This document shows positions 1 to 64,000 of a stretch of DNA of 64,000 nt, one piece after another (position 1 is the first letter of the stretch; each line of letters begins with the position of its first letter). Source of the stretch: an uncultured bacterium (GTDB taxonomy: Bacteria; Acidobacteriota; Aminicenantia; Aminicenantales; Saccharicenantaceae); the NCBI GenBank assembly GCA_937920515.1, contig CALEUG010000031.1, forward strand, positions 1 to 64,000, given 5' to 3'. Made by a program: the position numbers and the translations under genes. Below the pieces are notes generated by a model. That model saw only the letters and a list, made by a program, of their open reading frames with translations, searched no databases and was not told where the DNA came from.

Positions 1-1554
1 GAGCATATCCGGGCGGTGTAATTTCCTCTGAACTGCCTGGCTGGAAATCGATGGGGTTACCCTTTCGTTGGCTATCCTGACCTCCACCTGGTATTGCCCG
101 TTTTCCAGTTTCCTGAGGCTTACATTTTCCACCTTGAGTCGCGGCAGCTGGTCGGCATGGTAAAGGCAGAAAGCCGCGTTGCGGTGGCAGGTTTCAGCCA
201 GCCTGAACAGGGCTGGTACCCGGCGTCCCATCTTCTTAACCCCCCCTATCTCGATATCGCCGTAGAGCGGGTGTTTATAAGGCTTCCACTCCACCAGTTG
301 TTCGCCCATCAGCACCAGCTGATGGTAAATGATTTCTTCCAGGTTACCTCCGGCCCGGAACATCCGGCCCCTGGCCTCTTCTTCCTCTTCACCCCCCCTT
401 CTCTGGGCTGCCGGCTGAGTTCCCGCATACTGGTCAAAATCCAGCTCGTTGGAAAAGGTAAAGATGCCAAGGAGGTTATAGGTGAAATCAATCGTCCCGC
501 CATAGACGGTATACATGTCCTTGTAGATAACTATGTAGCGATAGCCGGGAAGAATCTTTTCACCCTGTTTTCCTATGTAATCATAAACCTGGCGGTCCTG
601 GGGCAGCATCTCGCCCAGGTTCTTGGCTCCCGGTCCACGGAGGATCATACCGCCGTAATTGTGGAAAGACTGGGCTCCCATGATGTTGGGATGGGCCAGG
701 ATGAAATCCCTGACTGCCCTGGTCTCCGGCCAGCAGAATGGATAAGGCCCTGCTCCCCGCTGAACATAATTGGGCTGCCAGTTATAACCGAAGTTCCGGT
801 TCATGTCGTAACCGCCGGGTCCGTCTTCATTGACCTGGCCATCGCCATCGTTGTCCACTCCTTCCGAGCCCAGCAGGATGAATTCACCTTTTTCTCCAGG
901 ACGGCAGGGTACCATGACCAGGGGATTGTCCGGGCTGGTTTTATAATTTCCCCTCGGATCCCGCTTGCGCATGTAAGTTATTGAGCCGTCGCCATCCAGG
1001 TCATCCGGACCGTCTTCATCCAGTAGCCCGTCGCGGTCATCGTCGTAAGGGACCAGTCCCGAGCGCGGGGAGTTGGAATCGCTGGCCAGGTGCAGGAAAT
1101 AATCGCGACCGTCAGGATTCATGGTGGGCACGATGTAGAAAGCCCGGTCCCGCAGCAAGCGGTCGACGAATTCCAGCTTTCCTGAATTCTTTAGCAGGTA
1201 ATAGACGGTATAAAGGGCCACTTCCGCCCCCTGGATTTCGTTGCCGTGGATGTTACCGTCAATGTAAAAACCTGGCTTCCTTTCGGCCGGGCCGGTGGCC
1301 GGGTTGTTGATGATGACCGCCCAGATATCACGGCCCTGGTAGGACTTGCCTATGGATTCCAGCTTCATCAGGTCGGGATAGGCTTTTTGCAGTTCTTTAA
1401 GGGCCGCGGTAAGCTCGGCGTGGTCATAAAAATGGTCAAAGCTCAGCCTGACCTCGGGCCTGGTCCTGGCGCTGTGAGCCGAATCTACCTGGCCTGAACC
1501 AGCCAGCGCGACTGTTAAGATTATAAAAAAAATAATTTTGGAGGTTCTGTTCAT
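1..1554 (-). CDS. M14 zinc carboxypeptidase, secreted, 3' end cut by window edge
   Basis: Reading frame is open from an ATG at 1554 to base 1 (518 codons, no stop), so the C-terminus lies outside the window. An AGGAG ribosome site precedes the ATG. Residues 1-25 form a signal peptide. The M14 (carboxypeptidase A-like) site is complete: zinc ligands His103 and Glu106 in IHGNE, third ligand His298 in SFHNYGG, substrate-binding Arg253 in MNRNF, and catalytic Glu370 in FSNEL. Two acidic inserts, DDDRDGLLDEDGPDDLDGDG (171-190) and DNDGDGQVNEDGPGG (234-248), look like EF-hand/thrombospondin-3 type calcium loops and sit between the two halves of the zinc site. It should remove C-terminal residues from peptides outside the cytoplasm. 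A paralogue without these zinc ligands lies directly upstream on the same strand (10 bp gap). Confidence 0.9.
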   Translation of the reverse strand, partial: MNRTSKIIFFIILTVALAGSGQVDSAHSARTRPEVRLSFDHFYDHAELTAALKELQKAYPDLMKLESIGKSYQGRDIWAVIINNPATGPAERKPGFYIDGNIHGNEIQGAEVALYTVYYLLKNSGKLEFVDRLLRDRAFYIVPTMNPDGRDYFLHLASDSNSPRSGLVPYDDDRDGLLDEDGPDDLDGDGSITYMRKRDPRGNYKTSPDNPLVMVPCRPGEKGEFILLGSEGVDNDGDGQVNEDGPGGYDMNRNFGYNWQPNYVQRGAGPYPFCWPETRAVRDFILAHPNIMGAQSFHNYGGMILRGPGAKNLGEMLPQDRQVYDYIGKQGEKILPGYRYIVIYKDMYTVYGGTIDFTYNLLGIFTFSNELDFDQYAGTQPAAQRRGGEEEEEARGRMFRAGGNLEEIIYHQLVLMGEQLVEWKPYKHPLYGDIEIGGVKKMGRRVPALFRLAETCHRNAAFCLYHADQLPRLKVENVSLRKLENGQYQVEVRIANERVTPSISSQAVQRKLHRPDML

Positions 1555-1564
1555 AATCGTTCTC

Positions 1565-3613
1565 CTAATCCAGCTTAATCATCTTTTCTAAGGGCGATAT
1601 GCGGTTGCTCCAGACTTTAAGGCCCAGGCTGGAACCCTTTTTGGCCTGGACTGTCCATTCCAGCTTCCTGACCTCGCCACTTTGCAGAAAGGGCACCAGT
1701 TCCACCGGACGGCCGGCAAAAAGCTTCTGCTTGCCTTCCAGCTTGAGGCTGACCCTGATGGGGTAGGAAGTCAGCGCCCGCCGGCCCTGGGCCAGGGAGG
1801 TGGGCAGGAGCCCTTCGTTTTGCAGGTAGACAGTAAGCCGGTAGAGGTCGGAGCCGAGTCTTTCGATTTTAGTTTCCCTGACGGACACAACTGGCAATTT
1901 CATCATTAGCTTTTTACAGTACTGAACATGATACCTGACCGAAGCCTGGAGCTGGTCAGAAGGAGGCGTGTATTTCAGGAAAGGAACGAATCCGCCGATT
2001 TCCACCTGGCCCAGGTCAGGGTGCTGGAACGGCTTCCAGTCTAAGAAGCCTGCGCCCTTTAAGACGTTATCGGAATAGACCAGGAGGTAGGCTTCGGGAT
2101 TTTCTTCGGTTCCTGTGGCTCCGGCTCCTGCTGCCCTTGGCATTTTTTCCATCATCTCGGCCATCCTGGCCGGGGTGATCTGGCCCGACTGAACCATCTT
2201 GATGAGCATGGCGGCGTTGAAGCTGGGCGGAGCGCCTCTTTCCTTCAGGAAAGCGGCAATTTTCTCTTCACCCAGGGCCAGGAATTGTTCGGACGACATA
2301 GACTTGAGACGATCGGGGGTCAGTTCATCCTTTTTTTCTTCTTTTTTTGGCTCTGGCACCTGCCACAGGTCGAAGGAAAACACCGGCACCCCGTACTGGT
2401 AATAGCAAAAAGCTGCGAAGGACCCTTTGCCGACGCCTTTGGCTCTCTTTTCGAGGTAATCAAGCCCGACTGCCTTGAGGCCGTCCTTGTAATCCTTTTG
2501 AAACTCTTCGTACAGGGCCTGGTCCAGACGGTCAAGGTTCATGGCCGGGCCCAGTCCCAGGAAGGTAGCCACCAGGCTCTCATCGATTTCCATACCCCCG
2601 CCGAAGCCTGAACTCTTCATAATGTCCACTATCTCCTTGAGAGTGTATTCAGTATCGGGGTCCAGCCCGAGAAAGCCGGCGAATTGCCGGGGAACGCGAA
2701 CCCGGTCAGCTCCAACCCTGGCCTGTCCGGTCTGCTGCATGTTCAGCAGGTTGTTCTCTGTTGAAAAATTGATGACCAGAGCTATGTTTTTGTGGTCGAA
2801 CATGAACTTCAACAGGGCTTCGGTCTCGGGCTCCGATACCGGGTAAAGACCGGCCCGCTTCTGAAAGTACTCAAAGTCATGGGGAAAATTGCGGTTTAAG
2901 TCCACCCCGCCCGGGCCGTCCTCGTTTATCAAACCATCGCCGTCATTGTCCAGACCCTCGGTGTATAGCAGGTATTCACCCTTTTCTCCCTTTTTAGGGT
3001 CCGCCAGTCTCATCAGCCTCGGCTCCTTCGGGTCTATTATCCAGCGACCCTCGGGCGATTTGACTCTCATGGCAGTGATGAGCCCGTCCCCGTTGAGGTC
3101 TTCCGGGCCGTCCTCGTCAACCAGACCATCGTTGTCTTCATCCACCGGGCGGCCGTTAAATGTCCTTTCCTGGAGTGGCCTGGAGAAGTAGGCCGCGGCC
3201 GCTTCCGGGTTCAACAGGGGAATTACATAGACGGCATTGCGGTTCAGAAAGTCCGCCCAGGATTTATCCTGGCCGTAGGCGGTGAGAATGGATTCGGCCA
3301 GCTGCAGTGCGGCTTCGGTTCCCACAAGGTGAATCCCTTCCGAATTGGCTACCACCAGCACCCCCGGCCTGTCCTCTGGAGCGGGCCTGTTTTTCCGGAC
3401 GGATATTTCCAGGACATGGATCTCCTGGCCGCCGTAAGATTTGCCAATGGTGCTTAAGCGACAGATTTCAGGAAATTTTCCGGCCAGGGTTTTCAGGGCC
3501 GCAGCCACCTCGGCCGGCGAATGAAATTTCGTCTCCACCTGAGTCGTTTGCAGGGGAGTGGACACCAGAAAAGCTGAGATAAAAAGAAGCAGGGGGATTT
3601 TTAACCCGGACAT
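1565..3613 (-). CDS. M14-like protein with disrupted zinc site, secreted
   Basis: 682-residue paralogue of the neighbouring carboxypeptidase, with a signal peptide (about 1-22) and an AAGGAGG-type ribosome site. Aligning the two by eye, the usual HGNE zinc motif is EGIH (residues 92-95), so the His and Glu have swapped places. The third ligand His is Ser284 (INFSTENN) and the catalytic Glu is Asp415 (FSFDL). Arg241 in LNRNF and both DxDxDG acidic inserts (159-178 and 222-236) are kept. By family knowledge a standard M14 hydrolase needs HxxE, a distal His and the Glu, so this is probably not a normal peptidase. It may be a peptide-binding pseudoenzyme or use another metal arrangement. Length beyond the catalytic domain comes from a long C-terminal region, with a conserved stretch at about 500-560. 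Confidence 0.8.
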   Translation of the reverse strand: MSGLKIPLLLFISAFLVSTPLQTTQVETKFHSPAEVAAALKTLAGKFPEICRLSTIGKSYGGQEIHVLEISVRKNRPAPEDRPGVLVVANSEGIHLVGTEAALQLAESILTAYGQDKSWADFLNRNAVYVIPLLNPEAAAAYFSRPLQERTFNGRPVDEDNDGLVDEDGPEDLNGDGLITAMRVKSPEGRWIIDPKEPRLMRLADPKKGEKGEYLLYTEGLDNDGDGLINEDGPGGVDLNRNFPHDFEYFQKRAGLYPVSEPETEALLKFMFDHKNIALVINFSTENNLLNMQQTGQARVGADRVRVPRQFAGFLGLDPDTEYTLKEIVDIMKSSGFGGGMEIDESLVATFLGLGPAMNLDRLDQALYEEFQKDYKDGLKAVGLDYLEKRAKGVGKGSFAAFCYYQYGVPVFSFDLWQVPEPKKEEKKDELTPDRLKSMSSEQFLALGEEKIAAFLKERGAPPSFNAAMLIKMVQSGQITPARMAEMMEKMPRAAGAGATGTEENPEAYLLVYSDNVLKGAGFLDWKPFQHPDLGQVEIGGFVPFLKYTPPSDQLQASVRYHVQYCKKLMMKLPVVSVRETKIERLGSDLYRLTVYLQNEGLLPTSLAQGRRALTSYPIRVSLKLEGKQKLFAGRPVELVPFLQSGEVRKLEWTVQAKKGSSLGLKVWSNRISPLEKMIKLD

Positions 3614-3805
3614 GTGTCCTCCTTCTTAATTCTGATAAGTATATTTATACGGATAAAAGCTCACGCAGTTCTGACGAAAAAAGCTTCAACAAAATTCCGG
3701 GAAATCCAGAAAAAGAATAATTTAATTTTAATTTATTTTCATTGCCCGGGTTTCTTATCTTATAATGAACATCTACCCGAAGCAAATTAAAAATTGGAGG
3801 CCCGC

Positions 3806-6800
3806 ATGTTCAGCCCCCGGGAAAATTCAGGATTTCAGTTATGGCGAATTAGAACCGTCCTGATCCAGGCGATTGTTTTCTCCCTGGTTTTATTGTTATT
3901 CCAGTCACTTTTTCCGGCTAATTCCCAGCAGCCGGATAGAATCGCCGATTATCTGAATAAGTTTATCACCTGGAGAAACATCGGTCCGGCCGTTCCAGGA
4001 GGCCGGACAGTGGACATTGACGTGGTCGAAAAAAAGCCCTGGATAATCTATGCCGCCGTCGGCCCCAGTGGTCTCTGGAAGTCGGAAAATAACGGGGTTA
4101 GCTGGCTTCCGGTATTTCAGCACGAAGCCACGGTTTCCGTGGGAGCCGTGGCTGTGGCCCAGTCCTCGCCGGACATCGTCTGGGTGGGAACTGGCGAAAG
4201 CACCTGCCGGAACTCGGTCACCGTCGGAGACGGCGTTTACAGGTCAACCGACGGGGGCAAAACCTGGAAGAATATGGGTCTCGGCGATACCAGGCATATC
4301 AGCCGGATTATCATCAGCCGGGGAGACCCCAACGTGGTCTACGTGGCGGCCATGGGACACCTCTGGGGACCCAACTCCGAGCGCGGGATTTACAAGACAA
4401 TAGACGGGGGCCTGACCTGGAAAAAAATTCTGTATGTTAATGAAAATACAGGATTTAGTGACCTGGAAATGGACCCTGAAAATTCCCAGGTTATGTATGC
4501 GGCAGCCTACGAACACCGCCGGCTACCTTACCGTATGGTGAGCGGCGGCCCTGGCAGTGGCATTTACAGAACCACAGATGGCGGGTTAACCTGGACCAGG
4601 CTGAAACAGGACCTCCCGGAAGGAATGATGGGACGGATAGGACTGGCGGTGGCTAAGAACAGACCGGGAGTGGTCTATGCCCTGATCGAACACCAGGACC
4701 CGGGTATCTGGCGCTCTGAAGATTACGGCCAGACCTGGAAAAGGACCTGCGACGCCAGGACCTACAAGAATGTAAACAACCGCCCCTTTTACTACAGCCA
4801 CATTTATGTTGACCCTAAGGATGACCGGACAATATATGTCCAGTCAACCGGGCTTTACGTTTCAAACGACATGGGTCAAAAATTCAGGGCGATAGGGCAG
4901 GGGACTCACCCCGACCATCATGCCCTCTGGATTGACCCAACCAACCCACAGCATCTCATAGACGGCAACGATGGTGGAATTGACATAACTTATGACGGAG
5001 GAAAAACCTGGCTCCCGGTGACCAGCATCGATGCGGCCGAGGTCTATCAGGTAGGCTTTGATTTCAGCGTACCCTACAGGGTTTATTGCGGGCTTCAAGA
5101 TAACGGCTGCTGGGGAGGTCCCTCGCATTCGCTGGACAGCCGGGGAATCCTCAACGAACACTGGGAATTCATCAACGGGGGAGACGGATTTTTTGTCAGG
5201 CCTCACCCCGAAAACAGCTTTATTGTCTATTGCAACTCCCAGAACAACGGCCTTATCAGGAAGGACCTGAGACACGGCCTTGGCAAGGGCCTCAGGCCTG
5301 AAGCCCCGCTGAACGAGCCTCCCTACAGGTTCAACTGGAACGCTCCTATAATTATATCTCCCCACGATAACAATACGATTTATTGCGCCGGAAACTTCCT
5401 TTTCAGGTCAAAAAACGGCGGTTATTCATGGGAAAAAATCAGTCCCGACCTGACCACCAACGACCCGGCCAAACAGGTTGATGGGGTCGGTCCCATTACA
5501 GTTGAAAACAGCGGAGCCGAGGTCCACTGCACCATCACGGCCATAGCTGAATCGCCCGTTCAGGCCGGTGTGTTGTGGTGCGGCACGGACGACGGCAACC
5601 TTCAGGTTTCAGTCGATGGCGGTCAGACCTGGACCAACGTTGCCAGGAATATACCCGGGCTCCCCAAAAATTCCTGGTGTTCCAGAGTGGAGGCTTCTCA
5701 TTTTGAGGCAGGAACTGCCTATGTTTCCTTTGACAACCACCGCAGCGACAATTATTCCCCTTATGTTTATAAGACCACTGATTTCGGACGAACCTGGAAA
5801 TCCATTCGCGCTAACCTGCCGGATTTTGGCTGGGTTCATGTAATAAGGGAGCACCCAAAAAATAGAAATTTACTGTTTGTTGGAACAGAATTTGGAATTT
5901 ATGCATCTTATAACTCAGGGTTAAGCTGGATTAAAATTCATGGTACTAATTTACCAACTGTTGCCGTGCATGATATCGCCATTCATCCCAGGGAGAACGA
6001 TCTTATCATAGGAACCCATGGCCGAGGCATCTGGATCCTGGACGACATCTGTTATCTCAGTCAGTTCAGTCAGGATGCCTTTAACTCGGAATTCTACCTT
6101 TTCGAGCCCAGAACGGCCTATCTATTATTTAATTCCATCCGTGGAGATGTTTACTCCACATCCGGGTTCCGCGGCAGCAACCCGCCTACCGGAGCCGGGC
6201 TAACTTACTTTATCCGCAGCGATCTCAGCGGCGACCTTCGCCTTACAATTCATTCCAGCGACAATGAGCCAATAATAGAGCTGCCGCTTCATAAGAAAGC
6301 CGGGCTGAACCGAACTAACTGGAACCTGCAGTTTATGCCCCGGACCAGCAGCGGAGAAAAACCCCAGATTGCAGGCATTATGAACGTTATGTGTAACATA
6401 ACCCCCGGAGAATACCAGGTTTTGATAAAAATAGGGGATACGGCGTATCAAAGGAAGCTAAAAGTTCTGCCCGACACAAGGTTTGAGCTTGACGGGGCCG
6501 GGCTTCAAAGTCAATACCAGGTGGTGGCCGAGCTGTCAAAAATCAACAACCTTTATACCAGAGCGACTGCTGCTGCCAGGAATATTTCTCGTGATCTGGA
6601 AAAAACATTTTCAGAAATTACAGCCATAAAAGATGAACCAATAAGGAAACAGCTTGAAAACCGGTACCGAAAATTCCTTAACTCTTTCCAGTCCGTGTCC
6701 GAAATTTTTCAGACTGAAGGCACCCTTCTCGGCCTTTCGATTCCTTACCAGAAATTTCTCCGGCGTCCATTAAATATAAGGCTATATTCACTCCTGCAAG

Positions 6801-6994
6801 GAATAGCCGGATATCCAGCAGCACCCACCGCAACCGAGTTAAAACAGGCCGAAGAAATTAACCTTATGGTTCGAAACTCGGTTCACCAGCTTAATGAATT
6901 TATCAGAAAAGACCTGGAAGAATTCAACAGGTTCCTTGAATCAAACAGAATAACTCCAATTAAAAAGCCCCAATTAATAAATATGGATAACTAA
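3806..6994 (+). CDS. Secreted VPS10/BNR-repeat beta-propeller protein
   Basis: 1062 residues from ATG 3806, chosen because GGAGG lies at 3796-3800; an in-frame TTG at 3794 would overlap that site. A hydrophobic signal segment (about residues 15-40) ends before SQQPD. The body carries many Asp-box/BNR repeats of the form S/T-x-D-G-G-x-T-W, for example STDGGKTW, TIDGGLTW, TTDGGLTW, SEDYGQTW, VDGGQTW and TTDFGRTW, typical of sortilin/VPS10-like and sialidase-like propellers. Two propellers are likely, followed by a beta-rich segment and a helical C-terminal tail of about 150 residues. Such proteins are abundant in protein- and glycan-degrading bacteria and are often annotated as glycosyl hydrolases without proof. 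No catalytic residues can be assigned. A TATAAT box at 3761-3766 is a plausible -10, with no clear -35. Confidence 0.85.
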   Translation: MFSPRENSGFQLWRIRTVLIQAIVFSLVLLLFQSLFPANSQQPDRIADYLNKFITWRNIGPAVPGGRTVDIDVVEKKPWIIYAAVGPSGLWKSENNGVSWLPVFQHEATVSVGAVAVAQSSPDIVWVGTGESTCRNSVTVGDGVYRSTDGGKTWKNMGLGDTRHISRIIISRGDPNVVYVAAMGHLWGPNSERGIYKTIDGGLTWKKILYVNENTGFSDLEMDPENSQVMYAAAYEHRRLPYRMVSGGPGSGIYRTTDGGLTWTRLKQDLPEGMMGRIGLAVAKNRPGVVYALIEHQDPGIWRSEDYGQTWKRTCDARTYKNVNNRPFYYSHIYVDPKDDRTIYVQSTGLYVSNDMGQKFRAIGQGTHPDHHALWIDPTNPQHLIDGNDGGIDITYDGGKTWLPVTSIDAAEVYQVGFDFSVPYRVYCGLQDNGCWGGPSHSLDSRGILNEHWEFINGGDGFFVRPHPENSFIVYCNSQNNGLIRKDLRHGLGKGLRPEAPLNEPPYRFNWNAPIIISPHDNNTIYCAGNFLFRSKNGGYSWEKISPDLTTNDPAKQVDGVGPITVENSGAEVHCTITAIAESPVQAGVLWCGTDDGNLQVSVDGGQTWTNVARNIPGLPKNSWCSRVEASHFEAGTAYVSFDNHRSDNYSPYVYKTTDFGRTWKSIRANLPDFGWVHVIREHPKNRNLLFVGTEFGIYASYNSGLSWIKIHGTNLPTVAVHDIAIHPRENDLIIGTHGRGIWILDDICYLSQFSQDAFNSEFYLFEPRTAYLLFNSIRGDVYSTSGFRGSNPPTGAGLTYFIRSDLSGDLRLTIHSSDNEPIIELPLHKKAGLNRTNWNLQFMPRTSSGEKPQIAGIMNVMCNITPGEYQVLIKIGDTAYQRKLKVLPDTRFELDGAGLQSQYQVVAELSKINNLYTRATAAARNISRDLEKTFSEITAIKDEPIRKQLENRYRKFLNSFQSVSEIFQTEGTLLGLSIPYQKFLRRPLNIRLYSLLQGIAGYPAAPTATELKQAEEINLMVRNSVHQLNEFIRKDLEEFNRFLESNRITPIKKPQLINMDN

Positions 6995-7041
6995 AAATTC
7001 AAATAATTATTATATTATTTATTATCAATTACTTATAGATA

Positions 7042-7057
7042 TGTCGGCCTGCCGACA
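7042..7057. promoter_or_regulatory. GC-rich palindrome upstream of parA
   Basis: TGTCGGCCTGCCGACA is a perfect inverted repeat, best folded as a 6-bp stem with a CCTG loop, inside otherwise A+T-rich DNA. It sits 48 bases after the VPS10-like gene and just before the parA promoter. It could end transcription of the upstream gene, but no T-run follows, or it could serve as an operator for parAB. Confidence 0.35.
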
Positions 7058-7083
7058 GGTTAGAAAAATTTAAAAAAATAAAC

Positions 7084-7112
7084 TTGTTTTTACATTCTAT
7101 TTTTTGTATATT
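7084..7112 (+). promoter_or_regulatory. Predicted sigma70-type promoter of parAB
   Basis: TTGTTT (7084-7089), a 17-base spacer and TATATT (7107-7112) precede parA, leaving a short leader that contains GGAGG at 7132-7136. Confidence 0.5.
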
Positions 7113-7142
7113 TTTATCAAATAAAACATTCGGAGGATATAC

Positions 7143-7910
7143 TTGATAATAGCAGTAACCAATCAAAAAGGCGGTGTGGGGAAGACCACCACCTGTGTTA
7201 ATCTTTCTGCCGCTTTAGCTCTGATGGGTTATCGCGTTCTCCTGGTAGATATGGACCCCCAGGCTCATAGCACCATATCAATAGTTAATAATCCTCACGA
7301 AATTCCCGGGTCGCTTTTTGATGTTTTAATGGATAAAAACAACAGGATTTCTGAGATAATCGTAAAATCAACAATCCCGGGGCTCGATGTGGCAATAAGC
7401 AGGATATCCATGGCCAAACTGGAACCAGCCCTTATCGGGGAATTCGACGGACATTACCGCCTTAGAGATGCGCTCAATGCTGTTAGAGACCATTATGATT
7501 TTATTTTCATAGACACACCACCCACGCTTGGACTTATAACCCTAAATGCTCTGGTAGCCGCCAGCCATATTCTTATTCCGATCCAATCATCTTATCTTTG
7601 CCTTGAAGGCACAGACGACCTTCTTGAGACTATAGATAAGGTCAAAAAAATTGCCAATCCTGAGCTGGAAATTATCGGTGTAATCATAACACTCCACGAC
7701 CGTAGAACAAACATTTCAAAGGATGTAGTCGACAGGATTGTAGAGGTATTCGGAAATAAGGTCTTTAAGACCTACATTTCTAAGAGCGTCAAACTGGAAG
7801 AAAGCCCGGCCTACAAAGAAAGCATTTTTACCTTTGCCCCAGATTCTATCGGGGCTATTCAGTATAAATCTGTGGCTGAGGAGTTATTAGAACGTGCAAA
7901 CAAAAACTAA
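7143..7910 (+). CDS. parA: ParA-type chromosome/plasmid partitioning ATPase
   Basis: 255 residues, starting at TTG 7143 six bases after GGAGG (7132-7136). It has the deviant Walker A motif KGGVGKTT at the N-terminus, the Walker A' region DMDPQAHST and Walker B IDTPPTLG, all typical of ParA/Soj ATPases that move ParB-bound DNA on the nucleoid. Length fits the chromosomal Soj class with no N-terminal HTH, so it probably does not repress its own promoter. It overlaps parB by 17 bases. Codons here are visibly richer in A and T (ATA, TTA, AAA) than in the flanking genes. Confidence 0.95.
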   Translation: MIIAVTNQKGGVGKTTTCVNLSAALALMGYRVLLVDMDPQAHSTISIVNNPHEIPGSLFDVLMDKNNRISEIIVKSTIPGLDVAISRISMAKLEPALIGEFDGHYRLRDALNAVRDHYDFIFIDTPPTLGLITLNALVAASHILIPIQSSYLCLEGTDDLLETIDKVKKIANPELEIIGVIITLHDRRTNISKDVVDRIVEVFGNKVFKTYISKSVKLEESPAYKESIFTFAPDSIGAIQYKSVAEELLERANKN

Positions 7911-8790
7911 GAAATCCGGACTTCCTGATAATTTAATCATGAGACATGACCCACATTTTGTTGAGTTAATTGCCTCTAAGACTTCGGCTCCCAGGCTGAG
8001 GATGATTCCACTCGACAGAATAGAACCAAACCCGAGACAACCACGAAGCGAGCTGGGAGATATCCAGGAATTGATGGACTCCATCAAGACTAAGGGCGTT
8101 CTGGAACCGATTATAGTCAGGCCTAAAGGCGAAAAGTTCGAGATTATAGCGGGAGAACGACGCTTTGTTGCCTCAAAAAACCTTGGATTAAAAGAAATTC
8201 CGTGCATCGAAATGACCGTTGACGACCAGGAAGCGATGGAAATCAGCCTTATAGAGAATCTCCAGCGAAAGGATCTGGATGTTTTTGAAGAAGCCGACGG
8301 CCTCAGGGCTCTGATGAATCTATACGGTTACAGCCACCAGGAAATCGCGGATAAAATTGGCAAGGCCAGGTCTACCATAACAGAAATTATATCCGTTAGT
8401 AGAATACCCCATGAGCTGAGAGACAAACTCAAAAAAGCCGGTATAACAAGTAGAAGCACAATAATTGAAATAGCCAAGGTTGAAAACGAAGCTCAGATGA
8501 ACCAGGTAGTAGAACGTATAATTCAAAACAGACTCACCAGAACGGATACCCGCGACCTTACTAAATTATTTAAGGAAAAAGAAGAAAAAGAAAAACCAAA
8601 ATATTTCGTTTTTAATTATATTCCCAAGGACAACAAAACCTTCAGACTCCGCATTGAATTCAAAAAACAGGTAGTAACAAGGCAGGAATTAATAAACATA
8701 CTTGAGGGAATTATAAAGCAGCTCAAAGAAGAAACAGGAGTTAGGCCCAGTCACGGCCAGCTCAAGGTTGATGATAGCCAGGAAAAATGA
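7894..8790 (+). CDS. parB: ParB-type centromere-binding CTPase
   Basis: 298 residues from GTG 7894, translationally coupled to parA; an alternative ATG lies at 7939 without a ribosome site. The N-terminal ParB/Srx domain shows RIEPNPRQPR, AGERRFVASK and ENLQRKDLDVFEEADGL, the last two corresponding to the CTP-binding motifs of ParB. A KorB/ParB-type helix-turn-helix follows (HQEIADKIGKARSTITE). The C-terminal part is lysine-rich and may form the dimerisation domain. It should bind parS-like sites and work with the adjacent ParA in DNA segregation. I found no consensus parS (TGTTTCACGTGAAACA) in the window. Base composition matches parA and is A+T-rich. Confidence 0.93.
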   Translation: MQTKTKKSGLPDNLIMRHDPHFVELIASKTSAPRLRMIPLDRIEPNPRQPRSELGDIQELMDSIKTKGVLEPIIVRPKGEKFEIIAGERRFVASKNLGLKEIPCIEMTVDDQEAMEISLIENLQRKDLDVFEEADGLRALMNLYGYSHQEIADKIGKARSTITEIISVSRIPHELRDKLKKAGITSRSTIIEIAKVENEAQMNQVVERIIQNRLTRTDTRDLTKLFKEKEEKEKPKYFVFNYIPKDNKTFRLRIEFKKQVVTRQELINILEGIIKQLKEETGVRPSHGQLKVDDSQEK

Positions 8791-9043
8791 CTTTATGATA
8801 TCTGGCTACTCGTCCCCTTGAAATAGTTTACATAATATAACTTATGCGACACAATATATCTTCATTTCATATCTATATTATATTCAATAACTTATCCGCC
8901 TGTTAAATCTGTGGATATCTCTTCTGCCAGGTTTTTGGGCATTTGTGGAAATCTGAAATCTTTCCCTTATAGATAACCTGAACATCTGGAATTATTTTTA
9001 ATATTTAATCCTCTGGCTTTTATTATCCAGGAAATTATTTTTA
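8791..9043. other. A+T-rich non-coding DNA with DnaA-box-like sites (candidate origin part)
   Basis: No convincing gene. The stretch contains TTATCCGCC (8892-8900), TGTGGATAT (8910-8918) and TGTGGAAAT (8944-8952). The last two are one mismatch from inverted DnaA boxes (TGTGGATAA and TGTGGAAAA) and lie about 30 bases apart in the same orientation. The imperfect repeat TATTATATTCAATAACTTAT just precedes them. Together with adjacent parAB this is compatible with a replication origin, but dnaA, dnaN and gidA are not in view. Confidence 0.3.
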
Positions 9044-9187
9044 ATGTCATTCGAAGCCAGAAAACATGCTGCCGTGGGCCTCAAAGTTGATAATTTTTAC
9101 GCGCTGCTTAAGCCGCTAAATTATTATCAATTTTTTATTAAGATTTATTCTTCAAGACAGGAAGACTCCCATGTCAGGTTTTGTTAG
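9044..9187 (+). CDS. Possible small ORF, 47 residues
   Basis: ATG 9044 to TAG 9185-9187 encodes 47 residues beginning MSFEARKHAAVGLKVD. AGGAAA lies about ten bases upstream. It overlaps one of the TTATTATCAA repeats and sits beside a decayed transposase, so it may be chance or a gene remnant. No family recognised. Confidence 0.15.
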   Translation: MSFEARKHAAVGLKVDNFYALLKPLNYYQFFIKIYSSRQEDSHVRFC

Positions 9188-9249
9188 CGATCTGGTTTAA
9201 GCTTCAGCTGGCTGCCTTCGCCGGTTAGTTTTCCATCAGCTGGCTTTAT

Positions 9250-9700
9250 CTCTCTGGCCTGATGCAGGAGTACCCGTTGACCCGGTCTTCAGTGTATTCC
9301 ATTAAGGTATGAAGGCGATCAGCCTGAGGCATGAGCTAACCGAAGGAACTCTCCCACCACCCGGCTATCTCGCCTTATCTCCCGATTGGTCCTCTCCAGC
9401 GCGCCGGTAGAAGAGATAGGCCGCCTGGATGCCCAGGTGAGCATCTGAGTTCACCATCCCAACCAGAGTTACACCCATCTCTCTCAAGTCCCTTAATAAA
9501 ATCCCCCTTAGCTATCCTCACTTTCCCCATACATCGGCTCCACCGCCAAAACCTCCCTCTGTCCCCCGTTATCGAATCAGTAAGCTACCATCACCGCCAT
9601 GGACTTTACCCAGCAACCGTCCACCCGGACCTTCTCATTTATGGCACCTTTCCATAAAACGGATAGTCTCCCTTAAGCTCTCTGGTCCGAAACTCCTTTC
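9250..9700 (-). pseudogene. Decayed IS256/Mutator-family transposase
   Basis: On the minus strand, fragments in different frames match the IS256 order. From high to low coordinate: RTRELKGDYPFYGKVP, NEKVRVDGCWVKSMAVMVAY (stop) FDNGGQREVLAVEP, then after a frame change FIKGLER and GMVNSDAHLGIQAA, and after a further shift TGALERTNREIRRDSRVVGEF. These correspond to the family's LEGEYPY, KVRENGRVV, GRREVLG, the SDAH motif bearing a catalytic Asp, and the C-terminal TNxxERLNREIRRRTRVVG block. At least two stops, at least two frameshifts and an internal deletion of about 100 codons between SDAH and the C-terminal block make it non-functional. Terminal inverted repeats were not identified. Confidence 0.75.
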
Positions 9701-9820
9701 CTATGTTTTAGGTCTTTTAGAGGAGATATTACGATGGCTACTCTTCGAGCAAATTGTGAACATTTTTATACACCAGCATCTAATATTTTTTATATAATTA
9801 TCCGAAACTATAACTAATTT

Positions 9821-9880
9821 ATTTATTATCAATAACTTATCCGGATAGTCTTATATTTTACTTATTATCAATAATTTAAG
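9821..9880. repeat. TTATTATCAATAA repeats flanking parAB
   Basis: TTATTATCAATAACTTATCC (from 9823) and CTTATTATCAATAATTTA (from 9861) are near copies of the same motif. Further copies are at 7018-7037 (TTTATTATCAATTACTTATA), 8876-8896 (TTCAATAACTTAT form) and 9119-9131 (TTATTATCAATTT). The core TTATT-ATC-AATAA is an inverted repeat with a three-base spacer. TTATCCGGA (9837-9845) and TTATCCGAA (9798-9806) accompany it. They could be protein-binding iterons or an unwinding region, or the product of A+T richness. Confidence 0.45.
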
Positions 9881-10073
9881 GCCACCCGGTTTATTTGTTT
9901 ACCTGGTAACTAAATTATTTGTCAGCTACTCTGGAAAGATAAAAAGATAATAAGAATCAGACGAGGCGCACTCAGAGAACTGGAAAAAAATCAGTTGAAT
10001 GAACTTGTTAGCTCGGGTAAGCCCGCCCGGCGCCCGGGGCCTTCTGGTTGCAAGAACCGGAGAGACCCGCAGT
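9881..10073. other. Non-coding DNA downstream of rho
   Basis: This stretch separates the A+T-rich island from rho. It changes abruptly from A+T-rich to very G+C-rich (GCCCGCCCGGCGCCCGGGGCC region at about 10021-10041). I see no gene and no clear T-tailed terminator for rho. Confidence 0.5.
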
Positions 10074-11354
10074 TTACAGGCCCTTGCTCATGGCATCCAG
10101 GAAGTCGCTGTTGGTTTTGGTCTTGGACAGTTTTTCCAGAAGCAGTTCCATGGCCTCGACTTCGTTCAGCTGGCTTAGAATCTTGCGCAGAATCCAGACC
10201 CGGTTGAGGTCCTTTTCGCCTATGAGCAATTCTTCTTTTCTGGTTCCGGACCGGCTGATATCTATGGCCGGGAAAATTCTCTTGTCGACCAGGCGACGGT
10301 CAAGGTTGATTTCCATATTTCCCGTGCCTTTGAATTCTTCGAAAATGACGTCATCCATCCGGCTTCCGGTATCAACCAGGGCTGTGGCCACGATGGTCAG
10401 GCTGCCTCCTTCCTCAATTTTACGGGCCGAGCCAAAGAATTTTTTGGGCTTGTTGAGAGCGTTAGCGTCAATACCGCCCGACAATACCTTGCCCGATGGT
10501 GGCACAATGGCATTATGGGCCCTGGCCAGCCTGGTGATGGAATCGAGCAGGATGACCACGTCCCGTTTCAATTCTACCAGTCTCTTGGACTTTTCCAGGA
10601 CGATGTTGGCCACCTGGACGTTGCGGGTTGGCGGTTCGTCAAAGGTGGAAGCCACCACTTCGCCATTGACACTTCTCTTAAAATCAGTAACTTCCTCTGG
10701 TCTTTCAGCCACCAGGAGCACTATCAGAAATATCTCGGGATGATTTTTCTCAATGGACTTGGCGATGGTTTTGAGCAGGGTGGTCTTTCCGGCCCGGGGC
10801 GGGGAAACGATCAGGCCCCTCTGCCCCTTCCCTATCGGGGTCAGTAGCTCCATCACCCTGGCGTTCATGTTCTTGGGATTGCCATCCTGGAGCTTGATCA
10901 GTTCGAAGGGATATACCGGAGTCAGCTGTTCGAACTGGACGTTCCGTCTGGCTTCCAGCACCACGTCCGGATGCAGGAAATTTATGGCCTCTATCTTGAT
11001 CAGGGCAAAGTATTTTTCTCCATTCTTGGGAGGTCTGACCACGCCCGAAATGGTGTCTCCGGTCCTGAGCTGGAACTTGCGGATCTGGGAAGGCGAGACG
11101 TAGATGTCGTCAGGACTGGGCAGATAGCTGAACTCCGGGGCCCGCAGAAAGCCAAACCCATCTTCCAGGCATTCCAGGACACCCTCGGAAAAAAGCAGAC
11201 CCTGTTTTTTGGCCTGGGCCTCCAGGATCTTGAAAATCAGGTGGTGCCGGCTGGAATTTTCGAGGTCCTCGTCTTCCAGCCCGAGGGAACTGGCGATTTT
11301 CTTCAGGCCGGACAGTTCCTTTTCTTCCAGGTCGATCAGACTGTATTCTTTCAT
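10074..11354 (-). CDS. rho: Transcription termination factor Rho
   Basis: 426 residues, full length for the family. The N-terminal Rho domain (about 1-45) is followed by the cold-shock-like RNA-binding fold with GFGFLR (about 68-73). The hexameric ATPase core follows, with Walker [20 protein letters not shown], Walker [16 protein letters not shown] and the Q/R-loop region [19 protein letters not shown]. It unwinds RNA and ends transcription in the cytoplasm. A GAGG/AGGAA ribosome site precedes ATG 11354. The gene is last in the tig-clpP-clpX-lon-rho series on the minus strand, 87 bases after lon. Confidence 0.98.
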
Positions 11355-11441
11355 CGTTCCTACCTCACAGATAAATTTTTTGATTCAATCTTGAATCTAT
11401 TCTGAGGAAAAAAACAGAAACGGGTTTCGGTTAATATTTCC

Positions 11442-13856
11442 TCAATTGGTCATCTGGGGTTCCTTGCTGGCTTCGGCCCCGGCCGGCGGCTGCTTTTCCT
11501 TGGCTTCGGGCTCAGTCGGGCCGGCCTTGGGAACCAGCTCTTCGGTCAGGGCTATTTTCAGCACCTGGTTCATATTTTCCACCAGATGGACTTTAAGGTT
11601 TTGCTTGAGTTTCTTGGGCAGGTCCTTGAGGTCGGGGCGGTTGTCCACCGGCAGGATGACCTCGGTGATACCTTCCCGGAAGGCAGCCAGGAGTTTTTCC
11701 TTTATGCCGCCCACGGGCAGGACCTTGCCTCTCAGGGTGATTTCCCCGCTCATGGCCACCTTCTTGCTAACCGGTATACCCGCCAGCAACGAAATTATGG
11801 CCGTGGCGATGGTTATTCCGGCCGACGGCCCCTCTTTGGGAGTGGCGCCTTCTGGCACGTGGATGTGTATATCAAAGTTCTTTTCCAGTTCCTTGCCCAT
11901 GTTGAGCTCGTAGAGCTTGTGCCGAACATAACTGTAGGCGGCCTGGGCTGACTCCTGCATGATTTCGCCCAGGTGGCCGGTCAGGGTCAGGTTGCCCTTG
12001 CCGTGAATCTTGGTGGCTTCAAAGGTCAGCAGTTCGCCCCCGAATTCGGTCCAGGCCATCCCCAGGGCCACCCCGATTTCATTCTGCTGGTCGATTTCCA
12101 GACGGCGGTACTTGGGAATGCCCAGGTAGTTTTCCACCGCCTTGGCCGTCAGCTTCTCCCGATATTCCTTGCCCCTGGTCACCACCTTTTTGACCATCTT
12201 GCGGCAGATGGAAGTGATCTCCCGCTCCAGGTTCCTGACTCCAGCCTCACGGGTGTATTCCCGGATTATCTTCAATATGGCCTGCTCGGTGAACTCCAGA
12301 TTCCTGGAGGTCAGGCCATGAGCCTTAAGCTGCTTGGGAATCAGAAATTGCCTGGCAATCTGGATTTTTTCGTCCTCGGTGTATCCGGGCAACCTGATGA
12401 CTTCCATCCGGTCCAGCAGGGCCCGCGGAATGGGGTCTATGGAATTGGCAGTAACAATGAACATCACCTGGGACAGGTCAAAATCGGTGTCGATATAATG
12501 GTCCAGGAATTCCCTGTTCTGTTCCGGGTCCAGCACTTCCATCAGGGCTGCTGCCGGGTCGCCGCGGTAGTCCATGCTCATCTTATCCACTTCATCCAGC
12601 AGGAAAACCGGGTTCCTGGTTCCGGCCCTTTTTATCATCTGGATAATCCGGCCGGGATAAGCCCCGATGTAAGTCCGGCGATGTCCCCTGATTTCGGCTT
12701 CGTCCCGGACTCCCCCCAGCGACAGCCGGACGAATTTACGGCCGGTAGCCCGGGCGATGGATTTCCCCAGGGAGGTCTTGCCAACTCCCGGGGGCCCGAT
12801 AAAGGCCAGGATGACGCCTTTGGGGTTCTTGACCAGCTGGCGGATGGCCAGGTATTCCAGGATTCTTTCCTTGACCTTCTCCAGCCCGTAATGGTCTTCG
12901 TTCAGGATCTTTTCGGCTTCCTTCAGGTCCCTCTTTTCCCTTGATTTCTTGTTCCAGGGCAGGGAAATAAGCCAGTCCAGGTAGTTCCGGCTGACCGTGG
13001 CCTCGGCCGACATCGGCGGCATGGTTTCCAGGCGCTCAATCTCTTTCATGGCCTTCTCGTGGGCATCAGGCGGCATCTGGGCTGCGGCCACCTTCTTCTT
13101 TAACTCTTCTATTTCATTCGGTTGTTCTTCTTTCTTGAACTGACCACCGGGAATGAAGGTTCGCTGGCCACCTTCCTTCTGCCCTCCCCTTCTCCGGGCG
13201 GAACCGGCAGTCGGTTCTCTCCCGACGAAATTGACCAGGGATTCCTGGAGCAGGAACCTGAGGCGGTTCAGCCTTTCCCGCGTGTTAAGAGTTTCCAGCA
13301 GGTTTTGTTTTTCTTCCAGCGGCAGATACAGATGGGATGAGATGATGTCGGCAATCCGGTCAGTGCTGTTTTCTCTCAGGGCCGGGATGATGGAATCCAG
13401 GTTGGCATTCTGGTTTATCTTTAAGTACTCCTCAAAAAGGGCCAGGACCTTCTTGAGCAGCTCCTGGGTCTCCGCAGAATTGTCCTCGATTTCTTTGACC
13501 ACCTTGGCCAGTATCTGGTAATAAGGATAGGTGCTGAGGAACTCAACGATCCGGGCCCGGTTCAGCCCTTCGACGATGACCTTCATGTTCCGTTCATCGG
13601 TCCTGACCGTCCGGATAATCCTGGCCGTGACCCCCATGGTGTAGATATCGCGGGGCAAGGGATTGTCGATGCCGGCATCCATCTGGGCCGCCAGGAAAAT
13701 AAGCTTATCCTTCTCGTAGGCCTTCTCCAGGGCCTTGATGGATGAAGGCCGGCCCACAACAAACGGCACCAGGGTGGCCGGGAAAACCACCAGGTCCCGC
13801 AGCGGAATGAGCGGGATATTTTTTATCAGTTCAGATTTTTCCTGGGATTCCGTCAT
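11442..13856 (-). CDS. lon: ATP-dependent protease La
   Basis: 804 residues, typical of bacterial LonA. Domains in order: N-terminal substrate domain (about 10-205), a linker with a charged, Gly/Arg-rich insertion around 215-240 (TAGSARRRGGQKEGGQR), AAA+ ATPase with Walker A GPPGVGKTS and Walker B PVFLLDEVDK, sensor regions, and the Ser/Lys protease domain with catalytic Ser in EGPSAGIT and Lys in PVGGIKEK. The C-terminus has a Pro/Glu/Lys-rich tail (about 780-804). It degrades misfolded and regulatory proteins in the cytoplasm. The start lies one base beyond the clpX stop, so the two are translationally coupled. Confidence 0.98.
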   Translation of the reverse strand: MTESQEKSELIKNIPLIPLRDLVVFPATLVPFVVGRPSSIKALEKAYEKDKLIFLAAQMDAGIDNPLPRDIYTMGVTARIIRTVRTDERNMKVIVEGLNRARIVEFLSTYPYYQILAKVVKEIEDNSAETQELLKKVLALFEEYLKINQNANLDSIIPALRENSTDRIADIISSHLYLPLEEKQNLLETLNTRERLNRLRFLLQESLVNFVGREPTAGSARRRGGQKEGGQRTFIPGGQFKKEEQPNEIEELKKKVAAAQMPPDAHEKAMKEIERLETMPPMSAEATVSRNYLDWLISLPWNKKSREKRDLKEAEKILNEDHYGLEKVKERILEYLAIRQLVKNPKGVILAFIGPPGVGKTSLGKSIARATGRKFVRLSLGGVRDEAEIRGHRRTYIGAYPGRIIQMIKRAGTRNPVFLLDEVDKMSMDYRGDPAAALMEVLDPEQNREFLDHYIDTDFDLSQVMFIVTANSIDPIPRALLDRMEVIRLPGYTEDEKIQIARQFLIPKQLKAHGLTSRNLEFTEQAILKIIREYTREAGVRNLEREITSICRKMVKKVVTRGKEYREKLTAKAVENYLGIPKYRRLEIDQQNEIGVALGMAWTEFGGELLTFEATKIHGKGNLTLTGHLGEIMQESAQAAYSYVRHKLYELNMGKELEKNFDIHIHVPEGATPKEGPSAGITIATAIISLLAGIPVSKKVAMSGEITLRGKVLPVGGIKEKLLAAFREGITEVILPVDNRPDLKDLPKKLKQNLKVHLVENMNQVLKIALTEELVPKAGPTEPEAKEKQPPAGAEASKEPQMTN

Positions 13857-13857
13857 G

Positions 13858-15105
13858 TTAAGCTCCCATGACCTGTTTATATTTTTCGTAACTCAGCCTC
13901 TGTTCTTCCACCATTTCCCGGGTGATGACGATCCTGGTTTCCTTTTTCTGGGACGGCAGGTAGAACATCAGGTCGAGCATCAGGTCCTCAATTATGGCCC
14001 TTAGCCCCCGGGCTCCCAGCTTCTTCTCTATCGACTTTTCAGCTATGGCCTGGAGGGCCTCGGCCGTAAACTCCAGTTCGACTCCCTCCATTTCAAACAG
14101 CTTCTGGTACTGCTTGATAATGGCATTCTTAGGTCTGGTCAGGATTTCAATCAGGTGTTCCCGGTCGAGGTCGTGGAAAACGGCCACCACCGGCACCCGG
14201 CCGACCAGCTCCGGAATCAGGCCATATTTTATCAGGTCCTCTGGCATCAGGTGGCTGTAGATGTCCTGGCTGGCAACCAGCTTCTTGATCTCGGCCTTGA
14301 AACCAACCGTGGATTTTCCAAGGCGCTGGGCGATTATCTTATCCAGCCCGTTAAAGGCGCCTCCGCAGATAAATAGTATATCAGAAGTATCCACGGGAAT
14401 GAACTCCTGGTACGGGTGTTTGCGGCCGCCCTGAGGGGGGACGTTGGCCACCGTGCCCTCGATGATCTTGAGCAGGGCCTGCTGAACTCCTTCTCCTGAG
14501 ACGTCCCTGGTGATGGACGGGCTGTCGCTCTTGCGGCTGATTTTATCTATTTCATCTATGTAGATTATTCCCTTCTGGGTCTTCTCAATGTTGCCCTTGG
14601 CCGCCTGAAACAGCTTCAGGACAATGTTCTCCACATCCTCGCCCACGTAGCCGGCCTCGGTCAGGGTGGTGGCGTCGGCAATGGCAAACGGCACCGACAG
14701 CAGCCTGGCCAGGGTCTGGGCCATCAGGGTCTTGCCGGTTCCGGTCGGACCGATAAACAGCAGGTTGCTCTTGGTAATTTCCACCTCGCTCTGGCCCCTG
14801 GGCTGGTTGATACGCTTGTAATGGTTATAGACGGCCACAGCTATCTTCTTCTTGGCTTCTTCCTGGCCAACGATGTACTCGTCCAGGGCTTTCTTGATCT
14901 GAACCGGCGTCAGAAAGGGCTCTTTTTTCTGCTTTACTTCCAGTTCCTGCTGGCGGTCGGAAATCAGGATGGAATGGGCAATTTCCACACAGTTATCACA
15001 GATGTAGACCTTCTGCGGACCGGCAATCAGCCTCCGGACCTGGGTCTGGGTCCGATGACAGAAACTGCACTTGACCGTGCCCGCATTTTGTTCGTTGATA
15101 GTCAT
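13858..15105 (-). CDS. clpX: ATP-dependent Clp protease ATP-binding subunit ClpX
   Basis: 415 residues. The N-terminal zinc-binding domain has four Cys (CSFCHRTQ ... CDNC). The AAA+ domain carries Walker A GPTGTGKT, Walker [10 protein letters not shown], the pore loop GYVGED and the arginine-finger region. ClpX unfolds tagged substrates and feeds them to ClpP. It lies between clpP (41-base gap) and lon, the common bacterial tig-clpP-clpX-lon order. Confidence 0.98.
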
Positions 15106-15146
15106 TTTCTATGCCTTACCCGCTCTCCACGGGGAACCATGGCCGC

Positions 15147-15743
15147 TCAGGCGAGTGTTTCCTTACGGGAACTGATGATCTGGTCAATCAGACCATACTC
15201 TCTGGCCTGAACAGGAGTCATGATGAAATCCCGTTCAACTTCGGCCTGGATTCTCTCAAGGGGCTGGCCGGTATGCCTGGCCAGGATCTGGTTCAGGTTC
15301 TCGCGCATCCTAAGAATCTCTTTAGCCTGGATGGCCAGGTCGCTGGCCTGGCCCTGGAATTCACCAAAAGGCTGGTGCAGAACGACTCTGGAATTGGGCA
15401 GGGCAAATCTCTTGCCGGTTGTCCCGGCTGCCAGCAGCACAGCGGCCATGCTGGCTGCCTGCCCCAGGCAAATGGTGGTCACGGGTGAAGTTATGAACTG
15501 CATCGTATCGTAAATGGCCAGGCCGGCAGTGATGCTGCCTCCCGGTGAATTTATGTACAATGAAATGTCCTTATCGCTGGCCTCGGCTTCCAGGTAGAGC
15601 AGCTGGGCGATTACCAGGTTGGCCACCTCATCCGTTATTTCTGTGCCCAGGAATATTATCCTGTCCTTGAGCAGCCTGGAATATATGTCGTAACCGCGCT
15701 CGGTGCGCCCCTCGGATTCGATGACGAAAGGAATTATGGCCAT
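15147..15743 (-). CDS. clpP: ATP-dependent Clp protease proteolytic subunit
   Basis: 198 residues with the complete Ser-His-Asp triad: Ser in GQAASMAA, His in VVLHQP and the downstream Asp. The [15 protein letters not shown] oxyanion region is present. It forms the tetradecameric protease chamber used by ClpX. No ribosome site precedes the ATG (GCTTCCCCT), but a strong promoter lies in the tail of tig, so clpP can be transcribed apart from tig. Confidence 0.98.
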
Positions 15744-15753
15744 AGGGGAAGCT

Positions 15754-17031
15754 TTAAAATATTATAATCCTCCCGGCTAAAAAGTCAACCGTTTTTCGGA
15801 GGAGCAGGTTGAGCTTCCAGTCCTCGTCGCGACCGTCCCGGGTTAAGGCCGCCTTGAGCTGGTCCAGTGGTATGTTTCTTGTCTCCGAGACTCTTTTCAG
15901 CTCCTGCTCGAACTCTTCGGGGGTAATTTCCAGTCCTTCCCGGGCAGCTATTTTTCGAAGCAATATATGATTTTTAAGGCTGGCTTCGGCCTGTTTCCGG
16001 GCCTGTTCCAGGAGACCGGGCCAGAGGTTGGCGGGAATTTTCTTCAGTTCTTCCTCGCGGAACTGGCGCCCGATTATGGCCTGGGCCTCTTCTTTGACCA
16101 TGCTCTCCGGAATGGCCAGGTTTATTTCTGCGGCCAGCCTGGCCAGGTACTGATCTATGGCTTTATCCCTGGCCTCTTCTTCCCGGCGCCTGGCCAGGTC
16201 CTGCCTGATCTTTTCTTTCAGGGCTTCCAGGTTTTCCACCTCATCGACCAGCCTGGCAAAATCGTCGTTGAGCTCCGGCAGTTTTTTCTCTTTTACTTCC
16301 AGGACCTTCAGCCTGTACTCTATTTCTTTCCCGGCAAATTTCTTCTGCCGGTAATCCGGCGGATACTTGACGGTGAAATTCTTCTCGTCTCCTGGCTTCA
16401 ATCCAGGCAGGACCTCATTCAGCTGGGGCTCGTTATCAGGGTGGCCGGCCAGCACCACCACCTTTTCCACCGGCAAGAACTTCCTGGAAACGGCCTCTCT
16501 GCCCTGAATCTCAATGACCACGTAATCACCGGACTGAACTCCGCGCCCGGTCACCGGCAGGTATTCGGACGCGTTTTCCCTGAGCCTGTTGAGCACGGCT
16601 TCGACCTCAGCTTCTTCCAGCTGGGTCTTTTCCTTCTCGACTTTTCTCTCCAGATAATCGGCCGGAAGGTCGAATTCCGGCCAGACTTCAAAGGACACCT
16701 GGTACCTGACTCCCCCTTCCAGGCTGAAGTCAACCGATTTGACCGTGGGCACGTTGACCGGAATGATTTTCAGGTTTTCCAGCTCCTGTCTCAGGTTATC
16801 GGGAATGAGGTTATCCAGAACCTCTTCCTTGATTTCGGCCTCAAACATCCTCTGCACCATATCTTTTGGGGCATATCCCTTCCTGAAACCCGGCAACCTG
16901 ACCCGGGCCACATAGTCCCTGAGAACTTTCTCGTATTCTTTCTTAACCGTTTCGGGAGAGATTTCCAGGTCCAGTTCCCGGACCGTCGGGCTGACCACTT
17001 TCAGCCTTTCCTGGTTGGTGTCTTTCTCCAT
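15754..17031 (-). CDS. tig: Trigger factor, ribosome-associated chaperone and prolyl isomerase
   Basis: 425 residues. The N-terminal ribosome-binding domain has the signature region [12 protein letters not shown] (consensus GFRxGxxP). A PPIase/FKBP-like middle domain follows (about 155-245, [11 protein letters not shown] ... [23 protein letters not shown]), then a helical C-terminal chaperone domain (about 250-425). It binds nascent chains at the exit tunnel. GGAAAAC precedes the ATG. tRNA-Leu lies 74 bases upstream on the same strand. Confidence 0.96.
15761..15788 (-). promoter_or_regulatory. Predicted promoter of clpP inside the end of tig
   Basis: Reading the minus strand: TTGACT (15788-15783), 16-base spacer, perfect TATAAT (15766-15761). 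The start point would fall around 15754, about 11 bases before the clpP ATG. The elements overlap the last tig codons. Confidence 0.6.
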
Positions 17032-17105
17032 TGTTTTCCTCTAATTATGAATTGCCCCTGCAATCAGCCCGGTTTGATTGGATTCAGGCTGTTGAATGCT
17101 GGGAA

Positions 17106-17190
17106 TGGGCAGAGCGGGAATCGAACCCGCACTCCTTGTTCAGGAACTAGGTCCTAAGCCTAGTGCGTCTGCCAATTCCGCCACCTGCCC
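17106..17190 (-). tRNA. tRNA-Leu (anticodon UAG)
   Basis: The minus strand gives an 85-nt class II tRNA. Acceptor stem GGGCAGG pairs with the CTGCCC end, followed by discriminator A. The anticodon stem is CTAGG/CCTAG around loop CTTAGGA (anticodon TAG). A short variable arm and the T arm GCGGGTTCGATTCCCGC are present. CCA is not encoded. It lies upstream of tig in the same direction. Confidence 0.95.
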
Positions 17191-17262
17191 AAATAAATTT
17201 TTAAGGAAGTCTGATTGCCTGTGTGGATTAAGAATGAAAAATACCATACTTCAGCCTGTCAG

Positions 17263-17291
17263 TCAAATCCGCCACCTGCTCAACAAACTTT
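17263..17291 (-). repeat. Partial copy of the tRNA-Leu 5' end
   Basis: Bases 17263-17291 match 17172-17200 (5' end of the tRNA plus upstream flank) at 23 of 29 positions, sharing TCCGCCACCTGC. It may be a remnant of tRNA duplication or of an integration event at the tRNA. Confidence 0.3.
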
Positions 17292-17310
17292 GGGCTGATG
17301 AACCTGCAGG

Positions 17311-19152
17311 CTACTTTATAAGCTTGGCCAGGCGGCTGGCCAGATTCTGGTCCAGCCTCTGCAGGGTCTTCAGGACTTCCCTGGCGCTATAGTTATCCTT
17401 GAGATTGATGTAGGTTATACCCAGGTTATACTGGGCCACAGCATTGTTGGGGTTAAGGGCCACACACTTCTCCAGGTTAGGCAGGGCCTTCTCAAAATCC
17501 TTCATAAGCATGTATTCCAGCCCGATATTCAGCCAGCCGCTGGGGTCATCCGGGGCCAGGGCGGTATACTTCTTGAAGGCTTCAACTGCTTCGGGATGTT
17601 TCTTCATCTTATCGTAAACTATGCCCAGGTTAAACCAGGCATGGGTATAATCGTTCTTGACGGCCAGACATTCGTTGAGAGTACTGGCTGCCTCTTCCAG
17701 CCGTCCCAGCCGGTCATACATGATGGCCAGGTTGTAAAGAGCCACTTCATTCTTAGGATTTATCTCCACTATTTTTCTGGCCGCTTCCACTGCTTTTTCA
17801 TAATTCCGGGCCCGGTCATACATCTGCATGATCTGGCCATAATAGGTTATGGCATCACGCTGGTTCATGGCCGCCAGCTTCTTAAAGACGGCTTCGGCTT
17901 CTTCCAGTTGATTGGTTTCGGCCAGCATCTTGGCCAGGTTATAGTTACAGTTCAGGTCATCAGGGTTGATCTTCAGGGCTTCCCGGAAGGCGGCTATGGC
18001 CTTCTCCGGCTGGTTGAGCCTCTGGTAGGTCTGGGCCAGTTTTAACCAGGCCGGAAAAGGATTGGCCGGCCCGCTCCTGGCATACTTTTCGTAGTTTTCG
18101 GCGGCCCGGGCCAGATCCTGCAACTCTTCATAGGCCGTTCCCAGTTCAAAATATATTTCTTTTGAATCCACCCCGCTGCTAACGGCTTTTTCCAGGAATT
18201 CAGTCGCTTCTTTGAACTTTCTTTCCTTTAACTGGGTCAGCCCCAGGCCGTAAAGAGCCCGGGGGTGGTCCGGGTTCAGGAGCAGAGCCCTGGTGAAATT
18301 CTTGTAGCTTTCGGCGGTATTCCCCAGTTTATAATAGGACTGTCCAAGAAGCACGTAACTTTCCAGGTCGTCCGGCTTGAACTTAATATATTTTTCCAGG
18401 TAGACGCTGGTCAGGCCCGGCTCGTTAAGCAGGGCGGCTGCCCGGCCCACCAGGAAGCTGCCCTGGGCCTGTTCCAGGTAATTTTCCTTGGAGACCGCTT
18501 TCAATTCCTGCCCTTTAGCCTGGGAGTTCATGGCCAGGACCGCTTCAACCGGAACGCCAAACTTGACCCCGGCCCCGAAAACCAGGGCCACTCCGACCAC
18601 CTGGCCCCGGGCATCGAAAATCGGGGCTCCACAGGCCGGTTTTTCCAGGTTCATGGTTACTTCCATTAACCTCAGCTTACCCGGAGAGATTTCCAGCCAG
18701 TTTCTCAGGTTCCCCTCGGTGATGATTACCTGCCCGGAAATTTCACTCAGAGCAAAAAGCCGGTCCCCGGCCTTCAGAGCGGTGGATGCTCCCGTCGATA
18801 ATCCATTGAACTTGCCTTTTATCCTGACCAGGGCCAGGTCATAATCACGGTGACTGGCCACCAGAGCTTCTACTTTTCCACTTTTTCCAGAAATGCTTGT
18901 GACTTCAGCTTCAGTGGCCCGGGAAATGAGATGATAGGGCACCACGATCAGGTTTTCAGCCAGGGCAAATCCCGTGCCCTCCCCTACCACATTCTTGCTA
19001 TTATCCCAGGCTTTGAAGGTAACCACGCCAGCTGAAGCTTTCCCCAGTATATCAATGCCTTCCTGCGGTTGAGCGGCAGACCATGTCTTACAGAGTAAGA
19101 AACAGAGTAAGAACAAAAAGGCAGAAAAAAAGACGAGATGCTTTTTCCTCAT
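17311..19152 (-). CDS. Secreted trypsin-like fold protein with TPR array (Cys at the Ser position)
   Basis: 613 residues from ATG 19152, chosen because AAGGAGG lies five bases upstream; an ATG at 19167 would overlap this site. Signal sequence at about 1-27. Residues 35-215 look like a degenerate S1C/DegP-type domain: GTGFAL, His74 in VVPYHLI, Asp105 in YDLALVRI, and ACGAPIFDARGQVVGV where DegP has GNSGGPLFN. The nucleophile position is therefore Cys174. The rest (about 225-613) is a run of about ten TPR motifs (for example YNLAIMYDRLGRLEEA, FNLGIVYDKMKKHPEA), a protein-binding scaffold. It may be a Cys-dependent protease or a non-catalytic trypsin-like sensor. It is divergent from the DUF2085 gene. 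Confidence 0.75.
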   Translation of the reverse strand: MRKKHLVFFSAFLFLLCFLLCKTWSAAQPQEGIDILGKASAGVVTFKAWDNSKNVVGEGTGFALAENLIVVPYHLISRATEAEVTSISGKSGKVEALVASHRDYDLALVRIKGKFNGLSTGASTALKAGDRLFALSEISGQVIITEGNLRNWLEISPGKLRLMEVTMNLEKPACGAPIFDARGQVVGVALVFGAGVKFGVPVEAVLAMNSQAKGQELKAVSKENYLEQAQGSFLVGRAAALLNEPGLTSVYLEKYIKFKPDDLESYVLLGQSYYKLGNTAESYKNFTRALLLNPDHPRALYGLGLTQLKERKFKEATEFLEKAVSSGVDSKEIYFELGTAYEELQDLARAAENYEKYARSGPANPFPAWLKLAQTYQRLNQPEKAIAAFREALKINPDDLNCNYNLAKMLAETNQLEEAEAVFKKLAAMNQRDAITYYGQIMQMYDRARNYEKAVEAARKIVEINPKNEVALYNLAIMYDRLGRLEEAASTLNECLAVKNDYTHAWFNLGIVYDKMKKHPEAVEAFKKYTALAPDDPSGWLNIGLEYMLMKDFEKALPNLEKCVALNPNNAVAQYNLGITYINLKDNYSAREVLKTLQRLDQNLASRLAKLIK

Positions 19153-19194
19153 CACGCCTCCTTCCATTCCATCTTATAAAAATTTATATTATCT

Positions 19195-19222
19195 TTGAAC
19201 GTGGTGTCAAACATTTTATTAA
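19195..19222 (+). promoter_or_regulatory. Predicted promoter giving a leaderless DUF2085 mRNA
   Basis: TTGAAC (19195-19200), 16-base spacer, TATTAA (19217-19222). The ATG at 19228 lies only five bases beyond the -10, at the expected start point, and no ribosome site exists. Confidence 0.4.
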
Positions 19223-19227
19223 AAGTC

Positions 19228-19737
19228 ATGCCCATTAATGGAATGATCCGGGCCCGAAGCTTTTTCTGGCTGGCCACTCTCTTTTTCTCCGGTTTGGTTC
19301 TGGCCGGGATATTTCTGGCTCCATGGCTTAAGGGGAAAAACCCGGCCTTTTCTGACTTTATCTACCATCTCTTTTCCTCTGTTTGCCACCAGCGGGCCGA
19401 ACGCTCTTTTTTCTGGTATGGCCAGCAGCTGGCGGTCTGCAGCCGCTGCCTTGGTTTTTATGCCGGCTTCTTCCTGAGCACCATGGCATATCCGCTGTGG
19501 CCGCCTCGACTCCTCCGCTGGCTGGAATCCAGGCCTTTACTTATTTTAGTCGCTGCCAGTCCCCTGATTGTGGACGCCAGCGGGGGGCTTCTCGGGCTGT
19601 GGTGGACACCGCTGGGCCTCCGCCTGGCCAGCGGAGCCCTGTGGGCAGTCTTTCTCCCGGTCTTCTGGTTCAGGGCCCTGGCCGGGCTGACTCAGGGGAA
19701 GAAAACAGACCCCGGCTCGCCATACCTCGATTCATGA
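19228..19737 (+). CDS. DUF2085-family membrane protein
   Basis: 169 residues from ATG 19228. An in-frame TTG at 19195 coincides with the predicted -35, so it was not chosen; ATG 19240 is another option. The conserved DUF2085 features are clear: SSVCHQRAERSFFWYGQQLAVCSRC in two blocks (CHQRxxRSF, then a CSRC pair before GFYAGFF), followed by hydrophobic segments at about 10-30, 75-95, 100-130 and 135-155. The Cys/His pattern suggests a metal- or redox-linked membrane protein, but the function of the family is unknown. It is divergently transcribed from the trypsin-like/TPR gene. Confidence 0.8.
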   Translation: MPINGMIRARSFFWLATLFFSGLVLAGIFLAPWLKGKNPAFSDFIYHLFSSVCHQRAERSFFWYGQQLAVCSRCLGFYAGFFLSTMAYPLWPPRLLRWLESRPLLILVAASPLIVDASGGLLGLWWTPLGLRLASGALWAVFLPVFWFRALAGLTQGKKTDPGSPYLDS

Positions 19738-19844
19738 GAAAATATCCTTAAAGGTTCAACAATCAGTGAATTCCATACTGAATACTCCAGGCCAGCTCTC
19801 TTAATATCTCTCATTTCTTAAACCTGCCCCGAAGTCCCCCCATT

Positions 19845-20125
19845 TTACTTCTCCTCGAGATTATTCCCCTGTCCGGCCAGGAGATAACCATTTTTATTTA
19901 ACCAGGCCTTATCTTTAGGTCCCGAATCTTCTTCAATAAGATTACAGGTGAGGTCATTCGCCTTGTGCTTGGTCAGATACAATTGGTTACACCCCGGGAT
20001 CTATATATAAAGTCGCAATTTTGAATCTCTCATACCCTAAAAGGATTTCCCTTTTTCCATTATGGTCATCTTGTTTTGCAATCCACTGGCCTCGGGCATA
20101 AAGAAAATCTTCTACCTGAAAATTC
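19845..20125 (-). pseudogene. Possible frameshifted gene remnant
   Basis: The 489-base gap between the DUF2085 and next membrane gene contains coding-like minus-strand sequence. One frame reads FQVEDFLYARGQWIAK ... REILLGYERFKIATLYIDPGV then a stop. A second frame takes over with NQLYLTKHKANDL ... KDKAWLNKNGYLLAGQGNNLEEK and a TAA at 19845-19847. A single frameshift near 20000 would join them into about 90 residues. I do not recognise a family. Chance is possible. Confidence 0.3.
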
Positions 20126-20168
20126 AGAGTGAAAGTCTAAATGATGTCAGGAACCCATACCCCCCCGG

Positions 20169-20197
20169 TTGCAATGGAAACGATTTAATCGTAAAAT
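20169..20197 (+). promoter_or_regulatory. Predicted promoter of the membrane protein/lipid kinase pair
   Basis: TTGCAA (20169-20174), 17-base spacer, TAAAAT (20192-20197), about 23 bases of leader before ATG 20227. Confidence 0.45.
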
Positions 20198-20226
20198 TAA
20201 CACTCTTCAAGCAGAGCTGAAGCAAA

Positions 20227-20757
20227 ATGGCCAGAAAAGAAAACGACCCTGTCCTGCCGGCCCTGGTCGGTGGAGCCCTGGCCGGGATTCTATCATCCAT
20301 TCCCTTCTTTCACTGTCTATGTTGCCTATGGGTGCTGGCCGGCGGATTGCTGGCCACCTACCTGGCCTCCGACAGGGCTCTTAAACTATCAACTCCGTTC
20401 CAGATGAGCGATGGACTGTTAACAGGAGCCCTGGCCGGAGTTTTTGGCGCTATTATCAGCATCATAATAAAAACTCCCCTGGCCGGATATTATCTTAACT
20501 GGAACAAGCGTTTCCTGGAAAGTCTGGCCAGGTTTGTCGACGAGATGCCCCCCGGCTGGGAAAACTGGACTGAAATCAGCCAGCAGGGCTGGAATCCTTT
20601 TACCTTTTTTCTGAACCTGCTTCTGACCTCGGTTATCTTTGCCTTTCTCGGGGCTCTCGGCGGGCTAATCGGCTTTTCGCTATTCAAACCGTCCACAGGG
20701 GCTAAAAATGAAACGCAGACTCCCCAAGACCCGGGTGATAGTCAACCCGGTCTCTAA
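20227..20757 (+). CDS. Small polytopic membrane protein of unknown function
   Basis: 176 residues with four likely membrane segments: LPALVGGALAGILSSIPFF, LCCLWVLAGGLLATYLA, the region around GALAGVFGAIISIII, and NLLLTSVIFAFLGALGG. A soluble loop lies between the third and fourth. A Cys pair (HCLCC) sits at the second segment. The tail (PSTGAKNETQTPQDPGDSQPGL) is polar. Its last 50 bases overlap the start of the lipid-kinase gene in another frame, so the two are probably co-translated. No family assigned. Confidence 0.75.
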   Translation: MARKENDPVLPALVGGALAGILSSIPFFHCLCCLWVLAGGLLATYLASDRALKLSTPFQMSDGLLTGALAGVFGAIISIIIKTPLAGYYLNWNKRFLESLARFVDEMPPGWENWTEISQQGWNPFTFFLNLLLTSVIFAFLGALGGLIGFSLFKPSTGAKNETQTPQDPGDSQPGL

Positions 20758-21658
20758 CCAGGGACGAACCAGGCAGCGCTGGCTGGAGATCAAGGAAAGC
20801 CTGAAAAGCTTCTTTAAGGAGTTCAAATATGACTTTACCGAAAAACCCTTCCAGGCCACTGAGCTGGCCAGGGAGGCCCTGAGGGACGGAACAGAATTGC
20901 TGATCGGGGTCGGTGGAGATGGCACTGTCAACGAAATAGCCAACGGTTTTTTTGACGATCAAAAAGTTATAAACCCGGAAGCCACTCTGGGCATTGTACC
21001 CTCGGGAACCGGCTGCGACCTGACCCGTAGCCTCAATATCCCGCGAAACCTGAAAAATGCAGTAAAGTTCATCTCGGAAGCGCCGGACCTCCCGATCGAC
21101 GTAGGCCGGGTCAGCTTTACCGGTCCGGAAGGGAAACTTTCCAGCCGCTACTTTCTTAACATCGCCGATTTTGGCCTGGGCGGCGAGGTGGTCAGAAGGG
21201 TTAACGAGGAAAGGCTTAAGAGAAAGGCTTCTTCCTACCTCCGCTGCCTGATAGAAACCATGCTCTCTTTCAAGGGACGCGAGGTAAAAATTTCAGTTGA
21301 CGAGCGGGAAGAAACTTCTGGCCAGTACCTGATTGGAGCCATCGCCAACGGCCAGATTTTCGGCAAGGGCATGAAGGTGGCCCCGAGGGCCCGCCTGGAT
21401 GACAGCCTGTTCGACATCATTTTGGTCAAGAGCCTGAGTTTCCTGGAATTCTGCCTGCATGGCTGGAAATTGATTAACGGCAGCCACCTCAACTACCACA
21501 AGGTCTCCATGTGGCGGGGCCAGAGGGTGATGGTCAGTCCGCTGAGTCCAGAACCGGTGCTGATCGAGCTGGATGGCGAACAGGTGGGACGCCTGCCGGC
21601 TTTGTTTGAAATCATACCGCGAAGCCTTCAGGTCAAAGGATTCCTGAGAAAAAGCTGA
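20708..21658 (+). CDS. Diacylglycerol/sphingosine-type lipid kinase (YegS/DgkB family)
   Basis: 316 residues. The N-terminal DAGK catalytic domain begins TRVIVNPVSNQGR and holds the nucleotide motif GVGGDGTVNEIANG at about residue 77-90 and GTGCDLTRSL (the family GTxNDFAR region) near 98-107. A C-terminal beta-sandwich of the NAD-kinase-like fold follows. It phosphorylates a lipid alcohol at the inner membrane face, in phospholipid turnover; the substrate cannot be told from sequence. AGGGG precedes the ATG, which lies inside the preceding membrane-protein gene. Confidence 0.9.
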   Translation: MKRRLPKTRVIVNPVSNQGRTRQRWLEIKESLKSFFKEFKYDFTEKPFQATELAREALRDGTELLIGVGGDGTVNEIANGFFDDQKVINPEATLGIVPSGTGCDLTRSLNIPRNLKNAVKFISEAPDLPIDVGRVSFTGPEGKLSSRYFLNIADFGLGGEVVRRVNEERLKRKASSYLRCLIETMLSFKGREVKISVDEREETSGQYLIGAIANGQIFGKGMKVAPRARLDDSLFDIILVKSLSFLEFCLHGWKLINGSHLNYHKVSMWRGQRVMVSPLSPEPVLIELDGEQVGRLPALFEIIPRSLQVKGFLRKS

Positions 21659-21670
21659 AGTCCTGGCAGA

Positions 21671-22216
21671 CTATTTTCTGGGCAGGTAATAAGGGTTATT
21701 GGTCACGCACAGCCGCCCGTTTTCATCGTAAAAATGGTAAATTATGGTTTTCGTCTTGATATAGGGATTCCTGTATTCGACCTTTTTCAGGTAAGTCCTG
21801 GTTTCAGGATAGGGCGGAACGCCGTTATATTTTTCCACCGCCCCCTGCCCGGCATTATAGGCAGAAAGAACCAGGTTCCGGTCACCGTTGTATTGCTTGA
21901 TAAGGTCCTTTAAGTACTTGATCCCGCCTTCTATGTTCTGTTCAGGGTCCAGGATATTAAGAACCCCATATTTCATGGCCGTTTCCGGCATCAATTGCAT
22001 CAGGCCCAGGGCTCCCTTGGGCGAAACGGCAAACTGGTCGTAATTGGATTCGGCCTTGATAACGGCATGGACCAGGTCGGCCGGAAGGCCGTGTCTGGCC
22101 GCCAGCTTCTGGATGATGGGGTCGTACCTGGCCTTCAGCTCATCCTGACGGGAAGCAAACAGGCAGACCGAGCTGGCCAGAAAAATCAGCAGCAGACTAA
22201 AAATCCTTCTTCCCAT
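21671..22216 (-). CDS. Lytic transglycosylase (SLT domain), secreted
   Basis: 181 residues from ATG 22216. An upstream in-frame ATG at 22300 would add 28 residues that do not resemble a signal peptide and would overlap alaS. Residues 1-20 (MGRRIFSLLLIFLASSVCLFA) are a signal peptide. The SLT/goose-lysozyme-like domain has catalytic Glu in IKAESNYD, then SPKGALGLMQLMPETA and LSAYNAGQGAVEKYNG. It cleaves peptidoglycan with anhydro-muramic acid formation. There is no ribosome site, and a promoter places the transcript start at the ATG. Confidence 0.9.
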   Translation of the reverse strand: MGRRIFSLLLIFLASSVCLFASRQDELKARYDPIIQKLAARHGLPADLVHAVIKAESNYDQFAVSPKGALGLMQLMPETAMKYGVLNILDPEQNIEGGIKYLKDLIKQYNGDRNLVLSAYNAGQGAVEKYNGVPPYPETRTYLKKVEYRNPYIKTKTIIYHFYDENGRLCVTNNPYYLPRK

Positions 22217-22224
22217 TTTAATAT

Positions 22225-22253
22225 ATCTTATGAATTCTGACCTGCCCTGGCAA
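22225..22253 (-). promoter_or_regulatory. Predicted promoter giving a leaderless transglycosylase mRNA
   Basis: Minus strand: TTGCCA (22253-22248), 17-base spacer, TAAGAT (22230-22225). Eight bases separate the -10 from ATG 22216, so transcription would start within a base or two of the start codon. Confidence 0.45.
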
Positions 22254-22271
22254 TCCCCTTTCAGGGTGATT

Positions 22272-24908
22272 TTAAAGCACCTTCTCCAGCAGGTCAACAC
22301 TTTTTTCCAGAGCCTGGTCTATGTTCTCAGGTCTGGTCCCTCCGGCCTGGGCAAAATCGGGCCGGCCTCCCCCACCGCCCCCTATGATACTGGCGATATC
22401 TTTAACCAGCTTATTGGCCTGGACCCTAAGAGTCAGGTCGGGCGTTACAGCCACCACTAAGAAAACCCGGCCGTCGATGGCCGAGGTCAGGACGATAACC
22501 CCCGAACCGATTTTCTGTTTAAGGCTATCGGCATATTGCCTCAGGGCTTCGATGTCCATCCCCTCGAATTTCCGGGTTACCAGTTTGACTCCCTTCACTT
22601 CCCTGACAGCCACTTCCGGAGACTGCCCGGCCTGCTGCACCAGTTTTTGTTTGAGCTTTCTTATTTCTTCTTCTTTCTCTTGCAGGATTTCCAGAATCTT
22701 TTCAGTCCGGGTGAGAAGCTCTTTCCGGCTGACCTTTAACAACTTTTCCAGCTGCCGCACTTGCTTTTCCAGGGCTTCGACGTAGTTGGAGGCTTCTTCT
22801 CCGGTCACGGCTTCTATCCGGCGTAAACCGGCGGCCACGCTGGATTCAGAGACTATTTTGAAAAACCCTATCTCCCCGCTCTGCCGGACATGAATACCAC
22901 CGCAGAGCTCCTTGCTGAAATCGCCGACGGTCACCAGCCTGACCCTGTCCCCGTATTTTTCTTCGAAGATAGCCATGGCCCCTTCGGCCAGCCCTTCCTC
23001 CAGGGTGGTGACCCTAACCGTTACCGGGAGGTTTTCCCTTATTTTTTCATTGACCAGTCGTTCCACCTTTTCTATTTCTTCCTCGCTCAGGGCAGAAAAA
23101 TGGGTAAAGTCAAAACGGAAGCGCTGGTGGCTGACCAGCGAACCGGATTGCCTGACATGGTCGCCCAGTATCTGCCTCAGGGCGGCATGGAGAAGATGGG
23201 TGGCGGTGTGGTTGCGGCTGATGGCTTTCCTCCGGACAGCATCCACCACGGCTTCTACCACCTGCCCGGTTTTAAGCTCACCGGCCAGCACCTTAAGACT
23301 GTGTATTATCAGTCCCGGAATCGGGGCAAAGGTATTCTCCACCACCCCGGAAAAGTTCGAGCTCTTCAGCACACCTGAATCACCCACCTGGCCGCCGGCT
23401 TCGGCGTAAAACGGTGTTACCGACAGGATGACTTCACCGCTATCTCCTTGTTTAAGTGAGTTAACGGCCTGGCCTTTCTGAAGAATGGCCAGGACTTCGG
23501 TTTCGGCCACTTCCACCCTTTCGTAGAAAACCGGCTCTATCTTCAGGTGCCGGTAATTTTGATAAACTGACTTCTCTTTAAACCTGGCCTCCCCTTCCCA
23601 GGACTGCCTGGCCCGTTCTTTCTGTGCTTCAAGCTCTTTCTGGAAACCAGCCTCGTCCACCTCCAGGTTCTTTTCCCTGGCCAGTTCCTGGCAGAGGTCA
23701 AGCGGAAACCCGAAGGTGTCGTAGAGTTTGAATACCTTGTCCCCCGGGATTAACCTTTCTCCGGAAGCCACGGTCTCACGGGCATACTGCTCAAAATAGC
23801 GAATTCCGGAATTCAGGGTGTAGATGAAGCGTTCCTCCTCGGCCAGGCAAACCCGGCTGATATATGGCAGGCTGGACATGAGCTCCGGGTAGGCTTCCTT
23901 CATGATGTCCACCACCGTGCCAGCCAGCCGGTAAAGAAATGGCCTGTCCAAACCCAGCAGGTTGCCCCGCCGAAAGGCCCGGCGAATCAGCCTGCGCAAC
24001 ACGTAGCCGCGCCCCTCGTTGGCCGGGGTCACTCCATCGCCTATGAGAAAGGTTATGGCCCTGATGTGGTCAGCAATGATTCTGACCCAGACGTCGGTTT
24101 CCTCGCCCGTCGGATATTCCTGGTTTGTTTCCTGCACTATGGCCTGAATCAGCGGGGTGAAGAGGTCGGTCTCGAAATTGCTCCTCCGGCCCTGGAGGAC
24201 GGCGGCCAGCCTTTCCAGCCCCAGGCCGGTATCGATGGATGGCCTGGGCAGGGGGTGCATCTGACCCTGCTCGTCCTGAAAAAACTCCATGAAGACCAGG
24301 TTCCACAGCTCCACAAAGCGGTAGCTGCCGCTCCCGATCAGCTCCCGGGGTGAACCGGGCTCAATCTCTTCTCCCAGGTCATAATGAATCTCGGAGCAGG
24401 GACCGCAGGGCCCGGTTTCGCCCATCGCCCAGAAATTGTCCTCCTTGCCGAACCGAAAAATCTTCTCAGCCGGGATGCCTATCCCCTGGTTCCAGAGGCG
24501 GAAGGCTTCATCGTCATCCTGGTAAACCGTTATGTAAAGTCTTTCTGCCGGCAACCGGTAGACTGAAGTCACCAGCTCCCAGGCAAAGGCTATGGCTTCC
24601 CTTTTGAAATAATCGCCGAAGGAAAAATTGCCCAGCATTTCGAAAAAGGTATGGTGCTTGGGAGTGCGGCCCACCTGCTCCAGGTCATTATGTTTGCCGC
24701 TCACCCGCAAACATTTCTGGACGGTGGCCGCCCGGCTGTAACTGCGCTTTTCCAGTCCAAGAAAGATATTCTTGAACTGGTTCATGCCGGCGTTGGTGAA
24801 CAGCAGAGTGGGGTCATCCCTGGGAATAAGAGGTGAACTGGGAACTACCCGGTGACCTTTCTTTTCGAAGAATTCCAGAAAAGCAGTTCTGATTTCATTG
24901 GCTTTCAT
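22272..24908 (-). CDS. alaS: Alanyl-tRNA synthetase
   Basis: 878 residues, full length. The class II catalytic domain begins IRTAFLEFFEKKGHRVVPSSPLIP. A tRNA-recognition domain follows, then the editing domain with zinc ligands HNHTATHLLH and CGGIHV, and the C-terminal DHHA1-type oligomerisation domain containing GGGGGGRPDFAQAGG. It charges tRNA-Ala and clears mischarged Ser/Gly. AGAGGA precedes ATG 24908. The gene follows the pilT-like gene by only six bases. Confidence 0.98.
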   Translation of the reverse strand: MKANEIRTAFLEFFEKKGHRVVPSSPLIPRDDPTLLFTNAGMNQFKNIFLGLEKRSYSRAATVQKCLRVSGKHNDLEQVGRTPKHHTFFEMLGNFSFGDYFKREAIAFAWELVTSVYRLPAERLYITVYQDDDEAFRLWNQGIGIPAEKIFRFGKEDNFWAMGETGPCGPCSEIHYDLGEEIEPGSPRELIGSGSYRFVELWNLVFMEFFQDEQGQMHPLPRPSIDTGLGLERLAAVLQGRRSNFETDLFTPLIQAIVQETNQEYPTGEETDVWVRIIADHIRAITFLIGDGVTPANEGRGYVLRRLIRRAFRRGNLLGLDRPFLYRLAGTVVDIMKEAYPELMSSLPYISRVCLAEEERFIYTLNSGIRYFEQYARETVASGERLIPGDKVFKLYDTFGFPLDLCQELAREKNLEVDEAGFQKELEAQKERARQSWEGEARFKEKSVYQNYRHLKIEPVFYERVEVAETEVLAILQKGQAVNSLKQGDSGEVILSVTPFYAEAGGQVGDSGVLKSSNFSGVVENTFAPIPGLIIHSLKVLAGELKTGQVVEAVVDAVRRKAISRNHTATHLLHAALRQILGDHVRQSGSLVSHQRFRFDFTHFSALSEEEIEKVERLVNEKIRENLPVTVRVTTLEEGLAEGAMAIFEEKYGDRVRLVTVGDFSKELCGGIHVRQSGEIGFFKIVSESSVAAGLRRIEAVTGEEASNYVEALEKQVRQLEKLLKVSRKELLTRTEKILEILQEKEEEIRKLKQKLVQQAGQSPEVAVREVKGVKLVTRKFEGMDIEALRQYADSLKQKIGSGVIVLTSAIDGRVFLVVAVTPDLTLRVQANKLVKDIASIIGGGGGGRPDFAQAGGTRPENIDQALEKSVDLLEKVL

Positions 24909-24914
24909 CGTCCT

Positions 24915-26069
24915 CTAACTATCCTCTTCACGCCCTCCTTCGACTCTCTCCACCCTGACCATTTCTTTTTCCATCTGTTCGAGCGCGATGTCCAGGGTGG
25001 ACTGGACCCCCATAACCCTCAGCTTGAAGGCATCCGGATTGGAAGAGTACTTGATGCCCTGCTCGAAAGATATGTAACCGTCCCTGTATAACTGGTATAT
25101 TGACTGGTCAAAAGTCTGCATTCCGTACTGGGAAACGCCGGTGGCGATGGCGTCACGGATCAGGCCGGTCTTATCGCGGTCGGCAATACACTCCTGGATG
25201 AAGGGAGTGGAAATCATGACTTCCACTGCCGGCACCCTTCCCTGTTCGTCCATCCTGGGAACCAGGCGCATGGAAATTACCGCCTTGAGCACGCTGGCCA
25301 GCTGCAGTCTGACCTGTCTCTGATGATGCGGCGGGAAGGTGGCAATGATACGGTTGATGGTTTCCGGCGCATCCAGGGTGTGCAGGGTGCTTAGAACCAG
25401 GTGACCGGTTTCGGCCGCCAGCAGGGCAGTTTCGATGGTTTCCAGGTCTCTCATTTCGCCCACCAGGATGACATCGGGGTCTTCGCGGAGACAGGCCCTC
25501 AGCCCCCGGGAAAAACTCAGAACGTCCATGCCCACTTCCCTCTGGCTGATGGTGCTTTTCTTGTCCTTGTGCAGGTATTCTATGGGGTCTTCTACCGTGA
25601 TGATATTTTCCCGGCGGTAGGTATTGATATAATCTATCATGGCGGCCAGGGTGGTGGTTTTGCCGCTTCCGGTGGTTCCGGTCACCAGGACCAGGCCTCG
25701 AGGGTAGAAGGCAATTTTTTCCAGAACCTCTGGAAGCAGCAGCTCCCTGATGGTCTTGACTTCCAGCGGAATGATTCTAAGGGATATGGCCAGAGTTCCC
25801 CGTTGATAATAAATATTGCCCCTGAACCGGCCGAAACCCGAGAGGCTGTAGGCCAGGTCCACGTCAAAGTCCTCTTTCAGTTTTTTTCGCTGGTAGTCGC
25901 TCATAATCTGGTTGGCCAGCTCGGCCGTATCCTCCCCGGTCAACCTGGGGAAGCCCACCAGCGGAATCAGGGTTCCGTGGACCCGGATCATGGGGTGATT
26001 CCCGGCTTTAAGGTGCAGGTCCGAGGCATCCCTTTCGATGGCAATTTTTAATAAATCATCAATGATCAT
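24915..26069 (-). CDS. pilT: PilT/PilU-type twitching-motility ATPase
   Basis: 384 residues from ATG 26069, since GGGAGGG is well spaced from it; a TTG one codon upstream is less likely. It has the PilT N-terminal PAS-like domain (ASDLHLKAG, 15-23) and the secretion ATPase core with Walker A GTTGSGKTTTLA, the Asp box and ITVEDPIEYLH, Walker B DVILVGEMRDLETI, and the His box ETGHLVLSTLHT. The C-terminal extension ends in an acidic Glu/Arg tail, more like PilU than PilT. It powers retraction of type IV pili. No other pilus gene is in the window. Confidence 0.93.
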   Translation of the reverse strand: MIIDDLLKIAIERDASDLHLKAGNHPMIRVHGTLIPLVGFPRLTGEDTAELANQIMSDYQRKKLKEDFDVDLAYSLSGFGRFRGNIYYQRGTLAISLRIIPLEVKTIRELLLPEVLEKIAFYPRGLVLVTGTTGSGKTTTLAAMIDYINTYRRENIITVEDPIEYLHKDKKSTISQREVGMDVLSFSRGLRACLREDPDVILVGEMRDLETIETALLAAETGHLVLSTLHTLDAPETINRIIATFPPHHQRQVRLQLASVLKAVISMRLVPRMDEQGRVPAVEVMISTPFIQECIADRDKTGLIRDAIATGVSQYGMQTFDQSIYQLYRDGYISFEQGIKYSSNPDAFKLRVMGVQSTLDIALEQMEKEMVRVERVEGGREEDS

Positions 26070-26290
26070 CAAACCCTCCCCGAATTCCTATTATTCAAGG
26101 ATATAGAAAGATTGCCGGCGCTGCGGTCCGGCGAAAAAAAGCCTGTTTTGTTCCCGGGGATTATTTTTCCCGAACAGCTCATTTCTTCTGACGTCTCCCT
26201 GCCCGGTCAAAAACTCAAATTGGTTTCATAGTAAAACAACTGCTCATTAATGTCAATTTTAAGAAGGCTCGAAATGGTCAAGCCCTGCCC

Positions 26291-27229
26291 TCAAACACTT
26301 TCCCCGCAATAAGGGCAGACTCTGGTCTTATAAGGCAGCGGGCGGCGGCAATTCCAGCAGAGGTCCGACCGCCTCTGTTCCCGCGCCTTAATCCTGGCAA
26401 AAATATCGTCAAGCTCGGTTGTCTTCTCTTCCTTCCCTTTCAGGCGGGAAAGCTCCCTGATGATTTCTGAAGCGCTCTGCACCCGGTCTTCCACTTTGGG
26501 TGCCAGGCAGCGCATGATCAGGACGTCAACCTCCCTGGGTACCTTCATGTTTTTCAGCCTGGGTGGGGTGATTTTGCCCTGCTGGGCTTTTTCCAGGATC
26601 TTGAAGGGGTCGGGGTCAAAAATGGGCGGCCGGCCGACAATCATTTCATAGAAGATACAGCCTATGGAATAGATGTCTGAGCTGTAGGAAGCTTTGCCCA
26701 GGAACTGTTCCGGGGCCATGTAGGGGGGCGAGCCTATCCTGGTGGAGGCATACTGGGTAGAATTAAGCCAGGCCGAAGTCCCGAAGTCGGTTATCTTGAC
26801 CGTGCCCTCCTCGGAGATGAGGATGTTGGAAGGCCTGAGGTCGCGGTGGATTATCTTGTTCTTATGGGCATGGTCCACGCCGTAGGCAATCTGCTTGATT
26901 ATGTCCACGGCCCGGTCGGCCTCCAGGATCTTTTCCTTCTCCAGGACCTTTTCCAGGGATTTTCCCCTGACGTATTCCATGACCATGAAGAAAACGTCTT
27001 TTTCTTTTTCGGCCGCCAGCACCCGGACTATGTTGGGATGGTTGAGGGCCGCCTGCAGCCTGGGTTCTTTGAGTAGCTTGTAGAGCTCCTGTGATTGCTT
27101 GTGTGGAACCTTGATGGCCACCTTGATGTCCAGCCAGGTGTCCCTGGCCAGGTAGACCGAGCCAAAGCCGCCACTGCCCAGCGACCTCAGAATTTCGTAC
27201 TTGCCAACCTTCTGTCCCTGAAGAAACAT
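26291..27229 (-). CDS. Ser/Thr protein kinase with C-terminal zinc ribbon
   Basis: 312 residues. The kinase domain covers about 11-270: glycine loop GSGGFGSVYLA, catalytic Lys in VAIKVPHK, HRDLRPSNIL catalytic loop, DFG in KITDFGTSAW and the APE motif as MAPEQFLG. HRDLR replaces the usual HRDLK; both occur in active kinases. No membrane segment is seen, so it is cytosolic. The tail has two CxxC pairs (CWNCRRPLPYKTRVCPYC), a zinc ribbon. The gene begins one base after rsmE and so ends the heat-shock series hrcA-grpE-dnaK-dnaJ-rsmE. Confidence 0.93.
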   Translation of the reverse strand: MFLQGQKVGKYEILRSLGSGGFGSVYLARDTWLDIKVAIKVPHKQSQELYKLLKEPRLQAALNHPNIVRVLAAEKEKDVFFMVMEYVRGKSLEKVLEKEKILEADRAVDIIKQIAYGVDHAHKNKIIHRDLRPSNILISEEGTVKITDFGTSAWLNSTQYASTRIGSPPYMAPEQFLGKASYSSDIYSIGCIFYEMIVGRPPIFDPDPFKILEKAQQGKITPPRLKNMKVPREVDVLIMRCLAPKVEDRVQSASEIIRELSRLKGKEEKTTELDDIFARIKAREQRRSDLCWNCRRPLPYKTRVCPYCGESV

Positions 27230-27230
27230 C

Positions 27231-27953
27231 TCACCAGTTCCAGAAATGAGAGATGAGGCTCAGGGCCGAGAGAACAGCCGTTTCAGTCCTCAGAACCCGG
27301 CTTCCGAGAGACAGCCCCTGAAATCCGGCTCTGTTCATAAGCTCTTTTTCTTCTTCGGCCCAACCGCCTTCCGGTCCGGCCAGGAGATATACCTCATCTC
27401 TCCGTTCCGTCATAAGTATATCACGAAAATATCGCGGGCTGTCTTCGGACAGATAAAATTTTGAACCGGATATTTCCCGACCTGCAACCTGGTCCAGCTT
27501 GAGCGGCCGAGCGATCAGCGGCAGGCTGCCGCCCTTACACTGCTTGAGGGCCTCCCGGGCTATTTTCTCCCAGCGCTGAATTTTCTTTTCCAGCCGGTCG
27601 GGCGGCAGCAGCAGCGATCTCCTGGTCAGCAACGGCTGAATTTCCGAAACGCCCAGCTCGGTAGCTTTCTGGACTATGAACTCAAAAACGGCCGGCCTGG
27701 TCAGCCCCAGTCCAAGAATTACCCTGGTCTTGACAGTCTCCTCTATCACCTTCAGGGGCCGGAGCCAGGTTCTCTCTTCTTCTATGGATTCCACTTCGGC
27801 CAGAAGTCTGCGCCCCTGCCCGTCAGTCAGCCAGACCAGGTTTCCAGGCTTCACCCTGGCCACCCTGAAGAGGTGGTGATGTTCCTGACCTTCCAGGGAG
27901 AAACGGGTGAGGCTCCCGGGCCACCTGCTTATAAAAAACTGGTTACTGGTCAC
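27231..27953 (-). CDS. rsmE: 16S rRNA m3U1498 methyltransferase RsmE
   Basis: 240 residues with the RsmE SPOUT fold. The N-terminal PUA-like domain contains [20 protein letters not shown]. The knotted C-terminal SAM-binding region has [12 protein letters not shown] and [16 protein letters not shown], the family signatures. It methylates U1498 in the decoding centre of 16S rRNA. Its start overlaps the end of dnaJ by 11 bases, indicating translation from the same mRNA. Confidence 0.95.
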
Positions 27954-29091
27954 TGTCCTCGCTTCCGACCAGTTTCTGGTATTTATTCAGGACAGATTGG
28001 TCCACTTCTTCCAATTTTTCTCCCCGCAGCTCGGCCAGCCTGATGAGCAGAGATTTCTGTTCCCGGTCGAGTTTTTCTGGTGTTTTCACCATCACCCTGA
28101 CATACAGGTCTCCGCTGCGGTGGCTGCCCAGTTCTTTCAGGCCGGCTCCGCGCAGCTTGAAGACCTCGCCCGGTTGCACCCCGGCCGGAATTTTCAGGAC
28201 CTCCTGGCCACCGTTAAGCAGAGGAATGGCCACTCTGGCCCCCAGGGCTGCCTGAGAAAAACTCAGGTCCACCTGACAGTACAGGTCTCGTCCTCTCCTT
28301 TCAAAAAACGGATGCTTTTTCACCCTGATTATCACGTAGAGGTCGCCGCGGGGCAGGCCCGGGGCTCCGGCTTCTCCCTCTCCAGAAATTCTCAGCCTGG
28401 TACCGTCGTCAACTCCGGCCGGTATCTTTACCTTCAGCTGTTTTTTCTGTTTAACCTGACCCGTCCCCTGACACTCGCTGCAGGGAGTGGCGATTATCTC
28501 ACCCAGTCCGTCGCAATGGGAACAGGTCCTGGTGATGGTGAAGAAACCCTGCTGGTAGCGGAGCTGCCCTCGTCCCTGGCAGGCCGGGCAAACGGATTTT
28601 TTGGTTCCCGGTTTTAACCTGGAGCCGCCACAGATCGGACAGAGCTCATGCCGGGTTATCTTCAATTCCTTCTCGCTGCCGGCGGCCACCTCTTCCAGGC
28701 TGACCTGCAATTCCAGGGCCAGGTCCCGGCCGCGCTGGGTCCGGGAACGACGCCCGGGTTCCCCGCCGAAAAATTCCGAAAAACTGAACCCGAAAAAATT
28801 GCCGAGTATATCTTCGAAGTCCTGAAAGATGGAGGAATCAAAACCGCCGAAGCCCTGGTAACCCCGACCCTGCAGGCCCTGGTGGCCGTAGCGGTCATAG
28901 ATGGCCCGCTTTTCCGGGTCGATCAGGACACTGTAGGCTTCGGCCGCTTCCTTGAATTTTTCCTCGGCTTCCTTGTTGCCGGGGTTGCGGTCGGGATGGT
29001 ACTTCAGGGCCGCCTGGCGGTAGGCTTTTTTTATTTCTTCGGCTGAGGCCTGTCTGGAGACACCGAGTACTTCATAATAATCCTTCTTCAT
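27943..29091 (-). CDS. dnaJ: Chaperone DnaJ (Hsp40)
   Basis: 382 residues, class A. The J domain holds HPD in KYHPDRNPG (about 32-34). A Gly/Phe-rich region follows (about 75-120, GYQGFGGF ... [10 protein letters not shown]). The zinc domain has four CxxCxG-type repeats (CPICGG, CPACQG, CSHCDG, CSECQG), then the two C-terminal substrate-binding beta domains. It stimulates DnaK ATPase and delivers substrates. Its ATG lies inside the last codons of dnaK (20-base overlap). Confidence 0.98.
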
Positions 29092-30658
29092 TCCTGTTCT
29101 TAACCTCCTTCTGCCTCCGCTCGATGATCTCCTGCAGTTCCTCCGGCAGCAGGCCGGCCGCTGGCTTGACTTCTATTTTCTGCTCCCGACCGGTGGCGGT
29201 ATCCCGGGCCGAAACCCGGAGAATGCCGTCGGCGTCTATTTCGAAGGTCACATCTATCTGGGGAACGCCGGCCGGGGCCGGGTCAATCCCCACCAGGTCG
29301 AAGGTGGCCAGGGACTTATTATCGGCTGCCACCTGGCTTTCTCCCTGCAAGACATGAATCCTGACCCGCCTCTGGTTATTTTCCACGGTGGTAAAGGCCA
29401 TGGTCTTGCGGGCAGGAATGGTGGTGTTCCTTTCGATGATCTTCTGAAACATCCCGTTTTCTGTTTCAATTCCCAGAGAAAAAGGAGTGACATCCAGCAG
29501 CAGGACCAGCTCCCGCGTCTGTCCTTTGATTATGCTGGCCTGAAGGGCTGCCCCCATGGCCACGATTTCATCGGGATTGATGCGGGCGGCCGGCTGTCTC
29601 TTGAAGTAGTCGGCCACCATTCTCCTGACCAGCGGCATCCTGGTCTGCCCGCCGACCAGGATAACTTCATCAATCCTGGAAATGTCAAGGCCGGCATCCT
29701 TCAGGGCCTGCTCGCAGATGACCAGGGTCCTCTCCACCAGGTCCACGGTCAGGTTTTCGAAAAAGCTGCGGTTGATTTTTTTCTGGATGTGCAGGGAACC
29801 GCGCTCTGTGGCGCAGATAAAAGGAAGGTTGATTTCCGTTTCCGGGGTGAAGGACAGTTCCCTCTTGGCCTTTTCGGCCGCCTCTTTTATTCTCTGCAGG
29901 GCAAAGCGGTCCTGGCTGAGGTCTACTCCGTGTTCTTTCCAAAACTCATCCAGCAGCCAGGCTATCAACCGGTTATCAAAGTCATCGCCGCCCAGGAAGG
30001 TATCGCCGCTGGTGGACAGCACGTGGAAAACGCCGTCCTGAATCTCCAGGACGGTGATGTCAAAGGTCCCCCCGCCCAGGTCGTAGACTGCCAGTTTCCC
30101 GTTTTTCCTGGTGTTGAAACCGTAGGCCAGACTGGCCGCGGTCGGCTCGTTGATGATGCGCAGGACTTTAAGGCCACAGATGGTCGCGGCATCCTTGGTA
30201 GCCTGGCGCTGGTGGTCGTTAAAATAGGCCGGAACTGTTATGACCGCTTCTTCCACCTCGGTTCCCAGGTAGTTCTCGGCGCATCGCTTGAGGTAGCTTA
30301 GGATAAGAGCCGATATTTCCTGTGGAGTATAGACCAGGCTGCCAGCCTCGATCAGGATATCGCCGTTAGGCGCTTCCGCCATCCGGTAAGGAAACCTGTC
30401 ACGGAGCTGGGATATCTCGGGCGAATCGTATTTTTTGCCGATCAGCCTCTTGACCGAGTAGACCGTGTTTTCGGGGTTGGTGATGGCCTGGCGCAGGGCC
30501 GGCAGTCCGACCAGGGGCTCCCCCGTGGCCGTGAAGGAAACAACCGATGGGGTGGTGTTGCTGCCTTCCAGGTTGGGAATAACCGCGGGCTGCTGCCCGT
30601 TGATATAAGCCACGCAGGAATAGGTGGTTCCCAGGTCTATCCCGATTACTTCGGACAT
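29072..30658 (-). CDS. dnaK: Hsp70 chaperone DnaK lacking the helical lid
   Basis: 528 residues, about 100 shorter than standard DnaK. The N-terminal ATPase is complete: [13 protein letters not shown], the phosphate loop [10 protein letters not shown], and VGGQTRMP. The linker reads [16 protein letters not shown], and the beta-sandwich substrate domain runs to about 500 ([18 protein letters not shown]). The protein then ends after [22 protein letters not shown], i.e. within the first lid helix. Helices that close over the peptide groove, and the usual C-terminal EEVD-like tail, are absent. The stop lies inside dnaJ, an arrangement that looks settled rather than a sequencing slip. It is placed in the canonical hrcA-grpE-dnaK-dnaJ order, two bases after grpE. 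Confidence 0.97.
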
Positions 30659-30660
30659 GC

Positions 30661-31383
30661 TCAGTTCTTCTTTGGAATGATAACTTTTACCATAGTCGGC
30701 CGCAGAAGTCTATTGTGCAGCAGGTAACCTTTCTGCAATTCTTCTTTTATTTCCGGCTCGCTGACCTCGGCTGATTCCTCCGAGACCAGTGCCTGGTGCA
30801 GGTTAGGGTCGAATTTATTGTTTTCCAGTTGTATCGGCCTGACTCCGTGCTTCTTGACCAGGTTGAGCAACATCCGGTATATCAGTTCCACCCCTTCCCG
30901 GAAGGTTTTTCCATCAACTTCATCCCCGGAGGCCTTCAGGGCCCGTTCAAAGTTGTCTATTATCGGCAGGATGTCCCGCAGCAGGTCACTCAGGGCGTAC
31001 TGAAAAAATTCTTCCTTTTCCCTTTCAGTTCTCTTCCGGATGTTATCGAGCTCGGCCACAGAACGCAGAAACTTATCCTTAAGTTCTTCCACCGACTGCT
31101 TGAGCCCGGCTATTTCCCGGTTCTTACTTTCCAGTTCAGCCTGAAGTTTAATAATGGTTTCTTTGAGGTCCGGCGGAGGCTCAGCCGACTGACCGCTGGC
31201 AGCGCAAGCCTCCTTCTCTTCCCTTTCTTCCTGAAGGTATTCTATTTCTTCCTGCTCGCTGACCTTAAAACCGGATTCGATAACTGGAGCTTTTTCCTTT
31301 ATTTTCAATTCTGTTTTTTCTTCTTGTTTTTCTGGTTGATTCAGGTCTACAGGCTGGTCTTTTTCTGCTTTTTTGGCACTCAT
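30661..31383 (-). CDS. grpE: Nucleotide exchange factor GrpE
   Basis: 240 residues. A long charged N-terminus (about 1-75, rich in Glu/Lys) precedes the coiled-coil stalk ([22 protein letters not shown]). The C-terminal beta domain ends with the family signature [16 protein letters not shown]. It releases ADP from DnaK. Start and hrcA stop overlap by four bases (ATGA type). Confidence 0.96.
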
Positions 31384-32441
31384 AACTCAACTCCTTTTTC
31401 CAGGATGGTGATGGTTCTGGTCAATCGCCTGGCCACGTTATCGACCAGGGGTATTATTCTGTCATAGGGCAATCTCTTGGGGCCGATGATGCCCAGCGAG
31501 CCCAGGACCTGGTTCCGGTAGCCATAATGCGACAGAATCAGCGAACAATCGGCAATCTCGGGAAGCTGTAACTCCGAGCCAATGATTACCTTGACCCTCT
31601 CCAGGCTGATCAGGTCCGACAGCAGACGGGCCAGATTGGCCTTCTCCTCAAAGTTCTGAAACAGGGACTTAAGCTTGTTGAAGTCAAAAAGCTCGGCCTT
31701 ATCCAGGAGCCGGGCCGTCCCCTGGAGAAAAATCTTGCCTTCGTCTTTTTCCAGGGCAGGATAGCTCCGCAACAGGGCAATGAGTTTTTCCACCAGGTCC
31801 TCGTATCTCATCTTGAGCCGGGGCAATTCCCGGAACAGGTAATCGCGGACGTGGGAAAGACTTTTGCCACGGAAATTCTGGTTGAGGTACCGGGCGGCCC
31901 GGTCCAGTTCGGTCTGGGTGAACAGGGTCTGGGTTTCGAAAATCTCCGTCTGGACCAGATTGAAAGTCGAGAGGAGGATAATCATCACCCGATTATCTTT
32001 GAGCTTAACGAACCTGACCTGGTCGAAGGTGACCCGCGAAATATGGGGCGAGATGACAAAAGCCAGGTTGTCAGAACTGCTGGCCAGAATCTGGCTTACC
32101 TGAAGTAAGAGGCTGTCCAGCTCGCCCGAGTCCACGTTCAATTCCTCCGGATAAATCCTGAGTTCATCCGGTGTAGCCCTAAAAGTTTCGGACAGCAGGG
32201 TATTAACATAGAACCTGATACCCTCATCAGTCGGCAACCTTCCGGCCGAAGTATGCGGCTGATACAGGTAGCCCTGCTGCTCCAGACTGGCCATGGCATT
32301 TCTGATGGTGGCCGGAGATATCCTGAAATTCAGCTTCTGGGCCAGAAAGCCTGAGCTTACAGGTTTTCCAGTCTCAAGGTAGGAAGCGACTGTAAGATTT
32401 AATATAATTTTTTCTTTATTTTCTAATCTTGAGTAAGACAT
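31380..32441 (-). CDS. hrcA: Heat-inducible transcription repressor HrcA
   Basis: 353 residues. The N-terminal winged helix (about 1-75) has ETGKPVSSGFLAQKLNFRISPATIRNAMASLEQQGY, split here as a typical HrcA DNA-binding region. The GAF-like and insert domains follow, ending with GSLGIIGPKRLPYDRIIPLVDNVA. It represses the operon at CIRCE sites and is controlled by the chaperones. GGGAG precedes ATG 32441. It is the first gene of hrcA-grpE-dnaK-dnaJ-rsmE-kinase, with a promoter and a CIRCE-like site directly upstream. Confidence 0.97.
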   Translation of the reverse strand: MSYSRLENKEKIILNLTVASYLETGKPVSSGFLAQKLNFRISPATIRNAMASLEQQGYLYQPHTSAGRLPTDEGIRFYVNTLLSETFRATPDELRIYPEELNVDSGELDSLLLQVSQILASSSDNLAFVISPHISRVTFDQVRFVKLKDNRVMIILLSTFNLVQTEIFETQTLFTQTELDRAARYLNQNFRGKSLSHVRDYLFRELPRLKMRYEDLVEKLIALLRSYPALEKDEGKIFLQGTARLLDKAELFDFNKLKSLFQNFEEKANLARLLSDLISLERVKVIIGSELQLPEIADCSLILSHYGYRNQVLGSLGIIGPKRLPYDRIIPLVDNVARRLTRTITILEKGVEL

Positions 32442-32458
32442 TTCTCCCTTTTTTACTT

Positions 32459-32487
32459 TTTTTACCCCAAAAACCAGATTTTGTCAA
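32459..32487 (-). promoter_or_regulatory. Sigma70-type promoter of the heat-shock operon
   Basis: Minus strand: TTGACA (32487-32482), exact consensus, 17-base spacer, TAAAAA (32464-32459). The leader before the hrcA ATG (32441) would be about 12 bases and contains GGGAG. Confidence 0.75.
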
Positions 32488-32507
32488 TCTGTTTTAAGGA
32501 CTGCTAA
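32481..32507. promoter_or_regulatory. Degenerate CIRCE operator (HrcA site)
   Basis: TTGTCAATC, nine-base spacer, GACTGCTAA, matching CIRCE (TTAGCACTC-N9-GAGTGCTAA) at 14 of 18 arm positions. The left arm covers the -35 box of the hrcA promoter, where a bound repressor would block RNA polymerase. It begins two bases after the stop of the MEMO-like gene. Confidence 0.55.
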
Positions 32508-32508
32508 T

Positions 32509-33315
32509 TCATAAAATAACCAGGCCGGCGTAGCCGACCACTTCCCGGTAATCACCGGTCCTCTCCCCTGACGTCTGGTAATTTATGAGCCGACCTTCTC
32601 TGGCTTCCAGCTCCCGGGCTGCAACCAGCATGGCCGCGGTCGGTTGATAACCGCACATCGAAATCCCGAAAGAGGTGACCACCCGGACCAGTCCCTCCGG
32701 GTCAAGTTTTCTGATGAAGTCTATGGCTTTGAAGTCAAGCTCTTCAGCCACTTTCTTGCTGACGTAATGACTCATGTCAGTGCTGGCCACCAGCAACACC
32801 GGCTGCCCAAATTTCCTGACTGCTACCGCTAAGGCCTGCCCGAGCCGGACGAGTTCAGACCAGTCCGCCTGGTAAGAAACCATGATGGGGACGATGGAAA
32901 CATCCGGCCTTAAATACTGCAGGAATGGAACCTGGACTTCTACCGAATGTTCCTTGCGATGAGCTTCCGGGTCGCGACTGATCAGCTCTGTTTCTTCGGC
33001 CACCAGGTCGGCCAGTCGGGCTTCAACCTTTACTTCCCCAAGCGGGGTCAGCCAGCTCCCCCGGTCAAAAAGAGCAAACAGAGAATTAATGTGGTGATGG
33101 GCCGGAGACATGACCACAACAGTCTCCGGTATTTCCACTGTCGAATATACCCTTCCTGCCACCGGACCAGAATACTCGTAACCGGCATGTGGCGCGACCA
33201 GGCCGATGGCCTTTAATTTTTCTTCCTTTTCGCTGGTAAAAGATTTTATGGTGTTCCTCAGCCGGTCCGGGTCATCAGGGTAAAAATAACCGGCCACGTA
33301 AGGTAGCCTTTTCAT
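32509..33315 (-). CDS. MEMO1-family protein (AmmeMemoRadiSam system protein B)
   Basis: 268 residues. Family blocks are clear: YVAGYFYP at the N-terminus, LVAPHAGYEYSGPVA, VVMSPAHHH, HRKEHSVEVQVPFLQYL and ASTDMSHYVS. The conserved His and Asp residues resemble class III dioxygenase metal ligands. Family function is unsettled; bacterial members often sit with AMMECR1 and radical-SAM partners, not seen here. It follows saccharopine dehydrogenase by 26 bases and probably shares its mRNA. Confidence 0.9.
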   Translation of the reverse strand: MKRLPYVAGYFYPDDPDRLRNTIKSFTSEKEEKLKAIGLVAPHAGYEYSGPVAGRVYSTVEIPETVVVMSPAHHHINSLFALFDRGSWLTPLGEVKVEARLADLVAEETELISRDPEAHRKEHSVEVQVPFLQYLRPDVSIVPIMVSYQADWSELVRLGQALAVAVRKFGQPVLLVASTDMSHYVSKKVAEELDFKAIDFIRKLDPEGLVRVVTSFGISMCGYQPTAAMLVAARELEAREGRLINYQTSGERTGDYREVVGYAGLVIL

Positions 33316-33341
33316 CTTGGCCCTCCTTCCTGAGCCGAGGC

Positions 33342-34664
33342 TCAGATAAATTTTCTTTCTTCCTTAAAGGCCAGACCGAGCGACTGGAGTTCATCAAGAA
33401 CCGGCTGGTATATCTCGGCTATGGTAGGCGTCAGGACTCCGCTCTGGTGGATTCTACCTTCCAGAATCAATTTTACACCGAGGGCCACCGGCAGGCCAAC
33501 CGTCCTGGACATGGAAGAATGACCATGAGGTTGGCCGAAATCCACGAGCGTGGAGGTGATTTTCTCCTGGCCCTTTCCCGGATACTCGACCACAATTTCA
33601 TGTTGCAGGACAGTCATGTCGCGCTCGCCTTCCCGGTATTTCAGTTTATCCACCATCAGGGCAACCAGCAGGTCAAGCGGAGAAATTTTTCTGGAAGGAA
33701 GCGGCCGCTGGCTGAACAGACCGAGCCAGTCGAGACTCTGGATAACTTCCGAGTCGGCCTCGAGCTTGAGCCTGACGGCCAGGGCCTGCTTCAGGTCGTC
33801 GATGTCTTCCAGGCCAAGGTATTCTCTGATGAAACCGGCATAGGTTTCAGCCCGCCATTCCCTTTCGGTTATATCCAGCAGGCCCAGCTCGCCTACCTTT
33901 TTTAATTTAAGGCACCATCCGGGGTAGCGCAGGGTCCCCCTGAGCATCGTCCGGGCTTCTGGAATTCCGTAGGTTTCGGTGTAGGAGACAGAATTCCGGT
34001 TGGGGTAACCCTCAAAAACTCCCAGCCCGGGAATTTCAATCATCTTGTAATGGCTGAAAAGTTCGTCAGCCGGCACCACGACTTCTTTCCCGTCCAGAAG
34101 GTAGCGGGCTTCGTTCCTTCCGGCCAGAAGCACCCCGCGCGGGCTCCAGGAAAACTTATAACCGAAGGGATTATCGCGGGCTTCTGGGGCCGGCAGTCCG
34201 CCGCAGTAAGATATGAAGCTCAGGACCCGTCCCCCCTCACGGTGAGCTTCCTCAATCAACCTCATGGCTTCCATGTGGTCAATCCCCGGGTCAAGACCGA
34301 GCTCATTGAGAAATACCAGGCCCTTTTCCCTGGCCTTTCCGTGGAGGGCCTTCATGGCCGGGCTGACATAAGAAGCGGTTACCAGATGTTTTTTAAGCTC
34401 CAGGCAGATTTCAGCCACATAAGGATGAAAAGTATAGGGAACCATGCTGACCACGACCTCGCTTTCAGCCAGCAGGCCGACCAGGTCCTGACGGTTCTGC
34501 AGGTCGAGCTGAAAGACCCGGCCCCGGGGGTGGTCTTTGACCAGGCTTCGAGCCCGCTCCAGGTCAATGTCGGCCACCAGGAGCTCTATATCATCATAGC
34601 CCAGAAGATACTCAATCAAAGGACCGGTCACCAGCCCGGCTCCCAGAAGGCAGACTCTTTTCAT
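33342..34664 (-). CDS. Saccharopine dehydrogenase (glutamate-forming type)
   Basis: 440 residues. The N-terminal Rossmann fold starts KRVCLLGAGLVTGPLIEYLL, followed by ASYVSPAMKALH and NELGLDPGIDHMEAMRLI, all characteristic of the SDH half of animal and plant aminoadipic semialdehyde synthase. It would oxidise saccharopine to aminoadipate semialdehyde and glutamate. The LKR-type gene lies directly upstream (41-base gap), so both steps of the saccharopine lysine-breakdown route are side by side. Confidence 0.88.
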   Translation of the reverse strand: MKRVCLLGAGLVTGPLIEYLLGYDDIELLVADIDLERARSLVKDHPRGRVFQLDLQNRQDLVGLLAESEVVVSMVPYTFHPYVAEICLELKKHLVTASYVSPAMKALHGKAREKGLVFLNELGLDPGIDHMEAMRLIEEAHREGGRVLSFISYCGGLPAPEARDNPFGYKFSWSPRGVLLAGRNEARYLLDGKEVVVPADELFSHYKMIEIPGLGVFEGYPNRNSVSYTETYGIPEARTMLRGTLRYPGWCLKLKKVGELGLLDITEREWRAETYAGFIREYLGLEDIDDLKQALAVRLKLEADSEVIQSLDWLGLFSQRPLPSRKISPLDLLVALMVDKLKYREGERDMTVLQHEIVVEYPGKGQEKITSTLVDFGQPHGHSSMSRTVGLPVALGVKLILEGRIHQSGVLTPTIAEIYQPVLDELQSLGLAFKEERKFI

Positions 34665-34705
34665 TTTATACCTCTTACACCTCGTTATTCTGAATGAGGT
34701 TATTT

Positions 34706-36016
34706 CTATTTAAGATAGGTTTCCAGGTAACGGAAATCAGGGGTGAGCTGGCCGTTATAAACTATTACGGCCCTTTTCAGCACCGGGTCGAGTTCCAGCC
34801 GTTCAAAGGTGCTGGTATAATCAGCCAGGGCCAGTCCCGGAACGTACTTCTTCAAACCCTGGCTGAAATAGGTTGAGGACTCAATCGGAAGCTCAGCCGG
34901 CAGATTATAAACGGCCAGGACCACCGGCCCCCGGCCCGCGAAGCCGTCTTTCGTCTCTCCCGTGACCGGGTCATAAACGTAAACCGGTTTTTCCGAGTCA
35001 GTGGCCCGGACGGTGCTCTCGATAGAACCATTGATATCACAGGTGATATCACCTATGACCTGCAGCCTGGGCTGGTCTTTTGTTCCGTAAAGCTTCTGCA
35101 AGAATTTCCTGGTCACAAAGCGCGGATACTTTGGCGTCCAGAAAATGCCGTTTATAAGGATGTTCAGGTAAGGCAGATATTCTTCAGCCACCGGGTAATA
35201 CTTTTCCGGGTTCTGGTAATAATCCTGCAGGTCAAAAGGCTGCGGCCCTTTTGGCCTGACCATATCTTCTTCCCTGAAGACGACCTTATAAACCCGGTGG
35301 GGTGAGAAATAACCCCTCTCCACCGTCTCGGCCAGTTCAGAGGGCTTGATTTCCACCGCCGGCAGCAGGTCGTAGACTTCCTGAGCACCCTGAGAAACAT
35401 GGCCATAGCCGAAAAAACCGCAGATAAAAGGGCTGATCTCGGCCGGCAGGCCCCGGTCCACTATCTCCTTAGAAATGGCCCTGACTTCTTCCCTGGCTTC
35501 AGTCAGGCTGGCGTAATGCACGGCCTGCTTTATTTTCTCAAACGGCGTATCCAGTCCCAGCAACCTGAGCCTCTGCCCGTAAGCCCAGAGAGAGTCAACC
35601 ATCCCGGCATGGCCGGCATAATTGCCGAAGAACAGAACCCGGCGGCCCTGGTCATCTGTCATCTTTTCGTAATCTATCAGGGTGCAGCCCAGTTCCATTA
35701 TTCTTTTCAGCATGGGCATGTTGTGGGTCTGCCCTTTAATGGTATGGGAAAAAAAGACGTAAACCTTGCCCGGTTCAAATAGTTGAAGAGGAATTTCCTT
35801 GATGGCCAGCACCACCCGGCTGGGACAGAGGTCTTCCTGGACCACGGCTCCGGCTGCCAGGTACTCGCTGTCGGGGAAAACCCTGATGTCCGAGGGCTGA
35901 ACATAGAACTGAAGCGGATAACTTTCCTGCAGTTCACGAACGTGCGAGGGGACTAACGGAACCCTTCTCTCCCAGCGGTTTATGTCTTCCCGTCTAAGAC
36001 CAACATTAACTTTCAT
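34706..36016 (-). CDS. Lysine-ketoglutarate reductase (LKR)-type saccharopine-forming enzyme
   Basis: 436 residues, related to the alanine dehydrogenase/PNT N-terminal fold: VGLRREDINRWERRVPLVPSHV, then KVYVFFSHTIKGQ, DYEKMTDDQGRRVLFFGNYAGHAGM and DITCDINGSIE. These blocks match the LKR half of AASS. It condenses lysine with 2-oxoglutarate to saccharopine using NADPH. AAGGAA precedes the ATG. It is the first gene of an LKR-SDH-MEMO operon, divergent from cysS. Confidence 0.88.
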   Translation of the reverse strand: MKVNVGLRREDINRWERRVPLVPSHVRELQESYPLQFYVQPSDIRVFPDSEYLAAGAVVQEDLCPSRVVLAIKEIPLQLFEPGKVYVFFSHTIKGQTHNMPMLKRIMELGCTLIDYEKMTDDQGRRVLFFGNYAGHAGMVDSLWAYGQRLRLLGLDTPFEKIKQAVHYASLTEAREEVRAISKEIVDRGLPAEISPFICGFFGYGHVSQGAQEVYDLLPAVEIKPSELAETVERGYFSPHRVYKVVFREEDMVRPKGPQPFDLQDYYQNPEKYYPVAEEYLPYLNILINGIFWTPKYPRFVTRKFLQKLYGTKDQPRLQVIGDITCDINGSIESTVRATDSEKPVYVYDPVTGETKDGFAGRGPVVLAVYNLPAELPIESSTYFSQGLKKYVPGLALADYTSTFERLELDPVLKRAVIVYNGQLTPDFRYLETYLK

Positions 36017-36048
36017 TATGATTCCTTTTTAGTTATTATCAAGTATTT

Positions 36049-36078
36049 ATTATGTCATATTTTGAGAAATTAGGTCAA
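36049..36078 (-). promoter_or_regulatory. Predicted promoter of the LKR-SDH-MEMO operon
   Basis: Minus strand: TTGACC (36078-36073), 18-base spacer, CATAAT (36054-36049); about 25 bases of leader before ATG 36016. Confidence 0.55.
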
Positions 36079-36126
36079 CCTGCACCGTCTCCCGGTAAGG
36101 AAAGCCGACAGAAATTTTCTATCCTA

Positions 36127-36155
36127 TTGACGCCCTGTGAGGGTTCGGACATAAT
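36127..36155 (+). promoter_or_regulatory. Predicted promoter giving a leaderless cysS mRNA
   Basis: TTGACG (36127-36132), 17-base spacer, CATAAT (36150-36155). ATG 36163 begins seven bases after the -10, the normal start-point distance. Confidence 0.55.
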
Positions 36156-36162
36156 AGACGGG

Positions 36163-37557
36163 ATGATTCGCTTTTTTAATACATTTTCCGGTTCGCTGGA
36201 AGAATTCCGGCCCATCAGAGAAGGCGAAGTCCGCCTCTACACCTGTGGCCCGACGGTTTACGACTATCCTCATATCGGCAATTACCGGGCCTACATTTTT
36301 GAAGACCTTCTGAAGAGGTTTCTTCTTATGGCCGGTTTCAAGGTCATCCATGTCATGAACATAACCGACGTGGACGACAAGACGATAAAGGGAGCCTCCC
36401 GGGAGGGCGTTTCTCTCCAGGAATACACAGCCAGGTATATTGAAGCCTTCTTTGAAGACCTGAAGACCCTCCGGATCATGCCGGCCGATATTTACCCCCG
36501 GGCTACCCAGCATATTCCCGACATGGTCAGGATGATCAAAGGATTGCTTGAAAAAGGCTTCGCCTATTACAGGGATGGCTCGGTTTATTTCAGCATCGAA
36601 AAATTCCCGGCTTACGGGCGCCTGGCCAAGATCAACCTGGAAGAGCTTAAGGCCGGGGCCCGGATCGACAGCGACGAATACGAAAAAGAGAGTGTTCATG
36701 ATTTTGCCCTGTGGAAGAAAGCCAGGGAGGGTGAGCCCTTCTGGGAAACCGAGCTGGGAGCAGGCCGGCCGGGCTGGCACATAGAATGCTCGGCCATGAG
36801 CACCCGCTACCTTGGCCCCAGCCTCGATATTCACTGCGGAGGCATCGACAACATCTTCCCCCACCACGAGAACGAAATCGCTCAGTCTGAAGCCTACTAC
36901 GGGCAGAAATTCGTCAATTACTGGCTGCATTGCCATCATCTGGTGGTGGACGGGGAGAAAATGTCCAAATCCAGGGGCAACTTTTACACCCTGCGCGACC
37001 TGCTGGCCCGCGGACTGGACCCGGTTGACCTGCGTTTCTTTCTGCTCTCCACCCATTATCGTAAGATGCTCAACTTTACCTTCGACAGCCTGGACCAGGC
37101 CAGGGCTTCCCGGCAGAGAATTCTTGATTTTGTCTATGAACTGGAACACCGCACCTTCGGACCGGGGTCCGAGCCTGAAATCCAGGCCCTGGTGGATAGA
37201 GTGCTGACTGATTTCAGGGAAGGCCTGTCAGATGACCTCAACATTTCGGCCGCTCTGGCCGCGCTCTTTGAATTTATCAGGGAAATAAATTTCAGGCTGT
37301 CCCGCGACCTGGTCAAGAGAGAAGACGCCGGCCGGGTCCTGCAGGCGGTCCACGAACTGGATCGGGTGCTGGCCATACTGCCGGATAAAACAGAAGAGGC
37401 GCTGCCGCCGGATATCCTGGAAAAAATCGAGAGGCGTCAGAAAGCCAGAAAAGAAAAGAATTTTGCCCTGGCTGACGCCATCCGGGAAGAACTGCGCCAG
37501 CGGGGAATAATACTGGAAGACACCAGGGAAGGCGTCAGGTGGAAAAGGATAAAATAG
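36163..37557 (+). CDS. cysS: Cysteinyl-tRNA synthetase
   Basis: 464 residues from ATG 36163, the usual length. The frame stays open back to an ATG at 36052, but that extension is unlike the family and crosses the predicted cysS and LKR promoters. Class I signatures are present: CGPTVYDYPHIGN (zinc Cys plus HIGH-type HIGN), WHIECSAM, and EKMSKSRGN (KMSKS). A C-terminal helical and anticodon domain follows. It charges tRNA-Cys. No ribosome site is visible. The stop lies 19 bases inside the yraN-like gene. Confidence 0.97.
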   Translation: MIRFFNTFSGSLEEFRPIREGEVRLYTCGPTVYDYPHIGNYRAYIFEDLLKRFLLMAGFKVIHVMNITDVDDKTIKGASREGVSLQEYTARYIEAFFEDLKTLRIMPADIYPRATQHIPDMVRMIKGLLEKGFAYYRDGSVYFSIEKFPAYGRLAKINLEELKAGARIDSDEYEKESVHDFALWKKAREGEPFWETELGAGRPGWHIECSAMSTRYLGPSLDIHCGGIDNIFPHHENEIAQSEAYYGQKFVNYWLHCHHLVVDGEKMSKSRGNFYTLRDLLARGLDPVDLRFFLLSTHYRKMLNFTFDSLDQARASRQRILDFVYELEHRTFGPGSEPEIQALVDRVLTDFREGLSDDLNISAALAALFEFIREINFRLSRDLVKREDAGRVLQAVHELDRVLAILPDKTEEALPPDILEKIERRQKARKEKNFALADAIREELRQRGIILEDTREGVRWKRIK

Positions 37558-37910
37558 GCTCACTCCCCTTTGGCCGCCGGGGTGAAGAAATTGCCGCGGA
37601 ATACCTGGAGAAAAAAGGATTCCGGATCGTGGACCGGCATTTTCAATTCCATCATACCGAAATTGACCTGGTGGCCCGCGACGGCGATTACCTGGTCTTC
37701 GTCGAGGTTAAAACCCGGAGCTCGGACGACTTCGGCTGCCCGGAAGAAGCCGTCACCGAGCGCAAGAAGACTCACCTGAGAAGGGCGGCCGAAGGTTATC
37801 TATACTTAAATCAACTTAACAACATAGACTGCCGCTTTGACGTTATCAGCATCCTTTTCTCAGAGGGGCAGCCGCCGGAAATTGAACACCTGGTTAATGC
37901 CTTTGAATAA
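37539..37910 (+). CDS. YraN/UPF0102-family endonuclease-like protein
   Basis: 123 residues. The restriction-endonuclease-like core has GEEIAAEYLEKKGFRI, TEIDLVARDGDYLVFVEVKTRS (the E-x-D and ExK signature) and the C-terminal DCRFDVISI. Family members bind DNA, but their role is unclear. It overlaps cysS by 19 bases and precedes the M14 gene by 16. Confidence 0.9.
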   Translation: MEKDKIGSLPFGRRGEEIAAEYLEKKGFRIVDRHFQFHHTEIDLVARDGDYLVFVEVKTRSSDDFGCPEEAVTERKKTHLRRAAEGYLYLNQLNNIDCRFDVISILFSEGQPPEIEHLVNAFE

Positions 37911-37926
37911 ATTTTTCAGGAGATAG

Positions 37927-40536
37927 ATGATGACCGAACACCGCTTTATTTCAGTCGTATTTGTCCTTTCACTGCTTGTCCTGTTTTTTTCAGTTCCCCT
38001 TCAGGCCCAGGTCATTCCCTCGCCAGAAGAAATCCTGGGTTTTAAGGTGGGAGCCGATTACCACCTGATTACCTACGACCAGGCCATCGATTATCTGAAA
38101 AAAGTGGCCTCGGTTTCCGACCGCCTCAAGCTTCAGGAGATGGGCCAGACCACTCTCGGCCTGCCGATGTACTACGCGGTAATCTCCTCAGCCCAAAACC
38201 TGACTGAGCTGGAAAAATACCGGGATATAATTAAGAAGCTGTCACTGGCCCGGGACCTCAGCCCGGAAGAAGCGACCAGGCTGTCCGCCCGGGGCAAAGC
38301 CGTGGTTTATATCGACGGCGGACTTCACGCTTCAGAATGCGCCCCGGCCCAGCACTTAGTGCAGCTGGCCTATGATCTGGTCTCGGCCAGGGACGAAAAG
38401 ACTTTGAAAATCCTGGATGAAGTTATCTGTCTCCTGGTGTTCGCCAACCCGGACGGGATGAACATGCTGGCCGAATGGTACCACAAGAACGTGGGCACCC
38501 CGTTTGAAGTCTCTCCCCTGCCCCGTCTTTATCACTATTATGCCGGACACGACAACAACCGCGACTCCTACCTGGCCAACCTGAAGGAAACCCAGCACAT
38601 CACCAGGCTGGTCAACCAGGAATGGTACCCTGTCATTCTTTACAACCATCACCAGACGGCTCCCTTCCCGGCCCGAATCTGGATTCCCCCCAACTCCGAA
38701 CCGACCAACCCCAACGTCCACCCGCTGATAGTCCGCTGGCAGAACCTTATAGGCTCAGCCATGGGTGCAGCCTTTGACTCTGAAGGCAAAGAAGGAGCCA
38801 TATCCCGGATATTCTTCGACACCTGGTACCCCGGCTACGTGACCCAGGTGGTGGATTCTCATAACATAATTTCTATACTTACGGAAACCGCCCTCTACCG
38901 CTACGCCACACCCAGGTTCTATACCGTCCGGGATTTTCCGCAGGAATACCAGGACCTGACCATGTCGGCCTTTTATCCCAATCCCTGGAAGGGCGGCTGG
39001 TGGCGGCTGCGGGATGCGGTGGACTACTGCCTGACCGCTTCCAGGGCTGTTCTGGAAGTGGCCGCCAGGTACCGCCAGGAATTGCTTTTCAACAAGTATA
39101 AAATGGCCAGCGAGATCATGGCCAGGTTTCAAAAAGAGCCACCATATGCCTGGATAATTCCCAGGGCTCAGGGCGACCCGGGCAACCTGTCCCTGTTGAT
39201 GAACCGGATGATACTTCTGGGGATAGAAGTCTATGAGGCCCAGGAAGATTTTTCCTGCGACGGTGTGTCTTACCCCAGGGGCACGCTGGTCATACCAATG
39301 AGCCAGCCCTTTGCCCTGTTTGCCAAGAACATGCTGGAAGAGCAGCGCTATCCAGACTTGAGAAAATACCCGGATTTGTGGCAGGGACTGGTGAAATCCA
39401 GGAAAATTGAAGGTTCGCCGCTTGAAGCCTACGACATGATGGGCTGGACGCTTTCCTATCAGTTCAACCTTAAGGTCCAGGCCGCCGGCAGTCCGCTCAC
39501 GGTAAAACTAAAACGCCTGCCGGAAGTTACTCCACCCGCAGGGAAAGTGGAGGGGGCAGGTGCGGCCGCCTTCATTCTGGACCACGGGCAAAACGCATCC
39601 TTCACAGCCATGAACCGCATCCTGAAGCAGAAGGGAAAAATCGCCTGGGCCAAAAAGAGTTTTACCCACGATGGACAGAATTATCCCGAAGGAACAATAA
39701 TCGCCAGTTCCGTCAGCCGCGACTTCATGGAAAAACTGGCCGGGAACCTGGGCCTTAAAATCCAGGCCTGCAGTTCCCGCCCGACGGTTGAGGTGGCCGA
39801 AGTCCGCGCTCCCCGGCTTGGCGTCTACCAGTCCTGGGTGGCGGTGGAAGATGAAGGCTGGACCAGGTTCGTTCTGGATGAGCATGAATTCGCTTACAAG
39901 AGCCTGCATGATGCTGACCTCAGGGCCGGAAACCTGGCCGCCCAGTACGACACCATAGTCATTCCCGACCATTATTCTCCAGAACTCCTTATCAACGGTT
40001 ACCGCAAGGGCGACATGCCTCCCGACTATGTCGGCGGCCTGGGCACCAGGGGCATAAACAACCTGAAAGAGTTTGTGAAAGAGGGCGGTACCCTGGTTTT
40101 CCTGAACACTTCCTGCAACCTGGCCACAGGCGAATTCAAGCCGGCTGTCAGGAACATCCTGGAAAAGGCAAAAAGGGATGAATTCAACTGCTCGGGCTCG
40201 ATTCTCCTGGCCGAGTTCGACCGTTCTCATCCCGTGGCCTACGGAATGGACAACCAGCAGCCAGTAGTTTTTGCCGATAGCTGCGCCTTCGACGTCTTCC
40301 CCTCGTTCGACCAGAAAAATTCCCCACGGATAGTGGCCAGGTACGCAGCCGAAAATCTGCTGCTCAGCGGCTGGATACATGGAGAGAAACTCATCCAGCA
40401 GAAAGCGGCTATCGTTGAAGTTCCCCTGGAAAAAGGGCGGCTGATTCTTCTGGGCTTCCCGGTTCAGTTCAGAGCCCAGCCGCGAGGCACCTTCAAGCTG
40501 TTGTTCAATTCGATTTTCTACGGAACAATAAAATAA
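37927..40536 (+). CDS. Large secreted M14-family metallopeptidase
   Basis: 869 residues (or 868 from the next ATG), with AGGAG just upstream. Signal peptide about 1-27. The M14 zinc site is intact: His134 and Glu137 in GLHASE, a distal His at 241/242 in YNHHQT, and a catalytic Glu near 320 in ILTETALY. Family Arg region is less clear. The C-terminal half (about 480-869) has a mixed alpha/beta pattern like class I glutamine amidotransferase-type domains (DTIVIPDHYSPELLINGY, EFVKEGGTLVFLNTS, GRLILLGFPVQF). Related proteins in uncultured bacteria carry the same architecture. It probably trims peptides outside the cytoplasm. Confidence 0.88.
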   Translation: MMTEHRFISVVFVLSLLVLFFSVPLQAQVIPSPEEILGFKVGADYHLITYDQAIDYLKKVASVSDRLKLQEMGQTTLGLPMYYAVISSAQNLTELEKYRDIIKKLSLARDLSPEEATRLSARGKAVVYIDGGLHASECAPAQHLVQLAYDLVSARDEKTLKILDEVICLLVFANPDGMNMLAEWYHKNVGTPFEVSPLPRLYHYYAGHDNNRDSYLANLKETQHITRLVNQEWYPVILYNHHQTAPFPARIWIPPNSEPTNPNVHPLIVRWQNLIGSAMGAAFDSEGKEGAISRIFFDTWYPGYVTQVVDSHNIISILTETALYRYATPRFYTVRDFPQEYQDLTMSAFYPNPWKGGWWRLRDAVDYCLTASRAVLEVAARYRQELLFNKYKMASEIMARFQKEPPYAWIIPRAQGDPGNLSLLMNRMILLGIEVYEAQEDFSCDGVSYPRGTLVIPMSQPFALFAKNMLEEQRYPDLRKYPDLWQGLVKSRKIEGSPLEAYDMMGWTLSYQFNLKVQAAGSPLTVKLKRLPEVTPPAGKVEGAGAAAFILDHGQNASFTAMNRILKQKGKIAWAKKSFTHDGQNYPEGTIIASSVSRDFMEKLAGNLGLKIQACSSRPTVEVAEVRAPRLGVYQSWVAVEDEGWTRFVLDEHEFAYKSLHDADLRAGNLAAQYDTIVIPDHYSPELLINGYRKGDMPPDYVGGLGTRGINNLKEFVKEGGTLVFLNTSCNLATGEFKPAVRNILEKAKRDEFNCSGSILLAEFDRSHPVAYGMDNQQPVVFADSCAFDVFPSFDQKNSPRIVARYAAENLLLSGWIHGEKLIQQKAAIVEVPLEKGRLILLGFPVQFRAQPRGTFKLLFNSIFYGTIK

Positions 40537-40548
40537 CTCTTACGGAAA

Positions 40549-40576
40549 AACCGGGCTTAAAATTTTATTCCCGGTT
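40549..40576. terminator. Hairpin downstream of the M14 gene
   Basis: AACCGGG (40549-40555) and CCCGGTT (40570-40576) form a 7-bp stem around an A+T-rich loop, 13 bases after the M14 stop. No T-run follows, so a Rho-independent role is uncertain. Confidence 0.3.
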
Positions 40577-40767
40577 AACCGGACGGCCGCCAAACAGAGA
40601 GGCGCCAGGATTAGAATCGGGGGTGGGTATTTTTTCTTCAACCCTTAAACCCGGCAATTCCGGTTTAGCGGCTGAGCCTCATCTCCCGTTACCAGCCAGA
40701 ATTTTCAGGGAATAATTCAAATTCAGAGAAGTGAGCACGGGAGTGGCTTGATCGCGGGGCTGGTTTA

Positions 40768-41271
40768 TCAGACGGCCTGGAGGTGTTGAACCTCTTCCAC
40801 TTTCCGGACCCTGGAAGAATCACCGGTCATCCCGGCCAGCTCCGCCACCGGCAGGTGAAACAGGGGATGAACCAGGTCGGGAGCAATTTCGGCCAGCGGC
40901 ACCATGACAAAGTTTCTGAAACTCATCCTGGGATGGGGCACCACCAGCCTGCTGGTCTGAACCACTGTTTTCTCGGCCAGCAGGATGTCGATGTCAATCA
41001 CCCTGGGACCTTTGTCCGGCGACGGGCGACGTTTCATCTTCAGTTCAATGCCCTTGATCAGGTCGAGCAGGGCTATCGGGCTCCTATGCGTTTCCACTTC
41101 CAGCACCTGGTTGTAGAACCAGGGCTGGTCCAGGTAATCAACCGGCTCTGTCTCGTACACAGAGGACTGTTTGATTATCCTGACCCCGGCTTTTTGAAGC
41201 AAAATGCGAGCCTGAGCCAGGTGGCGAGCCCGCTGGCCGAGGTTACTGCCAAGCGAAAGATAGTATCTCAT
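40768..41271 (-). CDS. folK: HPPK, 2-amino-4-hydroxy-6-hydroxymethyldihydropteridine pyrophosphokinase
   Basis: 167 residues. HPPK blocks are all present: YLSLGSNLGQR at the N-terminus, SSVYETEPV, QPWFYNQVLEVET, and KGPRVIDIDILL with PHPRMSFRNFVMVPLAEIAP. It pyrophosphorylates the pterin in folate synthesis. Other folate genes are not adjacent. No ribosome site; the promoter elements put the start point at the ATG. Confidence 0.96.
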   Translation of the reverse strand: MRYYLSLGSNLGQRARHLAQARILLQKAGVRIIKQSSVYETEPVDYLDQPWFYNQVLEVETHRSPIALLDLIKGIELKMKRRPSPDKGPRVIDIDILLAEKTVVQTSRLVVPHPRMSFRNFVMVPLAEIAPDLVHPLFHLPVAELAGMTGDSSRVRKVEEVQHLQAV

Positions 41272-41276
41272 TTTTA

Positions 41277-41304
41277 ATTCTAAATATTAGCACCCTCAGC
41301 TCAA
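41277..41304 (-). promoter_or_regulatory. Predicted promoter giving a leaderless folK mRNA
   Basis: Minus strand: TTGAGC (41304-41299), 16-base spacer, TAGAAT (41282-41277), then five bases to ATG 41271. Confidence 0.4.
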
Positions 41305-41329
41305 AAATCAATACTTGAGGCCAAAAAAT

Positions 41330-42952
41330 TTATTTTTTTCCGAAAGCCGGACCATGGATTATCATACCCGGCCGCTGGCCGGTAAAACTTCCTTCTTCCA
41401 GCACCGGCCGACCGTTGACCAGGACATGGACGATTCCCCGGCTGTGCTGATGAGGGTCGGCAAAAGTGGCCGTGTCTTTGACCTCGGCCGGGTCGAAAAT
41501 GGTCAGGTCGGCGTAATAACCTTCTCTGATCAGGCCCCGGTCTTTAAGTCGCATGGTTTGAGCCGGAAGAGAGGTCATTTTCCTGATGGCTTCTTCCAGG
41601 CCAATTATTTTCCTTTCCCTCACATATTCACCCAGAACCCTGGTAAAAGTGCCGTAACTCCTGGGGTGCGGACTCCCCCCTCCAACCACCTGCAGGCCGC
41701 CGTCGGAGCCGATCATAACGTACGAAAGCTTCATCAGATCTTCCACATCCTTTTCATCCATCTGGAAAAAGATGGCTGAAACATCCCCTTCTTTCACCAG
41801 GTCGATGATCAGGTCCGCCCCGTTTTCGACCGTGGCCGGCTTGCCCTGGAGCTCAAGTATTTGCTTCAGGTTCTTGCCTTCGTATCCGGGGAATTTGCGG
41901 CTGCTGGCCACGTAAATTGTCTCCAGCTTATCTATGCCCCGGCTTGATGTCAGGCGGTTTCTGATGACCGCCTGCTTAACCCGGGCATAAACTTCCTGGT
42001 TCTGCAACCTCTCCAGAAATTTTTCCCGTCCGCCCTCAAAAACGTCCTGGGGCAGGCTGCTGGTAAAACCGGAACTGGTGGCGGTGTAAGGATACTGGTC
42101 AAGCGTGACTTCTACCCCACGAGCTCTGGCTGCCTCCACCGGCCTGGTGATTCTTTCCAGCTGGTTCCAGACTTCCTCGTCGGCCAGTTTAATGTGGGAA
42201 ACCTGAACCGGGATTCCATTTTTCTCTCCGATGGTTATGGCTTCTTCGATGGCTTCGGTAATTCTTTTGCCCTGATTTCTGATGTGTGAAGCGTAAAAAC
42301 CGCCGGATTCAGCAACCACCGAAGCCAGTTCCACCAGCTCTTCGGTCCTGGAATAGGTCCCGGGCAAATAGGCCAGTCCGGTCGACAGGCCGATGGCTCC
42401 TGCTTTCATTTCCTGCCGCAGCAGGTCTTTCATCCGGACCATTTCTTCGGTCGTCGGGGCCTCCATTTTCATACCCATCACCTGGCGGCGGATGGTGTTA
42501 TGGCCGGCCAGGGAGGCGAAATTGCAGGCAATGCCCTTTTTTTCTACGCTAACGAAAAGCTCCGCCAGGGGAAAATCATGGCCGCCGCAGTTTCCGCCAA
42601 CAAGAGTGGTTACCCCCTGGGAAACGTAATTCTCGCAGCCAGGAATATTCAGCAGATCCCGGTCGGCGTGGGTGTGAATGTCGATAAAGCCCGGGGCCAC
42701 CACCAGGCCTTCGGCCTCTATTACCTTTGCGGCCTGGCTGGCCTCGATCCGGTCCCTGATAGCCACTATCCTCTGCCCCCTGATTCCTATGTCAGCCCGG
42801 AACCAGGGGTTACCGCTGCCGTCCAGGATCCGGCCATTCTTTATAACCAGGTCATACTTTATTTCCGCTTTCTGGCAGCCCGAAAAAAGAACCCCTAAAA
42901 ATAAAATAAAAACCAGAATCGTTAACATGAACCGGATTTTCATTTTGCTCAT
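41330..42952 (-). CDS. D-aminoacylase/N-acyl-D-amino-acid deacylase-like lipoprotein
   Basis: 540 residues from ATG 42952, with GGAG upstream; a longer frame to 43006 lacks a site. The N-terminus is a lipoprotein signal with lipobox LFSGC at about residue 23. The amidohydrolase body has DLVIKNGRILDGSGNPWF, the metal motif GFIDIHTHADRD, NCGGHD, SHIRNQG, SHIKLA, IGSDGG and PHPRSYGTFTRVLGEYV, as in D-aminoacylases. It would hydrolyse N-acyl or dipeptide D-amino acids at the cell envelope. The gene stands alone, divergent from the cysteine desulfurase gene. Confidence 0.92.
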   Translation of the reverse strand: MSKMKIRFMLTILVFILFLGVLFSGCQKAEIKYDLVIKNGRILDGSGNPWFRADIGIRGQRIVAIRDRIEASQAAKVIEAEGLVVAPGFIDIHTHADRDLLNIPGCENYVSQGVTTLVGGNCGGHDFPLAELFVSVEKKGIACNFASLAGHNTIRRQVMGMKMEAPTTEEMVRMKDLLRQEMKAGAIGLSTGLAYLPGTYSRTEELVELASVVAESGGFYASHIRNQGKRITEAIEEAITIGEKNGIPVQVSHIKLADEEVWNQLERITRPVEAARARGVEVTLDQYPYTATSSGFTSSLPQDVFEGGREKFLERLQNQEVYARVKQAVIRNRLTSSRGIDKLETIYVASSRKFPGYEGKNLKQILELQGKPATVENGADLIIDLVKEGDVSAIFFQMDEKDVEDLMKLSYVMIGSDGGLQVVGGGSPHPRSYGTFTRVLGEYVRERKIIGLEEAIRKMTSLPAQTMRLKDRGLIREGYYADLTIFDPAEVKDTATFADPHQHSRGIVHVLVNGRPVLEEGSFTGQRPGMIIHGPAFGKK

Positions 42953-43164
42953 TCGCCTTTCTCCGTTTTCAGTTCCTATTTTTTCCCCGGCCAGGCTTAA
43001 AGTCAATCAATTTTTTCAGGTTGATTTAGTCAGCCATTTTGATTAATATTAAAAACCTGATTCTGGACCATGGAAAGTAACTGTAACCCGTATTGCTGGC
43101 TTCCGGGCCGGCTCCCATCCCTTCTCCTCAATTCCAAATTAAAAATATTCTGGAGGCACATTCT

Positions 43165-44331
43165 ATGAACATCATCTTCCTTGACAACGGAGCCACTTCT
43201 TACCCCAAACCGGAAGAAGTCTACCGGTTCATGGATTATTTTTTCCGGAATTTCGGCGTCAACCCGGGCCGCTCCGGCTACGACCTGTGCCTGGAAGCCG
43301 GGGACATGGTGGAAAACACCAGAAAAATGCTCAACCAATTCTTCAATGGCTATGACCCCAACCGCCTGTGCTTCACTTACAACTCCACCGACGCCCTGAA
43401 CCTGGCCATCTTCGGCCTGCTGGAACCCGGGCAGCACGCCATCACCACCACCATCGAGCACAACTCCGTCCTCAGACCGCTCTATCATCTTTCTCTCCAG
43501 GGAGTGGAAGTCGATTACGTTCCCTTTGACAGCCGGGGGTTTGTCGACCCCGATGATATCCGCAAAAAAATAAAGAAAAATACCAGAGTGGTGGTGGTCA
43601 ACCACGCCTCCAACGTCATCGGCACCGTCCAGCCGGTAAAAGAAATCGGCCGGGTCTGTAAAGAGCACGGTGTCCTGTTGGTCATCGATGCCTCCCAGTC
43701 TGCCGGGAAAGTGCCTATCGACATGAAGGACATGAACATCGACGTGGTCTGCTTTACCGGGCACAAGTCGCTTCTGGGCCCGACCGGTATCGGAGGCCTC
43801 AGCGTGGCCGAGGGCCTGGACATCAAGATTACCAGGGCCGGCGGAACTGGCGTCCGCTCAGCCCAGAGAACCCACCTGGAAGAATATCCTTACCGCCTGG
43901 AGTACGGTACTCCCAACGTTGTGGGCATAGCCGGACTGCAGGCCGGGGTCAAATGGATACAGGAAAAGGGCCTTAACAACATTCACCACCACGAAATGAA
44001 ATTGACCGAAATGCTGGTCAGCGGCCTGAAGGAAATTGACGGGGTGACCCTGTACTGCCAGGACGACCTGACCGACCATATCAGCGTGGTTGCCTTCAAC
44101 GTCGACGGAATGGAGGCCCAGGATGTGGGCATCATGCTGGACGCCGATTACAACATCGCCTGCCGCACCGGTCTGCACTGCGCCCCCCTGGTCCACGAAC
44201 AGCTGGGCACGGACAGGATAAAAGGTGCGGTCCGGTTCGGAATCGGTCCCTTCAATACCGAAGAACACATCAGGGCCGCCATCCAGGCAGTAAAAGAGAT
44301 TGTTGAATTCCACCAGAGCAGGAAACATTGA
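43165..44331 (+). CDS. Cysteine desulfurase-like PLP aminotransferase (class V)
   Basis: 388 residues from ATG 43165, preceded by TGGAGG; the open frame extends to 43093 but without a site. It has FLDNGATSYPKPEEV, TYNSTDALNLAI, TIEHNSVLRPL, NHASNVIGTVQP, the PLP Lys in CFTGHKSLLGPTG, and ACRTGLHCAP with the catalytic Cys region. It would take sulfur from cysteine as a protein persulfide. No SufU/IscU lies next to it, but a convergent gene encodes DsrC, a sulfur carrier. Confidence 0.9.
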   Translation: MNIIFLDNGATSYPKPEEVYRFMDYFFRNFGVNPGRSGYDLCLEAGDMVENTRKMLNQFFNGYDPNRLCFTYNSTDALNLAIFGLLEPGQHAITTTIEHNSVLRPLYHLSLQGVEVDYVPFDSRGFVDPDDIRKKIKKNTRVVVVNHASNVIGTVQPVKEIGRVCKEHGVLLVIDASQSAGKVPIDMKDMNIDVVCFTGHKSLLGPTGIGGLSVAEGLDIKITRAGGTGVRSAQRTHLEEYPYRLEYGTPNVVGIAGLQAGVKWIQEKGLNNIHHHEMKLTEMLVSGLKEIDGVTLYCQDDLTDHISVVAFNVDGMEAQDVGIMLDADYNIACRTGLHCAPLVHEQLGTDRIKGAVRFGIGPFNTEEHIRAAIQAVKEIVEFHQSRKH

Positions 44332-44435
44332 ATTCAGGGCTGAATGAATATTAGAAGATCGGGCCTTTTACATCCCGGCCAGAGCAGAAAAGTTTCTGAA
44401 ATTTACCCCGGGGATTTCCGCTGGATTGGTCCAGC

Positions 44436-44762
44436 TCAGACGCAGCCGTCGGGCTTGGGCAGACCGGCCACCTTGCAGGCTCCCCTGGCCGGACCAGAAG
44501 GAAACAGCTCGTAAATATGCTTGAGCGATATCCCGGTTTCGGCCACCATCTTGCGGATCATCGGGGCCTGGCCCTTCTGCAGATAGTGGCTTCTTATGTA
44601 GTTGACCACCTTCCAGTGTTCCTCGGTCATCTGTTCTATGCCTTCAGCCTGTTTGGCCAGGAACCGGGCGATCTCCTCATCCCAGATTTCCGGGGTGGCC
44701 AGGAAGCCCTCTTCGTTGAGTTTAAGCCTCGTGCCCTTGAATTCTATTTCTGTTTCTGTCAT
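44436..44762 (-). CDS. dsrC: DsrC-type sulfur carrier protein
   Basis: 108 residues of the DsrC/TusE family: GFLATPEIWDEEIARFLA, LTEEHW-like MTEEHWKVVNYIR, and the C-terminal tail PARGACKVAGLPKPDGCV. Both tail cysteines are present, ten residues apart, as in true DsrC, the trisulfide substrate of dissimilatory sulfite reductase. TusE has only the last one. GGAG precedes the ATG. It lies convergent to the cysteine desulfurase gene (104-base gap). No dsrAB in the window. Confidence 0.93.
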   Translation of the reverse strand: MTETEIEFKGTRLKLNEEGFLATPEIWDEEIARFLAKQAEGIEQMTEEHWKVVNYIRSHYLQKGQAPMIRKMVAETGISLKHIYELFPSGPARGACKVAGLPKPDGCV

Positions 44763-44807
44763 CGGGTCTAACTCCAGAAATATTGACCATAAAAATTATA
44801 GCTCAAT

Positions 44808-46556
44808 TCAGGCCTTCTGGCTATCGCCGGTCATGACCGGTAGCCAGACCATGAAGCTGGAACCGAACCCCGGAGCGCTCCTGACCTCAATTTTCCCGCC
44901 GTGGGCCTGCACGATATGTTTGACTATGGACAGCCCCAGCCCGGTTCCACCCGTTCGCCGGGAACGTGACCTGTCAACCACGTAAAATCTTTCAAAAATT
45001 CTGGGCAGGTGCTCCTCGGGAATGCCGATCCCGGTATCGGTCACGCTGAGCAGCACCCAGCCGTCTTCCGGTTTAAGGCTGACCACCACCCCGCCCTTCT
45101 CCGTGTATCTGAGGGCGTTGTCCACTAAGTTGATGACCAGCTGTTCAATCTGAAAAGAATCGGCCGCCACCGGGGGCAGCGGTTCACTTTCCATTCTTAA
45201 ATACAGGCCTTTACTTCTGGCTTCTTTCTGGTAGGCCTCAACCACAGCCCTGACCACCTCGGCCAGGTTCAGGGGCGATTTTTCCAGTTCAAGACCCTTC
45301 TCCTCCAGCTCTGACAGCCGGGCCAGGTCTTCCACCAGCCTTACCAGACGACCGGTATTTCTTTTTATGATGTCGAGGTAACCGCGGCCCTCCTGACTGA
45401 GTTTTTCTTCTTCCAGAGTTTCCAGGAAACCGCTTATGGCAGTGAGGGGCGTCTTCAATTCGTGGGCCAGGTTGGCCACAAATTCTTTCTTTCTGAGGTT
45501 CAGCTCCCGGCTTTCGGTGATATCACTGAATTTCAGCAAATAATTCTGCCGGCCCGGAAGATAGCAGGAGAGACAGGAAAATACCCGGCCTCCCTTTTCC
45601 AGCAGGCACTCCACCGGCCCGGCCGAGTGCCTGGCCCGGTTAACCAGCTCGTGGAGTTCAGGCCGGCGCAGGCTCTGCCAGAAAAATTCGCTGCCGACAC
45701 TGACCTCCGGAAACATCTCCCTCAGGCTCCGGTTCATTAGAATTATGCGGCCGTTCTGGTCTACCAGGAGCCAGCCCTCATCGCTGGAATCGATAAGTTT
45801 CCGGAAAACTTCCCGGTCTGATCTGACGGTTTCTGACAGCTCTTCCATCTTTTCCAGCAGAACGTTCAACCCGGCGGCCAGGGGCTCCAGCCTGGAAACC
45901 AGGGAAGGCCCCAGAGAAACCCCCGTAGCGCCGTCTGCCGCCCGGGCCAGCACGGCTGACATCCGGTCCAGCGGTCTTATAATGGTCCTTACCAGCAAAT
46001 ATAAAAACAGGCCACCAACGATAAAAAGGATTAAAAAGTCAAGCAGCAGTCGGTTCCTGGTCTGGACATAAGAACCCAGAGCCTGCTGGAAAGGCCGGCT
46101 GACCCGGCAGACCGCCACCAGCTCACCCTTTTTTATGACCGGAACGGCCACGTAAAGCATCTTGCGTTTCAGGGTATCGCTGAACCTGACGATGGAAAAA
46201 ACTTCCCCCGACAGGGCGGCGTTGATTTCAGGCCGGTAACGGTGGCTTTCCATTTTTTCGGGCTGCCCTTCGCTGTCATAGCTAACCCGGCCCGCGGGGT
46301 CGATCAGGGTAATTCTGACCCTGGATATCCTGGCCTGGTTATAAAGCATCTGCTGCAGTGGTTCGGATTCCGGCGATTCGTAACCGGCAATTTCCACGCT
46401 CAGGGCCAGGGCTAATTCTTTCAGCTCGTTGAACTGGTCGTCTATCATCACCTGCCGGAGATGCCGCAGGTTCCACAGGAAAACCGCCAGTAAAACTACC
46501 AGCAAAAAGGCCAGCAGCGTCAGGTAACTTCTGATCATAAACTTCCTGAGTTTCAT
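44808..46556 (-). CDS. Membrane sensor histidine kinase (PhoR-like), orphan
   Basis: 582 residues. Membrane segments at about 11-29 and 172-190 bracket a periplasmic sensor domain. HAMP (about 190-245), a PAS domain (about 250-345), then HisKA with phospho-acceptor His365 in NLAHELKTPL, and the HATPase_c domain with the N box LVINLVDNALRYTEKGG, DTGIGIPEEHLPRIFERFY and GGTGLGLSIVKHIV. GGGAG precedes the ATG. No response regulator is adjacent, so its partner is elsewhere. Confidence 0.95.
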   Translation of the reverse strand: MKLRKFMIRSYLTLLAFLLVVLLAVFLWNLRHLRQVMIDDQFNELKELALALSVEIAGYESPESEPLQQMLYNQARISRVRITLIDPAGRVSYDSEGQPEKMESHRYRPEINAALSGEVFSIVRFSDTLKRKMLYVAVPVIKKGELVAVCRVSRPFQQALGSYVQTRNRLLLDFLILFIVGGLFLYLLVRTIIRPLDRMSAVLARAADGATGVSLGPSLVSRLEPLAAGLNVLLEKMEELSETVRSDREVFRKLIDSSDEGWLLVDQNGRIILMNRSLREMFPEVSVGSEFFWQSLRRPELHELVNRARHSAGPVECLLEKGGRVFSCLSCYLPGRQNYLLKFSDITESRELNLRKKEFVANLAHELKTPLTAISGFLETLEEEKLSQEGRGYLDIIKRNTGRLVRLVEDLARLSELEEKGLELEKSPLNLAEVVRAVVEAYQKEARSKGLYLRMESEPLPPVAADSFQIEQLVINLVDNALRYTEKGGVVVSLKPEDGWVLLSVTDTGIGIPEEHLPRIFERFYVVDRSRSRRTGGTGLGLSIVKHIVQAHGGKIEVRSAPGFGSSFMVWLPVMTGDSQKA

Positions 46557-46700
46557 TCCGAATCTCCCGGGCCCGGAGAATGCTCCAGGCGGGCTTTTAT
46601 GATTTCAGATTATAAGAAATTTCGGCCAAAATAAAAACATTTTTTGCAATTTATTTCTGTGATAAAATATTCAGTGAAGAGGAAGAGAAGGAGGTGGTCA

Positions 46701-47438
46701 ATGGAAAAATCGGTCATATTGCTGATGGCCCTCTTGCTGGGACTGGTCCCGCTGCTGGTCTCGGGACAGAAGCACGAAGAAGACCTGATCCCGACTGCCT
46801 CGGGCGACCTGAAAATCACCTTTCTCGGACATGGCACCCTGATGTTCACCTTCCAGGATAAAGTCATCCACGTCGATCCCTGGCAGGAGCAGGCTGATTA
46901 CCGGAAGCTGCCGAAAGCCGATCTGATCTTGATAACTCACGAACATTTTGACCATCTGGACCCTGAAGCCATAAAAATTCTCCGCCAGGATTCGACGGTC
47001 GTCATCGGAACTGCAGCCTGCCAGTCGCGAGTTCCAGGACTGAAGGTGATGAAAAACGGAGACCGGCTGACGGTCCAGGGCCTGGAGATAGAGGCCGTCC
47101 CGGCCTACAACCTCCAGCACAAAAGACCCGACGGTAATCCCTTCCATCCCCGGGGGTCCGGCAATGGTTATGTCATCACCTTTGCCGACAGGAGGGTCTA
47201 CATAGCCGGCGATACCGAAAACATTCCGGAAATGAAAAACCTGAAGAATATCGACATCGCCTTTCTGCCGATGAACCTGCCCTACACCATGACCCCGGAA
47301 ATGGTGGCCGAAGCCGCTCGCTGGATCAAGCCGTCCATACTCTATCCCTATCATTATGGTGAAACCGATGTTTCCAGGTTGATAAGCCTGCTCAAGGATA
47401 CACCGGAGATTGAAGTTAGAGTACGCCGGCTGAAATAG
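46701..47438 (+). CDS. Secreted metallo-beta-lactamase-fold hydrolase (UlaG/YcbL-like)
   Basis: 245 residues from ATG 46701, with AAGGAGG upstream; a longer frame to 46644 lacks a site. Signal peptide about 1-22. Metal motif THEHFDHLD (HxHxDH), GHGTLMF at the N-terminus, the distal Asp in YIAGDTENIPEM and the last His in YPYHYGETD. It resembles the beta-lactamase superfamily 2/UlaG-like group rather than true beta-lactamases. The substrate is unknown. Confidence 0.88.
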   Translation: MEKSVILLMALLLGLVPLLVSGQKHEEDLIPTASGDLKITFLGHGTLMFTFQDKVIHVDPWQEQADYRKLPKADLILITHEHFDHLDPEAIKILRQDSTVVIGTAACQSRVPGLKVMKNGDRLTVQGLEIEAVPAYNLQHKRPDGNPFHPRGSGNGYVITFADRRVYIAGDTENIPEMKNLKNIDIAFLPMNLPYTMTPEMVAEAARWIKPSILYPYHYGETDVSRLISLLKDTPEIEVRVRRLK

Positions 47439-47640
47439 AGGCCTGGAGACAATAATTCGGGACCGGCGAAGAGTAAGTTAAGGGTCGCAGTCCATTCATT
47501 CAGAAGGAAGGATAATCAATTTTTAATCGTCCTGGTAATGGCCAGAAGTGGCCGGATTCACTCCTTACCATTATCCGAAACTAACCGGGGCAAAACAGAC
47601 AACGATAAGTTTCCGTGCCTTCAGGCAAAGAAGTCCCCTA

Positions 47641-50361
47641 TCAATAGATCAGGTAAAACCTGAACTTCTTGTTCAGCCACTTGACGATTTCCATGCCCCA
47701 CAGCGGTAACGTGGAAAGCACTATAACCAGGCCCCAGTCAAAAAGAGTCAGATTCTGGGTCTTGAAAATTTTCTGGAGCCCGGGCACATAGACCACGGAA
47801 AGCTGCAGAGACAGCGAAACCAGGAAGGCATAGACCAGTTTCAGGTTCGAAAATATTCCAAGTTCAAAAACAGATTTCATCTGGCTGCGACAGTTAAAAG
47901 AATGAAAGAGCTGGCTCACCGACAGGACGATAAAAGCAGCCGTGCGGGCCCTTTCTATTCCTTCCTTCTCCACAAACAGCACATAGCTGAAGGCCAGCAG
48001 GGCGCAGGCCGCCATGAATATCCCCTGGACTGACATCAGGCTGGCCCGCCGGCGGTCGATGATTGGCTCGCCTGGCTTGCGGGGCGGCCTGGACATTATC
48101 TCCGGGTCGGGCGGGTCAAAGCCCAGCCCCAGGGCCGGGAAGCTGTCAGTCACCAGGTTTATCCAGAGAATGTGGATGGGCAGAAGCGGAGCCGGCCAGC
48201 CGATCAAAGAAGCGGTGAACATGACCATGATTTCGGCCAGGTTGCAGGACAGAAGGTAATGGACAAATTTCTTTATGTTGTCGTATATGGCCCGACCTTC
48301 TTCCACCGCAGCTACGATGGAAGCGAAGTTATCGTCGGTCACCACCATGTCCGAGACTTCTTTGGTGACGTCGGTGCCCGTCAGGCCCATGGCCACGCCG
48401 ATGTCAGCTTCCTTGACGGCCGGGGCATCGTTCACTCCGTCGCCGGTCATGGCCACCACATCTCCCCTGTCCTTCCAGGCCCGGACTATTCTTAACTTGT
48501 GCTCGGGTGACACCCTGGCATAAACCTGGATCTTTTCCACCTGTTCCCGGTATTCTTCTGGCGTCAGGCTCTCGAATTCTTGACCGCTGAGGGCCAGGGC
48601 TCCTTCTTCCAGCATTCCCAGCTCCCGGGCGATGGCCACTGCCGTCACCTTGTGGTCGCCGGTTATCATCACCGGCTTGATGCCAGCCCTTTTGCAATCG
48701 GCGATGGCCTGGATAACTTCGGGACGCGGCGGGTCGATCATGGCCACCAGCCCGACGAAGACCAGGTCTTTTTCTATGGCCGCAGCCTCCAGCTTTTGCG
48801 GGTAAGAAAGAAAGCGGCGGTAAGCGCAGCCCAGCACCCTGAGGGCCTGGCCGGCCAGGCTTTCGTTAACCCGCAGAAGGCGACTTAAATCTTCCGTGGT
48901 TATCGGCCTTTCCTGGCCACCCTCAAAAATGTGGCTGCAGTTTTTAAGCAGAATATCAGGGGCACCCTTGACGTAGGCCACGAAACCGTCACCTGACTTC
49001 CGGAGCATGGTCATCATCTTGCGCTCGGAGTCAAAGGGTATTTCCTCAACCAGCGGCTCTGCCTTCTCCAGTTCTTCGAGCTTCAACCCGGCCTTACCGG
49101 CCAGGGTCAGGAGCGCTCCTTCGGTCGGGTCCCCGACAATACGGTAACGGCCCTGGTTTTCAGTTAGCCGGGCCGAGTTGCACAGGGCTGCGCAGGCCAG
49201 AGTCCTGAGTAAACCAGCAAATTCTTCCGGTCTGACCGGGCGGTCATCAAGATAAAACTCGCCTCGCGGCTGGTAACCTGTACCGGAAACCGCGAACAGA
49301 CGCCCGTCGGCATAGACGACCTTAACCGTCATCTCGTTCCTGGTCAGGGTGCCGGTCTTATCGGTGCAGATGACAGTGGCCGCACCCAGAGTTTCAACCG
49401 ACGGCAATTTTCTGATGAGAGCGTGTCGCTTGACCATTCTCTGGACGCCCAACGCCAGAGCAATGGTCACCACCGCCGGCAGGCCTTCCGGAATGGCCGC
49501 CACGGCCAGACTGACAGCTGTCAGGAAGACCTGGACCAGTTCCCCACCCCGCAACCACTCCAGCAGGAAAATCAGGCCGACCAGGAAAAAACAGAGGTAA
49601 ACGATCCAGCGGCCGAACTGTTCCAGCTTTCTCTGGAGCGGGGTGGTCTCCAGGGAAATCTCCTGGATCATCCGGGCGATCTGGCCGAGCTCGGTGGACA
49701 TACCCGTGGCCACCACCAGGGCCCGGGCCTTGCCCGAAGAGACCGAAGTCCCGGCATAGACCATATTGGCCCGGTCAGCCAGCGGAATGTCTTTCCCTTC
49801 CAGCACGGCCACGGTCTTGTAGACCGGGGTGGACTCGCCGGTCAAAGCCGCTTCATGAACGGTAAAATTGGTCGTATGGTAGACAACCCGGGCATCGGCA
49901 GCCACGTGGTCCCCGGCCTCCAGCTCCAGCAGGTCTCCGGGAACAATTTCCCGGGCTGGAATCTGTTTCAACTCTCCATCCCTGATGACCCTGGCCATCG
50001 GGGCGGCCATCTTCTTCAGGGCGGCCAGAGATTTCTCAGCCCGGAATTCCTGGACAAAACCCAGGATGGCGTTGAGAATGACTATGGCGATTATGGCCAG
50101 GGCATCAATCCATTCTCCCAGAAACCCGGAAATAACGGCCGCGGCTATCAGCACCCAGATTAAAAAAGACCTGAACTGGTCAAAAAAGACGGCCAGGGGA
50201 GAACGGGATGGAGCTTCCTGCAGCTGGTTCGGTCCATATTTCTCAAGATAGGCAGCGGCCTGCCCGGAAGTCAGGCCACGCCTGAGGTCAGAATTGTAAG
50301 CAGACGAAATGTCTTCCGGAGCCATCATCCAGAATTTCAGGGCTGGTTCACCACCGGTCAT
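47641..50361 (-). CDS. Ca2+-type P-type ATPase (P2A)
   Basis: 906 residues, full length. Actuator loop ALTGESTPV (TGES), M4 motif PEGLPAVVTIALALG, phosphorylation motif CTDKTGTLTRNEMTVK, nucleotide-domain KGAPD and MITGDH, hinge MTGDGVNDAPA, M5/M6 with NLAEIMVMF and LWINLVTDSFPALGLG, and the four C-terminal helices. The M4 and M6 residues fit Ca2+ pumps of SERCA/PMR type. It would expel Ca2+ across the inner membrane. A perfect -10 (TATAAT) lies at 50421-50416 on the minus strand, without a clear -35; GGAGAG precedes the ATG. Confidence 0.96.
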   Translation of the reverse strand: MTGGEPALKFWMMAPEDISSAYNSDLRRGLTSGQAAAYLEKYGPNQLQEAPSRSPLAVFFDQFRSFLIWVLIAAAVISGFLGEWIDALAIIAIVILNAILGFVQEFRAEKSLAALKKMAAPMARVIRDGELKQIPAREIVPGDLLELEAGDHVAADARVVYHTTNFTVHEAALTGESTPVYKTVAVLEGKDIPLADRANMVYAGTSVSSGKARALVVATGMSTELGQIARMIQEISLETTPLQRKLEQFGRWIVYLCFFLVGLIFLLEWLRGGELVQVFLTAVSLAVAAIPEGLPAVVTIALALGVQRMVKRHALIRKLPSVETLGAATVICTDKTGTLTRNEMTVKVVYADGRLFAVSGTGYQPRGEFYLDDRPVRPEEFAGLLRTLACAALCNSARLTENQGRYRIVGDPTEGALLTLAGKAGLKLEELEKAEPLVEEIPFDSERKMMTMLRKSGDGFVAYVKGAPDILLKNCSHIFEGGQERPITTEDLSRLLRVNESLAGQALRVLGCAYRRFLSYPQKLEAAAIEKDLVFVGLVAMIDPPRPEVIQAIADCKRAGIKPVMITGDHKVTAVAIARELGMLEEGALALSGQEFESLTPEEYREQVEKIQVYARVSPEHKLRIVRAWKDRGDVVAMTGDGVNDAPAVKEADIGVAMGLTGTDVTKEVSDMVVTDDNFASIVAAVEEGRAIYDNIKKFVHYLLSCNLAEIMVMFTASLIGWPAPLLPIHILWINLVTDSFPALGLGFDPPDPEIMSRPPRKPGEPIIDRRRASLMSVQGIFMAACALLAFSYVLFVEKEGIERARTAAFIVLSVSQLFHSFNCRSQMKSVFELGIFSNLKLVYAFLVSLSLQLSVVYVPGLQKIFKTQNLTLFDWGLVIVLSTLPLWGMEIVKWLNKKFRFYLIY

Positions 50362-50576
50362 CGGTTCGTTCTCTCCTTTTCTGTTGAAGAAAATACATAA
50401 GTAAACTGGCTTATGATTATATCATTTTAAGGGCAAAACCTGGATAGTGAAGCACTCTATTTTTTAGTTTTTTAATGTTTAAGAAACAGTGGCGAGAAGG
50501 CCTTTAAAAACCACAATTCCGGTTCGGCGGGAAAAGAGGCCAATCCCGTCAAAGCTAAATTCGTCAGCAGTCAGTC

Positions 50577-52274
50577 TTAGAGCCCTGTTATCCGGCTATC
50601 CTTTGGATACTCAACGGTGAATTCGATGGTAATTTCCTGTTTCTGGGTCGGGTTGAGCTTCAACTTCCAGGTCAGAAGGCCTCGCTCGTCGCGGCTGGAG
50701 GGAGCCGGCACTATCTTCACGTCCTTGATCTCTATTTTTGAGTTCTGGCTTACCGGTATCTGGTCCCGGACTTCAATCTCCACCGGCCTGTTCCTGAGAT
50801 TTTCCAGTGTAATTTTGAAGACCTGGCTTATTCTTTCATTTCTTCCCAGAAAACCGGGTCCGCTTTTTTCTCGTTTGACCAGTTCCCTTTTGACTTTAAC
50901 CTGTTGGTCCTCACCGAAAAAGAGCTTGAATTCGTCATTAACTGGAACCAGTGGCATCATCAGGGAACCGACAAAATCCTGGGCAATGAACAGGTCGCCT
51001 TTTCCGCTCAGCAACGGGTAGGGCAGAGTGTTCTTAAAACCTGCCCGCAGGAAAACCCTTTCCTGCAGCCTGGGAACCACCAGGTAATCGAAGGCAGCCG
51101 GGAGTTTGCTGGAATCGATCGGCACCCGGCGTTCGGCCCAGTCGCTCGGGATGGTCCAGGGCGTCTTGATTTCAAAATTTACCCCCAGCCAGGTCTCCAC
51201 CGTCTCCGCCGTTTCCTCCAGAGCCATCACCGGGGTAGCTTCAGCCTCAACCGCCATCCTGCTTTCGGCCAGGTCCCGGGACAAAGCTTTCATCAATCCG
51301 GGCTGGGCGAAGTCCAGGTACCAGGGAGAAAGCTCCCCCGGCTGCTGGCCGGCTGTCGGCTGGCTGGTGGAAAGCAACAGCCGGACATTTTCCCAGTTTT
51401 CTCCGCTTTTCTGGACGACAACAGCCGCTGCCGTGAGTTCAATCTCTCCTGACTCGGGCAGGGCCCTGACGGTATAGGCCGGAACCCAGCGGGCCGGGCT
51501 GACGGCATAGGTCAATTCCAGCTGAATCAGGGTTGGGCGGGGGACTTCAATCAGGACATTAACTACCGACTGTTCTTTCGAACGAGCCGGCATGATTTCA
51601 TTAAGTTTTTTTCTGAGGGCTTCCAGCCTGGCCTGTTTCTCGGCCAGAGAGCGAGCATTATCCTGCCGGCTTTTCTGGATGGATTGCCATCTGGACCCCA
51701 GGTAATCAACGAACTTATCAACTCCGGCCAGGTCCGGGCGACCGGTCAGGAGTTCTTTGGAAACCTGCCCGGCAAGGGCCGAGCCGAAAGAATTCAAAAA
51801 TTTTTCCTGGGAATCGAGTACCGCCTCCTGTCCCTTTATACGGTTTATATCGGTTTCAATTGAGCTGATCTCGTCCATGAGCTTCTTTATTTCAGGCAGC
51901 TGGCTGGCTTCCAGGAATTCTCGAGTCTGTTCCACCCCGAGAATTCTGACGGGAACCGGGGCGCTGGCTGACACCCTGACCGATCCGGGGATGATCGTTC
52001 CCGGAAGTTCCCTGAAGACCAGCACTCCGGTCTCCGGAGCAACTCCAGCCTGAGCTTTTCTGACTACCTGAGCCCTATCCGGATAGACAATAACATTCTG
52101 AATCCGGCTGGTCACTTCTAGCCGACCGCTGCCGCCGCTTCTGGCCACGCCCTCAGAGGCGGGCTCCGCCTGCTGGCCGGAATCGGAAACGGCAGCCAGA
52201 GCCACACCGGTTATTACAACCAGGCCAAACAGCAACCGTAAGACTGGAGATGTTTTTCCCTGTTTGTTTTTCAT
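50577..52274 (-). CDS. MuiA-like DUF4139/DUF4140 protein, secreted
   Basis: 565 residues with a signal peptide (about 1-28). The N-terminal DUF4140 domain has IQNVIVYPDRAQVVRKA and FRELPGTI. A coiled coil follows (about 130-225), then the DUF4139 beta-rich domain with LTYAVSPARWVPAYTVRA, GENWENVRLLLSTSQP and a C-terminal TLENLRNRPVEIEVRDQIPVS region. The family is named from a mucoidy-inhibiting gene, but its biochemical role is unknown. AGGGA lies upstream of the ATG. Confidence 0.9.
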   Translation of the reverse strand: MKNKQGKTSPVLRLLFGLVVITGVALAAVSDSGQQAEPASEGVARSGGSGRLEVTSRIQNVIVYPDRAQVVRKAQAGVAPETGVLVFRELPGTIIPGSVRVSASAPVPVRILGVEQTREFLEASQLPEIKKLMDEISSIETDINRIKGQEAVLDSQEKFLNSFGSALAGQVSKELLTGRPDLAGVDKFVDYLGSRWQSIQKSRQDNARSLAEKQARLEALRKKLNEIMPARSKEQSVVNVLIEVPRPTLIQLELTYAVSPARWVPAYTVRALPESGEIELTAAAVVVQKSGENWENVRLLLSTSQPTAGQQPGELSPWYLDFAQPGLMKALSRDLAESRMAVEAEATPVMALEETAETVETWLGVNFEIKTPWTIPSDWAERRVPIDSSKLPAAFDYLVVPRLQERVFLRAGFKNTLPYPLLSGKGDLFIAQDFVGSLMMPLVPVNDEFKLFFGEDQQVKVKRELVKREKSGPGFLGRNERISQVFKITLENLRNRPVEIEVRDQIPVSQNSKIEIKDVKIVPAPSSRDERGLLTWKLKLNPTQKQEITIEFTVEYPKDSRITGL

Positions 52275-52625
52275 AGTATTTTCCCTGCAATGTTAGTCTA
52301 TGATGAAACAGTTTATTACAAACTGAAGTAATTCTCAATTCTGAAGATAATGACCACAGGTGCACTTTTCAGATGGCTCGAGCCGAAAACCGACAGGCCG
52401 ATTACAATTACAGTTCAGTTAAAAGGAGAATATTTTATACCCCGGAACGAGGATATTTCCTGATTCTAAAGAATTCCTGGATACTGGAATTCAAAAAACA
52501 GGCATCAGGGCAATAGACAAAATTATCAGATATACATAACCCGGGAACTCATAAACTCTTTGAGTATTGATTATTAAGACAAAATATTCCTCTCCGGCCT
52601 GGCTGACCCGGTCTTTTATTCGGGC
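52275..52625. other. Gene-free 351 bases with one inverted repeat
   Basis: No convincing gene. GAATTCC-TGGATACT-GGAATTC at 52471-52492 is a perfect 7-bp inverted repeat, and could end the mrp transcript, but lacks a T-run in that direction. Confidence 0.5.
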
Positions 52626-53402
52626 TCAGCCGAGCTTGTCTTTTATTTTGCTTCCGAGTGTATCCAGAACCCCGGATACCAGCTGAGCGGAAAGGTCAAG
52701 GCCCAGGGAAGGCATCCGGGCAAATTCCAGGCTGGTTGGAATCCGGACCAGTAATTCTGTGCCAAACTGCCTGGCCAGCTTTTCGGTCTCATCCTGACCG
52801 AAGAAGTTAGTTTTCTGTCCGCAGTGCGGGCAGAGGAAATAGCTCATATTTTCCACCAGGCCAAGCACCGGAACTTTCATCCTTTCAGCCATCTGCATCG
52901 AGCGGGCCACCACCACCGAGACCAGGTCCTGGGGCGTGGTGACGAAAATAAAGCCATGAAGCGGGAAGGACTGCATCACCGTTATGGCCACATCAGATGT
53001 TCCGGGAGGCATATCTATAACCAAGTAATCCAGCTCGCCCCACAGGACTTCGCCCCAGAACTGCTGGATGGCCTTGGAGAGCAGCGGGCCCCGCCAGATA
53101 ACCGGCTGCTCTTCGTTATCTACCAGGAAGCTTATAGACATGACTTTCAGGCCCTGTTCCGTTTCAACCGGGCAGATGAAATCCCCGCAGACCTTCATTT
53201 CGTATTTCGGCAAGTGCATGAGGCGCGGAATGCTTGCCCCTGTTATGTCGGCATCAAGAATTCCGACCCTGTAACCTTTCTGTTTCAGGGCCAGGGCCGC
53301 CAGGTAAGTAACAGTGGACTTACCCACTCCTCCCTTTCCGCTCATCACTCCAATCAAATGCTTGATTTTATTCGGATTTTCTTTCTTTTCGGGCTGGTTC
53401 AT
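52626..53402 (-). CDS. Mrp/NBP35-type iron-sulfur carrier ATPase
   Basis: 258 residues of the Mrp/ApbC ParA-like family. Deviant Walker A MSGKGGVGKSTVTYLAAL, DADITGASIPRLM, IDMPPGTSD and the family tail region ENMSYFLCPHCGQKTNFFG with a CxxC pair. It carries or transfers Fe-S clusters in the cytoplasm. It is short at the N-terminus, lacking the DUF59 domain of ApbC, so more like NBP35/Mrp of archaea and anaerobes. A TATAAT box lies at 53442-53437 on the minus strand. Confidence 0.93.
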   Translation of the reverse strand: MNQPEKKENPNKIKHLIGVMSGKGGVGKSTVTYLAALALKQKGYRVGILDADITGASIPRLMHLPKYEMKVCGDFICPVETEQGLKVMSISFLVDNEEQPVIWRGPLLSKAIQQFWGEVLWGELDYLVIDMPPGTSDVAITVMQSFPLHGFIFVTTPQDLVSVVVARSMQMAERMKVPVLGLVENMSYFLCPHCGQKTNFFGQDETEKLARQFGTELLVRIPTSLEFARMPSLGLDLSAQLVSGVLDTLGSKIKDKLG

Positions 53403-53806
53403 CTTACCTCCAGTCTAAATCTTTTATTATTTTTTTATTATACACTTTTCCCCTTCCGGTTTTCTGGAATATCAATTTATTACTGAAAGATTAAACCTGT
53501 TTATAATAATTCTTATTTTAAAATTATTCTTAAGAATAAAACCAGAGTAAAAGAGAAAGCCTCCGGGAAAAATTTAGGCGTCTCGTTATTATTTTTCAGG
53601 CCTCTTTTATTTTTTCCCGGCAATTCCTCGTTCGTTTTATCTATCTGAAGCCAGCTCCCGAGGTCCTTGTGACTCGCCGGTTATTTTTTCTTCAGCTTCA
53701 GAGACCACGGGCGCAATACACCACAAAGCCCCGGGGATAAAATCGGCAAAAATATTATTTCAGCTGCCGTAAAAATAAATATAATAGAAGAAAGGAAGGT
53801 GGTCAG
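53403..53806. other. Gene-free 404 bases with a perfect palindrome
   Basis: Divergent promoter region between mrp and the barrel gene. TTATTCTTAAGAATAA at 53524-53539 is a perfect 16-base palindrome. A TATAAT at about 53781 precedes the barrel gene. No gene seen. Confidence 0.5.
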
Positions 53807-54990
53807 ATGAGATATCCATTTTCTAAAAATATTACAACATTTTTTCTGCTGTTTTTTCTGTTTTCTTCCAGCCTCTGGCTGAAAGCTCAACCTGTCTATC
53901 CCTATGGCTGGCCTCTCGCCAGCCGCAACCAGCTCGGGGTTTACTCGCCCCTGGCCGTCGCTGCCGGAGAAACCAGCCTCAGTCAAATCGGGCCTCAATC
54001 TGCCTTTCTTAACCCCGGGCTGCTGGGGCTGGTGGATGATTTCAGCCTGGCCATATCGGGCCGTCTGATTCGCGCCTTCACCGGAAATTCGTATGGCAGC
54101 GATAACCTGTGGAACACTTACAGCCGGAACACTTTGAACCCGGATTTTTCAGGTTTTATCCTGAAAAGAGGTGAATGGAGAATCGGCCTGGGTATTCACT
54201 GCTGGAAGAATACAACAGGCCGGAAATAATGGTCTATGGTGACTCCGATACCCAGGACGGTAAGCTTCGGGCCATCCAGCTCGGAATTTCCCGCCGGGTG
54301 AACGAACACTTTTCCCTGGGCCTGTCATTCAATTACCGGTGGGGCAAGTTAAAACATCTGGAATACAATTACTATTCTTCATACACAACAGATTATCAGG
54401 TCGACCTGAACGGGTTCAACCTGCAGTTGGGCCTGGTCTGGAACCTGAACAAGAACCTTACCCTGGCCCTGGTCATCAGGCCGGCTTACAGGATGAAGGT
54501 TGACGGAATAAGAGAAGATAGAAATTCAGAGGGATTTGTCTTAGATTCCGTTCAGTTCAATACTCATCTCAGGTATCCCCTGTCCCTGTGCTTGAGCGGC
54601 CAGGTCAAGATTTCCGGAAACCTGAACCTATATTCAGACCTGTCTTACTGGAACTGGAAGCAGTTTTCGGGGGGCAGTAATTTTTCGTACGACCTTGCGC
54701 AGCTTTACGACTGGCCCCAGAACCATGACGACCTTAAATTTTCCACCGGCCTGGTCTATGGCTGGAAACCGGGCTCGGAGACAAAAATTCTCCAGCTGGC
54801 GGCGGGTTATGTCCATGACCCGTATGATGGCGTTTATACCAATATAAATGATGATATTACTTTTGGCCTGGCCCTGAGCTTAAAGAAATTCGGCCTGGAA
54901 GGCTCGGTCAAGCTGCCGCTGGCCGGAATCAGAGATGTTTATTATATCAACTCGAGTTCTTATCATCTCGGATTGACTTTCAGGTTATAA
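53807..54990 (+). pseudogene. Outer-membrane barrel protein gene interrupted by a frameshift
   Basis: The first frame (53807-54229) has a ribosome site AAGGAAGG, a signal peptide (about 1-28, ending LKAQ), and a FadL/UPF0164-like beginning (SLSQIGPQSAFLNPGLLGLVDD). It stops after GLGIHCWKNTTGRK. A second frame, open over 54175-54990, continues the barrel with alternating strands (LRAIQLGISRRVNEHFSLGLSFNY ... YHLGLTFRL), ending in a C-terminal aromatic/Leu strand. The shift lies at about 54195-54215, where an extra or missing base would fuse both into about 390 residues. It is either a real pseudogene, an assembly error, or a recoding event; no slippery heptamer is obvious. Confidence 0.7.
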
Positions 54991-55054
54991 TTTTCCGGGC
55001 GGAAAAATACCCGCAGGCACCCGCTCTTAAATTGTTTTAAGCAGCGCCAACGAT

Positions 55055-56419
55055 TTACTTGATTTCCTTAAAAATAAATTCTGCCCGGCGGCGCGGTGGC
55101 ATCCGGTAGGTGGAAACCAGGCTTTCCAGTCCATTCTGGCCCAGAACCGAAAGGCCAAAGGTCAGGTCGTCTATGGACACATTTTTCAGCACAAACGAAT
55201 CGCTCTTGCCGGCAAAATAGCATCTTTCCCAGAAAGGCGACCTGGTGTCCCGAACGTAAACCTTAAAGCCCGAAATCTTTTCTCGATCGCCATCCCACTT
55301 CCAGTGCAATTCGGCATCGTAGCCCTGACCCCGGCTCAGAAGCGGAGCTCCCCTGTCCGAGGTTACCAGCGGCGGCTCCGGAGCACAGGCTAAAGACAGG
55401 GTGGCCGCCAGAACCACTCTGGTGACATCAGCACAATAGGGTACTGAAAGATTTTCAATCGTATCATACGGCGTGTGCTGAATAGAGTAATTTTCCCGGG
55501 CCTCGGTAAACCTTATTCCCGGATAACCTTCTATGACAAAAGGCGTATGGTCGCCACCGCGACCGAAGCGGTCCGCCCGATAAATCAGGTTGACCTCAAA
55601 CGAGGGATAAACCTGTTCGGCCACCTTTTTTACATAACGGGCTAACTCCCGGCTGGGTGAATCATTGGGGTCATCGCTGAAAACCCGGACCCGGGTCGAG
55701 TCAATATAACCATTACCGGCTTTAATATTGGAAATCATGTCCATGGTCAGCACTGCTTCAACATTTTTTCCCTGTTTTTTCATCTTCTGAGCATAAAGGG
55801 TTGAGCCGACCAGCCCCTGCTCCTCTCCGGCAAAAGCAATAAAATGAACGGTGGCTTCGGTTTCCAGTGAAGCCATAATTCTGGCCATTTCAAGCAGGGC
55901 GGCTACACCCGAGGCATCATCGTTGGCCCCGGGGGCTTCGGTGTTTACATCCTCATAATGAAAACGACCGTCTGCGCTGACGGCGATGGTATCATAATGG
56001 GCATTCACGACGATGATTCTTTCCCGGCTGGCCTTTCCCTTTTTAATGGCCACTATGTTATGCAGCTCGGTATCCCTGACTATTCTCTGGCCCTGCTTCG
56101 GCAAAAAATAGCCGTCATCGACCACCTCCAGTCCTTGAATTTTCTGGAACTCCTTTATCAGCCAGCGACGGGCAGCCTCTATGCCAGAATCAGGAGTTCT
56201 GGATTCCGAAAGTAGATTTCTGGTCTTAAAAGACTGAAGGCTCTTTATGGTTGTGGAAATATTTGCCTCCGAAACCCGGTCAACAATCTTTTTTAAGAAT
56301 TCATAGCCCCGGGCTTCAATTTCCTGGGCCTTCAGCCCGGGCCGGGCCAGAAGAATAAATACCAGGCACAAAATAATAACGAAAATATCTTTCCCTGGCT
56401 TTTCAACTTTACCTGTCAT
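55055..56419 (-). CDS. Secreted M28-family aminopeptidase
   Basis: 454 residues from ATG 56419, with AGGAGG spaced eight bases away; a TTG two codons earlier sits too close to that site. Signal peptide about 1-32. The M28 dinuclear zinc site is complete: VNAHYDT, PGANDDASGVAALLEMARI, FAGEEQGLVGS, MDMIS, and the distal His in SIQHTPYDT. A C-terminal fibronectin-like segment (about 340-454) may be a binding or secretion domain. It releases N-terminal amino acids in the periplasm or outside. Confidence 0.92.
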   Translation of the reverse strand: MTGKVEKPGKDIFVIILCLVFILLARPGLKAQEIEARGYEFLKKIVDRVSEANISTTIKSLQSFKTRNLLSESRTPDSGIEAARRWLIKEFQKIQGLEVVDDGYFLPKQGQRIVRDTELHNIVAIKKGKASRERIIVVNAHYDTIAVSADGRFHYEDVNTEAPGANDDASGVAALLEMARIMASLETEATVHFIAFAGEEQGLVGSTLYAQKMKKQGKNVEAVLTMDMISNIKAGNGYIDSTRVRVFSDDPNDSPSRELARYVKKVAEQVYPSFEVNLIYRADRFGRGGDHTPFVIEGYPGIRFTEARENYSIQHTPYDTIENLSVPYCADVTRVVLAATLSLACAPEPPLVTSDRGAPLLSRGQGYDAELHWKWDGDREKISGFKVYVRDTRSPFWERCYFAGKSDSFVLKNVSIDDLTFGLSVLGQNGLESLVSTYRMPPRRRAEFIFKEIK

Positions 56420-56425
56420 CTTCAA

Positions 56426-56596
56426 CTCCTCCTGTTGTAATAATTCGCATTTTAATAATTTACTTTATGATAATTACTGCCAGCCTTAAAACTTTTATCT
56501 TGCCGGTTAATCCTGTTTTTCAAAGATCTCCGGCTATCGTTTTCTGTCAGGCCGTACTTCCCGGATAACATGAAGCAATAATCCGGTCAACAATTA
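56426..56596. other. Non-coding upstream region of the M28 gene
   Basis: A+T-rich start then mixed composition. CCGGAT and ATCCGG arms at 56561-56586 face each other across 14 bases. No gene seen. Confidence 0.4.
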
Positions 56597-56752
56597 TAAA
56601 TATAAAACCGCCGGGCATTTAGCCTCTGCCAGGGACACTTCTGAACGAAATTCAACCGCAGAATAGAATGGCACCCGGGAAAACTGCGCACCTTTCTCTC
56701 CGCCACGAGCTGCCTCCACCTTAAAATAATAAATTCCCGGCCTGACTTTTTT
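56597..56752 (-). pseudogene. Possible remnant of a secreted-protein C-terminus
   Basis: 52 codons lie between in-frame stops with no start codon. They read PGIYYFKVEAARGG ... FYSAVEFRSEVSLAEAK, where PGIYYFKVEA resembles C-terminal FlgD/Ig-like domains of secreted proteins. It lies just after the Tricorn gene in another frame. The evidence is only similarity by eye. Confidence 0.25.
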
Positions 56753-56768
56753 TCAACGCGGTGCCGGA

Positions 56769-59700
56769 CTATTTTTTGGGATAAGGCGGCACAGGTGGCA
56801 ATTGCGGTTCTTTTGTCTTCAGCTCTTCCATAATTATTTCGATAGCCTTATTGAGCTGTTCGTCTATTCCTTCGTATTCCCGGGCCGGGTCGTTATCAAC
56901 ATAAATATCCGGTTCGACACCCTCGCCTTCAATTATCCACTGGCCCTCCAGGCTGTAGGTGGCAAACTCGGGCTTGTTCAGGTATCCTCCGTCAACCAGG
57001 GGCAAACTGCCCCGGATGCCAACGACGCCTCCCCAGGTCCTCTTGCCAATTAGCTTCCCGAGCTGCATTCTCTTGAAACGATAAGGGAAAATATCGCCAT
57101 CTGAAGCCGAAAACTCGTTGATCAAACAGACCTTTGGGCCCAGGATCAGGGCTTCAGGGTCCGGCCTGGGAACCGAGCCCCGGGCGATGTCCATCATGAC
57201 CGCCTGGCGGGCCAGCCTTTCAGCCAGCATGGGCGAAACATTTCCGCCGCCGTTTCCCCGGACATCGATAATCAGGGCTTTTTTATCGGTCTGCGGATAA
57301 AAATGCTTGACGAATTCATTGAGACCGCTCACCCCCATGTCGGGCACGTGGATGTAGGCCACTTTGCCGCCCGTGGCTTTAGCCACATACTCTATATTCT
57401 TCTTTACCCAGTTGTAATAATAAAGGCTGTTTTCGGTCTCGATCGGCACCACCACCACCTCGCGGGCACCCTTTTCCGAAGGCTGAGCATTTACTTTCAG
57501 GGTTACCTGTTTTCCGGCTGTGTTAACCAGAAGCTCATAAATGTCTTTCACCCGGTTCACCGGTTTTCCGTTAACCGCGATTATGTATTCGCCCTCCCTG
57601 ACGTTGACCCCGACCCCGGTCAGCGGCGAGCGCAGGTTCCGGTCCCAGTTCTGGCCGGCCAGAATCTTCTTTATAAGGTAATAGCCCGATCTATCGCGTT
57701 CCAGGCGGGCCCCCAGCCGGCCGACGTTCACCCGGTCCACTTTCGGCAGGTCGCCGCCGCCAACGTAGGTGTGGCCGGCGTTAAGCTCTCCGATCATTTC
57801 ACCGATGACATAGGTCAGGTCGGCCCGGTGGTTGACCGCCCTGGCCAGCGGTTCATACCGGCTCCTGACTTTTTCCCAGTCCACCCCGTGCAGGTTGGGG
57901 GCATAGAAAAAATCTTTCATCTGCCGCCAGCATTCATCAAATATCTGGGCCCACTCGGCTTTCCGATCGAGCCACATTTCCAGCCCGGAGAGATTCAGCT
58001 TGTCCTCAATCTTGATCGGACCCGACGGAAGGTCGATGATGGCAAAATCACGCCCCTGCTGCACCAGCATCTTCTTCCGATCGGCCGAGATGGCATAGCC
58101 ATTGACAGTGCCCAGGTCCTTTTCTTCCAGCCTGTTCAGGTCGTAGACCTTAAGTGAGGTCTGCCGGTCGCCGAAGGACCTTTTCATATAATAAAGCCTG
58201 TCTCCAGCCGAGGTCAGGCCGAAATAGCCGGAAACCTCAACTGGCAGGGCGACGATCCTGTCCTTGATACCATCCCTGTCAACCCGGACGGTTAATTTTT
58301 CTGAATCCGGCCTGGCTGCAGCCGGCTTTTCCTCTTTTGTTTTTTCCGGCCTGGCTGCCTCGGCCACTGCCACTTTCACCTCATCGCTCTTCGGCTCAAA
58401 CGGAGATTTAACCTCCCGGTTCAGGGTCACCAGGTAGATTCGCGACATGTTGAGGTAAGCGTGGTTCCACTCGGTGCGGCTGTAGACCGGGTTGAAGTCG
58501 CGGTCGGAGACAAAAAACAGGTATTGACCGTCAGTGCTGAAGCAGGGCGAGTAGGAAGAGTACCAGCTGTCGGTGATCTCTATGGTTTCTTTGCTGTTCA
58601 GGTTATGCAGGTAAATTTTTTTCATTCCATTTTCGCCCTGGTCCGAGTAGGCAATCCAGGCCGAATCGGGAGACCAGGTATAATCCCTGATTTCCCAGAA
58701 CTTGCTCCTGGCCACCTCCACCACCTGCTTCTTTTCGATATCAACATAGCGCAACCGGAACAGGCGGTCTGACCAGAGCAGTTTCCTGCTGTCGGGAGAC
58801 CAGAGCGGGGCATACTTGTAACATTCGCCATCGCTGGTAAGCTGGACGGCCGGACCCGAGCCGTCCTGGGGAATGAGGTAGACTTCTTCCCGGCCGGTCC
58901 TGTCAGAAATGAAGGCAATCCAGCGCCCGTCGGGCGACCAGGTCACGTCCCGCTCATGAACACCTGAGGTTCCGGTCAGGTTCCGGGTGTTGCCGTTTTT
59001 GGCCGGCACAGTGAAAATCTCACCGCGGGCTCCAAACACCGCCCTGGCCCCGTCCGGGGCAATGTCCCAGGTGTTTATTCTGTCAGCCACCTTGACCAGC
59101 TCGGTCCTGGCCATCACCTGGTCGTCGGCAATGTAGACCGGAATCCGGCTGACTTTTTCCGAGGCCAGGTCCATCTTATAGAGATAACCCCCGTTCTCAA
59201 AAACGATGGAGTCCGGACCGAGAGAGGGGAATTTAATGTCGTAATCCTTAAAGTCCGTAACCTTCCGGGTCTCTTTTGTCTCCAGGTTATAAACATAAAT
59301 GTTAAACCTCTTGTTTTCATCCCGGTCGGAGAGGAAATAAATCTTGTTCCCGCTCCACATCGGAATGATGTCCGAGGCCTCGTTGTTTGTTATGTTTTCG
59401 GTCTTTTTTGTTTTGAAGTCGTAAATCCAGATGTCATCTACCATCCCGCCCCGGTATCTTTTCCAGGTGCGGAACTCCCGGAAGATGCGGTTAAAAGCCA
59501 GCTTCTGCCCGTCCGGCGAGTAGGAGCAGAACCCGCCGCGGGGAAGCGGCAGCTCTTCAGGCGTACCGCCTTCTTTTGGCACTGAGTAGAGCTGGCCGTT
59601 GAAATCATTCCACTCGGTCATCCTGGAACGAAAGATGATTTTCTGGCCGTCTGGAGTCCAGCCCAGGACGATGTTGTTCGGCCCCATCCTGTCCGAGATG

Positions 59701-60071
59701 TCATCCCGGCTCAGAACCGGAGTATAGGTCAGTCTGACCGGGACCCCACCCTCAGCCGGCATCAGGAAAACTTCCCGGTTGCCGTCATATTCGCCGGTAA
59801 AGGCAATGAACTTTCCGTCCGGAGAAAACCGGGCAAAGGCTTCATAACCAGGATGGGAAGTAAGCCGGCGGGCCACCCCGCCACTGGCCGGCACCGAATA
59901 CAGGTCCCCGGCATAAGAGAAGACCACCAGGTCTTTATAGATAGCTGGAAAACGCAGGACCCTGGCTTCCTCCGCCGCCCGCATTATGGCCGGTCCGGCC
60001 AGAAAAAACAGGACCAGGGAAAAAGCCAGTATCCTGACAGAGTGATTGGTCCGGGAATGCCTGGAAATCAT
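56769..60071 (-). CDS. Tricorn protease homologue (S41)
   Basis: 1100 residues. Signal peptide about 1-33. Residues 40-560 hold TolB/WD40-like beta-propeller repeats (YPGYEAFARFSPDGKFIAFTGE type, WSPDGRWIAFISDR, WSPDSAWIAYSD). An extended region follows, then the core domain with the conserved His in NAGHTYVGGGD, a PDZ domain (about 830-900, GVNVREGEYIIAVNGKPVNRV), and the S41 domain with the catalytic Ser in NEFSASDGDIFPYRFK and a downstream Glu. It digests peptides down to small fragments. Archaeal Tricorn is cytosolic, but this one is exported. AAGGAG precedes the ATG. Confidence 0.95.
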   Translation of the reverse strand: MISRHSRTNHSVRILAFSLVLFFLAGPAIMRAAEEARVLRFPAIYKDLVVFSYAGDLYSVPASGGVARRLTSHPGYEAFARFSPDGKFIAFTGEYDGNREVFLMPAEGGVPVRLTYTPVLSRDDISDRMGPNNIVLGWTPDGQKIIFRSRMTEWNDFNGQLYSVPKEGGTPEELPLPRGGFCSYSPDGQKLAFNRIFREFRTWKRYRGGMVDDIWIYDFKTKKTENITNNEASDIIPMWSGNKIYFLSDRDENKRFNIYVYNLETKETRKVTDFKDYDIKFPSLGPDSIVFENGGYLYKMDLASEKVSRIPVYIADDQVMARTELVKVADRINTWDIAPDGARAVFGARGEIFTVPAKNGNTRNLTGTSGVHERDVTWSPDGRWIAFISDRTGREEVYLIPQDGSGPAVQLTSDGECYKYAPLWSPDSRKLLWSDRLFRLRYVDIEKKQVVEVARSKFWEIRDYTWSPDSAWIAYSDQGENGMKKIYLHNLNSKETIEITDSWYSSYSPCFSTDGQYLFFVSDRDFNPVYSRTEWNHAYLNMSRIYLVTLNREVKSPFEPKSDEVKVAVAEAARPEKTKEEKPAAARPDSEKLTVRVDRDGIKDRIVALPVEVSGYFGLTSAGDRLYYMKRSFGDRQTSLKVYDLNRLEEKDLGTVNGYAISADRKKMLVQQGRDFAIIDLPSGPIKIEDKLNLSGLEMWLDRKAEWAQIFDECWRQMKDFFYAPNLHGVDWEKVRSRYEPLARAVNHRADLTYVIGEMIGELNAGHTYVGGGDLPKVDRVNVGRLGARLERDRSGYYLIKKILAGQNWDRNLRSPLTGVGVNVREGEYIIAVNGKPVNRVKDIYELLVNTAGKQVTLKVNAQPSEKGAREVVVVPIETENSLYYYNWVKKNIEYVAKATGGKVAYIHVPDMGVSGLNEFVKHFYPQTDKKALIIDVRGNGGGNVSPMLAERLARQAVMMDIARGSVPRPDPEALILGPKVCLINEFSASDGDIFPYRFKRMQLGKLIGKRTWGGVVGIRGSLPLVDGGYLNKPEFATYSLEGQWIIEGEGVEPDIYVDNDPAREYEGIDEQLNKAIEIIMEELKTKEPQLPPVPPYPKK

Positions 60072-60095
60072 GGTATGCTCCTTAAAGTTAGTTGA

Positions 60096-60117
60096 CAGAT
60101 TATGATTTTATAATCTG
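60096..60117. promoter_or_regulatory. Inverted repeat upstream of the Tricorn gene
   Basis: CAGATTAT-GATTTT-ATAATCTG is a perfect 8-bp inverted repeat in the intergenic region, 25 bases upstream of the Tricorn ATG. It could be an operator for the Tricorn gene or for the divergent ZIP gene. Confidence 0.4.
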
Positions 60118-60233
60118 CCCGAACTGTTTTTCAAGAAAAATATCGGAAAGCCCGCAGGTCTGGCCGAAAGTGGTCAGGTTGGTTGTGCCAGGCTTCTTTA
60201 GCCCTTGTCTGAAAGAAAAGTATGAAAGGTGTT

Positions 60234-60262
60234 TTGACAATTCGACCATTTTATTCTATTTT
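60234..60262 (+). promoter_or_regulatory. Predicted promoter of the ZIP transporter gene
   Basis: TTGACA (60234-60239), 17-base spacer, TATTTT (60257-60262). The ATG at 60277 would have a leader of only about eight bases. Confidence 0.5.
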
Positions 60263-60276
60263 TGACCTCGCGGCCC

Positions 60277-61083
60277 ATGAACTTTTCGACGCTCTCACCT
60301 GTGCTCCAGGCTTTTCTGGCCACCACGTTCACCTACCTGATGACCGCGACCGGGGCGGCTTCCGTCCTTTTCCTCAAGAAAGTCAACCGCAGCATACTCG
60401 ACCTGATGCTGGGTTTTGCCGGCGGGGTGATGATCGCCGCCAGCTTCTGGTCCCTCCTGGCCCCGGCCCTGGAGATGTCAAAAAACAGCAACCTGCCGGT
60501 GTGGGTTCCCCCGGCTGCAGGCTTCCTGGCCGGAGCCGGCTTTCTTTTCTTGCTGGACCGCACGCTTCCCCACCTCCATCTTTTCCTGCCAGAAGACCTG
60601 GCTGAAGGGCTGAAAACTCACTGGCGGAAAACCACCCTGCTGGTCCTGGCCATTACCCTCCACAATATTCCTGAAGGGCTGGCTGTGGGAGTGGCCTTCG
60701 GGGCCGCCTCTCTCGAAGTCCCAGGAGCTACCCCGGGTGGGGCTATGGCTCTGGCCCTGGGAATTGGATTGCAAAACCTGCCCGAAGGCCTGGCCGTTTC
60801 CGGGCCCTTACGGGCGGCCGGCCTCAGCCGCCGGAAAAGTTTCTTCCTGGGACAGCTTTCCGGACTGGTGGAACCTGTGGCCGGAGTCCTGGGCGCCCTG
60901 GCCGTGAGCAGGATGATTTCCATCCTGCCCTACGCCCTGGGCTTTGCGGCTGGAGCCATGATTTTCGTGGTAGTGGAAGAAGTCATCCCCGAATCCCAGC
61001 AGAGCGGTAAATCGGACCTGGCCACCATCGGCCTGATCATCGGTTTTCTGCTGATGATGGTTCTGGATGTTGCCCTGAGCTGA
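60277..61083 (+). CDS. ZIP-family divalent metal transporter
   Basis: 268 residues from ATG 60277; the in-frame TTG 60262 lies in the -10 box. Eight membrane segments are expected. The metal-binding motifs HNIPEGLAVGVAFG (TM4) and QNLPEGLAVSGPL (TM5) are typical of the GufA/ZIP group, and EEVIPESQQ lies at the last pair. It imports zinc or another divalent metal; the substrate is not evident. No ribosome site is seen. Confidence 0.94.
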   Translation: MNFSTLSPVLQAFLATTFTYLMTATGAASVLFLKKVNRSILDLMLGFAGGVMIAASFWSLLAPALEMSKNSNLPVWVPPAAGFLAGAGFLFLLDRTLPHLHLFLPEDLAEGLKTHWRKTTLLVLAITLHNIPEGLAVGVAFGAASLEVPGATPGGAMALALGIGLQNLPEGLAVSGPLRAAGLSRRKSFFLGQLSGLVEPVAGVLGALAVSRMISILPYALGFAAGAMIFVVVEEVIPESQQSGKSDLATIGLIIGFLLMMVLDVALS

Positions 61084-61090
61084 GCCCTGG

Positions 61091-63166
61091 TCACTCTTTA
61101 ATCTTTTTCCTCAGTTCATCGACAAAATTCGGATCTACCCGAAAGCCGCTCTGCAGGGCTTTCAGGCAGAACTCCCAGCTCTTCTCGTACTGGCCGCGCC
61201 GGTAATATATAATTGACAGATTGTTATAGACGGGACCGTTTCCTGGATGCCGGGGATTCAGGGCCACTGCCTTTAAGAACAACTCCAGGGCACGCTCATC
61301 GTTGGCCAGTGAATACTCCACCGCGGCCAGATTGAGCACCGCATCCCGGTCCAGCGGGTTAAGTTCCAGGGAACGGGTCAGCGCTTTCCTGGCTTCTTCC
61401 AGCCTGCTCTGCTGGGCCAGGGCTATACCCAGATTGTTAAAGGCCACCGCCAGCCCCGGCTGGAGCCTGAGGGCCTCGCCGGCTGCTTTCTCGGCTTCCT
61501 TCCAGTCCTTCCTGGCCAGATGGGCAAAACTCAGGTTGACGTAGAGGGCCGGGCTGCGGTAACCGAGATCCCTGGCCCGCTCGAAGTGCTTGATGGCTTC
61601 ATCCCAGTTTTGTCCCTGGAGGTAGCTCATGCCCAACCCGGCATAAGCCTCGGCAAAAAGCGGGTCAGCCTCTATGGCCCTGAGAAAATAATCGCGGGCT
61701 TCATCCGGCCGCTTCAGGTCCGAAGCCACCAGGCCAAGGTTGTAAAGAGCCTTCTCGTTCTTCGGATTCCTGGCCAGCGCCATCCTGTAATATTTGCTGG
61801 CCTCTTCCAGCTGGCCGCTCTGCCGCAGGAGGTTGCCTTTCATGTTGTATGCCGCGGTCATCCCCGGATCTATGGCCAGGGCTTTTTCCACGCAGTCAGC
61901 AGCCCTCTGAAACTCCTTCTTTCTCAGGTAGACTTCGGCCAGGTTGGCATAGGCCAGCGCAAATTCCGCATGAAGCTCGATGGCCTTTTGAAATTCTCTC
62001 TCTGCTTCCAGCAGTCGGTCCTGCCGCAGGTATATTTCCCCCAAATTGTTGTGGGCCTCTATAAAGTCAGGCCTGGCCCTGAGGACCTCCAGATAAATTT
62101 CTTCGGCCTCGGCCAGGCGGTTCTGACGGCCATAGGCAATTCCCAGGTTATAAAGCACCCTGACCTGCCCGGGCCGGTCTTTCAAGATTTTCTGATAGAG
62201 CTGGATGGCTTCATCCACCCGGCTGGCTCTTCTCAAAGCGATGGCCTTCAGGTTCAGGGCTTCGTAACTTCCGGGACTCATCACCAGGGCTTCGTCGCAA
62301 TACTCTATTGTCCGGGCGTAATCTCCTTTTTCCAGTTGAAACTGGGCCAGCATCAGAGCGCAATCAGCCAGGCAAATAGCCCTTTTCCGGGTCGCGACCG
62401 GGAGTCTGGCAACCGGAACCCGACCTTCGAAAAGTCTTTTTATTTCTTTGTCCTCCAGAATTCTCTGCCGGATTCTCAAGTAGATTTTTTCCAGCTCTCC
62501 CCTGGTGCTTTCCGGAAAGGGAAATCCGAACGGCCGGAAGTGACGCTGCCGCCCGAGCCGGATTATGTCCTGGTTCTCCTGGTCGAAATCTCGACCTTCA
62601 CCGCCGCAGCTCATTATCGAGCTGGCCGATGGAACGTGAACCGCTCCAAAGACATGCCCCAGCTCGTGAATAAGCAGTTTCTTTAACTTATTACGGTCAG
62701 GGGTGTAGATTACAACCACGGTTCCCATCCGGAAAAGGGAAAAACCGGTGTATTCCAGTTCCAGGTCGGGCTGGGCGGTGATGGCTATCAGAATATCGGC
62801 CCCCCGCTTTACCTCGGCCCGGTCCAGCTCTTCGACCAGCTCTTCCAGGCTCCGGGCTTCATCCGGCGACTTCCAGCGGTCCCAGCCCTGCCAGCGGAAA
62901 CGAATACCGAAGAGCTTTTCGAACTCCCGGCCAACTTCCCGGAGCAGGCTTTCGATCCGCTCCCTAAAGACCAACCTCTCCTCAAGCTCCTCATCGGCCG
63001 CCAGTCGCACGGTTATTTCTCTGACCTCCATCGGCCCGGAAATTTCTGGCCCTTCCCGCAGGGGTTGCCCGTCAAGGGCAGACTTTTCAGCCGGGGGAAA
63101 CTCAGGATAGGAAAATATGGCCAGAAGCAAAAAAAAGACCAGAAACGAAGCTTTGAGCCGGGCCAT
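61091..63166 (-). CDS. Metzincin metallopeptidase fused to a TPR array, secreted
   Basis: 691 residues from ATG 63166 (GTG 63169 is the alternative). Signal peptide about 1-27. The N-terminal domain (about 45-215) holds HELGHVFGAVHV, the full HExxHxxGxxH metzincin zinc motif, followed by the Met-turn SSIMSC. The rest (about 265-690) is a run of eleven or so TPR motifs (for example YEALNLKAIALRRASRVDEA, YNLGIAYGRQNRLAEA, FNNLGIALAQQSRLEEA). The peptidase and protein-binding array are one chain, so cleavage may be targeted by TPR partners. No ribosome site; a weak -10 (TATCAT, 63179-63174) lies seven bases before the ATG. Confidence 0.9.
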   Translation of the reverse strand: MARLKASFLVFFLLLAIFSYPEFPPAEKSALDGQPLREGPEISGPMEVREITVRLAADEELEERLVFRERIESLLREVGREFEKLFGIRFRWQGWDRWKSPDEARSLEELVEELDRAEVKRGADILIAITAQPDLELEYTGFSLFRMGTVVVIYTPDRNKLKKLLIHELGHVFGAVHVPSASSIMSCGGEGRDFDQENQDIIRLGRQRHFRPFGFPFPESTRGELEKIYLRIRQRILEDKEIKRLFEGRVPVARLPVATRKRAICLADCALMLAQFQLEKGDYARTIEYCDEALVMSPGSYEALNLKAIALRRASRVDEAIQLYQKILKDRPGQVRVLYNLGIAYGRQNRLAEAEEIYLEVLRARPDFIEAHNNLGEIYLRQDRLLEAEREFQKAIELHAEFALAYANLAEVYLRKKEFQRAADCVEKALAIDPGMTAAYNMKGNLLRQSGQLEEASKYYRMALARNPKNEKALYNLGLVASDLKRPDEARDYFLRAIEADPLFAEAYAGLGMSYLQGQNWDEAIKHFERARDLGYRSPALYVNLSFAHLARKDWKEAEKAAGEALRLQPGLAVAFNNLGIALAQQSRLEEARKALTRSLELNPLDRDAVLNLAAVEYSLANDERALELFLKAVALNPRHPGNGPVYNNLSIIYYRRGQYEKSWEFCLKALQSGFRVDPNFVDELRKKIKE

Positions 63167-63179
63167 CACTTAAATGATA

Positions 63180-63196
63180 CCCGAATTCTCTTCGGG
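63180..63196. terminator. Hairpin after the RND gene
   Basis: CCCGAA-TTCTC-TTCGGG forms a 6-bp stem 16 bases beyond the RND permease stop; the T-run is poor, so its role as a terminator is uncertain. Confidence 0.35.
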
Positions 63197-63211
63197 CATA
63201 AAGCTGCTGGC

Positions 63212-64000
63212 TCAGGCTTTTTTCTCTCTCTTCTGTTCAAAAAGAGAATAGACCACCGGAATGACCACCAGGGTGATAAAGGTTGAGCTCACCAGACCTC
63301 CGATAACAGTCCTGGCCATGGGCGACTGAACTTCGCTGCCTTCCCCCAGACCGATGGCCATGGGCAGCATGGCGATCATGGTGGTCAGAGCGGTCATCAG
63401 AATCGGGCGCAGTCTTCTCCGGCCGGCCTCCTTGATGGCTTCCATCATTTCCATTCCGTCCCGGCGCCGCAAGAGGTTGGTATAGTCAACCAGCAGGATG
63501 GCATTATTCACGACAATACCGCCCAGCATGATCAGACCGATGTAGGTCTGAACGTTGAGGGTGGTGTTGGTCAGGATGAGCATCAGCACCACGCCGATGA
63601 TGGCCAGTGGCACCGAGAACATGACGATCAGCGGGTCGCGCAATGACTCATAAAGCATGGCCATAACCATGTAAACCAGGAACAGGGCCAGGACGATGGC
63701 CAGCATCAGCTCCCGGTTGGCTTTTTGCTGCTCTTCGTAATCGCCGGTAAAGTTAATGACGAAATCCCGGGGTACCGGAATGACCCTCAACGCCCGGCGG
63801 GCATCTCGTATGACCGAACCCAGGTCGCGGTCGGCTATCTCTCCAGAAACGGTAATGACCCTCTCCCGGTCTCGCCGCTCGATCTGCTGCGGTCCTCTTT
63901 CCTCCCGCACTTCAACCACATTCCTGAGGCTCACCTGTTCCCCGATGGCATTGGTGATGGTCAGATCCAGGATTTCGTTGAGGTCCAGCTTTTCTGAATC
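63212..64000 (-). CDS. RND efflux permease (HAE1/AcrB-like), 5' part beyond window
   Basis: 263 codons are open to the right edge; the beginning of the gene lies outside. Visible are the end of the second periplasmic domain (ITVSGEIADRDLGS) and transmembrane helices 8-12, with YMVMAMLYESLRDPLIVMFSVPLAIIG, GLIMLGGIVVNNAILLVDYTN, RLRPILMTALTTMIAMLPMAIG and a last helix ending in basic residues. This is the C-terminal half of an HAE-1 family drug/metal proton antiporter of the inner membrane. Membrane-fusion and outer-membrane partners are not in view. Confidence 0.94.
   Translation of the reverse strand, partial: DSEKLDLNEILDLTITNAIGEQVSLRNVVEVREERGPQQIERRDRERVITVSGEIADRDLGSVIRDARRALRVIPVPRDFVINFTGDYEEQQKANRELMLAIVLALFLVYMVMAMLYESLRDPLIVMFSVPLAIIGVVLMLILTNTTLNVQTYIGLIMLGGIVVNNAILLVDYTNLLRRRDGMEMMEAIKEAGRRRLRPILMTALTTMIAMLPMAIGLGEGSEVQSPMARTVIGGLVSSTFITLVVIPVVYSLFEQKREKKA

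Follow-up and report, generated by a model that had tools for sequence, protein, structure and literature searches.

A degenerate HtrA-type protease domain on a TPR arm, conserved in Aminicenantales and probably serving as a binding module

A trypsin-like domain joined to TPRs upstream of tig

The stretch analysed here (the window; 64,000 nucleotides) carries on its minus strand an open reading frame of 613 amino acids (17311..19152 (-), open from MRKK), which encodes a probably exported protein composed of an apparent Trypsin_2 pseudoprotease domain and a series of TPRs. In the ORF list the frame begins at an upstream ATG (19167). MRKK is the likelier start, because in the protein's own genus, Candidatus Saccharicenans, the codons preceding the methionine of MRKK/MKK mostly spell GGxM and are thus RBS-like. 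A promoter-like sequence, TTGACA-18-TAAATT, lies upstream of the start; it is a consensus match only, and six such matches occur in the scanned stretch against 1.8 expected by shuffling.

Judged by eye, residues 1-27 (19072..19152 (-)) resemble a Sec signal peptide ending in SAA before a Q, the N-termini of the orthologues listed are similarly hydrophobic, and no lipobox is seen in the N-terminus. To look for evidence of an outer membrane, the genome was searched for OprB, which gave no match, and for Omp85, which matches at five places and fits a diderm envelope. S41 domains occur at four places in the genome, and one Peptidase_S41 match in the window (56898-57365 (-)) lies in a frame of 1112 aa.

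The Trypsin_2 (HtrA/S1C-like) domain covers residues 59-188 (18589..18978 (-)), preceded by only ~58 residues, and is identified by Pfam (44.9 bits; cut-off 27.6), Foldseek, VIA and profile alignment. The C-terminal part matches TPR models. Divided by hand along the helices of the structural model, it comprises 11 units (17341..18468 (-)) starting at residues 229, 263, 297, 331, 366, 400, 435, 469, 503, 537 and 571 and ending at ~604. The original prediction had called the domain DegP-like, a label that suits this protease part only; PDZ is absent among the best 25 of 36 Pfam matches, and TPR units fill residues 229 to ~604.

Of 60 genomes of the genus, family and order (own genome included), 57 contain a match that spans the protease-TPR length or is truncated where its contig ends. 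The other three (G007, G045, G047) gave weak matches only (best E 1e-10 to 1e-17), which were taken as other TPR proteins and were not aligned. In a phylum sample of 297 genomes, 22 match at 1e-40 or better; 20 of these belong to the order, and the other 2 to other parts of the class. Genomes of the order Aminicenantales usually carry one copy. Two copies are seen in G019 (L044 and L045, only one of which adjoins tig) and in G114 (L086 and L089).

Downstream in the window follow a tRNA-Leu gene (17105..17191 (-)) and tig-clpP-clpX-lon (11442..17031 (-)), recognised by eye from the translations, with ClpP identified by Pfam and their presence in relatives by tblastn. A downstream tig on the same strand was seen at 50 of 58 loci (L007-L064), some kilobases away in the case of L058 and L059; five of the eight loci without it (L015, L024, L051, L053, L064) end within ~320 bases, and three (L044, L046, L050) show ~4 kb. 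The tRNA-Leu gene separates the two genes in 22 of 23 loci scanned, L050 being the one without. Although this gene order is old, it says little for a shared function, since trigger factor and Lon are cytoplasmic.

Within this neighbourhood (window 13858-15743) clpP, and by gene order clpX too, is seemingly missing in many near relatives, whose genomes are incomplete MAGs. Strong ClpP matches (E below 1e-75; 44 genomes) were obtained in 12/18 genomes of the own genus, 0/13 of genus g4, 1/2 of other genera of the family and 11/11 of other families. At g4 loci with enough flank, lon directly follows tig, and G013 holds a ClpP fragment with a stop near the contig end.

The gene is under purifying selection. 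When L007 is compared with six close relatives (L008, L009, L011-L014), dN/dS is 0.065-0.172 in the domain and 0.055-0.078 in the TPR part. Domain values for L016 (0.204) and L017 (0.115) come at dS 1.38 and 2.22 and are unreliable, and L015 is saturated. Among four further pairs, three had a domain dN of 0.124-0.179 at dS 0.65-1.48 and one was nearly identical. A pseudogene or a sequencing error is ruled out by dN/dS well under 1 and by the lack of inner stops in the orthologous frames listed. Conservation of the TPR groove, a sign of peptide binding, was not detected: groove positions are no slower than other TPR positions (mean rate 1.09 vs 1.02, p = 0.87), and conservation thus lends the scaffold role no support. 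The last two repeats look slow.

Fold and alignment of the active site

The closest solved relative of the domain is that of RsgI9 from Clostridium thermocellum (7sjy). It is the best match of the sequence profile among solved structures (131.5 bits; next HTRA1, 75.5) and ranks first in Foldseek with the domain model (S1C-NTF2, E 1.1e-12), followed by HtrA1; DegP and DegS are also among the Foldseek and VIA matches. By VIA, DegP 3mh4 (Z 14.2, rmsd 3.8, 176 aligned) and 7sjy (Z 13.9, rmsd 4.2, 183 aligned) tie. With the full model, the best 50 Foldseek matches are TPR or other helical-repeat proteins or complexes, with LbcA (7rqf) at rank 37. An AlphaFold model of the domain alone is weak (mean pLDDT 60.5; residues 146-174 under 50), and residues 171-180 average 57 in another model.

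His74 (18931..18933 (-)), Asp105 (18838..18840 (-)) and Cys174 (TGT, 18631..18633 (-)) are present as the original prediction had read them in a trypsin-like domain joined to TPRs, and they align with a catalytic triad. In a profile built from 49 of the 60 aligned family domains, their columns coincide with the His, the Asp and the Ser of GNSGGP in HTRA1 (3nzi). This alignment is gap-free next to all three sites, which rules out a misalignment of Cys174. The loop before it reads PACGAP and places Pro172 (18637..18639 (-)) at the position of the oxyanion-hole Gly (chymotrypsin 193); this loss of Gly is read from the alignment, the models being poor at that loop. The same position holds Glu in 7sjy, where the HMMER alignment shows Tyr-His and Asp retained and the nucleophile replaced by Thr.

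Family-wide loss of the catalytic residue set

In the orthologue alignment, 57 rows contain the domain, with His at 74 in 50 and Asp at 105 in 45. Position 174 holds S17, C15, R13, N5, T2, A2, D2 and Q1; with three class-level rows added, the counts over 60 rows become S19, C15, R13, N5, A3, T2, D2 and Q1. The rows include near-identical pairs, and the counts do not represent independent events. G019 contributes two rows; of the class-level rows, two belong to G114 and one to G166. L020, cut by its contig and without the domain, was left out at 74, 105, 172 and 174, while L024 and L064 are cut later. The original prediction had proposed an alignment of homologues as the check on Cys174 and a random residue there as the refuting outcome. 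That outcome was obtained: across the 60 rows the position takes eight residue types, and it is confined to Cys or Ser at the level of the genus.

The surrounding loop has changed as well. Position 172 is Gly in 4 of the 60 rows and Pro in 15. The residue before the nucleophile is usually Asn or Asp in trypsin-like enzymes, and neither occurs at 173 in any row. No row combines His, Asp, Ser or Cys at 174 and Gly172. The triad does not vary as a unit, since His and Asp are intact about equally often with Ser/Cys174 (26/34 rows) and with another residue there (22/26); the Fisher test (p = 0.53) is indicative only, the rows being related. L064, for example, has Cys174 together with Gln74 and Gly105. 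Different clades carry different residues at 174, and in genus g4 it is Arg in all 13 rows, 11 of which keep His and Asp.

Candidatus Saccharicenans is where a working chymotrypsin-fold cysteine protease (His74-Asp105-Cys174), arising by a genus-level Ser/Cys switch, would have to be sought. Position 174 is Cys in 14 and Ser in 3 of its 17 rows and nothing else, His-Asp-Cys is complete in 14 rows and His-Asp-Ser in 2 more, and the Cys codons are divided between TGT (5) and TGC (9). Yet Pro occupies the oxyanion Gly position in 14 of these 17 rows and Gly in none, and proline has no backbone NH to donate to the oxyanion hole. One genus member (L021) combines Ser174 with Asn at both the His and the Asp position, the other genera of the family have Arg174 in 13 of 16 rows, and 77 of the 192 domain columns are more conserved within the genus than 174. 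Such an enzyme is therefore very unlikely. The comparison with 3C-like cysteine proteases, whose motif GxCGG has Gly at the oxyanion position, leads the same way: Cys is not the family-wide nucleophile residue (15/60 rows), and the Gly is replaced by Pro172. On these residues, the thiol protease put forward in the original prediction is not supported. Because the genus has only Cys or Ser at 174 and uses both Cys codons, some chemistry at this site may nevertheless be selected, and it may serve a non-proteolytic role there. In the whole family, the triad positions do not drift freely: among the site rates of the domain, 74 ranks at the 2nd percentile, 105 at the 11th and 174 at the 13th, whereas 172 ranks at the 71st.

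Alternatively, the family could consist of residual or regulated serine proteases, in which the Ser members are active, perhaps after activation, and Cys, Arg and the other residues mark losses. Ser is indeed the commonest single state (19/60), and His-Asp-Ser is complete in 12 of the 60 rows, including 2 of the 3 class-level rows. Gly172, however, is found in 0 of these 12, and 173 lacks Asn and Asp throughout, although a control with an intact motif (L090) has Ser there. We regard this option as highly improbable.

Intact motifs are found in other Trypsin_2 proteins. The own genome has six Trypsin_2 places, including this gene and a partial match (L006). Two DegP-like proteins among them (L001, L002) keep TNNH/TNYH, DLAL/DIAV and GNSGGP. 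Two genomes of the genus also encode a distinct fusion of Trypsin_2 and TPRs (L090 770-1993 (+); L091 1154-2377 (-); Pfam for L090), whose active-site motif is intact, with TNRH, YDL and PGSSGSP. It shares domain order and genus with the 613-aa protein and differs in that the sequence read contains fewer TPRs (L090 runs into N). Elsewhere in the genus such motifs thus stay intact, and the family of the 613-aa protein departs from them.

Two further proteins of the own genome deviate in another way. L003 (364-2061 (-)), HtrA-like with PDZ domains, keeps GMSGGP, while its His and Asp look lost by eye (TTALIS, ETRIA); it is possibly a second pseudoprotease. L005 (595-2067 (-)), a Trypsin_2 protein, keeps GNSGGP with Trp and Gly at the His and Asp positions by eye, and from its residues is possibly a third.

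A presumed binding module and its known counterparts

Taken together, the homology, the family-wide loss of the catalytic residue set, the purifying selection and the conserved locus make it very probable that the protein is a catalytically dead HtrA-type (S1C, Trypsin_2) head on an 11-unit TPR solenoid, presumably exported; the head probably works as a binding or assembly module, and the TPR arm would dock partners. The original prediction had offered an inactive domain fused to a TPR scaffold as its other possibility, and the sequence supports it. We read the active site as kept for structure or binding, not for hydrolysis. Compared with S1C/HtrA proteases, the domain has the chymotrypsin-like fold, the His and the Asp and departs in the Ser of GNSGGP and in Gly193; with HtrA-derived pseudoproteases it shares the degenerate nucleophile, a residue other than Gly at 193 and selection on the gene. 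The protein would be exported to the periplasm, where the former active-site cleft of the head, or its surroundings, would hold a ligand, client peptide or partner.

What the head does could take narrower forms. As a special case of the dead-head explanation, it might be a purely structural spacer or an oligomerisation cap for the TPR arm, with a ligand-free cleft. This is possible but rather doubtful: the TPR part evolves slightly more slowly than the domain (mean site rate 0.95 vs 1.07) and the HtrA pseudoprotease PflC is reported to be used as a lattice (PMC12222027), but His74 and its neighbours V71, Y73, S77 and A79 are among the slowest domain sites, a pattern that could also be structural. 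We also entertain, as an unlikely extension, that the old triad site has become a tunable ligand pocket. The nucleophile residue would have been exchanged from clade to clade (Cys/Ser, Arg, Asn, Asp, Ala) and each replacement then held by selection, so that every lineage would use the dead cleft for recognition in its own way. Cys174 of Candidatus Saccharicenans would then act as a redox switch, as a ligand through its thiol or as an acyl acceptor, and not as the nucleophile of a hydrolase.

The literature matches listed (titles and abstract openings, with subscription journals thinly covered) contain no description of a Trypsin_2 pseudoprotease-TPR architecture. Most likely, the protein thus joins the dead HtrA domains, which are a known kind, while its architecture is absent from those matches. 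If this is right, another lineage has turned an HtrA-type protease to non-enzymatic use and joined it to a TPR arm, in a protein carried by almost all the genomes examined from one order. The case also carries a warning for annotation, as a domain search alone calls the 613-aa protein a trypsin-like peptidase. Its orthologues, which differ naturally at one active-site position, offer a ready set for testing how a dead protease cleft is used.

The S1C domain of RsgI9 is described as protease-like, polysaccharide-binding and able to bind cellulose (PMC12203970, 2025). Carbohydrate binding is accordingly one lead, no more, for the 613-aa protein. RsgI9 itself is reported to be an anti-sigma factor that spans the membrane and includes an NTF2 domain, whereas the protein here is a TPR protein. 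The arm finds its match in LbcA, the TPR adaptor of CtpA in Pseudomonas aeruginosa, an envelope protein whose reported 11-TPR spiral (PMC8764530) equals the 11 units here; LbcA differs in being a lipoprotein and in activating a C-terminal processing protease, and its abstract does not mention a protease-like head (PMC8764530).

Two HtrA-type proteins illustrate how the fold may be put to non-enzymatic use. PflC, a motor disk protein of Campylobacter jejuni, is described as an HtrA-derived periplasmic scaffold whose catalytic residues are lost (PMC12222027); unlike the protein here, it has two PDZ-like domains, and the loop carrying the His is reported to be lost altogether (PMC12222027). The magnetosome pseudoprotease MamO is closer in its residues: it shares the HtrA-type fold and is reported to have kept His and Asp, replaced the nucleophile (by Thr) and acquired a residue other than Gly at 193. 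Gly at this position is described as highly conserved and critical for catalysis, any other residue strongly disfavouring the active loop (PMC4794232). As reported for MamO, none of the three triad residues is needed for nucleation, His and Asp matter for crystal growth in a temperature-dependent manner, and the nucleophile is dispensable in vivo (PMC4794232). MamO differs in its TauE domain and its binding of transition metals. By analogy with MamO, PflC, RsgI9 and LbcA in their own systems, the TPR arm of the 613-aa protein would dock other envelope proteins.
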